From: an uncultured bacterium
Lineage (GTDB): Bacteria > Patescibacteriota > Minisyncoccia > Phycocordibacterales > CAIZLB01
Direction of reading: 5' to 3'
Assembly: GCA_903933735.1 (NCBI GenBank)
Contig: CAIZLB010000011.1
Location: 1-40,284, forward strand
Length of the DNA: 40,284 bases
Shown: positions 1 through 40,284 of the stretch, one piece after another
How positions within the stretch are numbered: the stretch's first letter is position 1
Layout: each line of letters opens with the position of its first letter
Notes under the pieces: model-generated
What the model was told of the DNA's origin: nothing
Database searches by the model: none
Seen by the model: the letters and a program-made list of their open reading frames with translations, nothing else
Made by a program: the position numbers and the translations under genes

Positions 1-75
1 AAATATATAAAAGTAATAAATAGTATAGATACTATAATCAACACTATTAAACTTATGTTTTTTTTATTATTTTTA

Positions 76-603
76 TTATTCATAACTTAAATTAAGGTTA
101 AATGTAAAATTTTTACTTTGACTAAAAACTGAATATGGTAATTCCGCACCCTTGTAACGACTGTTATTCAATCTCTCTACTATAATATTTGCAGTATTTT
201 TATTGTCTATATCAGCACTTACTAAAACCTTTTTACTTAAAGTATCAACACTTATACTAGATATTTTTGCATTTGGAATTTCTTGATATATAGACTGTAT
301 TTCTTTATATATATCGATTGTATCCTTCTTAACACTTAGACTTAATATAGATATATTATTATTTATTTCCAGAGCTTCTTTCTTATCCCCCTCTGATTTA
401 TATGCATTGATTTCATTTTCTAAAGGTGTAATCTTATCAGATAAAATCTTGCCGTCAGTATTCATGGTCAAATAGGTCGGGAATAATATTATCATAAATA
501 CTACAAATAAAATCAATAATCCTATACTAAATATATAAACCAGATGAGCATAATATTCATCCAAGATCTTGTCTTTTTGCTGTTTTGTGACTAAAAATAA
601 CAT
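76..603 (-). CDS. PilN-like type IV pilus assembly protein (one N-terminal TM helix)
   Basis: 175-aa ORF directly downstream of a PilM-like ORF on the same strand; cytoplasmic N-terminus, TM helix and periplasmic region as in PilN. Confidence 0.6.
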   Translation of the reverse strand: MLFLVTKQQKDKILDEYYAHLVYIFSIGLLILFVVFMIILFPTYLTMNTDGKILSDKITPLENEINAYKSEGDKKEALEINNNISILSLSVKKDTIDIYKEIQSIYQEIPNAKISSISVDTLSKKVLVSADIDNKNTANIIVERLNNSRYKGAELPYSVFSQSKNFTFNLNLSYE

Positions 604-607
604 ATCT

Positions 608-1627
608 TTATTTTGATTTTGTTTTCGGTTTTGTTTTTGATAAAGTCAAACCAATAGCTGTAGCATATTGATATGAATCCGTTTTATTGATCGGTGGTAC
701 TTGATCACTGAAATCGGTTACATTGGTCCAAACATTTGGTTTGTCTATCTGTATAGCAAGTTTATCAGTCATCATATTGATGAATTCTGATTCTATTATA
801 TTTGAATATGTAGAACTTACAATGATAGATTTTATCTTATCAAAGCCATAAGATTTATTTTGTTCTATATAAGAGATCCAGAATATCATTATTCTATATA
901 TATCTTTTATAACTTCTTCTAATATTTCTTTTCTTTGTAGATTCAAATTATCATCAAATAAAGATTTATTTATCGTAGATGTGTATAGTACAATATCAGA
1001 TGAGATGATTGATACCACCACATATGTTTTTTCTATAGCTACAACACAATAAGAATTATTATCATCACTTCGAATCAAAGACTTACTTAATGCCTGATTT
1101 TGAATCAAAAATGAAATCACCTCCATATTTGCCTTTTTAAAAGTCTCTATATAATCTTCAATATTTTTTTTAGATACTACAGATACAGAGATTAATTTTT
1201 TATCATTTTTTAAATCTAAAACATCAACATATTCAAAAACCGTATCCTCGGCCTTGATTGGAACATTTTCTTCCATCTTAAACTCAATCTGGCTGCGTAT
1301 AGAAGCAGGATCTGTGTTATCGACCTCTTGAGTGTATACATAAGCAATCTCTTCTGGAAGAGAAACTTTAACATATTTGTATTTAAACTTTTTTTGAATC
1401 TTTTTTAAAATTTCGATAACTTCATCATTATCAGTTAAAGATTTATTTTTATCTATAGTGTGGGTTATGTTCTCTACCCCAAACTGATCAACAAGTAATT
1501 TTCCATCTTCATCTCTAAAACTTATATGACGTATGTGATCAAGTCCTATATCAATACCCGCATGATTAAAACTGATCATTTTTGGAACTGGAATATGTTT
1601 TTTTAATTTGTCTAAAAATGTATTCAT
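608..1627 (-). CDS. pilM: PilM-like type IV pilus assembly ATPase-fold protein
   Basis: 339 aa; 'AGIDIGLDHIRHI' actin-like N-terminus and 'SIRSQIEFKMEENVPIKAEDTVFEYV', typical of PilM. Confidence 0.75.
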   Translation of the reverse strand: MNTFLDKLKKHIPVPKMISFNHAGIDIGLDHIRHISFRDEDGKLLVDQFGVENITHTIDKNKSLTDNDEVIEILKKIQKKFKYKYVKVSLPEEIAYVYTQEVDNTDPASIRSQIEFKMEENVPIKAEDTVFEYVDVLDLKNDKKLISVSVVSKKNIEDYIETFKKANMEVISFLIQNQALSKSLIRSDDNNSYCVVAIEKTYVVVSIISSDIVLYTSTINKSLFDDNLNLQRKEILEEVIKDIYRIMIFWISYIEQNKSYGFDKIKSIIVSSTYSNIIESEFINMMTDKLAIQIDKPNVWTNVTDFSDQVPPINKTDSYQYATAIGLTLSKTKPKTKSK

Positions 1628-1633
1628 ATTTAA

Positions 1634-1957
1634 TTATGATAATATTGTACCGATTGGTAAAACCCTATTAGCTTCTATCAAAGCTAAACCTTGACCGTCT
1701 TTACAGGCCAATATCATAGCCTGACTCTCTATACCCATAATATCTCTTGGTTCTAAGTTTGTAACAAAAATCTTTTGGCTACCAACAAAACTCTCAAGGT
1801 CAACATGTCCGGCTATTCCTGATACAACCGTTCTTGTTTTATCTTCACCAAAATCAACTTCGAGTAATAATAACTTATCAGATCCTTCTACGGGTTCTGC
1901 TTTGATTATCTGCCCTACTTTCATTTCTACTTTTTTAAATTCATCGATTGTAATCAT
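1634..1957 (-). CDS. tRNA-binding domain protein (MetG C-terminal/CsaA-like OB fold)
   Basis: 'FKKVEMKVGQIIKAEPVEGSDKLLLLEVDFGE...RTVVSGIAGH', the EMAPII/MetG-beta signature. Confidence 0.85.
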   Translation of the reverse strand: MITIDEFKKVEMKVGQIIKAEPVEGSDKLLLLEVDFGEDKTRTVVSGIAGHVDLESFVGSQKIFVTNLEPRDIMGIESQAMILACKDGQGLALIEANRVLPIGTILS

Positions 1958-1970
1958 ATTTATGATTATA

Positions 1971-2429
1971 CTACAGTTTCAGTTTTGAATCGAGAAAATT
2001 TTGCAAAATCAGTGCTGCAACTTTTGCATCATCATCTTTTGTATTATCTCTGACTGATTTTGCATTTTTAGAAAAAGTTTTTGAGTTTTGATTTTTTTGA
2101 AAATGAAAACGATTTTCGGAATTTATGAGACTTGTAGACATTCTTTCATCTATACGATGTATGATGTATTTATTTTCTTTATTTAAAATGTCAATAAAGG
2201 TGTCAATATGTTTCTCTATACTATTATCTTTGTTTTGATAATCGACTGATTTTCCTATAACAATGTCTTTAACACCTTCTTTTTCGCATAAATTATCTAT
2301 ATACAATATGTGTTTATTACCTATATTATCCAAAAGGATGATATCACGAGGAAAGGCAATACTTCCTGCGTCATCGCTTATAGCAATACCAATCTTTTTT
2401 TGACCATAGTCTACCCCTAGATATTTCAT
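1971..2429 (-). CDS. ruvX: Holliday junction resolvase RuvX/YqgF
   Basis: 'MKYLGVDYGQKKIGIAISDDAGSIAFP' and 'IDERMSTS'; start moved inward from the ORF-track start at 2471. Confidence 0.85.
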   Translation of the reverse strand: MKYLGVDYGQKKIGIAISDDAGSIAFPRDIILLDNIGNKHILYIDNLCEKEGVKDIVIGKSVDYQNKDNSIEKHIDTFIDILNKENKYIIHRIDERMSTSLINSENRFHFQKNQNSKTFSKNAKSVRDNTKDDDAKVAALILQNFLDSKLKL

Positions 2430-2475
2430 ATATAATCTGATAATATCATAAAGGTATATCGACGTATACACTTAT

Positions 2476-2562
2476 GGAGGAGTGGCAGAGAGGTCGATTG
2501 CACCTGTCTTGAAAACAGGAGGGCTCTAACGGGTCCCGTGAGTTCGAATCTCACCTCCTCCG
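2476..2562 (+). tRNA. tRNA-Ser(TGA)
   Basis: Acceptor GGAGGAG/CTCCTCC, anticodon stem CCTGT-cTTGAAAA-CAGG with TGA, long variable arm, T-arm GTGAG-TTCGAAT-CTCAC; no encoded CCA. Confidence 0.95.
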
Positions 2563-2570
2563 CTAGTAAA

Positions 2571-2597
2571 AACAATCATCGCAAGGTGATTGTTTTT
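2571..2597 (+). terminator. Rho-independent terminator after tRNA-Ser
   Basis: AACAATCATC-GCAA-GGTGATTGTT followed by T-tract. Confidence 0.85.
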
Positions 2598-2602
2598 TAT
2601 TA

Positions 2603-2730
2603 GGAGGAGAGGAAGTGCATAGTTGCACTTCCGTGGGAGACTCGAAAGGCTTTTCTATGTTTTTGGGCATTGTGATGCGAAAAAACGAGAAAAGGCGTAC
2701 TGAAGCTGTAAGCTTCGAATCTCACCTTTT
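2603..2730 (+). other. Structured tRNA-Ser-like element (ncRNA candidate or integration/duplication scar)
   Basis: Starts with GGAGGAG and ends with TTCGAATCTCACCT, both identical to the adjacent tRNA-Ser; internal hairpins GGAAGTGCA-TAGT-TGCACTTCC, CTTTTCT..AGAAAAG and GAAGCT-GTA-AGCTTC. Confidence 0.5.
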
Positions 2731-2800
2731 AAAGATTTTTAAATATCAAACCAAAGTAATCTGAATATTTACGGTGTACAAAAAAAATAATTGAGTTATT

Positions 2801-3367
2801 ATGGTAAGTATGAATGAAAACTACGAAATACCACAAGTACACTCTTTGGATCAGGTTGATAGTCATAGTAAATCTCAAGATAATGGCGAAAAAGCATTCG
2901 AAATACGAAAAGATTTTGCAGAAAAATACCCACTTTTATCAGAACGATTAGACTCTGAAGAAAAATGGGGTATCTTTCAAGCTGCTCTAGGGAGTAGAAA
3001 TGTTGAAGAAGATATTTTAGCAGAAGTGTATAATGATGTCATAAAAAGTCACTACGTAGAAGGTATACAAACAATTGTTTTTTATGGGTGGGATAGAGAT
3101 AAAAATGCTATTGATTTATATGGATGGGGATCAAAACCTGGTACTTTTAAGGCTATACGCACACTCGTTCATCATAGTGAAGAGGCGGTCAAACTTAACC
3201 GTACCGTTTTTCCTGATTACACCCTATCAATGAAATTTAATGACGGAACAGGGACACCTAGTGCAAAAAAGCTTTTTATAAGCTGGGAAACCCGAGAAGA
3301 TGTAAAAAAATGGTTAGAGACATTCAGAATGGGACATCTGCTTGAGCCATTTTTTGATGCAAAATAG
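2801..3367 (+). CDS. Hypothetical protein
   Basis: 188-aa ORF with no competing ORF; start may be the ATG at 2810. Confidence 0.7.
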   Translation: MVSMNENYEIPQVHSLDQVDSHSKSQDNGEKAFEIRKDFAEKYPLLSERLDSEEKWGIFQAALGSRNVEEDILAEVYNDVIKSHYVEGIQTIVFYGWDRDKNAIDLYGWGSKPGTFKAIRTLVHHSEEAVKLNRTVFPDYTLSMKFNDGTGTPSAKKLFISWETREDVKKWLETFRMGHLLEPFFDAK

Positions 3368-3407
3368 AATTATTTTATGATTTAAAAATTATTGCTATCA
3401 TACCCCC

Positions 3408-3968
3408 ATGTCCCCTACCCAATCATTTCTAAAAATAGCCAACACCTGCCCGGAGTTCAAAGAAGCAATTGATATAATAAAATCAAACTCAGAAGGACAG
3501 ATATGGCTCATCGGAGGCTTTGTCTGTCGAAGTATAATCCAGGACCTATATAACATCCACCTGAAAAAAGATGTAGACTTAGACTTTATCATCGAAATAC
3601 CAAAAGAAATAAAACTCCCCAAAGGTTGGAAGATGGAACGAAACAGCTATGGTAATCCAAAACTAATCGGACCAAAATATGAGATAGACTATATACCATT
3701 AAAAAGTATACATTCTATAATCAGACGAGGACTTGAACCAACAATAGAAAATTTTTTATCAGGAACGCCTTTAAATGTTCAGTCTATTATTTATGATGTT
3801 ACAAATGATAAAGTCATAGGTGATATAGGAATAAAGGCTATAGAGGATAAGATTGTCGCCGTAAACAACCCCGAACAGGCACAACACAGAGCAGAGAAAA
3901 AAGGTGTGAGTGTTGATGATCTGGTTATAGATATTGCTAATCAGTTTGGGTTTGAGGCGAGATTATAA
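3408..3968 (+). CDS. Nucleotidyltransferase-like protein
   Basis: 'WLIGGFVCRSI...KKDVDLDFII' resembles the pol-beta NTase GG..DxD core. Confidence 0.6.
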   Translation: MSPTQSFLKIANTCPEFKEAIDIIKSNSEGQIWLIGGFVCRSIIQDLYNIHLKKDVDLDFIIEIPKEIKLPKGWKMERNSYGNPKLIGPKYEIDYIPLKSIHSIIRRGLEPTIENFLSGTPLNVQSIIYDVTNDKVIGDIGIKAIEDKIVAVNNPEQAQHRAEKKGVSVDDLVIDIANQFGFEARL

Positions 3969-4009
3969 ACTCAAGACTATCCCCCTCTCCTATGCTACAA
4001 TGAAAAAAT

Positions 4010-4585
4010 ATGAAAAAAGGCATACTTATAATCATATTAATAGCAATCGTTGTGGTCATTTTTCATTTATATGAGATCATTCAACTTAAAACCCCTGACC
4101 TATATTCAAAATACGAATGGACATCTGTTGATGTAGGATCTCTAAAAGACAATAGACCTAATGTTTGGGTATTTCCATCATTTAATAATAAACAAAATTT
4201 ATATCCAGATGGAAAATTTTATAAGACAACAAATCCTGATCCATCTTTAGAAGGATGGAAGGTTGAAGACGAGCAATGTATAAAGAGACATGATGGTCCT
4301 TGTGGTTTTTACGGTGGTGATAATGATTTTATAAATTATTATGAAGATAATCTAGAAAAACTTGGATATACAAATAATGGTTTAAATATAGATAATGATT
4401 TACATATCGCTAAGGACGGTAAATACAATTTAACATTAGGAAATGCTGACGGACCTTATGGAACAACTAGGGTTTTTATTAAAAACCAAGGTGATCAAAT
4501 ACGCCTTGTTATTATTTCAAGTTATACAACTGAAAATACTGTGTTTATAAGTGATATTTTTACTCCAAAAGAGTTGATGAAATAA
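4010..4585 (+). CDS. Hypothetical membrane-anchored or secreted protein
   Basis: N-terminal hydrophobic anchor 'GILIIILIAIVVVIFHLYEII' followed by a polar domain. Confidence 0.7.
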   Translation: MKKGILIIILIAIVVVIFHLYEIIQLKTPDLYSKYEWTSVDVGSLKDNRPNVWVFPSFNNKQNLYPDGKFYKTTNPDPSLEGWKVEDEQCIKRHDGPCGFYGGDNDFINYYEDNLEKLGYTNNGLNIDNDLHIAKDGKYNLTLGNADGPYGTTRVFIKNQGDQIRLVIISSYTTENTVFISDIFTPKELMK

Positions 4586-4607
4586 AATATTTAAAAATCT
4601 ACACGAT

Positions 4608-5048
4608 ATGAATTTAATAGATGAAATAAAAAAATTAAACTTTCAAAGTGATGATTTTATCATAGTAGGAAGTGGCCCTATGGTAATACGTGGATTAAAA
4701 GAATTGAATGATATAGATATCATTGTTAGCAGAGAACTATTTGATGAATGCAAAAAAGATGATAGATGGAAACAAATTCCATGGACATATCCAGATCATC
4801 TTGGACAAATATATCTCGAATCTGAACCATTTGAATTATATCTAGATGTAAATTGTGGAGATTTTAATCCAACATTTGGAGAATTAATGAGTAGATCTGA
4901 TTTAATAGAAGGAATTCATTTTGCTTCAATAGAGGATGTACTCCGATTTAAGAAATCTTATAATAGGCCGAAACATGAGAAAGATATAGAAATAATAGAA
5001 GAATATTTATTGAATCATTCTTCATCAGATATTTCAGATATAATCTAG
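4608..5048 (+). CDS. Nucleotidyltransferase-like protein (paralogue of the 6506 gene)
   Basis: 'FIIVGSGPMVIRGLKELNDIDIIVSRELF...FELYLDVNCGD...IEDVLRFKKSYNRPKHEKDIEIIEEYLLNH'. Confidence 0.7.
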   Translation: MNLIDEIKKLNFQSDDFIIVGSGPMVIRGLKELNDIDIIVSRELFDECKKDDRWKQIPWTYPDHLGQIYLESEPFELYLDVNCGDFNPTFGELMSRSDLIEGIHFASIEDVLRFKKSYNRPKHEKDIEIIEEYLLNHSSSDISDII

Positions 5049-5062
5049 AGAGTCCTATGGGT

Positions 5063-5563
5063 TCAAACCTGTAATAACTTTCTAACCCTTTCTTCAAATG
5101 TATTCATATGATAATGAAGTGGAAATGGTATAAGTAAACCATTATTTACCACATTAAACCCGTCAGCAAGGAGAGGTTTCTCAAGGAGTCTGAAAATATT
5201 TGACTTAACTAAAATAATAGGAGTCTTTGTATTTTTCATTATCGCGTTTAAATCTTTTTTAAAGTTTTCATAATTATCTAAAATCAGCCTATCCGCCTCT
5301 TTGTCTGGGAGCTTATTCACGGGAGTATAGATTGGATTCATTAAGACATATCCAGCATCTGCCAATCTTCTCAATCCTTCGTCTTTCGTAGCAGGTTTAA
5401 AATCAAGTATTGCTTTCATAAAAGCCCGAAACAAAACTTCTGACACTCTCCCTGTTGGATCATAGAAATATCCATGTCCAGCAGGAGGTGATTCTAAAAC
5501 AAAAATTGCCTTTATATTTTTAGGCATATAGTTGTTACGTAAAGAGATGAACTCTGATTCCAT
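5063..5563 (-). CDS. Hypothetical protein, possibly uracil-DNA-glycosylase-like fold
   Basis: 'AIFVLESPPAGHGYFYDPTGR...' and C-terminal 'PFPLHYHMNTF'; weak resemblance only. Confidence 0.55.
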   Translation of the reverse strand: MESEFISLRNNYMPKNIKAIFVLESPPAGHGYFYDPTGRVSEVLFRAFMKAILDFKPATKDEGLRRLADAGYVLMNPIYTPVNKLPDKEADRLILDNYENFKKDLNAIMKNTKTPIILVKSNIFRLLEKPLLADGFNVVNNGLLIPFPLHYHMNTFEERVRKLLQV

Positions 5564-5614
5564 GTCATAAGTATATCAATAAATAGTGATTTTAAATATT
5601 CCCACCCCTCTTTC

Positions 5615-6355
5615 CTAAACCCTATAAGTCTCCAAATCCACCTTATTAAAATCAATCAAAACCTTTGCATCCAAATCATACTGACAATTTTGATATGGAT
5701 TTTCTGGCCAATTTAAATTAAAAGGATTTAATTGTTGTATATAAACCTCACTTTTTAGCGGCTTACCTGGATAACACCAAAGTATCCACTTTTGCTGATT
5801 TTCTACATATTCATTAGGAAGTTTTATTTGATTTTTACTAATTAAATACATCATAAGTACCTCTTCTAAAAAGAAATTAACCTGATTATCTTTAACCTCC
5901 CTTCCAAACGCCTCACAATCTTCTTCAATGTATTTCTGAAATTTCAAATCTTCTTTATAGAGTTTCTTTATTTTATCAAATAATCGATTAAAATCTGTTG
6001 TTCCAACGTATAATTGATTCCAAACCATATAATTAAATCCATGTTGTATTTGAAATGTTGTACAATTTTTCTCAATAATTCGTTGCAAACTATTTCTATG
6101 ATCTATTACTTGATTCATAAAAGAATGTTTCAGTTCTGGTGCAGGTCTGTCGCTATATAAATACAAGAAATCTCCATAAATAAAATTCAAGCCTATAAGT
6201 GGTTTTTTGACCTTGTCCGTTGCAAGTTTTTTAATATCTTCCATACAATTTTTAGCATTTTGCCTATTGCCTAATTTACTCATTGAGAGGCCGAAAATGA
6301 TTAAACCTTTTTCATCAGGAAGTTTATGAATATCACGAAATTTGTTTTTCTCCAT
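5615..6355 (-). CDS. Divergent tRNA-dependent cyclodipeptide synthase (CDPS)-like protein
   Basis: 'LIIFGLSMSKLGN' near the N-terminus, F-x3-E 'FFLEEVLMMYL', and 'LWCYPGKPL', in the order seen in CDPS proteins. Confidence 0.5.
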   Translation of the reverse strand: MEKNKFRDIHKLPDEKGLIIFGLSMSKLGNRQNAKNCMEDIKKLATDKVKKPLIGLNFIYGDFLYLYSDRPAPELKHSFMNQVIDHRNSLQRIIEKNCTTFQIQHGFNYMVWNQLYVGTTDFNRLFDKIKKLYKEDLKFQKYIEEDCEAFGREVKDNQVNFFLEEVLMMYLISKNQIKLPNEYVENQQKWILWCYPGKPLKSEVYIQQLNPFNLNWPENPYQNCQYDLDAKVLIDFNKVDLETYRV

Positions 6356-6505
6356 GATGAGATTATATCAAGAAAGTAAAAATTAATCTTGAGTGTTTAT
6401 CTTGGTCAGTATTTAGTGAATATAGTCCAAAAACAGTCCATATTCACTAATTTTATACGAAAGAATGCCATTTCTCGATATCTCCCCCTATGTTATCATA
6501 ACCCT

Positions 6506-6946
6506 ATGCCCACCTCAGAAAAGAAACCCATAAACCTCTATGAAGAGATAAACAAACTAAACCTACCCAAAGATCACTTCATGATCGTCGGTAGTGGTAT
6601 CATGTCCCTCAAGGGAATACGTGATTCTTATGATCTGGACCTAGTTATATCCGAGGAATTATTTGAGCAATTAAAAAACGGACCGGACTTCGAATTAAGA
6701 CCCTGGACCAGAACAGGCATAGGAAGAGAGTGGCTAAAGAACGACATAGCTGATCTAGTTGTGGACATGAGAATCGGGGATGAAATATATGATTTACAAA
6801 GACTAAAGTTGGAAGGTGAAAAAATAGATGATATGTGGTTTTTGAGTTTAAAACAACTTATAGATTTTAAAAGAGTTTACGGCAGACAAAAAGATTTCGA
6901 TGATATAGAGCTTATTGAGAGATATTTATTAAATCATATAAAATAA
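6506..6946 (+). CDS. Nucleotidyltransferase-like protein
   Basis: 'FMIVGSGIMSLKGIRDSYDLDLVISEELF...LVVDMRIGD...KQLIDFKRVYGRQKDFDDIELIERYLLNH', parallel to the 4608 gene; start moved from 6389. Confidence 0.7.
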   Translation: MPTSEKKPINLYEEINKLNLPKDHFMIVGSGIMSLKGIRDSYDLDLVISEELFEQLKNGPDFELRPWTRTGIGREWLKNDIADLVVDMRIGDEIYDLQRLKLEGEKIDDMWFLSLKQLIDFKRVYGRQKDFDDIELIERYLLNHIK

Positions 6947-7016
6947 TTTAATTACCGTAAACTTTACTTTTTTACAAATTAGGAGTATTTTTACCATGTA
7001 ACAACCGCACACAAAC

Positions 7017-7445
7017 ATGCCATTTATAAACAAAGATATATTATTAGCAGAATTCTTACAAGCTGTACGCAGAAGAATCTTACAATCCCAAAACGAGGAT
7101 GCTAGAATTTTCTTCGATAGCTTCTTAGGAAATCACCTACTTGAAGAGATAAAAGCGGATCTTCCAGACGACTGGAGCGGTTCGTTTAACGCTGGGGATT
7201 TTGACGAACTCTATCCGCTAGTAGCTGAAATACTTTTCGATGCCGCGACCCGAAATGACGGCGAAGGGCATGCAAATATTTACGAAGATGCAAGTGCAGT
7301 CTCTCTCGCTTTTTGCGAAGAGATGAATGAAGTATTCCAATGTTCTGGTAATGAAACCTTTATTTTCATACCTATCAAATCTTTTTCTGAAATTATGATT
7401 GAATCAGGTCGGGCCTTATCAGCAGACCAAGATAGTCAAGGATAG
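7017..7445 (+). CDS. Hypothetical protein
   Basis: 142-aa ORF, TTTACT-N17-TATTTT promoter-like upstream and strong terminator downstream. Confidence 0.65.
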   Translation: MPFINKDILLAEFLQAVRRRILQSQNEDARIFFDSFLGNHLLEEIKADLPDDWSGSFNAGDFDELYPLVAEILFDAATRNDGEGHANIYEDASAVSLAFCEEMNEVFQCSGNETFIFIPIKSFSEIMIESGRALSADQDSQG

Positions 7446-7488
7446 ATTATCCCAAAAGAAGACTGATTGATTTCCTGTTCCACACAGG

Positions 7489-7523
7489 GCCACCTCTTGA
7501 CGACACAAGGGTGGCACTTTTTT
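7489..7523 (+). terminator. Rho-independent terminator
   Basis: GCCACC(T)CTTG-acgaca-CAAGGGTGGC followed by T-run. Confidence 0.8.
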
Positions 7524-7573
7524 ATGAATATGAGAATTGAACAATCCCTAACAAACATATATAATTTAATCAC

Positions 7574-7822
7574 ATGAAATCAATAGAAAATATACCAAAT
7601 ATATATACTATACTTGAAAATTTTACAGAAGAATATAATATACCGCCATATGATAGTTATATATCATATTTTGACGTTAAGCCTGTTGGAGAATTAGACG
7701 AAAACATAACAGATGAAAATGAGAAAAATGAACCATGTCTTATAGTAAAACTCAGAGACAAATTACCTCCGGGTTTAGAAATACCAGCTTCATATAGAGG
7801 GACAAGGGTTTTTGTGAGGTGA
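7574..7822 (+). CDS. Hypothetical protein
   Basis: 82-aa ORF filling the gap between genes. Confidence 0.55.
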   Translation: MKSIENIPNIYTILENFTEEYNIPPYDSYISYFDVKPVGELDENITDENEKNEPCLIVKLRDKLPPGLEIPASYRGTRVFVR

Positions 7823-7827
7823 TTGAT

Positions 7828-8274
7828 TTATCTATTATAAACCCTCCCCGCTTTATAATTCTCCACAACCTTTTCACTTGGTTTAAACAAAGGACTTGGT
7901 AGATGATCCAGATCAAACCATTCCCACTTTGTTATCTCATCAGGCTCCATAACTTTAGCCTCACCTTCGAACTTTGTACAAAGTAAACCAATAGTCACAA
8001 AATGAGCATTCGGAACTATATCATTTGAAAGACTTATAACTTCTAAATCCTCTAACTCTATATGAATACCTGTTTCCTCCATAACTTCCCTTTGACCACC
8101 AGCTTCAAAACTCTCACCAAAATCCAGTTTACCACCAGGCATGGTCCAGGTACCTTCACCATTCATAAGACTTTGAGCCTTTTCAGGGTCGACATGTCTT
8201 TGTCCGAGTAGTATCTTATTATCTTTTAATATCATAACACCGAAACCAATTCCCATTTTTTTAGTTGTTTCCAT
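7828..8274 (-). CDS. NUDIX hydrolase
   Basis: Nudix box 'GGKLDFGESFEAGGQREVMEETGI'; start METTKKMGIGF. Confidence 0.9.
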   Translation of the reverse strand: METTKKMGIGFGVMILKDNKILLGQRHVDPEKAQSLMNGEGTWTMPGGKLDFGESFEAGGQREVMEETGIHIELEDLEVISLSNDIVPNAHFVTIGLLCTKFEGEAKVMEPDEITKWEWFDLDHLPSPLFKPSEKVVENYKAGRVYNR

Positions 8275-8356
8275 GGGTATATTATATAATATAGGTTTGA
8301 AATAATCGAATTTTCCGGATAGTTGAAAATCTCCCACAAAGATATACAATTAAATC

Positions 8357-8830
8357 ATGATTAATATAAACAAAGACTCTTTAAAAAACTTTATATTAGA
8401 AGCAAGTAGAGCAACTTATGCTTCAGGTAATGAATTTATAAAACAAAAACAAGAAGACGGTTCAACAACTATCGTATACGAGAACAGTGAATACAAATAT
8501 CACGATAACTATTTTGGAGGAGAACCCTATGGAGGAAGAGAGGTTATTTTTAAAGATAATAAACCTATATGGATGATGGTTTATTATGGTTTTGTTTATG
8601 AAAATATCGATAATAAAGAAGTTTACCCATTTCTGACAGAATCACTCAGTAGTTCAACTATCGATATGCCATATAGGGGTCCAGTTATACATATCAGAGA
8701 TAATTGGAAATATGAAAATAAATTTATAGGTGATGTTGATAAATTCTCAGGAACAGAGGAAATATTAAAAGATGGAGCATGTGTTTATGAAGCAAGTTAT
8801 ATAGGTGGTTTTGTGGATGTTACATCTTAG
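8357..8830 (+). CDS. DUF5680-like protein
   Basis: 'LKNFILEASRATYASG...YHDNYFGGEPYGGREVIF...PIWMMVYYG...PYRGP'. Confidence 0.7.
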   Translation: MININKDSLKNFILEASRATYASGNEFIKQKQEDGSTTIVYENSEYKYHDNYFGGEPYGGREVIFKDNKPIWMMVYYGFVYENIDNKEVYPFLTESLSSSTIDMPYRGPVIHIRDNWKYENKFIGDVDKFSGTEEILKDGACVYEASYIGGFVDVTS

Positions 8831-8841
8831 TTATTAAACCC

Positions 8842-9666
8842 CTACTCCCTAATCTTCACCGAAAAATCCTCCCTACCCCTATACAATCCACCCTTCTCAT
8901 TTACATGATATTTTAAACGAGCCTCTTGAAAAGTAAGATCGGTATCGATCAAACCCAAATCATAAGCCAATATATCAGAATTTGCCGGAAATAATATTCT
9001 AAAATCATACCAAGGTATAATCTTTGACGCTATAAGATTGACATGCTTAACCATATTTGTAGTACATGTATTTATCACAGTATTATAAAACTCTGGTTTT
9101 TCATAAAGTTTATTTACCCTATCTATAATACTCATGAACAATTCTTTGTTTTTTTCTGGACCTGATTTTATCGGATATATATATACTTCATCTTTTCTAT
9201 AATTTACATGAAAATCAACGATATCTCTTTCATCGGCCAAGACATATATGAGTTCATATTGATTCAATAAACCTTTCATGGGATGAAACAACTCCCCCTT
9301 CTCTTTTCTTGTTTCAATGGATACTGATAAGAAAACACCATCTTCAAACTCAAAACTAAAAAAAGTATGAGCTGACCCTGAAATACTTGAAAATGGTTCA
9401 ACTATATACCAAACTTTTTTAAGTTTATTCAAATCATATTTTCTATCATAATAATGTTCTGTGTATGATGTTGTAGAGGAATATCTAAAATCTCTAACAT
9501 TTTTTACATCGACTATATCACCTTCAACAGTAGCATGAGCCAAAACCTTTTGATCATTATTCCAATCCTTATCGTTTGAAGGTTTGATAAATAAATACAT
9601 GCCAACAAAAAACAGTGCGAGGAGGAAAATTACATTAAATATGATCTTGAAAAATAACCTGATCAT
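8842..9666 (-). CDS. DUF4105-like membrane protein
   Basis: 'NDKDWNNDQKVLAHATVEGDIVDVKNVRDFRY...YYDRKYDLNKLKKVW...SFEFEDGVFLSVSIETRKEKGE...YELIYVLADERD'. Confidence 0.8.
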   Translation of the reverse strand: MIRLFFKIIFNVIFLLALFFVGMYLFIKPSNDKDWNNDQKVLAHATVEGDIVDVKNVRDFRYSSTTSYTEHYYDRKYDLNKLKKVWYIVEPFSSISGSAHTFFSFEFEDGVFLSVSIETRKEKGELFHPMKGLLNQYELIYVLADERDIVDFHVNYRKDEVYIYPIKSGPEKNKELFMSIIDRVNKLYEKPEFYNTVINTCTTNMVKHVNLIASKIIPWYDFRILFPANSDILAYDLGLIDTDLTFQEARLKYHVNEKGGLYRGREDFSVKIRE

Positions 9667-9695
9667 GATACAAGTAATTTTACCATATACTTAAC

Positions 9696-10556
9696 CTATA
9701 CCCCAATACACCATCTACCATTATGTCTAAATGCGGGAATGGTTTGTCTCTTAGCTTTATTGTATATATTATTTTTATCAAGATTAATATCAAGAGCATG
9801 TTTACTCAAGGATACAATATTTTTTCCTTCCAAATAAGCGATTCTTTTATTTAATGATTCCATAACAGCTAAGACCAACATTTTTTCAAAAATATCAATG
9901 TTTTCATCTAAATCATATTTTTTAAAAGATTCATAATACTCTTTTTTATCTATATCTCTAATAATTACCTGAGGAAAACCAGTATCAAGTAAAAGTAAGT
10001 TTATGATGACTCTACCTATACGACCATTACCATCACAAAAAGGATGTATACGCTCAAATTCTAAGTGAAATCTAGCTATCTTTTCCAAGACATAATTATA
10101 TGTATTGTGTTTATAATGTGATATATTTTTTTCAATCAAATCTTCTACATCTTCCGGATTTGGCGCTATATGCTTACCAACTCTAACAAATTCACCTTTG
10201 ATCCTAAATCTTCCTGCAATTTTATCGTCAATATTATCAATAAGCATTTTATGTAGAAATAATATGTTTTCCCTGTTTAAACGTAAATTATTTTTAAGAA
10301 ATTTATTAACTCTTGCTAGATTTTTAGCTTCAAATACCTCTCTGAGATTGAAACTTTTTTCCATATCTAATTCTGCCAATATCTGTTCGGTTTCTAATAA
10401 AGTCAAAGTTGAATTTTCTATAGCATTCGAATTATACACAGCTTCAGCTATTTCATTTTCATCAATCAAATCAAGCAGTTTTTCCTTATTTTGCTTTAAT
10501 TTATCATATCTTCTCTTTAAAACAGATATTTTGTTTTTGTAAAAATCGTTAATCAT
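9696..10556 (-). CDS. Fic family protein with C-terminal excisionase-like HTH
   Basis: Fic motif HPFCDGNGRIGR; candidate inhibitory motif SNAIEN; C-terminal 'NNIYNKAKRQTIPAFRHNGRWCI' resembles HTH_17. Confidence 0.9.
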   Translation of the reverse strand: MINDFYKNKISVLKRRYDKLKQNKEKLLDLIDENEIAEAVYNSNAIENSTLTLLETEQILAELDMEKSFNLREVFEAKNLARVNKFLKNNLRLNRENILFLHKMLIDNIDDKIAGRFRIKGEFVRVGKHIAPNPEDVEDLIEKNISHYKHNTYNYVLEKIARFHLEFERIHPFCDGNGRIGRVIINLLLLDTGFPQVIIRDIDKKEYYESFKKYDLDENIDIFEKMLVLAVMESLNKRIAYLEGKNIVSLSKHALDINLDKNNIYNKAKRQTIPAFRHNGRWCIGV

Positions 10557-10635
10557 TATGTATTTAGTATACTTATTAACGATAAATTGTCAATAAATCG
10601 TTAACAATACCCTAGATTATGCACTTATTAACGAT
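10545..10635 (-). promoter_or_regulatory. Promoter and phased operator-like array of the fic gene
   Basis: TTGACA-N16-TATACT on minus (10566-10593); ATCGTTAA/TTAACGAT boxes at 10545, 10576, 10597, 10628. Confidence 0.75.
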
Positions 10636-10716
10636 TTTACTCATACCTCAAACTCTAGGGTTACAGTTTTATGTTTTGTTCATTTTGAATCTACTATAAT
10701 GATCCAGCACGAAATA

Positions 10717-10745
10717 TCGACATAATAAATATAACCTGATATAGT
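10717..10745 (+). promoter_or_regulatory. sigma70-type promoter for the 10774 gene
   Basis: TCGACA-N17-TATAGT. Confidence 0.6.
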
Positions 10746-10773
10746 ATAAAAGTTAGCAAGACCAAAAAATAAA

Positions 10774-11097
10774 ATGAAAATTCTGACCCTTCTACTCTTA
10801 GTATTTATCAGCAATGTCGCCTACGGTAGCCTGACAAGATATGACCAATTTCAAGGTAAATTCACTCAAAAATCTGATGGTAAGGAGGTAATCATCCCTG
10901 AGCCTGAAGAGCGCATGGCCGAGATGGATACCATAAGACCAAAGCCGGGTACATACATCCTAGACAACCCTGATGTTATCGATAAAAGGATTGAGAGTCA
11001 GGGGAAAAAAGTAGTGAGTCGTACGTCATTGATGTTATATAAAGCATGTACTGTCATACTGGTCCTAAGTCTACTATTTGGACCCAAACGAAAGTAG
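10774..11097 (+). CDS. Small signal-peptide/TM protein, PGTYIL family
   Basis: Signal peptide, 'PKPGTYILDNPDVIDKRIESQG', C-terminal TM; homologous to the 35149 gene. Confidence 0.75.
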   Translation: MKILTLLLLVFISNVAYGSLTRYDQFQGKFTQKSDGKEVIIPEPEERMAEMDTIRPKPGTYILDNPDVIDKRIESQGKKVVSRTSLMLYKACTVILVLSLLFGPKRK

Positions 11098-11115
11098 GGT
11101 ATCAATCATTTCAAA

Positions 11116-11155
11116 TCGATCCGCGACACCTCGTCCGCGGATCATTTTCTTTTAC
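11116..11155 (+). terminator. Rho-independent terminator
   Basis: GATCCGCG-acacctcgtc-CGCGGATC then ATTTTCTTTT. Confidence 0.75.
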
Positions 11156-11226
11156 TCATACCTCAAAAGTTGATTTTAACCCTAAAGTATTGACCTATTC
11201 CTGACTATTTACAACACATCTATTAT

Positions 11227-11505
11227 ATGGTACTTTTTGTAAGTAAAAATACAGAACATATGAACATATCAGCACTTTTTATACATGACAACGAAGGAGT
11301 ACCTGCTTATTTCATAACACTGATACCAGAAAATAGTAAGGAAATAAAGGTTTTAAATACAATGATTGAAGAAAGGAGGGATAGGAAACTTATACATCCA
11401 TCTATTAAGATCGATTCCTGGATTCCAGGCGGTCATCTTGTTAGTTTCAAGATTTCATTCATAGCTATAAATCGCTCAAGGTTACATAACAATGTAGGTG
11501 ACTAG
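11227..11505 (+). CDS. Hypothetical protein
   Basis: 92-aa ORF followed by strong terminator. Confidence 0.55.
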   Translation: MVLFVSKNTEHMNISALFIHDNEGVPAYFITLIPENSKEIKVLNTMIEERRDRKLIHPSIKIDSWIPGGHLVSFKISFIAINRSRLHNNVGD

Positions 11506-11507
11506 GA

Positions 11508-11538
11508 GGCCCCCGGATTTTTCCGCGGGGCTTTTTTA
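11508..11538 (+). terminator. Rho-independent terminator
   Basis: GGCCCCCGGA-tttt-TCCGCGGGGC-TTTTTT. Confidence 0.8.
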
Positions 11539-11547
11539 CTGCCCATA

Positions 11548-12813
11548 TTACTCCCTACCAGCTAGATATCCTGTAGTCCAACAGATCTGCAAACTATATC
11601 CACCCGAAGGTCTGTCTATATTGAGTAGGTCACCTATTATATAAAGATTATTTATTATCTTAGATTTCATATTTTTAAAATCTATCTCTTTAAGATCCAC
11701 TCCGCCGTCAGAAACTATTGCATCATTTTCATCCAATAAACCATGTATGTTTATTTTGACATTTTTAATATTTTCTATAAGAATAATCCTCATCTCTTTC
11801 GTGACAGCATTACCTACAATATCTTCACTTATCTTTGAATTTTGTAAAATGATAGAAGTTAGATTTTTATTAATCAATTCAGACAATATATTTACAATCT
11901 TTTTCTTGGGATTATTCTGAAACAAATCCGTCAATGTTTTATTTAATGTGCCATGATCAAGTCCTGACATGATATCTATACCTACATATACTTTTTGTTT
12001 TTTATCCAAACTCTCACCTATCTCTTTACTCATATTTAAAATAGTTGGTCCTGACACCCCAAAATGTGTAAACAATATCTTTCCTTTTTTTGATATAACT
12101 TTTTTATCATCGACAAATAAATTTATCTTTATATCCTGCAAAGCTAAACCTTGTATTTTTTTTATCCAAGCCTCATTGCTTCGAAGAGGCACAAGTGAGG
12201 CTTTGGGCTCAAATACACAATGTCCCATATCTTTAAGCCATGAAAAAGCATCACCCGTAGACCCTGTTTCTGGATGAGAAGTTCCTCCTGTTGCCAATAT
12301 ATATCTTTTAGCTTTATATATAATCTTCTTTTTATTAATCTCAATTTCAACTCCATCTATGTTTTTACTATCATGAATAATATTTGTAACTTTAGCATTA
12401 GACAAAACTTCAACACCTCTGTTATTCAATTCTTTAAATAAAACGTTATAAACACTACGAGCTGAGTCACTTACAGGAAATACGCGACCATATTCTTCAA
12501 CTTTGGTTGGCATATTTCTTTTATTAAAAAAATCCAAAGTATCTTTTACACTGTATTGTGTAAAAGCAGAATACAAAAACTGTTCAGCTTGTTTATAATT
12601 TTTTAATAATTTACGAAGATCTAATTCGTGATTAGTAAGGTTACATCTCCCCCCGCCCGTGATCAAAAGTTTTTTACCAAGTATATTATTTTTTTCTATA
12701 ATCAAAACTTTTTTGTTTTTAGAAATAGAAGAAGCCGCCATCATTCCTGAAGCACCACCACCGATTATTATAGTGTCGTATACAGTATCTATCACAGAAT
12801 TATTTGATTTCAT
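11548..12813 (-). CDS. NAD(P)/FAD-dependent oxidoreductase, HI0933/YhiN family
   Basis: 'DTIIIGGGASGMMAASSISKNKKVLIIEKNNILGKKLLITGGGRCNLTN' and C-terminal 'DRPSGGYSLQICWTTGYLAG'. Confidence 0.92.
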   Translation of the reverse strand: MKSNNSVIDTVYDTIIIGGGASGMMAASSISKNKKVLIIEKNNILGKKLLITGGGRCNLTNHELDLRKLLKNYKQAEQFLYSAFTQYSVKDTLDFFNKRNMPTKVEEYGRVFPVSDSARSVYNVLFKELNNRGVEVLSNAKVTNIIHDSKNIDGVEIEINKKKIIYKAKRYILATGGTSHPETGSTGDAFSWLKDMGHCVFEPKASLVPLRSNEAWIKKIQGLALQDIKINLFVDDKKVISKKGKILFTHFGVSGPTILNMSKEIGESLDKKQKVYVGIDIMSGLDHGTLNKTLTDLFQNNPKKKIVNILSELINKNLTSIILQNSKISEDIVGNAVTKEMRIILIENIKNVKINIHGLLDENDAIVSDGGVDLKEIDFKNMKSKIINNLYIIGDLLNIDRPSGGYSLQICWTTGYLAGRE

Positions 12814-15800
12814 CTATTTGATCATGCTTATTTTTCTTCATCCAAAAGAATCCAAATACACCTATAAGTACAATAAATATTATTAAACCAAAATTCAATA
12901 ATACTTTATTTTTCTCTCCGAATGGAATAATATTTTTCGCTGGTACATATTCTGGATTCTTTATAAGGCCTTGATATTGCACAATCTGTGGCGTCACTTC
13001 TTCAAAATAATTAATTATACTTTTTATATCATATATAGGTGATAATTCTATATTGTTACCAACTATTATTTTAAGATCATTTACATTGACACCGTTATCT
13101 ATCTTGAAAATAACTCCAGTATTTTGAATCTTAATCTGAGCAGTTTTTGATACGTTCAAAGGTTTATTGTTATTATTTTGAATAATAACTTTAAAACTTT
13201 TATAAGTCGATACAGGTATACCTATATTCAATTTTTCACCTTTATATATAGGCGAATCTATTCTATAGATACTTGTATTTGAAATATTAAACCAATTCAC
13301 ATCATCATTTGAGCCTTGTATAACTGTATTTCTGTTAAAATTTTTATCATCAGAATCAACCTTAAGTATCAAGCTTTCAACATCTATACCCCCTTCAAAA
13401 ACTATTTCAGACTTATCATTGTTTACAATATTACTTAATAATTTTATATCTTTATATATAAGAAGATTATCGAATACAAAGTTACCAGATAAATAATCTT
13501 TGACTTTAAAACCTAAGACTTTATTTTCTCCTTTGATGTATTTAACCTGGGCTGATCGTATTGAAACTTTATTATTTACTTTTATATTTTTATCAAAATC
13601 AACATCATCTATTAACTCTAATTTGATATATCTTGATGATATTCCAGAAAGATTAATATCAAGTTTTTCTACAGTAAAATTATCTTTATCTGTATAGTTG
13701 TAAATAACATTTTTCTGTTCAAACTCTCTCCAGGTTGGACTACCGGCAGTTAAAAAAGTGTCAGAGATAAAAACCTTTACTTTTTTTCTAAAATTGACAG
13801 AGTTTGCATCCGTAGTCAAATATAGATTATTGTACAAGACCCCTTCTCTATTTGTGTCTATAACTAATACCCTTTTATTATCTCGAGTTAAACTATTTTC
13901 AAGTATCTTAACATCATTTCTTTCTTCTTGTATATTCTGTGTATTTTGATTTGATTTGACCAATATATAAGGTATCTCATTTTTATCTTTATCTATTATT
14001 CTAATATCACTAAGATCGTTTTTTTTTGATAGGTTCACAATATCTTTGTCTACAGGCAAAACATATAGATTTTGATTATCTACAGTGTTACTGTTGACTG
14101 ATATTTCCAATGTCTTAAGATTGGCGACGTCTGTCCAATTTTTTATATCTATAACCTTAGCGTATGTTTTTGCAGACAGAAACATAGAGGTCATCATGAG
14201 AAGAAAGAGACCGGCCTTTGCTATGTCTATCTTTTTATTTTTAGAAAGATATAGATACGAAATAATGAGCAGAGCAATACCAAAGCCGACAAATGTTATT
14301 ATTCTGTAAACCGGACCCGTTTCCCAAGTTAAAGTCATAAGTAATATTGAAGTTATTACAAGAGTTACTATACCCATATTTCTGATTGTTTTATTTTTGT
14401 TTACCAAACCGAATACAAAATATATTATGGTCATGAATATGAAGAGCAACATTTGCATAAATGTAGTAGTTTTACGTACAGAATTTATCTCTGAATACTG
14501 TTTCTCATATTTGGACATGTCATAATTCTGATTATAATTGTATTTATCATAATCACCCTCCAATTTTCTATCAAGATCCCTCTGTATATTTATTTCTTTA
14601 TTTATGACATCGATCTTATATCGCCCGAAACTATTTATTTCAACTGATGTTAAAAATACAAACATTATTTGACCGATAACTATCAATGCAAAAGCTGTTT
14701 TATTTATCATTGCTTTAAAATGTACATCTTCAGAATCAGAAACAGTGTTATACCATATATATGCAACGATGTTGATCAACAAGAATACCGCAAACCATAC
14801 TATATAAGATTGATTTAAGAAAATATGACCATTTTTGAGAACTGATTCATATATACCAAAATTGATCATATGAACAATACCGGACAATATGGCTATAAAT
14901 CCAAGCACATACATGACTGACTTGTTTTTAAAATCTTTCAACATACTTAGAGATGACAAAACCACACCTTCCAAAAACCACATCATAGTGACAAGCGGAC
15001 CATCGAACTGAAGCGGTACAGCAATACTTATTATCAATATAGCGATAACAAAATGAGTTAATGATATAACATGATCAGAAGTCTTTGTAATAGAACGTAA
15101 CAACATATACACAACAAAATGAAACACTCCAAGTATTGCAACAAAATATCCGACATAATCAAACAAGACAGTGGTTGCTATTAAGTCATAAAATATAAAT
15201 AGATATACAGCTGTATTTAAAACAGTAAGGATCACGGTCTTATTATATTTTTCAATCTTTATTTTTTTGAAATCTTGCATCAAGAATATAATCAGATATT
15301 GCAGACCGTATATTGTTGAAAATATAAATAACACATTTTTACTTATATCCGCAGACATAATAGAAGTGAATATTGCCCAAGTAAAGATGAATCCAATCAC
15401 AGAACTCCCTATCCAGTCTTTTTTTATTGAGATAAATATTATGGCAATATTCAAAATCAAGACATAGAACATTAATCCAATGAGATTATCCACTCCCAAG
15501 CCAAAAGTGTCTAATCCAACAAGAAAAGATACAGCATACGCACCTAATGTTCCTAAAGTAAAAGGCAATCTATCATTTTCTTGTATCGAGATCATTATAG
15601 ATACAGCAAGCACAGCAGCAACAATTCCAAGTGTTACTGGTAAAGAAACTATATTGAAAAGCATGTACCCGATAAATAAGGTTAAGAAAAATATTATAAA
15701 TGAACCTCCGCGGAGAAGATTTATATAGTTAATATGAGTTTTATTCTTTTGTTTCAAATACTCAGCAATAGATAATAGAATTATACCGAACAATAATCCA

Positions 15801-16147
15801 GAGACGTATTTAAACACTGGACCTATTAAACCTTGACTATCTATATAGTTTAAGAAAAACAATACCCCCAATATCAATATAGCTATACCTATTCTCGATA
15901 AGTTTTTAGCAAAAGTATCTTGATGATGTTTTACCTCTTCAAGAATTATCGGTTCTGGTTTTTCTGTAAATGGTAGGGCGACATCGTCATCATCTATACT
16001 TTTGACCGCTTCAGTTTTTACAGGATTAATAATTGGATTTGAACTCAGATTTAGATTTTTAAATCTTTTTTCTAGATCGGTTACCCTACTATGTAGGGTT
16101 GCTAGATAAATAATAATGCCGATTACTACAATTATGATTATAAACAT
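12800..16147 (-). CDS. DUF2339 multi-TM membrane protein
   Basis: N-terminal coiled segment, long multi-TM array with 'LSRIGIAILILGVLFFLNY', then extracytoplasmic domain; start at MFIIIIVV. Confidence 0.75.
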   Translation of the reverse strand: MFIIIIVVIGIIIYLATLHSRVTDLEKRFKNLNLSSNPIINPVKTEAVKSIDDDDVALPFTEKPEPIILEEVKHHQDTFAKNLSRIGIAILILGVLFFLNYIDSQGLIGPVFKYVSGLLFGIILLSIAEYLKQKNKTHINYINLLRGGSFIIFFLTLFIGYMLFNIVSLPVTLGIVAAVLAVSIMISIQENDRLPFTLGTLGAYAVSFLVGLDTFGLGVDNLIGLMFYVLILNIAIIFISIKKDWIGSSVIGFIFTWAIFTSIMSADISKNVLFIFSTIYGLQYLIIFLMQDFKKIKIEKYNKTVILTVLNTAVYLFIFYDLIATTVLFDYVGYFVAILGVFHFVVYMLLRSITKTSDHVISLTHFVIAILIISIAVPLQFDGPLVTMMWFLEGVVLSSLSMLKDFKNKSVMYVLGFIAILSGIVHMINFGIYESVLKNGHIFLNQSYIVWFAVFLLINIVAYIWYNTVSDSEDVHFKAMINKTAFALIVIGQIMFVFLTSVEINSFGRYKIDVINKEINIQRDLDRKLEGDYDKYNYNQNYDMSKYEKQYSEINSVRKTTTFMQMLLFIFMTIIYFVFGLVNKNKTIRNMGIVTLVITSILLMTLTWETGPVYRIITFVGFGIALLIISYLYLSKNKKIDIAKAGLFLLMMTSMFLSAKTYAKVIDIKNWTDVANLKTLEISVNSNTVDNQNLYVLPVDKDIVNLSKKNDLSDIRIIDKDKNEIPYILVKSNQNTQNIQEERNDVKILENSLTRDNKRVLVIDTNREGVLYNNLYLTTDANSVNFRKKVKVFISDTFLTAGSPTWREFEQKNVIYNYTDKDNFTVEKLDINLSGISSRYIKLELIDDVDFDKNIKVNNKVSIRSAQVKYIKGENKVLGFKVKDYLSGNFVFDNLLIYKDIKLLSNIVNNDKSEIVFEGGIDVESLILKVDSDDKNFNRNTVIQGSNDDVNWFNISNTSIYRIDSPIYKGEKLNIGIPVSTYKSFKVIIQNNNNKPLNVSKTAQIKIQNTGVIFKIDNGVNVNDLKIIVGNNIELSPIYDIKSIINYFEEVTPQIVQYQGLIKNPEYVPAKNIIPFGEKNKVLLNFGLIIFIVLIGVFGFFWMKKNKHDQIDEIK

Positions 16148-16161
16148 AGTATAATAATAAC

Positions 16162-16644
16162 ATGAGTAAACTACCAATGGTATGGGAAGAATACAATTAT
16201 TTATATTATGCAAAAGATAAGAACTGGAAATGGTCCGTTGTTATAATAGCCTTAACTATTACTTTGATTTCTTTCATGTTCAGTAATATCACTTTTGGAG
16301 TACTTATCCTGGTGGCTACCGCTGTGTTATTGCTACACGCCTTTAAAGAGCCTAGTGTTATAAGATTTGAGATAAATACATCAGGAATAAGGGTAAATCA
16401 AGAATCATGGTCATTTTCAGACCTCAGGTCCTTCTGGATAGAAGACAACAGAGAGCATCATATACATTCGAGGATACTTTTTACAACAGATAAGATGGTT
16501 GATTCATTACTTATACTATTGTTACCACTAGATACCAACCATGAGCAAATACATGCCATACATGAAGAATTGGTCAAGATTTTACCCGAAGAGAGAGTTA
16601 GTGAGTCAATATTTCATAAATTACTAGAATATCTTGGTTTTTAA
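16162..16644 (+). CDS. Hypothetical membrane protein
   Basis: Two TM helices then a PH-like soluble domain; divergent from the DUF2339 gene. Confidence 0.7.
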   Translation: MSKLPMVWEEYNYLYYAKDKNWKWSVVIIALTITLISFMFSNITFGVLILVATAVLLLHAFKEPSVIRFEINTSGIRVNQESWSFSDLRSFWIEDNREHHIHSRILFTTDKMVDSLLILLLPLDTNHEQIHAIHEELVKILPEERVSESIFHKLLEYLGF

Positions 16645-16671
16645 GACAAATTAAGGTATATTGTTTACATC

Positions 16672-16743
16672 GCTCCTGTCGTTCAATGGATAGGACAAGA
16701 GTTTGCGGAACTCTAGATTTAGGTTCGATTCCTAACAGGAGCA
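16672..16743 (+). tRNA. tRNA-Arg(GCG)
   Basis: Acceptor GCTCCTG/CAGGAGC, anticodon arm AGAGT-TTGCGGA-ACTCT, T-arm TTAGG-TTCGATT-CCTAA; no encoded CCA. Confidence 0.92.
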
Positions 16744-16747
16744 CAAT

Positions 16748-17884
16748 ATGTTATATGAATTTTTAACAAAATACAGAAATCTTATAATCAACTTTCTTTA
16801 CAAACACGCATTAAAACCTATATTTTTCAAGATGGATCCTGAGAATATACACGATAGGATGATTTCATCTGGTAGTTTTTTTGGTCGATTTTCTATAATA
16901 AGGAAGTTTTTCTCTATAGTATTCGATTATAAAAACCCTATTTTGAATCAAAAAGTGTTAGGTATGGACTTCATCAATCCTATAGGTCTTTCAGCTGGTT
17001 TTGATAAAAACGCTGAATTAACAGAGCTTTTACCCAGTATAGGTTTTGGTTTTATAGAAATAGGTTCCGTTACAGCTGAATATTGTGCAGGAAATCCAAA
17101 ACCGAGATTATGGCGCATGCAATTGTCAGAAAGTCTTATAGTGTATTATGGATTAAAAAATGACGGTGCAGAGAAGATTGCAAAAAGATTAGAAAATAAA
17201 AAACATCATATTCCACTTGGAATCAACATTGCCATGACAAACTGTCAAAATAATCTAGACATAAATAATGCAATTGAAGATTTTAAAAAGGCTTTTGATA
17301 TCATGAAATCCCATGCGGACTATATAACAATAAATATTTCTTGCCCCAATGCCCTAGGGGGTCAACCATTTATCAAACCTGAAAACTTAGAAAATCTATT
17401 AAATATTTTAGACAAAGTCGAAACAGATAAACCTAGATTCATCAAACTATCACCTGATTTACAAAAAGAAGAGATAGATATTATCTTAAATATACTTAAA
17501 AACCATAAAATACAAGGAATAATCTGTAGCAATCTGACAAAAAATAGGGATAATAAAAAAATTCACCAAAATGAAAATAATATTACTGATAAAGGCGGTA
17601 TCAGTGGAAAAGTTGTTCGTGATCTTTCGGATGATTTATTAAAATATATTTACCAAAGAGAAGGAAAAAGGTTTGTACTCATAGGTGTTGGTGGAATATT
17701 CGAAGCCAAAGATGTTTACAAAAAGATACGAAACGGTGCTTCTCTTGTTCAACTTATAACTGGTATGATATTTGAAGGCCCTAGTCTTATAAGTAATCTA
17801 AATCAAGATCTGGCCTATATGTTAAAAAAAGATGGCTTTAAGAACATAAAGGAGGCTATAGGTATAGATGCTAATCGAGATTAA
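16748..17884 (+). CDS. pyrD: Dihydroorotate dehydrogenase (quinone-type, class 2)
   Basis: 'MDPENIHDRM', 'NPIGLSAGFDKNAE', 'INISCPNALGG', 'KLSPDL', 'GVGGIFEAKDVYKKIRNGASLVQLITG'. Confidence 0.93.
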   Translation: MLYEFLTKYRNLIINFLYKHALKPIFFKMDPENIHDRMISSGSFFGRFSIIRKFFSIVFDYKNPILNQKVLGMDFINPIGLSAGFDKNAELTELLPSIGFGFIEIGSVTAEYCAGNPKPRLWRMQLSESLIVYYGLKNDGAEKIAKRLENKKHHIPLGINIAMTNCQNNLDINNAIEDFKKAFDIMKSHADYITINISCPNALGGQPFIKPENLENLLNILDKVETDKPRFIKLSPDLQKEEIDIILNILKNHKIQGIICSNLTKNRDNKKIHQNENNITDKGGISGKVVRDLSDDLLKYIYQREGKRFVLIGVGGIFEAKDVYKKIRNGASLVQLITGMIFEGPSLISNLNQDLAYMLKKDGFKNIKEAIGIDANRD

Positions 17885-17905
17885 TATGTTATTATATTAA
17901 TCAAT

Positions 17906-18550
17906 ATGAAAGGAAAACTAATACTAATCAGACATCAAGAATCCAGATGGAATAAACTAGGATTCTGGACAGGTCTTAGAGATATAATATTAACAGAAGA
18001 CGGCTGTAAAAAAGCTGAGGAGGTCGGACTATTTTTAAAAAAATACATGTCAGACAATGCTATATCATCTATAGATAATGCTTTTGCATCTATGGAGGTT
18101 CGCAGTATTGAGACCTTGGCACTTATACTAAACTCTTGTGAACTATACAATGTACCAACAAAACACGCTGCTGAGTTAAACGAGAGAGATTATGGAGATT
18201 ATACAGGAAAAGACAAATGGCAAATGGAAAAAGAATTGGGAGAAGATGAGTTTCAAAAAGTTCGTCGAGGATGGGATAAAGTACCACCAAACGGTGAATC
18301 CTTGGAGATGGTTTACAATAGGTCTGTACCCTATTTTCAAAAAGAAGTTTTACCTTTACTGGATCAGGGTAAAAATGTATTAATAGTTGCACATGGTAAT
18401 TCACTTAGATCATTATTAAAATACATAGAAAATATTTCTAATGAAGATATTGCAAACATAGAATTCGCCTTTAACGAGTTTGTTGTTTTTGACTTAGGCA
18501 ATGAGGGAAAGTCTATAAAAAAAGATTTACAAATGATGTATCTAGCTTAA
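17906..18550 (+). CDS. gpmA: 2,3-bisphosphoglycerate-dependent phosphoglycerate mutase
   Basis: 'LILIRHQESRWNKLGFWTGLRDIILTEDG', 'LNERDYGDYTGKDK', 'VLIVAHGNSLRSLLKYIE'. Confidence 0.9.
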   Translation: MKGKLILIRHQESRWNKLGFWTGLRDIILTEDGCKKAEEVGLFLKKYMSDNAISSIDNAFASMEVRSIETLALILNSCELYNVPTKHAAELNERDYGDYTGKDKWQMEKELGEDEFQKVRRGWDKVPPNGESLEMVYNRSVPYFQKEVLPLLDQGKNVLIVAHGNSLRSLLKYIENISNEDIANIEFAFNEFVVFDLGNEGKSIKKDLQMMYLA

Positions 18551-18577
18551 TAAATAATATGTTATAATCGGAGATAT

Positions 18578-18985
18578 ATGTATATACTAAAAAAAATAAA
18601 TCATTATTTTGATAAATTGGAAGATAATATAAGAGGTGCATTAAGTCATGTGCCTATAATATATGCGATATTTGGTGGTTTTGCAGTTATCATGTTCTGG
18701 AGAGCTGTATGGGAAAGTATAGATATATTATGGAAATCTGATAATGAGTTTTTTCGATGGTTCTTTTATCCTCCAATATCTTTAGTATTTTCTATAATAA
18801 TACTGCTCATGATAGGCCTTATGGTATCAACTTTTATAGGCCATAGGATAATCATGTCGGGATTGAAAAATGAAAAGAAAGTGGAAGAAAGGGCTGAAGA
18901 AATGATAAAAGAAGAGGAGATCACATTGGCACATGTCATGACTGAAATTAAAAAAATAAGATCAGATATAGAAAATAAAAAATAA
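18578..18985 (+). CDS. Hypothetical membrane protein
   Basis: Two TM helices and charged coiled C-terminus. Confidence 0.7.
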   Translation: MYILKKINHYFDKLEDNIRGALSHVPIIYAIFGGFAVIMFWRAVWESIDILWKSDNEFFRWFFYPPISLVFSIIILLMIGLMVSTFIGHRIIMSGLKNEKKVEERAEEMIKEEEITLAHVMTEIKKIRSDIENKK

Positions 18986-18987
18986 CC

Positions 18988-19191
18988 ATGATAGATATAA
19001 CTTTAAACCAATCATTATTATTAATAACAGTATTATTTTTACTTGGATATTGGATTGGTATTTTTCTTTTAACATATCACCTTATACGTTTTGGTGTGGG
19101 AAGACAACCTAGAATTATAGCCTTTATTATGATAATCGGTTCCGTTATTTTAACGACTATAAGTATGATGTTATCATTAACCATAAAATAA
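18988..19191 (+). CDS. Small membrane protein
   Basis: 67 aa, two TM helices, packed in the 18578-19805 operon. Confidence 0.6.
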   Translation: MIDITLNQSLLLITVLFLLGYWIGIFLLTYHLIRFGVGRQPRIIAFIMIIGSVILTTISMMLSLTIK

Positions 19192-19196
19192 ACCTT

Positions 19197-19805
19197 ATGA
19201 ACAAAGAAGAAACAAAAAATATTATTAGCATAAAAGAAATAAGTCGAGGTTGGCTTGATTCTCTGTTTAGTTCACATATAAATTTTGAAGATAAAAGAGA
19301 AAATGAAAGGATAATAGTTTTCACTCGTCGACATTGGTTTGTTTTACTTACCACTGTCGCTGGAGGATTTTTGATGAGCTTATTACCTTTTGTACTTGTT
19401 ATATTAGGTGCAGAAATATTGGTTCAATATAATCTATCTGCAATTTTTACACTGTTCTGGAGTCTTTATATAATGTCTGTGTGGTATTTTATTTTCTATC
19501 AACTTACTATGTATGTACTTGATACATGGATAGTTACCAATCAAAGAGTTATAGATATAATGCAGATAAGATTTTTTAGCCGCAAAGTTTCAGAGTTAAA
19601 TCTTGAATCAATACAAGATATATCAGTAAATACCACTGGAATTATTCAGTCATATTTTAATTTTGGAAATGTAGAAATACAAACAGCTGCCGCTGCCCAA
19701 AGATTCTTATTTGAAGAAGTGCCACACCCACTTGATATAAAAGACAAGATCATGGAGGCGGCCAATGATATAGAGAATACTTCGATATATGAGATTAAGA
19801 AATAA
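19197..19805 (+). CDS. PH domain (bPH2)-containing membrane protein
   Basis: 'TWIVTNQRVIDIMQIRFFSRKVSELNLESIQDISVNTTGIIQSYFNFGNVEIQTA'. Confidence 0.85.
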   Translation: MNKEETKNIISIKEISRGWLDSLFSSHINFEDKRENERIIVFTRRHWFVLLTTVAGGFLMSLLPFVLVILGAEILVQYNLSAIFTLFWSLYIMSVWYFIFYQLTMYVLDTWIVTNQRVIDIMQIRFFSRKVSELNLESIQDISVNTTGIIQSYFNFGNVEIQTAAAAQRFLFEEVPHPLDIKDKIMEAANDIENTSIYEIKK

Positions 19806-19831
19806 TAAACCTTCGTAAAAGCTCAAATAAA

Positions 19832-19866
19832 AAAACAACTTAACGAAAAAGTTAAGTTATTTTTTT
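19832..19866. terminator. Bidirectional terminator
   Basis: AACTTAAC-gaaaaa-GTTAAGTT flanked by A- and T-runs between convergent genes. Confidence 0.8.
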
Positions 19867-19884
19867 ATTTTCACTTTAGGAAAA

Positions 19885-20154
19885 TTATTTTAGAGATGCT
19901 TTTTTTACGAAAGCATTTAATCTTGATTTCTTTCTTGATGCTGTATTATCTTTTATAGTATTTCCTTTAGCAGCTTTATCTAGCGCACTAAAAGCTTTTG
20001 GAAGTAAAGCATTTGCTTCTTTAACTTTACCTTCTTTAACTAGTTTTTTAACAGTTTTAACAGTATCTTCAACTTTTTTCTTTCGTCTTAAGTTAAATAC
20101 TTTCTTTTTCTCTCCTTGTTTTAAAGCTTTTTTAGCTGATTTTGTTATTGGCAT
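19885..20154 (-). CDS. rpsT: 30S ribosomal protein S20
   Basis: 'MPITKSAKKALKQGEKKKVFNLRRKKK...KKSRLNAFVKKAS'. Confidence 0.9.
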   Translation of the reverse strand: MPITKSAKKALKQGEKKKVFNLRRKKKVEDTVKTVKKLVKEGKVKEANALLPKAFSALDKAAKGNTIKDNTASRKKSRLNAFVKKASLK

Positions 20155-20176
20155 ATTTATGTTTATATTATATTAA

Positions 20177-22318
20177 TTATTTTCTAGAGTCAATTATTTG
20201 TTTTTCTACGTTTGGTGGTACTATATCGTATTTTGCGAATTCCATAGTATTTGAACCACGACCCTCTGTCATAGAACGAAGTTGAGTGGTGTAACCAAAC
20301 ATCTCTGAAAGTGGAACTAGAGCTCTTATAACCTTAACAAGACCTCTATCTTCCATACCTTCTATCTGACCTCTCTTTGATGAAAGTGAACCAGTAACGT
20401 CACCCATGAATTTCTCAGGGACAACAACCTCTACTTTCATAATAGGTTCAAGTATGACTGGTCTAGCACGTTTAGCACCTTCTTGGAAGGCTTGTGATGC
20501 AGCAATCTTGTAAGCGATCTCAGATGAGTCAACATCATGATATGATCCAAAAGTAAGTTCACATGATACATTTGTCATAGGGAATCCTGCAACAATACCA
20601 CGATCCATAGCTTCTCTTACACCCTTCTGTACAGCAGGGATAAATTCTGTAGGAATAATACCTCCTTTAATAGAATCGATAAATTCATAACCAGCTTCTC
20701 TGTGAACATTTTTAGGAACTTTAGCTCCTTCAACTAGATCTTCAAGTGGCTTAAGAGTGATACGTACATGACCGTATTGACCCTTACCTCCTGATTGTTT
20801 AGCATACTTATGTTCAGCTTCAGCTGTGCCTGTGATAGTCTCTCTATAGGCTACTTGTGGTGCTCCAACGTTGGCTTCAACATTGAACTCTCTTTTCATA
20901 CGATCGATCATAATCTCAAGATGAAGTTCACCCATACCAGCGATAAGAGTTTGACCTGTTTCTGGATTTGAAGTAACACGGAAAGTTGGATCTTCATCAC
21001 CTAGTTTTTTCAAAGCTATACCCATCTTCTCTTGATCAGCTTTTGTTTTAGGTTCGATGAATAGAGACACAACAGGTTCAGCAAATACGATCGGTTCAAG
21101 GATAATAGGATGTGCTTCATCACAGAATGTGTGCGATGTAAGGGCTTCTTTAAGTCCTACAGCAGCAGCAATCTCTCCAGCATATACTTTCTTAACTTCT
21201 TCTCTTTTATTTGCCTGTAGACGAACTATACGTCCAAGTCTTTCTTTGTTTCCAGTTGTTGAGTTATATATATATGATCCTGCTTCTATAGTTCCTGAAT
21301 AAACACGGAAGAATGTAAGCTGTCCAACGAATGGATCTGTTTGTAGTTTAAAAGCAAGAGCAGAAAAAGGTTCTGTGTCAGATGCTTCTCTTACTATATC
21401 CTCTCCTGTTTCTGGGTCTGTACCTTTTATTGGTGGTACATCAAGAGGTGATGGAAGATAATCAACAACAGCATCAAGTACAAGTTGTACTCCTTTATTT
21501 TTTAAAGCTGTACCTGTAAACACTGGGAACAATTTGTTTGTTAGAGTTCCTTTTCTTATAGCTTTCTTTATCTGATCTATAGTAAATTCTCCTCCTTCAA
21601 GATAAGTATTCATCATCTCATCATCTTGAGATGCAGCAGCTTCAACAAGTTCTGCTCTGTATTTTGTAGCATCAGCTAAGAATTCTGCAGGTATCTCGGC
21701 TTCTATAACTTTATTACCCATCTCTCCTTCAAAGGTATAAGATTTCATTTTCAAAAGATCGATAACACCTTTCATATTTTCTTCTTCTCCCATAGGTATT
21801 TGCATACGAATAGCATTTTTATTCAATCTATCTGTTATAGATTTAAATGATTTTTCAAATGATCCACCTGTACGGTCCAGTTTATTTATAAAACAGATAC
21901 GAGGAACATGATATTTGTCAGCTTGACGCCACACAGTTTCTGATTGAGGTTCTACTCCGGCAACACCGTCGAAAACAGTAACAGCACCATCAAGAACTTT
22001 AAGAGATCTTTCCACTTCCACAGTAAAGTCAACGTGACCAGGTGTATCGATGATGTTGAATCTATGCATCATTGATTTGTCTGTACCCATGTATGTAGGA
22101 TTCCAAAAACAAGTTATGGCCGCGGCTGTAATAGTAATACCTCTTTCTTTCTCTTGTTCCATCCAGTCTGTTACAGCTTCACCTTCATGAACTTCACCTA
22201 TCTTATGTGACATACCTGTATAATAAAGTATACGTTCTGATGTAGTTGTTTTACCTGCATCGATATGGGCAATAATACCGAAGTTTCTTGTTTTTTCTAA
22301 TGGATAATCACGTTGCAT
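20177..22318 (-). CDS. fusA: Elongation factor G
   Basis: '[25 protein letters not shown]', 'DTPGHVDFT', 'NKLDRTG'; full-length 713 aa. Confidence 0.98.
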
Positions 22319-22497
22319 AAAATTTTGTGTGTTTATATTTATATATTTTTATTTTTGTTAAATGTGATGACTTTCGCGAGTTTAATAAGAAAATCAAAAC
22401 TTATCCGTGTACTATAGCATGGATTGGTGGAGATTTCTAGGGGGTTTTGATAGGTTTGGGGTATGAAACCTTAATCTAATCAGAAACAACTTACCCC

Positions 22498-22773
22498 CTA
22501 CTTCTTATAGCTAAATAGCATTAACCCGATGGTTATGACATTAACTATCTCCCAAGTGCTTCTATCAAGGAAAATAGGTATTATTGGGTTATATAATATA
22601 GCCACAGAAACAAAAATCCACCCTAATTTCTCTTTATTTGATTTAAAATATCCGCTTGCTATGTATGATGAGGATATCGTTACAACCCATTTTAAAATCT
22701 GATAATAACCGTAAGGATTATTCAGTAAGGCGATTGCGAGTAGTATAGAACAAATGATTTTAAGTTTTTTCAT
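22498..22773 (-). CDS. DUF6804-like small membrane protein
   Basis: 91 aa, 'LLNNPYGYYQILKWVV...LGWIFVSVAILYNPIIPIFLDRSTWEIVNVITIGLML'. Confidence 0.6.
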   Translation of the reverse strand: MKKLKIICSILLAIALLNNPYGYYQILKWVVTISSSYIASGYFKSNKEKLGWIFVSVAILYNPIIPIFLDRSTWEIVNVITIGLMLFSYKK

Positions 22774-22774
22774 A

Positions 22775-23110
22775 TCAATTTAAGGTTACGACAAAATATA
22801 TTAACAATAATGATAAAATCATACTAAAAACTATATAGATATTACTTTCCTGTAACTTATCCAAGTATTTTGTAATTTTTTGATAAAAATACCCTGTAGT
22901 AAACAATGATGCAAACATTGAGACCAAAATAAGTATACCTTCACCGTCTTCATTTAAACCCAAGGTATTTGAGTTAACAAATGATTCACCAAGATGGATA
23001 AAAATCGCAAAAAAACCTAAAAAACAAATGATGATTATAAGACCATTGAGTAAAGATCTAATAATGGTAATTGTTTTCATATTAATTTGTATTAGATTTA
23101 ATCCACTCAT
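22775..23110 (-). CDS. Hypothetical membrane protein
   Basis: 111 aa with three TM helices, adjacent to neighbouring same-strand ORFs. Confidence 0.6.
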   Translation of the reverse strand: MSGLNLIQINMKTITIIRSLLNGLIIIICFLGFFAIFIHLGESFVNSNTLGLNEDGEGILILVSMFASLFTTGYFYQKITKYLDKLQESNIYIVFSMILSLLLIYFVVTLN

Positions 23111-23297
23111 CTACTTTAATCTCCATTTTTTCTTCAGCTTCTTTTTCAGTTCTACCCCATACATTACCAAAATCAACGGTAATCTTTCCAACTTTATATT
23201 TTGAAATAAAACAAATTGCCATAAATCTGTTTATACCAACTGATGGTATAAGTTCTTGGGTTTTAATTTGATATTCATATTGATTCATTAATAACAA
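23082..23297 (-). CDS. Hypothetical protein
   Basis: 71 aa, overlaps the start of the 23110 gene by 29 nt. Confidence 0.5.
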   Translation of the reverse strand: MLLMNQYEYQIKTQELIPSVGINRFMAICFISKYKVGKITVDFGNVWGRTEKEAEEKMEIKVDEWIKSNTN

Positions 23298-23454
23298 TTA
23301 TAGCACCAGTAGAGAGAAAACTAAATATTGTAAACCTTATACCCAAACCTAATATTCCCCTAACTTTATAAAGTTTTCCAAATTTACCCCATACATATAA
23401 AGTTACAATTACTGACGTGTAACATAGAAACCTATTACAGGAACGAGTTATTTA

Positions 23455-24282
23455 TCAAATAAGATTTTTCTTATTCTTAAAATTCCTCTTCGATACCAAT
23501 AACTTACCTGTCTTTTCTTCAATATCTTTTCTCGTCCGTCCGGCAACTTCCCCACCAGTTTTAGCATCGTGTTTGAGTGCATCAACACCTTGAGAATCTT
23601 TAGTTGTAGAAATCTCAGTTGTCGTCGCTTCACCAAGCATAGTCAAGATAAGCTCGATATCACCCATATGATCACGGAGATTGTCCCCTGCTTTTTTATC
23701 AAGACTTTTATGGTCCATGTATTCTTTTGTAGTTTTATCAAATGTTGCTTTATATATCTCATCGGTCAATATTGCATAATCAGAACCTTTTGCTCCACGA
23801 TTTTTCCATTCATCAGTTAAGGTATTTCGAACTGCTATACCTCTCATGCGTTTATCAATCCATGATTTATCATAGCCCTTTTTCTCATACAACTCTTTAG
23901 CTCGAGTCACGGCAAGTTCAGGATTAGCAATCTCTTCTAATCTTTCTTTTCCTACACGAGCTAACCAGAGCTTGAAAGGTTCGGCTTTAGGTGATGAGAC
24001 TGATTGAATTATACGAAATATCCCCTCCATATCGGCACATATCATCTTTTGTAGACCACCTTTTGTTGAGACGTCAAGGGTCAGTACAATTTGTACCCAC
24101 CCTTGATTTAATTCAATATCACGTGTTCTCATTTTTTGTATATACTGCTTAGAATCGTTTGAATCAATAAGAGCTTTGATAACATCTTCCACAACAAAAA
24201 ACCACTTCTCCTCGTGCCATACTCGACGTATTTCTTTATCTTCAAAGATGGTTATTTTTTTGTTAGATGTTTTTTTATTCAT
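23455..24282 (-). CDS. BRO-N/DinD-like antirepressor family protein
   Basis: N-terminal Bro-N-like 'EIRRVWHEEKWFFVVEDVIKALIDSND'; C-terminal 'NLRDHMGDIELILTMLGEATTTEISTTKDSQGVDALKHDAKTGGEVAGRTRKDIEEKTGKLLVSKRNF'. Confidence 0.85.
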   Translation of the reverse strand: MNKKTSNKKITIFEDKEIRRVWHEEKWFFVVEDVIKALIDSNDSKQYIQKMRTRDIELNQGWVQIVLTLDVSTKGGLQKMICADMEGIFRIIQSVSSPKAEPFKLWLARVGKERLEEIANPELAVTRAKELYEKKGYDKSWIDKRMRGIAVRNTLTDEWKNRGAKGSDYAILTDEIYKATFDKTTKEYMDHKSLDKKAGDNLRDHMGDIELILTMLGEATTTEISTTKDSQGVDALKHDAKTGGEVAGRTRKDIEEKTGKLLVSKRNFKNKKNLI

Positions 24283-24333
24283 TGATTATTTAATTATATC
24301 ACTCGTGTCAAATACGATTACCTATAAGATTCC

Positions 24334-24413
24334 TATATTCAAGTCTATGAAAACCACCCTTTTTCCTAGACTTAAGTCTATAAAAACACCCTCTTTTTCT
24401 AGACTTAACTCCA
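24334..24413. repeat. Two 33-bp tandem repeats making three 14-bp palindromic sites
   Basis: Units 24341-24373 and 24374-24406; central TAGACTTAAGTCTA perfect palindrome (24367-24380), degenerate copies 33 bp on each side. Confidence 0.85.
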
Positions 24414-24446
24414 GGTTTTTATACTCTCAGATCATCATTCCAAAGA

Positions 24447-24482
24447 AAAACGCCGGTGCCCCATAAAGAGTCCGGCGTTTAA
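24447..24482 (-). terminator. Terminator of the 24537-25418 gene
   Basis: On minus: AACGCCGG-actctttatggggca-CCGGCGTTTTTCTTT. Confidence 0.75.
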
Positions 24483-24536
24483 TAATCAAATAAACATGTA
24501 ATCTACAAAACCCTCGTTGTATTGCACATAAGTATC

Positions 24537-25418
24537 CTAAACTAAAAATTGTGAGCAATACTCAACTTTAGCAGAATCATCATTCTCCAATGCATTAGTC
24601 ACAAGAGTCATAACCTCTTGTTGAGGCAGGTTGACGTGACCAAAATATTTTCGAATTTTCCCTATCTTCTCATCCAGAGCAATCCGATCCCACCTTGTCA
24701 TCTTATCAACTTTACCAATCTCATCCAGAATCCATAATTCAGGAGACAAATGTTCAGCAAGCGACATAAGGGTGATCCCTTCATCAGAACCAGGATCAAA
24801 CTTTTCATCTGAATCAAAAACGTCGTTCCACAACTTGTATGTATCAATATATCTGGCGGCGCGCATGAAGAGTTCCATATCATCTGAAGATTTGACAATC
24901 TCAGAAACCACACGGGTTGATGGCTCTTTTCTAGGTAACTCTAACCTTGCCGTCAGAATTTCACTCTTTTTTGATTCAGGAAGTTCTTTAAACCATTTAT
25001 AGGGGTGGCCTTCATATCCATAAGTAAAATGAAAAAGTAGGTCCACGACAGCGATTTGCTCATAGTATGGAAACACTACATCATCGGACAACCATTCATG
25101 TTTTTCACTATGCCAAATATTATCACTTTGCAAGATAAAGTTATTTACAAAATCTTGATCAACGTATCTCATGAATGGTACAGAAATACCTCTATTGCTC
25201 CTAGAACGAAAATCTTCGATAATAAGATTTTTTATAGACCTCTTGAACATAACATAATTCCTGATTGGTGAATCTTCAGGTATTTTCGAAAGTAGTGTGA
25301 CCACCGTCGAAAGAAGCTGATTACGATAAGTATTCTCTTCAATACTCCAATTTTTCGGATTTGCCCTAAGTTTCCCGAGAGCATTATCTACAAGTTTCAG
25401 AATTTGTGGCTTTTTCAT
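24537..25418 (-). CDS. Hypothetical protein
   Basis: Long ORF (start MKKPQILKLVDNALGKL), terminator downstream, divergent from TrmB-like regulator. Confidence 0.75.
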   Translation of the reverse strand: MKKPQILKLVDNALGKLRANPKNWSIEENTYRNQLLSTVVTLLSKIPEDSPIRNYVMFKRSIKNLIIEDFRSRSNRGISVPFMRYVDQDFVNNFILQSDNIWHSEKHEWLSDDVVFPYYEQIAVVDLLFHFTYGYEGHPYKWFKELPESKKSEILTARLELPRKEPSTRVVSEIVKSSDDMELFMRAARYIDTYKLWNDVFDSDEKFDPGSDEGITLMSLAEHLSPELWILDEIGKVDKMTRWDRIALDEKIGKIRKYFGHVNLPQQEVMTLVTNALENDDSAKVEYCSQFLV

Positions 25419-25572
25419 GTTATTTTTATTGGTTAATTTAATGTGCAAATATCCAAATAACATAATATATTAAATGTCAATATATGTCATAAAATATGAC
25501 TAAAATATTATAAATACACACAAAACCTTTACATATACAGCTATTTAATATATACTAATGTTGTCCATATTT

Positions 25573-26325
25573 ATGACACTAAACAATTTAACCCAAAATC
25601 TAATAGAATATGGCCTTAATGAAAGAGAGGCTTCAATCTATCTTTACTTATTAAGTAATAAAGATCAGACTGTTTTTCAAGTTGCCAAACACCTTACCCT
25701 TCCCCGAACAACAGTGTATAGTGATCTGGAGAGGTTGAAAAAACGTGATTTGGTAGGTATATTTAAGAAAAATCAGGTAGCTTATTGGTATGCAGAAAAT
25801 CCTCGACGTCTGATTAAAGAAGCTGAGTTGAAAACCAATATAATAAAGGAAATATTTCCCGAACTTGAATCCCTGCTCCAGAAAAACACACTTCAACCCG
25901 AAATAAGATTTTATGAAGGAAAGGATGCTATAAAGGATGTAATTAGTTTGTTTTATGATATTTTAGAAACAAAGACAGATCGAAATCTGTACACCATATC
26001 CCATCCTGAACTATTGGAAAATTTTCCAAAGTATTTACCAAACGTACTTAATCGTAAGAATAAGCTTAAAATCTTTACTCATCTCATAGCACCTGAATTT
26101 GTTAAAGACTTAAATCTACCAGCATATACCAATGATGAATATAGAGAGGTTAGATTCCTACCAAACCAGTTTTTATTTAATTCAACCATGATTATTGCGG
26201 ATGATCATGTGGCATTATTTTCATTGAAAGACGGAAATATTTATGCAGTGACTATTACCTCATCAACTTTTTCAAATATGTTTAAACAGATATTTTTGTT
26301 TGTGTGGAGCGCTGCGATTAGATAA
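25573..26325 (+). CDS. TrmB-family transcriptional regulator
   Basis: 'LIEYGLNEREASIYLYLLSNKDQTVFQVAKHLTLPRTTVYSDLERLKKRDLV...PEIRFYEGKDAIKDVI'. Confidence 0.85.
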   Translation: MTLNNLTQNLIEYGLNEREASIYLYLLSNKDQTVFQVAKHLTLPRTTVYSDLERLKKRDLVGIFKKNQVAYWYAENPRRLIKEAELKTNIIKEIFPELESLLQKNTLQPEIRFYEGKDAIKDVISLFYDILETKTDRNLYTISHPELLENFPKYLPNVLNRKNKLKIFTHLIAPEFVKDLNLPAYTNDEYREVRFLPNQFLFNSTMIIADDHVALFSLKDGNIYAVTITSSTFSNMFKQIFLFVWSAAIR

Positions 26326-26400
26326 ATACATTAAGTTAAAATTAATCAAAACAAAAAACTCCATCTCTGGAGTCTTTTGTTTATCTATAAAAATACGAGA

Positions 26401-26871
26401 TTACCAGGCCATATGAGCAAAAGCTTTGTTAGCCTCAGCCATCTTATGTGTATTCTCTCTTTTCTTCATAGCCTCACCTTCACCTTTCATTGCAGCCAAT
26501 ATCTCGTCTGACAATTTTAAGTGCATAGGTTTTCCTTTTTTGTTACGAGCTGCACCAATGATCCAGTTCATAGCCAAGAAAGTTCTTCTCTCTTGTCTGA
26601 TCTCATAAGGAACCTGATAGTTTGCACCACCAACTCTTCTTGAGCGAACTTCAACTTGAGGTGATACATTTTTTATTGCTGTATCAAAAACCTCTATTGG
26701 ATTTTCATTTCCTGTTTTATCTTTTATAAAATCAAGCATATCGTAAACGACTGTTCTTGCTGTATTTTTTTTACCGTCCCACATAACATAGTTGATGAAT
26801 TTACCAAGTGTTAGTGAATCATAACGTGGATCTACTCCGGCTACATTTCGGTTTTTTACTTTTCTTCTCAT
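26401..26871 (-). CDS. rpsG: 30S ribosomal protein S7
   Basis: 'MRRKVKNRNVAGVDPRYDSLTLGKFINYVMWDGKK...EVRSRRVGGANYQVPYEI'. Confidence 0.97.
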   Translation of the reverse strand: MRRKVKNRNVAGVDPRYDSLTLGKFINYVMWDGKKNTARTVVYDMLDFIKDKTGNENPIEVFDTAIKNVSPQVEVRSRRVGGANYQVPYEIRQERRTFLAMNWIIGAARNKKGKPMHLKLSDEILAAMKGEGEAMKKRENTHKMAEANKAFAHMAW

Positions 26872-26993
26872 ATTTTTATTTTATTTGTTTAATAATTTAT
26901 TGTTTATAAATTTACCAATTGTTGTAAGTTTTATTCCTCATAAATGAGTACTCCAACTGGATTTTTTGTTTTTCAATCTCGTTCAAAGAAAGA

Positions 26994-27413
26994 TTATTTA
27001 GCTGCTACTTTTGGTTTTTTAGTACCATACATAGAACGTACTTTACGTCTTTTTGCGACTCCAGCACAGTCTAGCTTACCGCGTACTATAGTATATCTAA
27101 GACCAACATCCTTTACACGACCACCACGCAGTAATACCACTGAGTGCTCTTGTAAGTTGTGTCCTTCACCTCCGATATATCCTGTTACTTCCATACCATT
27201 TGTTAATCTAACACGAGCGATCTTACGAACAGCTGAGTTAGGTTTCTTTGGAGTTTTAGTTGTAACTTTTATACACACACCTCTTTTAAAAGGAGAATTG
27301 TAATATATCGGTTTGTTTAAAATACTGTTAAAACCGCGAGTAAGAGCAATAGCTTTACTTTTCTTTTTTGCCTTTGAACGATTTGATTTAACTAATTGAT
27401 TTAATGTAGGCAT
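26994..27413 (-). CDS. rpsL: 30S ribosomal protein S12
   Basis: '[12 protein letters not shown]...[50 protein letters not shown]'. Confidence 0.97.
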
Positions 27414-27461
27414 GAGGAGTAATGTACTACATTTTAAGGGATTTTGCAAGAAAATTTAAAT

Positions 27462-27502
27462 AAAAAAACGCCCGGGTGCTTGTTTAAGGCACCACGGGAG
27501 TG
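27462..27502 (-). terminator. Terminator of the 27518-28192 gene
   Basis: On minus: CCCG(T)GGTGC-cttaaacaa-GCACCCGGGCG-TTTTTTT. Confidence 0.75.
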
Positions 27503-27517
27503 GGGTTGGAGTTAGGG

Positions 27518-28192
27518 TTAGGCCGTGGCCCGAGCCTTGAATGAGTTCAAAAGCATCTGGTTAGGAGCCGGGATGGTTGGTCGATCGCACCTTACGTAAC
27601 GATTGTCATCCCCTTTCTTTTCCCACAGACCGCAACGGAGGTTTTCGGTAGGGTCGTCCTCCAGTGTAATGGTTAGCCGCCGGACAATCTCCTTCAGACT
27701 CCCGGCTAGGATATGACCTAGGGCGTTCACCCGGTATTTATTCGGGTCTTCAACCGCCTCAGGAACCACATCGAACTTGAACGTCGATTTCTTCGCAGCT
27801 TGACGCCTTGTATTAGGTGAAGATTGTACGAAAGTATTCTTCTTCGCCTCTAGTAATTCCACAACGCTGTCGAAATCAGCCTTCGGGCCAAAGCCGATGA
27901 TTTTAGGATTCTCCTTGGACCCAGGGGTCCAACTGATGAGGCAGGCGTACTGCTTGCCGTCAAACATTTCTTCCCAGCGTCCGGTGTAATCAAAGCAGAT
28001 CGGCTGTTTGTCGCCACTGACACCGATACGAATGATGGCCTTTTTCTGGTTGAAAGGATATTCCAAGCATTGCCCGATGAGAGCTTCGAATCCTCTACCA
28101 ATTTGAACCCAAGTGAACTCGAGCTCGTTGGTTTCGTCACTGATGGCAATGCAGGTAACTGTGACCTGCCCAATCTTCGCTGATGTTTGCAT
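27518..28192 (-). CDS. Hypothetical protein, visibly GC-rich gene
   Basis: Start MQTSAKIGQVTVTCIAIS chosen because it lies downstream of the promoter; terminator follows. Confidence 0.7.
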   Translation of the reverse strand: MQTSAKIGQVTVTCIAISDETNELEFTWVQIGRGFEALIGQCLEYPFNQKKAIIRIGVSGDKQPICFDYTGRWEEMFDGKQYACLISWTPGSKENPKIIGFGPKADFDSVVELLEAKKNTFVQSSPNTRRQAAKKSTFKFDVVPEAVEDPNKYRVNALGHILAGSLKEIVRRLTITLEDDPTENLRCGLWEKKGDDNRYVRCDRPTIPAPNQMLLNSFKARATA

Positions 28193-28259
28193 TTTAGTTA
28201 TCAAAAGGGTCTGGTGGAGAAGAAGTGCTACATGCACCCCTAAAACCAAACCTTTACAT

Positions 28260-28288
28260 ATATTAGCACCTTTAAAATAAAATGTCAA
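28260..28288 (-). promoter_or_regulatory. sigma70-type promoter for the 27518-28192 gene
   Basis: TTGACA-N17-TAATAT on minus. Confidence 0.8.
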
Positions 28289-28300
28289 GCCTACCTATCC

Positions 28301-29098
28301 CTACACCTCACTCACACTCCACATCTGCCCCCACATAAGCTTCATCAACTCAGCGAATTCTCGACTATATACCACAAAGGCATATTTTTCATACCCTGAC
28401 CCTGCAAATAACACCTGATCCCCATATATCCAATAACTTATAGCCCAATCCATATTCTCTGGTGCATATCTTATATGAGTCAATTTCTCCTCTTTATCAT
28501 GCTTTTTCCAACGAAAAGACTCTGGAACATTGTGTCTATCACTATGTTTCTGGACCACTTTCATAAGCACATCGTGATTAAACCTTGATGTACCATGATG
28601 AATTAGGAATTCCTCCTCTAGCAGATTTACCATATCAACCATAGGCCACATAAGATAAGTCTCTTTATGCTCAGCAACCCAAGAAGTATCTCGAAAAGCC
28701 TGCCTCATACCCTCAACTCCATAATAAAACTTGATTTTAGGCCTAGATAATCCTATATCACCCTTATTTTTAAACATATTTTCTTGAATATAGGATATAA
28801 ATGATTTATGAGCGGTATCAAGACTATCTATCTTCTTCTTATATACAGACTCAAGCTGTTTTAAGTCTGATATACCAAAGGTTTTCGACCGTCCATCCAT
28901 ATATTCTATGACTATACTTTTATCTATAAGCTCATTTAAAGAATCATATATTGATGATTTTGGTATGTTTAATTCAGTAGAAATATCAACAACAGAAAGG
29001 TTATTTTTCTCAATAAGTAATAAAAGTATACGTTTTGTGGTTGTTTTGATATCCAAAACCTCGCAAATCTGATCTATATTTAAAGTGTTATTTGTCAT
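28301..29098 (-). CDS. TrmB-family transcriptional regulator
   Basis: HTH 'TTKRILLLLIEKNNLSVVDISTELNIPKSSIYDSLNELIDKSIV' and 'PKIKFYYGVEGMRQAFRDTSW'. Confidence 0.8.
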   Translation of the reverse strand: MTNNTLNIDQICEVLDIKTTTKRILLLLIEKNNLSVVDISTELNIPKSSIYDSLNELIDKSIVIEYMDGRSKTFGISDLKQLESVYKKKIDSLDTAHKSFISYIQENMFKNKGDIGLSRPKIKFYYGVEGMRQAFRDTSWVAEHKETYLMWPMVDMVNLLEEEFLIHHGTSRFNHDVLMKVVQKHSDRHNVPESFRWKKHDKEEKLTHIRYAPENMDWAISYWIYGDQVLFAGSGYEKYAFVVYSREFAELMKLMWGQMWSVSEV

Positions 29099-29225
29099 AT
29101 ATGTATATATTGTATTGTAAATTATAGTTATTCGCAATTCGTCGAATAGTATATATTATAATGACACAGATGTATGATGAGTGCAAGGTTAAGCATAGTA
29201 GCCCAACACCAAGAACAATCAAAAA

Positions 29226-29912
29226 ATGCAAAAATACAACAGTGCCTTACGTGATAAAAATGCAGACGAACTTATCGCTCGTATTAAAGAGCAGACGAAT
29301 ATCGAGAGCTTATATGATTTGATACAACAAGATATCTATATTGGACACAAGGTTCATGAATGCGGAGCAGTATTTATGGATAGACTGGTCGAGCTAGCCG
29401 ACACTGAAGAAAAAGTCCTCATTGCAGTACTGACACTCCAAGGATCTTGGACTAAGAGATATTTTTGTCATTACATGAGTCGTAGTTCACAAAGAGTATT
29501 CTGGCACATTGCCCCATACTTTAAAAAATTAGGTGTACTTGATGAGGATGAGAAACCAGATTATGTTACCGAACATACACACAAATCACCGTCTCAAGAA
29601 AAATTAACAGAGGTGATTGATCAGATAAGAAAAAGATATTGTAGATTTATCAACACTTTCGATGGTAAGAAGATGAATACATTGATAAGGTTGGTAGATA
29701 AACTAGATTCATATCATGTTTGCAGGCTGATTTTTACAGAATCGAGAAGAGATGGATCAGGTGACGCTCTACTCAAAAAGATGTGTGAGTATGCGGTGAG
29801 TGTAGATGAATTATTTTACTGCATCAATGCCATATTTTCCAATAAAACAAGAAGAGGAAAATTCAAGAAAGAGTTGAGGGGACTACTTGGAAAATTCCGA
29901 AAGGTGGCCTAA
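29226..29912 (+). CDS. Hypothetical protein
   Basis: 228 aa, upstream TATAAT, strong terminator downstream. Confidence 0.75.
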   Translation: MQKYNSALRDKNADELIARIKEQTNIESLYDLIQQDIYIGHKVHECGAVFMDRLVELADTEEKVLIAVLTLQGSWTKRYFCHYMSRSSQRVFWHIAPYFKKLGVLDEDEKPDYVTEHTHKSPSQEKLTEVIDQIRKRYCRFINTFDGKKMNTLIRLVDKLDSYHVCRLIFTESRRDGSGDALLKKMCEYAVSVDELFYCINAIFSNKTRRGKFKKELRGLLGKFRKVA

Positions 29913-29919
29913 AACACCA

Positions 29920-29957
29920 CACCCCCCAAGGGCCACGCGCGTCCTTGGGGGATTTTT
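29920..29957 (+). terminator. Rho-independent terminator
   Basis: CCCCCAAGG-gccacgcgcgt-CCTTGGGGG-ATTTTT. Confidence 0.85.
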
Positions 29958-29980
29958 ATATATCGTTATATAATAATCTC

Positions 29981-30430
29981 ATGCACAAAAAGTTCTATCA
30001 AACATCAGATTTTATTTTATACATCAACCTTATCCTATCAATAATTTTAGAATATTTTTATCCGACAAAACTATGGATACATTACAATATATTTTTCGGA
30101 ATAATGATATTAATCGTTGGGTGGTTAATTGTTTATAAATCAAAAATAGAATTCAAAAAATATAAACAAAAATCAGGACTCAATAACGATATAAAAGAAA
30201 TAATAAATACCGGAATATATAAATATTCCAGAAACCCTATATATCTAGCGATATTAATAATAAATATCGGTTTAAGTTTAATAATAAATAGCACATGGAT
30301 GCTGATAGATACCCTTATAATAGCATGGATGTTAAACCATTTACTTATCAAAAAAGAAGAAGTGTTTTTAGAAAATGAGTTTAAGGATAAATATACAGAG
30401 TATAAAAATAAAGTGAGGAAGTGGATTTAG
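29981..30430 (+). CDS. Isoprenylcysteine carboxyl methyltransferase-like membrane methyltransferase
   Basis: 'INTGIYKYSRNPIYLAILIINIGLSLI...KKEEVFLENEFKDKYTEYKNKVRKWI'. Confidence 0.8.
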   Translation: MHKKFYQTSDFILYINLILSIILEYFYPTKLWIHYNIFFGIMILIVGWLIVYKSKIEFKKYKQKSGLNNDIKEIINTGIYKYSRNPIYLAILIINIGLSLIINSTWMLIDTLIIAWMLNHLLIKKEEVFLENEFKDKYTEYKNKVRKWI

Positions 30431-30439
30431 TCTAATAAC

Positions 30440-30464
30440 TTGAGGTCACAATTCGTGACCTCAA
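30440..30464. terminator. Perfect inverted repeat between convergent genes, likely bidirectional terminator
   Basis: TTGAGGTCAC-AATTC-GTGACCTCAA. Confidence 0.6.
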
Positions 30465-30481
30465 ATTTGAACTTTTTCACC

Positions 30482-31069
30482 CTACACCAACAGAGAAAAT
30501 ATCCAATAAACCAAACGTTCAAACACAGTCCATACCAATAATATAATTATTATCCAAAACAAAAAACTCTTAGCTTCAAGATATTGACGCACTCTATAAA
30601 ATCTTTGAGGTATTATCGAAAATAATATCTTCGATCCATCCAAAGGGGGTATAGGCATAAGGTTAAACAAGGCAAGGACTATGTTTATCAAAATAATCAT
30701 TTGCGAAACACCAACATAGACTTCATTCATGGGAACAAAATGTAGCAGTAGAGAAAATACTATTACAAATATGATATTAACTAATGGTCCGGCAAAAGAA
30801 ACCATAGCTTCTCCGTATTTTAGATTTTTAAAATTATATGGATTGATTGGTACAGGTTTGGCCCAACCAAACATAAAGGGTGAACCTATAACAAATAAAA
30901 AGAGTGGAACAAATATAGAACCCATAGGATCTATGTGAGCTAAAGGGTTTAGAGTTAGACGACCTTGATCCTTAGCTGTTCTGTCACCTTGCCAAAGTGC
31001 TGCAAGACCGTGGGCAACTTCATGGGCGACTATTGAAACTATTAATATTAATAAGGATATTATGTTCAT
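30482..31069 (-). CDS. Site-2 protease family (M50) membrane metalloprotease
   Basis: 'VAHEVAHGLAA' (HExxH) and 'NLMPIPPLDGSKIL'. Confidence 0.9.
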   Translation of the reverse strand: MNIISLLILIVSIVAHEVAHGLAALWQGDRTAKDQGRLTLNPLAHIDPMGSIFVPLFLFVIGSPFMFGWAKPVPINPYNFKNLKYGEAMVSFAGPLVNIIFVIVFSLLLHFVPMNEVYVGVSQMIILINIVLALFNLMPIPPLDGSKILFSIIPQRFYRVRQYLEAKSFLFWIIIILLVWTVFERLVYWIFSLLV

Positions 31070-31072
31070 ATT

Positions 31073-31537
31073 TTAATTATTATTCTTTATATTTTTAATT
31101 TCTTGTAATATTGTAGTAAGTTGATTGTTTATATTTTTAAATTTATCATCTATTTCAACATCTCTTTTACTACCTTCATCTACATCTTCCTCAATATCAT
31201 CAATATCCTCTTGAATCTCGTCAACATCTTCCTGTATATCTTCAATATTCTCCTGAATATCATCCAAGTCTTCTTCTACTTCTTCCAGACTCTCTGTGTT
31301 TCTATTGACAGTCATCTGTATAAATATGGCTAAATATATAGCCTCCAATGACACCAAGGTGGTCAATATTAGTAACACTTTTTCAGTAGATACACCTAAT
31401 AATATTAACAAAAATGAAATAATGAATAAAGCTGTGTGTATATATAAAGACATGACAGAACCTACACCTTTTGATATCTTTTCTTCTATAGGGATGATGG
31501 GTACGACTTTAATTTTTACATCTTTAGATTTGATCAT
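31073..31537 (-). CDS. DUF1003-like two-TM protein with heptad coiled-coil tail
   Basis: TM pair 'LFIISFLLILLG...LILTTLVSLEAIYLAIFIQMTVNR' then 'EVEEDLDDIQENIEDIQEDVDEIQEDIDDIEEDVDEG'. Confidence 0.65.
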   Translation of the reverse strand: MIKSKDVKIKVVPIIPIEEKISKGVGSVMSLYIHTALFIISFLLILLGVSTEKVLLILTTLVSLEAIYLAIFIQMTVNRNTESLEEVEEDLDDIQENIEDIQEDVDEIQEDIDDIEEDVDEGSKRDVEIDDKFKNINNQLTTILQEIKNIKNNN

Positions 31538-31642
31538 ATTAAAATGATAGCATATATATATGTATACTTAAATTTATGATTTTACTTATCAAAACCAAAA
31601 TGGTAATATCAATCCGTTTGCAAACTTAACCACAACAATAAG

Positions 31643-32020
31643 ATGAAAACACTTATCGCAGGAACCATAGTCGCCGAATCAGCATTAAAGTTTTTCAATC
31701 GAATTATCAAAACACGTAGAAAGGGTCGGCACATGTCAGCCAATACTACCCAAAACCAACCCTGGGTTGACCAATTATTTAATGATAGCGAGCACTCTAG
31801 GACGTTTGGACTCATTATAGCGGGCCAATATAAAACAAGTATGGAAATCACTACTCCAGAGACAAGAGTGTCTGGAAGTAGAAATCTGAGAGGTAATCCA
31901 CCTATGTCGAAAATTACAGTTCTTACATTTATCTCAACGGGGGGTACTGATGCGGACTTGAAATTAAGCATAGCCTTCAAGACCGAAGGTAAATATCTCA
32001 CTTTTTACTACATGCTTTAG
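31643..32020 (+). CDS. Hypothetical protein
   Basis: 125 aa; TTTACT-N17-TAATAT upstream and strong terminator downstream favour + strand over the overlapping minus ORF. Confidence 0.5.
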   Translation: MKTLIAGTIVAESALKFFNRIIKTRRKGRHMSANTTQNQPWVDQLFNDSEHSRTFGLIIAGQYKTSMEITTPETRVSGSRNLRGNPPMSKITVLTFISTGGTDADLKLSIAFKTEGKYLTFYYML

Positions 32021-32049
32021 CAGTTTTGACATCTTCAACATCTCGAATC

Positions 32050-32088
32050 ACCATCCTCGTAACGGTCCCGTTGCGAGGTGTTTTTTAT
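32050..32088 (+). terminator. Rho-independent terminator
   Basis: ACCatCCTCGTAACGG-tc-CCGTTGCGAGGT-GTTTTTT. Confidence 0.8.
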
Positions 32089-32131
32089 ATTGTCCTTTAC
32101 GTATTAACAAATTTTATATAAGCTATATCAT

Positions 32132-33163
32132 ATGACATCAACAGAGTTTCCTATTCAATTAAAATTAATTTTTCTGTCAGGACTTAAAGAAATAGTAAAA
32201 AAAGAGCTTAGTGCACATATGGATGTGAAAATAATAGATGAAAATGATCAAGAGATTTATATTGATAATATTATTGATTTTAATATATTAAAGAATCTAA
32301 AAAGTGTTTTAAAAGTGTGTCTATCAATGAAGAGTGAAAAATTAAATCCAATATACATATATAAACACAAATCAGTATTAGGAAATATTATAGAAAAAGT
32401 CTTAAGAGAAAGTGACGATAAATTTAAATCATTTAAAATAAACTGTGCAGGTTCTGATTCCACAGAGATCACAAAAATAAATGAATATATAAAAGACACA
32501 TACAAACTAACCGAATCAGATAAAGCTGATTTAAAAATATATATAATAAAACCGAATAATCTTTGGGAAATAGCTGTGCAAATAAGTTCTAAACCTTTAT
32601 CTTTCAGAGATTATAAGTTAGGAAATATAGAAGGAGGAATAAATCCAACAATAGCCTATGCTATGAATACTTTCATAGATCTAGATAATATTAAATCATA
32701 TATAAATATATTCTCAGGAAGTGCAACCTTATTAATAGAGGCAGGTCTCATAAACCCAGACCTAAAACTTGTCGGTTTTGATAAAAATAAAAAGAGTAAT
32801 TCTATCGCAATACAAAATATAAAAAAAGCTGGTCTTATCAAATCTATACAGTTAAAAACAGCAGATATTTTCGATAAACCAGATATTGGTAGGTTTGATG
32901 CGATAACATCAGACTTACCTTTCGGCATGATGATTTCAAAAAATGAAGATTTAGAAAAATTATACGAACAATTTATAATATATTCAGAAGAAATCCTAAA
33001 TAATGGAGGTAAATTGATAGTATACACATCTGAATACAAGGTCTTTGAAAAAATGATTTCGAAATCAAAATTTATCATTAAAAGTGATTTATCTGTAAGG
33101 GTTTTAGCCAAAGTTAACACATACCTACCTACAAAGATTTTTGTTTGTGAATTTAAAAATTAA
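32132..33163 (+). CDS. THUMP-type class I SAM-dependent RNA methyltransferase
   Basis: 'LSFRDYKLGNIEGGINPTIAYAM', 'INIFSGSATLLIEAG', 'AITSDLPFG'. Confidence 0.85.
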   Translation: MTSTEFPIQLKLIFLSGLKEIVKKELSAHMDVKIIDENDQEIYIDNIIDFNILKNLKSVLKVCLSMKSEKLNPIYIYKHKSVLGNIIEKVLRESDDKFKSFKINCAGSDSTEITKINEYIKDTYKLTESDKADLKIYIIKPNNLWEIAVQISSKPLSFRDYKLGNIEGGINPTIAYAMNTFIDLDNIKSYINIFSGSATLLIEAGLINPDLKLVGFDKNKKSNSIAIQNIKKAGLIKSIQLKTADIFDKPDIGRFDAITSDLPFGMMISKNEDLEKLYEQFIIYSEEILNNGGKLIVYTSEYKVFEKMISKSKFIIKSDLSVRVLAKVNTYLPTKIFVCEFKN

Positions 33164-33213
33164 GAGATGGATAGATATTTACATAATACAACCTTTATGC
33201 TAATATAACCCCC

Positions 33214-33456
33214 ATGGCTAAAATCTGCGAAATAACAAAAAAAGGGTCAATAAACGGCGGAGGGTATTCTAACGAAACTCGTGCTGAGAAGTATAACCCT
33301 ACAGGAAAAAGAAGAAGGTATCCAAACCTACAAAAAAAGAAAATATTTGTAGCAGAACTTGGTAAAGCTGTATCTATAACTGTATCAACAAAAGGTCTAA
33401 AAACTATACATAAAAATGGAGCTTTTAAAACTCTAAAGAAAGCAGGTATAATCTAA
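33214..33456 (+). CDS. rpmB: 50S ribosomal protein L28
   Basis: 'MAKICEITKKGSINGGGYSNETRAEKYNPTGKRRRYPNLQKKKIF'. Confidence 0.9.
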   Translation: MAKICEITKKGSINGGGYSNETRAEKYNPTGKRRRYPNLQKKKIFVAELGKAVSITVSTKGLKTIHKNGAFKTLKKAGII

Positions 33457-34343
33457 TCCAGAATATATACAATATTTCCTTCCAAAGAAGTCTCTCTAAT
33501 ACGAGAGCCTTTTTTGTTTAAACTATGTATACGATTTAGAGTTTCTTCATTGGGGTGATTGAACTTATTGTTCTTACCAGCCGATACTATACTATCTATC
33601 GCATCAACCTCTCTTAGAAAATCAATACTGGATGAGTTTTTAGATCCATGATGCCCTAACTTCAATACATCTGATTTTAGATTATATTTATCAATAATCT
33701 CTTTTTCAACCTTGACTGGAGCATCACCTGTCAATAAAAAACTCTTGTTTTTATATAACACCTTCATCACTATTGAATAATCATTATCATCCACACTTTT
33801 ACTTTTGCCTCTTTTGTCTTGATAAGGTTTTTCAAATGGATACAGAAACTCAATATTAAAATTATCAAACTTTATATTAGGATCTGAGACCATATCTTTA
33901 GTCTGTATCTTATAATCCTTTATTGTCTTTTCTAAATCATTCTCAGTTTGACTTTCCTCAGGTTGATTCATATCAATAAAACCATTATGTATTACCTTAT
34001 CTATATATCCTTTTCGAATAAGCTTCGAGGCTTCGCCGATATGGTCTTGATCTGGATGGGTTAAGATAAGATTATTTATATGAACCTTATAACACATTCT
34101 AACTTTCTCTATCTGATTCAAAACCCCAGAATCTTTATTACCTGTGTCTATAAGTATATTTTCTCCTGTTTTATTTTCTATATATATTGCATCCCCTTGT
34201 CCAACATCCAAAAAAGCTAGCATATCACGATGTCTATTGCAGCCTTGATTTTTATATAGAAAAATAATTAAGGCTATGTTTAATAGATATAATAAAATTA
34301 TAAATAGGTAAAATATGTTATATTTATAGTAGAAGTCTTTCAT
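33453..34343 (-). CDS. ComEC C-terminal-like MBL-fold hydrolase
   Basis: 'FLDVGQGDAIYIENKTGENILIDTG', 'LTHPDQDHIGE', 'LLTGDA', 'LKLGHHGSKNSSS'. Confidence 0.9.
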   Translation of the reverse strand: MKDFYYKYNIFYLFIILLYLLNIALIIFLYKNQGCNRHRDMLAFLDVGQGDAIYIENKTGENILIDTGNKDSGVLNQIEKVRMCYKVHINNLILTHPDQDHIGEASKLIRKGYIDKVIHNGFIDMNQPEESQTENDLEKTIKDYKIQTKDMVSDPNIKFDNFNIEFLYPFEKPYQDKRGKSKSVDDNDYSIVMKVLYKNKSFLLTGDAPVKVEKEIIDKYNLKSDVLKLGHHGSKNSSSIDFLREVDAIDSIVSAGKNNKFNHPNEETLNRIHSLNKKGSRIRETSLEGNIVYILD

Positions 34344-34412
34344 TATCTGATAATTAAAGCATATATTATATAAAGTAATCTTAAAGAAATTTAAAAGAAA
34401 AAATAAAAAAAT

Positions 34413-35009
34413 ATGAAATATAATACATACATAGAACAAAAATTTATAATACCAGAACTTAAAGGTATATCTGCAAAAACCATAGAAGAACATCTAAAAC
34501 TTTATTCAGGATATGTAAAACATACAAACCTTATATTGCAGAAAGTTGATGAACTTTCGAAAACACCAGAGGATACCACTGCAAACTTATATCTTATAGG
34601 AGAACTTAAAAGAAGATTAGGTTTTGAGTTTGGAGGAGTAAGAAATCATGAATATTATTTTGAGCAGTTTGAAGGTGGTTTTAAAGAGATCAATACAGAG
34701 TCTAGTTTATACAAGAAGATTGTTGAGACTTGGGGATCATATGAACAGTGGCTTCTAGAGTTTAAGAATTTGGCAATGACACGTGGTATAGGCTGGGCGT
34801 TTTTATATATGGATGAGAAGAATAATAATCTTGTGAACACTTGGGTCGGAGAGCAGCATGATGGGCATCTGACAGGGCTTAAACCAGTATTGGCGCTTGA
34901 TATGTGGGAGCATTCGTATATGTTAGATGTGGTCCCGTCAGAGAAGAAGAAGTATGTTGAGGCGTTTTTTGAAAATGTTAACTGGGTGGTTGTTGAGGGG
35001 AGGGGGTAG
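34413..35009 (+). CDS. sodB: Fe/Mn superoxide dismutase
   Basis: 'NHEYYFEQF' and 'LALDMWEHSYMLDV'; H, H, D, H ligand pattern recognisable. Confidence 0.9.
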   Translation: MKYNTYIEQKFIIPELKGISAKTIEEHLKLYSGYVKHTNLILQKVDELSKTPEDTTANLYLIGELKRRLGFEFGGVRNHEYYFEQFEGGFKEINTESSLYKKIVETWGSYEQWLLEFKNLAMTRGIGWAFLYMDEKNNNLVNTWVGEQHDGHLTGLKPVLALDMWEHSYMLDVVPSEKKKYVEAFFENVNWVVVEGRG

Positions 35010-35065
35010 GAAATGAAGAGATCTCGGCGAAAGTCGAGGTTTTTCTTTTGCACAGTGATGCGATG

Positions 35066-35094
35066 TTGACACATGTGACTAATTATTATATTGT
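35066..35094 (+). promoter_or_regulatory. sigma70-type promoter for the 35149 gene
   Basis: TTGACA-N17-TATTGT. Confidence 0.75.
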
Positions 35095-35104
35095 ATATCC
35101 ACCC

Positions 35105-35148
35105 GAGGTGAAGCATAGTGCCTAACCAAGAACCAAACCATCCAAATC
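35105..35148 (+). promoter_or_regulatory. Conserved 5' leader motif (second copy at 29186-29225)
   Basis: AGGTGAAGCATAGTGCCTAACCAAGAACCAA vs AGGTTAAGCATAGTAGCCCAACACCAAGAACAA. Confidence 0.7.
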
Positions 35149-35493
35149 ATGAAAAACATCGTTATTAGTACCCTCATCGGATTACTCACCATTACCGCCT
35201 CAATTGCAGCGACGAGAGAATATGAGAGTTTTGCCATACCCTTCAAGCAGAGCAAGGATGCCGAGAGGGTTCTTATCGAGATACCCTCATTACCTGTAGA
35301 TTACAAATATGGCATGCTATTCCCAGAACCTGGCACCTATATCCTCAACAAGCCTGAGGTGCTGAAGAGGGAGATTGAGAGAACCGGAACTTACTATGTC
35401 TATCCAAAATTTTTCGTCATCACAACATTTATAGCTGTAGTTATTTTAGTGATAGTCTTTGCATTCTCTACCATAGGGTTCAAAAAAAACTAA
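35149..35493 (+). CDS. Small signal-peptide/TM protein, PGTYIL family
   Basis: Signal peptide, 'PEPGTYILNKPEVLKREIERTG', C-terminal TM; homologous to the 10774 gene. Confidence 0.75.
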   Translation: MKNIVISTLIGLLTITASIAATREYESFAIPFKQSKDAERVLIEIPSLPVDYKYGMLFPEPGTYILNKPEVLKREIERTGTYYVYPKFFVITTFIAVVILVIVFAFSTIGFKKN

Positions 35494-35513
35494 CTCCTTC
35501 TTCACCCCCCAAC

Positions 35514-35545
35514 CCCGAGCCTAACCGGCTCGGGTATTTTTTATT
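35514..35545 (+). terminator. Rho-independent terminator
   Basis: CCGAGCC-taacc-GGCTCGGG then ATTTTTTATTTT. Confidence 0.8.
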
Positions 35546-36894
35546 TTATACACCAACCCCAACACAAACACCCCATAAACCAAAAGTATCATCACACTCA
35601 TTTTCATATCAAACACAACATACCCATAAGGCACCCTACTCAAAAAATCCACCACACAAAAAACCGCATGCAACAAAATATTATTTATAAAAATAAACAA
35701 TCCATCCACCCAAGGAAACAAACTCAAAAATCCAAAAAGCATAATGAACGGTATCACAGGTAAAACCAAAACATTACTCAAAAGAAAAATAGCAGAAAAA
35801 CTTCCACTCATAAAAATAATATAAGGAAAAACAAAAACCTGAGTTGCTAAAGTTACAGAAATAATCTCACGAAGAAAATTCGGCAAAAAGTTCAATCTCG
35901 AATAAATCATAACCTCATCAAAATATTTACTAAAGAGTATCAGCCCGTAAGTCGCACAACATGTGAGATGAAAAGATGGATCATAAATACTTCCAAAAGG
36001 ATTCACTATTGTCATTATCAAAACGACGATAGTGAGTGCATAGATCTGTGATGTATTTTTTTTAAAAATTACGAGCGCGCAAAAACTAGAGATGAAGGCT
36101 CTGTAGATCGGAGCACCTCCACCTGTGAGTAATACAAAACTTGTGATTGATAACATGATCAATATTTTTTTAATTATCTCAACAAATAAATTTTCTCTGA
36201 TTCGCAAAACAACAAACATCAAATCAAAAATATATTTGATACAAAAAATTATTATGGAAACATTGGAGCCAGATAAGACTATAACATGAGACAAGGAAAC
36301 TATCTTAAACATCTCAAGTGTATCTTTATTCATGAGTCCTTTACCTGCGATCAAAACTCCAGCCACTAACCCCGCATAAGGTTGATCATATTTCTCTAAA
36401 AATATTTTTGTAATCTCTTGCTTTTTATTTAAGAAAAATAATTTTACTTTTTTATAAACCGAGAGTTCAGGACAATTTTCTATTTTCTTAAAAGTCTTAA
36501 CTTTATACAAAAGATAGACATTGTCTTTGGCCAAATATTCTTTATATGGAAAATTATACAAAGTCTCTTTTTTCGAGGACATGGAACTTTCGGGTAATGA
36601 TAAAGTTCCGGTCACTTTCAAACAATCTCCGTATCGAAAATCTTCCCTCTTAGGACCTGTAACTTTGTAGTCCATGTCATCGAAATTATTATTAAGATCC
36701 GATGCAAAAAAATTCATATCAAAATCCGAAAAGTTAACCTCACTTTTTATCTGGACCAAGGTTTCAAGTCTTTGAGTTTTGTGAGCTAAAGATCTTGAAC
36801 TCAAAAAATCCCGCCTACCATCAAAGACATCATAACTCTTAAAAGTCATGAAGGTAGCAACTATGAGCAATGTGATGAATAAATAAAATTTCAC
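35521..36894 (-). CDS. ComEC/Rec2 competence-domain membrane protein lacking the MBL domain
   Basis: 'PYAGLVAGVLIAGKGLMNKDTLEMFKIVSLSHVIVLSGSNVSII' and 'LLTGGGAPIYRAFI'; ends after the TM region. Confidence 0.9.
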   Translation of the reverse strand: MKFYLFITLLIVATFMTFKSYDVFDGRRDFLSSRSLAHKTQRLETLVQIKSEVNFSDFDMNFFASDLNNNFDDMDYKVTGPKREDFRYGDCLKVTGTLSLPESSMSSKKETLYNFPYKEYLAKDNVYLLYKVKTFKKIENCPELSVYKKVKLFFLNKKQEITKIFLEKYDQPYAGLVAGVLIAGKGLMNKDTLEMFKIVSLSHVIVLSGSNVSIIIFCIKYIFDLMFVVLRIRENLFVEIIKKILIMLSITSFVLLTGGGAPIYRAFISSFCALVIFKKNTSQIYALTIVVLIMTIVNPFGSIYDPSFHLTCCATYGLILFSKYFDEVMIYSRLNFLPNFLREIISVTLATQVFVFPYIIFMSGSFSAIFLLSNVLVLPVIPFIMLFGFLSLFPWVDGLFIFINNILLHAVFCVVDFLSRVPYGYVVFDMKMSVMILLVYGVFVLGLVYKIKNTRAG

Positions 36895-36958
36895 CTAAAC
36901 ATTGTTACACAGTGAAGTTAAATTTTTACTAAAGAAGTTATAAAGAAAAACCGAAGAC

Positions 36959-37483
36959 TTACTCTAAGTTTGAGTGCCAGGTTTTAAAATCTCCATCGTA
37001 CAGCACCTTTGTTACACCAGTATCGGCAGAAGTGGTAGCTATAATATCTGCTCTGTTGTTATATGGATTATCAGCATGACCTTTAACATAATGCCAATCT
37101 ATCTTTATATCTCTTCGTGAAACTGTTTCGACGAGTGAATCAAGTTCTTGCCATAACTCTTGATTTAAAACTTCTTTCTTAGCAGCTGTGCGCCAATTAT
37201 TTTTTTTCCAATTGTGTATCCATGATGTTATTCCTGTCAAAACGTATTTTGAATCAGAATAGACTTGTATATGTTTATCGTCATCAATGTTATTCAATGA
37301 AACCTTCAAGCCCTCAATAACACCCTTGAGCTCCATCTTATTGTTAGTAGTATGAGCGTCATGACCACCGAGCTCTATAACTCTCTCATTGTTTATAACT
37401 ACAATAGAGGCAAAACCTCCTGGGCCTGGATTACCACGTGATGAACCGTCTGTATATATTGTTATATTATTTTTTTGAAACAT
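36959..37483 (-). CDS. rnhA: Ribonuclease HI
   Basis: 'ITIYTDGSSRGNPGPGGFASIVV', 'TTNNKMELKGVIEGL', 'VYSDSKYV', 'WHYVKGHADNPYNNRAD'. Confidence 0.95.
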   Translation of the reverse strand: MFQKNNITIYTDGSSRGNPGPGGFASIVVINNERVIELGGHDAHTTNNKMELKGVIEGLKVSLNNIDDDKHIQVYSDSKYVLTGITSWIHNWKKNNWRTAAKKEVLNQELWQELDSLVETVSRRDIKIDWHYVKGHADNPYNNRADIIATTSADTGVTKVLYDGDFKTWHSNLE

Positions 37484-39245
37484 TTATGTATTCAACTTTA
37501 ACACGAATTTCTTTTTTACCCAAAAAATTACTTTCTTCTATACGACCATATACATCATACTCAGTATCTGTCTTTATGTCTTTTAAATCATTATCGGCAA
37601 AAAAGCTTATATACTTCGTAACATCTCTTTTGTTATTCTTGGATGAATATCTATAAGTCTCCTGAAACAGTTCAGGAACAGTTGTTTCTATGTGACCTTG
37701 ATCATTCAAAAATTTATTGACCACGAATTCAGCATGTTCTTTTTGTTTTCCAAAAAATTTTACATGACCAAAAGACACCTGTCTTATACAGAAAAGTGGA
37801 TTCTTATTGTTCATGCCATGAGGCTTCATCTGGGACAAAAACTTCAATAAATAATTATCTACATTACTATGTGTTATGTTGTATATCTTTTCTAAAGTTT
37901 CCTCATTATCGACTTTGACCATCTTATCTTTTTCATCTTTATATTTTCTAAAAGCCTGTCTCATCTCGGATTCAAACAGATCTTTTTTGTCTTTAGTAAA
38001 AGCAAAACCACCCGAAGCGTGATGTCCGCCGAATTCGGTGAAAAAATCTTTTGAAACGTTATTCATGATCTCAACAAGTGACACGTCGGGTATAGACCTG
38101 CATGAACCACGAAACAGATCCCCTCCATCAGAGGCATATATGAAAACAGGTAGCTGAAACTGTCGAACCAATTGTGAAGCAGCGGGACCCAAGATAGTAG
38201 GCGACCAGTTTTCATCTCCGATTATGATAATATCTTCAACTTTATCTACATCTATCATACCCTTGATGTCAGAGATGAGATTTTCAGCTGAACTCTTTCG
38301 AAGTTTGTTAAGTCTTATGAGTTCATCAGCAAGTCTAATAGCCTCACCTTCATCATCTGTTGATAGTAGGTTGAAAGCGTCATAGGCATGATTCATTCTT
38401 GAAGCGGCATTTATACACGGTGAAACAGAAAATCCTATATCGCCTTCATCAAGATATTTTTCATCTATTTTCAATTTGTTTAAGAGATGAAATAAACCAC
38501 GTCTTTTATTTTTCTGTAAGACCTTAAGACCGAAATAAGCAAAGACTCTGTTCTCGCCGATAAGAGGCACCATGTCCGATATGGTCGCAAGTCCTGTCAT
38601 ATCAAGTAACCATTTTTCAAAACCAGGGGCTATGTTGTATTTTCTTTTTCTTGCTTCTTCTATAAGAAGATGAGTCAACTTGAAAATCACACCGGAGCCA
38701 CAGAGATTTTTATCTACATAGTTACAGTCTTTTTGTTTAGAGTTAAGTATTGCGCAAGATTCAGGTAAGACCTCGTGAGGTTCGTGATGATCGGTGATGA
38801 TAACATCTATACCTTTACCATTGGCATGTTTTACCTCGTCTACATTTGAAGTACCAAGATCGATAGTTACAATAAGTTTTACCCCCTCTTCTTCTATCTC
38901 ATCAATAAGATGTTTATGTAGCCCAAATCCATCTTTATGTCTGTGAGGAATCTTTACTATAACGTTATCTTGGTATTTTATTTTTTTGAAAAATGAATAC
39001 AATATAACAGCACCAGGAACACCATCGGCGTCATAGTCTGAATATATACAGATCTTCTCTTTTTCATCTATAGCTTTCCAAATTCTCTTTATGGCCTTAT
39101 CCATATCTTTCATTTTCCTGGCATCATAAGCTCCGGCCTTATTTTCATCATATACAGGATTTAAAAATTCTTCAATTTCACCTTTATTTAAACCCCTATC
39201 CTTTAATATATTTTTTATAAAATTTTGATCAATGGTCTCTAGCAT
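37467..39245 (-). CDS. recJ: Single-stranded-DNA-specific exonuclease RecJ
   Basis: 'ICIYSDYDADGVPGAVIL', 'VIITDHHEP', 'GGHHASGGFAF'. Confidence 0.93.
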   Translation of the reverse strand: MLETIDQNFIKNILKDRGLNKGEIEEFLNPVYDENKAGAYDARKMKDMDKAIKRIWKAIDEKEKICIYSDYDADGVPGAVILYSFFKKIKYQDNVIVKIPHRHKDGFGLHKHLIDEIEEEGVKLIVTIDLGTSNVDEVKHANGKGIDVIITDHHEPHEVLPESCAILNSKQKDCNYVDKNLCGSGVIFKLTHLLIEEARKRKYNIAPGFEKWLLDMTGLATISDMVPLIGENRVFAYFGLKVLQKNKRRGLFHLLNKLKIDEKYLDEGDIGFSVSPCINAASRMNHAYDAFNLLSTDDEGEAIRLADELIRLNKLRKSSAENLISDIKGMIDVDKVEDIIIIGDENWSPTILGPAASQLVRQFQLPVFIYASDGGDLFRGSCRSIPDVSLVEIMNNVSKDFFTEFGGHHASGGFAFTKDKKDLFESEMRQAFRKYKDEKDKMVKVDNEETLEKIYNITHSNVDNYLLKFLSQMKPHGMNNKNPLFCIRQVSFGHVKFFGKQKEHAEFVVNKFLNDQGHIETTVPELFQETYRYSSKNNKRDVTKYISFFADNDLKDIKTDTEYDVYGRIEESNFLGKKEIRVKVEYINVSKK

Positions 39246-39268
39246 GGGATATATGATATCATAGTTTT

Positions 39269-39721
39269 ATGAATCATAATGACACAAATACAAATAAAGA
39301 GGTATATGATGATGATATTATAATCAAAGATTGTATATTTTGCAAAATCATCAGAAACGAGATACCTTCCGTTAAAATATATGAAGATAATGAGACTTTA
39401 GGGTTTTTGGACATAAACCCAAACAGTCGAGGACATATATTGATTATTCCAAAGATGCATTTTGAGAACATATATAGTCTACCTGTTGAAACATGGTGTC
39501 ATATGAATATAAAAGCCCAGAAGATAGCCGTTGCCTTAAAACATGCATTATCAGCAGATGGTATGAACATCGTAATGAATAATGAAAGTACTGCAGGACA
39601 ATTAATATTCCATGCTCATATACATGTTATTCCAAGATACAATGATCATACTGAAAATAAATATACATACATAGCTGACGAGATGGAGGAGGTGGCTAAG
39701 GAGATAAAGGAGGTTTTGTAA
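39269..39721 (+). CDS. HIT family protein
   Basis: 'CIFCKIIRNEIPSVKIYEDNETLGFLDINPNSRGHILIIPK' and HIT motif 'HAHIHVIPRY'. Confidence 0.95.
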   Translation: MNHNDTNTNKEVYDDDIIIKDCIFCKIIRNEIPSVKIYEDNETLGFLDINPNSRGHILIIPKMHFENIYSLPVETWCHMNIKAQKIAVALKHALSADGMNIVMNNESTAGQLIFHAHIHVIPRYNDHTENKYTYIADEMEEVAKEIKEVL

Positions 39722-39735
39722 AATAAAACAAATAA

Positions 39736-39769
39736 AAAACTCCGGGCTGATTTTCACAGCCGGGAGTTT
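39736..39769. terminator. Bidirectional terminator
   Basis: AACTCCGGGCTG-attttca-CAGCCGGGAGTT between convergent units. Confidence 0.75.
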
Positions 39770-39781
39770 GGAGGATGGAAT

Positions 39782-39904
39782 TCATTCTTCACCCTGAGGG
39801 TTTCCTAACACACTCATGATAAACAAGACTATGCAACAGACAACGATAAATATCAGAAACTTTCCCCCAAAAGACAGGGAGGCAATCATAGGTATAATAT
39901 TCAT
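39782..39904 (-). CDS. 40-aa hydrophobic TM peptide (not in ORF track)
   Basis: MNIIPMIASLSFGGKFLIFIVVCCIVLFIMSVLGNPQGEE*; ATG is 2 nt after the stop of the 39907 gene; terminator follows. Confidence 0.6.
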   Translation of the reverse strand: MNIIPMIASLSFGGKFLIFIVVCCIVLFIMSVLGNPQGEE

Positions 39905-39906
39905 AA

Positions 39907-40167
39907 CTAGATTTGCTCTTTTTCGGGATCACTCGGCTCTTGACCACAAACAATTATAAAGACAGCACCAAGTAGTACTGAGCACGATGCGATCAATGAA
40001 ATTAATACGATGATAGCGTACGATCTCATTTCAGACCTGTTATACTTATAAATAGGGCCAGATGATACATCAGTAACCTCTGGTTGATATAAACGTATAG
40101 TACCCGCCGTAGCGAGACTGTTGAAAAGACAAAAAACGAATAAGGCGATGATGCGAATTGTTTTCAT
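39907..40167 (-). CDS. Small signal-peptide/TM protein
   Basis: 86 aa with signal peptide and C-terminal TM; architecture similar to 10774 and 35149. Confidence 0.65.
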   Translation of the reverse strand: MKTIRIIALFVFCLFNSLATAGTIRLYQPEVTDVSSGPIYKYNRSEMRSYAIIVLISLIASCSVLLGAVFIIVCGQEPSDPEKEQI

Positions 40168-40212
40168 AGTGATATAGTAGGTTCGGTCTGGATGCTCTTC
40201 CAGATAGTAAAT

Positions 40213-40241
40213 ACTATATTACAATATATACGTGACGTCAA
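40213..40241 (-). promoter_or_regulatory. sigma70-type promoter for the 39907/39782 pair
   Basis: TTGACG-N17-TATAGT on minus. Confidence 0.75.
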
Positions 40242-40284
40242 TAGTTACGGATTTAACGTGTCACATTGACAACCCCAGGCAAAG

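Follow-up and report, generated by a model that had tools for sequence, protein, structure and literature searches.

In Escherichia coli, the ompA leader carries a stem-loop close to its 5' end that stabilises the mRNA, followed by a single-stranded stretch on which ribosomes are loaded. Loss of CCUCC, the anti-Shine-Dalgarno (anti-SD) sequence, from 16S rRNA has been reported for Campbellbacteria, Wolfebacteria and SR1, which belong to an SD-scarce class; the accessible text of that report connects organisms without CCUCC to leaderless mRNAs too (PMC10783764). In Flavobacterium johnsoniae and other Bacteroidota, translation starts are Kozak-like and the SD is not used, and the available part of the source describes initiation as tuned by mRNA structure and by the bases near the start codon (PMC6847099). 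Leaderless mRNAs are known from mycobacteria (PMC4633059). How initiation proceeds on leadered messages in the absence of an anti-SD is an open question, and the lineages concerned are abundant and mostly uncultured.

Here we describe two similar leaders from such a lineage, located in a 40,284-nt stretch of DNA that was analysed as a whole (the window). Like the ompA leader, they have a predicted stem-loop near the putative 5' end and then a presumably single-stranded loading stretch; unlike it, their stems are weak and they have no SD. The organism resembles the SD-scarce class in that the CCUCC tail is missing, SDs are not clearly enriched and the genome is of a candidate-phyla type. The anti-SD loss seen here is thus already known in kind, since the same has been reported for Campbellbacteria, Wolfebacteria and SR1, but that report, as far as its accessible text goes, classifies rRNA tails and describes no C/A-rich stem-loop leaders of orphan genes (PMC10783764). 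With Flavobacterium the genome shares the lack of SD use (PMC6847099). However, the anti-SD is mostly kept in Bacteroidota and is absent here; moreover, the leaders described here have a longer element, a C/A tract with a predicted stem-loop farther 5'. Leaderless mRNAs, as in mycobacteria, are apparently made from most genes of this genome, judging from promoter position, whereas for the two genes of interest leaders at least about 40 nt long are predicted (PMC4633059). By analogy, the nearest known logic would be that of Flavobacterium, where initiation does without an SD and is tuned by structure and context, to the extent that the accessible text describes it (PMC6847099).

Two similar leaders in front of unrelated genes

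The two genes, their candidate promoters and their terminators are as follows.

29226..29912, + strand: orphan gene for a protein of 228 aa without a match in Pfam or NCBIfam
29157-29162, + strand: alternative -10 TATAAT of gene 29226, predicted 5' end about 29169 (sequence inspection)
29173..29178, + strand: candidate -10 TATGAT of gene 29226, predicted 5' end about 29185 (sequence inspection)
29923..29951, + strand: intrinsic terminator of gene 29226
35149..35493, + strand: orphan gene, 114 aa, with an apparent signal peptide and a C-terminal membrane segment
35066..35094, + strand: candidate promoter TTGACA-17-TATTGT of gene 35149, predicted 5' end about 35101
35514..35534, + strand: intrinsic terminator of gene 35149

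The initial annotation took the encoded proteins to be unrelated, and they are. The 228-aa protein has one weak match (E 0.0045) to an uncharacterised PHROG and no homologue in phages. Among 397 genomes of the order it has a single marginal match (E 8e-5, 22% identity, within a 706-aa frame), which is probably spurious. The 114-aa protein has a paralogue (31% identity) encoded at 10774-11097; the leader of that gene is a different one, without the shared block described below. Apart from this paralogue, which is of the same genome, no relatives of either protein were found in 15 genomes of the family, and no homologues in GTDB contigs or viral contigs. A divergent gene for a TrmB-family regulator adjoins gene 29226. 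Between the two lies a near-perfect inverted repeat, TATTCGCAATTCGTCGAATA, at 29129-29148, which is likely to be an operator.

The features of the leaders themselves are these.

29186..29216, + strand: shared leader block of gene 29226, AGGTTAAGCATAGTAGCCCAACACCAAGAAC (from sequence and alignment)
29187..29203, + strand: weak predicted stem-loop GGTTA-agcatag-TAGCC (folding; z about -1, not significantly below shuffled)
29204..29225, + strand: C/A-rich, G-poor tract 5' of the ATG of gene 29226 (sequence, composition screen)
35106..35133, + strand: shared leader block of gene 35149, AGGTGAAGCATAGTGCCTAACCAAGAAC (from sequence and alignment)
35107..35127, + strand: weak predicted stem-loop GGT-gaa-GCA-tag-TGC-cta-ACC (folding; z about -0.5 alone)
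35122..35148, + strand: C/A-rich, G-poor tract 5' of the ATG of gene 35149 (sequence, composition screen)

The near-identity of the leaders, originally placed at 29186 and 35105, was confirmed at the level of sequence, except that the second begins at 35106. They can be aligned over about 30 nt (AGGTTAAGCATAGTAGCCCAACACCAAGAAC for gene 29226; AGGTGAAGCATAGT-GCCTA--ACCAAGAAC for gene 35149), with 13 of 14 bases identical in the 5' block and CC-AA-CCAAGAAC thereafter. ACCAAGAAC is common to both, and each leader has a C/A tract and AGAAC. The two lie 5.9 kb apart, and the distance from block start to ATG is 40 nt in gene 29226 and 43 nt in gene 35149. If TATGAT is the -10 of gene 29226, the similarity begins near the predicted transcription start in both genes; if it is TATAAT, the similarity begins about 17 nt downstream of the predicted start. 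Neither gene has a -10 at leaderless distance, apart from a poor match at gene 29226, and the candidate promoters lie further upstream.

The stem-loops predicted 5' of the C/A tract are weak in both leaders, and their stems are not clearly stabler than those of shuffled sequence. The AUAGU of the shared block is positioned where a hairpin loop would fall, and the stem bases are near-identical in the only two copies. An Rfam search of both leaders, at gathering and at relaxed thresholds, gave no family match. The earlier remark that no SD is obvious also holds: none is present within 4-12 nt of either start codon, and the SD-like GAGGTGA at 35105-35111 is 37 nt upstream of the ATG, with no pairing partner in the 16S rRNA.

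Significance and distribution of the match

By plain match scoring, the leader pair does not stand out among upstream pairs of the window, because AT-rich pairs reach equal scores. With composition-aware scoring it ranks first among 1176 such pairs, and its score was attained in 0 of 300 shuffled sets of the window. The comparison was also made for 409 intergenic upstream regions, taken from about 700 kb of the 822-kb genome (83,436 pairs). Here 28 pairs reach the score of the leader pair, against 0.075 pairs per set in shuffles, where a few of 40 sets held one. We therefore treat the match as real, bearing in mind that the pair was picked after looking.

The sequence of the block does not recur. 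The exact 14-mer is found twice in the genome, both times in these leaders, and a looser 22-base pattern finds the same two sites only. Within the window, the 14-base pattern with three mismatches allowed has no more matches than expected by chance, and only two are exact. A one-mismatch search of 98 relatives produced no match recognised as a comparable leader; most of the matches fell within coding sequence, 23S rRNA or another palindrome, which is symmetrical. In a viral collection the two-part motif had 14 matches, about the estimated chance number, most of them within ORFs and none a clear leader. Since there is no other genomic copy and no leader recognised as comparable in the 98 relatives, the block is not a widespread sequence motif, and the proposal that a common motif recurs in additional copies is not supported. 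The resemblance to 23S rRNA (AAGCATAGTACCGAAAC) was judged a coincidence, the stretch being conserved rRNA. The palindrome AGGTGAACYATRGTTCACCT matches half of the block but was set aside as a distinct symmetrical site. It occurs near gene starts in several relatives (L006, L011, L024, L025, L026) and is likely to be a binding site for some regulator.

Translation start signals of the genome

In 160 cases, compared with about 29 expected, a distance of 6-9 nt separates the end of a -10 hexamer from the ATG, and therefore many or most genes are apparently leaderless. This suggests a genome dominated by leaderless starts, insofar as promoter position is a guide. SD tetramers are at most weakly enriched at the usual distance (17, versus 10 at a control distance). 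The 3' tail of the organism's own 16S rRNA (L166, G000:C19) reads GGATTTATTCAAG (GGATTTATTCAAGTG) and has no CCTCC. Among the 16S 3' tails read from relatives of the order (L156-L185), none has the anti-SD CCUCC. The absence of an anti-SD explains the lack of an SD at both genes.

A class of C/A-rich leaders

C/A-rich leaders were defined by composition (5 or more C, no more than 2 G and no more than 5 T in the last 25 nt) and by having no -10 at leaderless distance. In this genome 35 leaders qualify, as opposed to 3 of the G/T mirror composition, and the ratios in three relatives are 6:0, 8:1 and 12:0. Both genes of the pair have the composition of the class, which amounts to 36 of the 409 intergenic gene starts when gene 29226, held out only by its poor -10-like match, is included. 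The 3' half of the leader pair (ACCAA-AGAAC; A/C-rich and G-poor) is a hallmark of this larger class: ACCAACC is found in 8 leaders versus 1.0 expected, and AGAAC in 11 versus 3.6 expected, the latter an observation made post hoc on the same data.

Just 5' of the C/A tract, the predicted folds are more stable than those of shuffled sequence, with a mean z of -1.36 against -0.5 for leaderless genes and -0.42 for other genes; in one relative (G006), C/A leaders are without extra structure (z -0.09). In many leaders of the class, a small stem-loop lies close to the predicted 5' end; its loop frequently contains AGU, and in members other than the two studied here the stem can be strong. AGU is present in 7 of 18 class hairpin loops versus 4 of 105 (p 1e-4), a test suggested by the same data. 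Likewise post hoc, a hairpin with AGU and a C/A tail occurs near gene starts in 11 of 61 cases, compared with 6 of 274 for four control trinucleotides (p 2e-5). Secretion is not a property of the class, N-terminal hydrophobic segments being found in 8 of 36 proteins versus 51 of 176, with no enrichment. An excess of orphans among the class genes was considered and rejected, being borderline only (matches in relative G001 for 5 of 36 versus 56 of 176, p 0.04) and gone after length matching (26 of 105, p 0.24).

Origin and function of the leaders

The anatomy of these genes is plain: the layout of the leader, the absence of an SD and of a 16S anti-SD, and the leaderless majority elsewhere by promoter position. 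We consider it probable that both stretches are 5' leaders (about 40-57 nt) of single-gene transcripts and that the class comprises SD-independent leaders. After the promoter there would often be a small stem-loop, located at the 5' end or close to it; an AGAAC/ACCAAC-type element would follow, and lastly the C/A tract leading into the ATG. The C/A-rich, G-poor tract is expected to be unstructured and single-stranded. The stem-loop may shield the 5' end of the mRNA against decay, and the 30S subunit may land on the unstructured C/A tract and locate the AUG with no need for base pairing. Of the roles originally proposed, a post-transcriptional signal or translation enhancer is the best supported, because the 3' half and the layout are seen ahead of about 36 genes and the genome has neither SD nor anti-SD; the support is partial, the recurrence of the layout being observed and the function inferred. 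Nothing specific speaks for two further proposals, an sRNA target and a mobile cassette.

The block specific to the pair, AGGTKAAGCATAGT, is most likely a product of local reuse, both leaders deriving from one local copy, because similar leaders here tend to lie near each other even before unrelated orphans. High-scoring leader pairs are on the same stretch in 14 of 54 cases, whereas 2.7% is expected, an excess of about ten times. Some of these are paralogues (L111), but others have no detectable protein similarity (L103, 2635 and 3335; L092, 58 and 7759). The window pair fits such reuse, and this clustering lends support to the shared ancestry that had been suggested for it.

Ancestry might also be the whole explanation, a promoter-leader segment having been copied locally and kept by chance, its function merely that of being a leader. 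The clustering on the same stretch and the neighbours that share leaders but not proteins would equally be expected then. However, the similarity stops short of the promoter upstream and of the coding regions, which would follow if it was the leader that was kept and not a random DNA segment, and the retained 3' half agrees with the elements of the class; we regard ancestry without further function as improbable. That two C/A-rich leaders resemble each other by coincidence is very improbable: the pair is unremarkable by plain scoring and a few of the 40 genome-wide shuffled sets hold one as good, but its first rank among the window pairs, its absence from all shuffled window sets and the low genome-wide expectation speak against it, as do a separation of only 6 kb and a nearly equal distance to the ATG.

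The block could instead be the site of a dedicated regulator (an RNA-binding protein, a small RNA or a DNA-binding repressor) that jointly controls just this pair of genes, perhaps along with a few that escaped detection. In favor of this, the 5' blocks are alike far beyond C/A leaders in general, the block forms an imperfect inverted repeat (GGTNAAGC-ATAGT-GCC..ACC), and the TrmB-family gene is adjacent to gene 29226. But there are two copies only in 822 kb, and a regulon-type shared site was not found again at gene starts of this genome or of the relatives. Moreover, the repeat is imperfect, the RNA fold is weak, and TATTCGCAATTCGTCGAATA at 29129-29148 is a better operator candidate for a TrmB-type regulator; we think a dedicated site unlikely. 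Finally, GAGGTGA-agcata-GTG (35105-35120) could open a leader peptide of 16 codons overlapping the main start, and by sequence inspection the frame from the GTG at 35118 does end about 16 nt inside gene 35149. This is hardly credible in an organism without an anti-SD, and the corresponding frame in the leader of gene 29226 starts with ATA/GTA, not a normal start codon.

The reading as SD-independent leaders can be extended, speculatively, to two start modes in candidate-phyla bacteria that lack the anti-SD: a leaderless majority, and accessory orphan genes that carry the 5' element and form a translational regulon. The AGU-loop stem-loop, AGAAC and the C/A tract would in that case be recognised by a specific protein or an altered ribosome. 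The recurring leader layout provides concrete sequences that can be tested, and could aid in recognising genuine start codons, as well as expression signals, in genomes of candidate phyla.

Other recurring sequences

Hammerhead-like ribozyme sequences (CTGATGA, stem II, GAAAC) were noted in the spacers between small orphan genes, at about 2555-2610, 3255-3310 and 3807-3861 of L103 (G000:C27) and about 455-510, 890-945 and 1490-1540 of L082 (G000:C6). One scores 38.1 bits to Rfam Hammerhead_3 (E 2.6e-6; curated cut-off 48.5). In the literature that could be searched, no paper pairs the hammerhead ribozyme with the candidate phyla radiation. The upstream sequence TTCTTTATGAAAACTTTAT..GTTTTGTTAGTATTT recurs directly before ATG and is perhaps a promoter class (L092, 12618 and 14952; L130, 430; L124, 9517; L103, 8476; L119, 2688; L104, 554). 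Positions 916-8931 of L092 (G000:C17) hold mostly orphans in the same orientation, and their spacers repeat CTTCGTCAAACTGCTCCGCG..TGGGAGGATGTTCGGAAT in a cassette-like manner.
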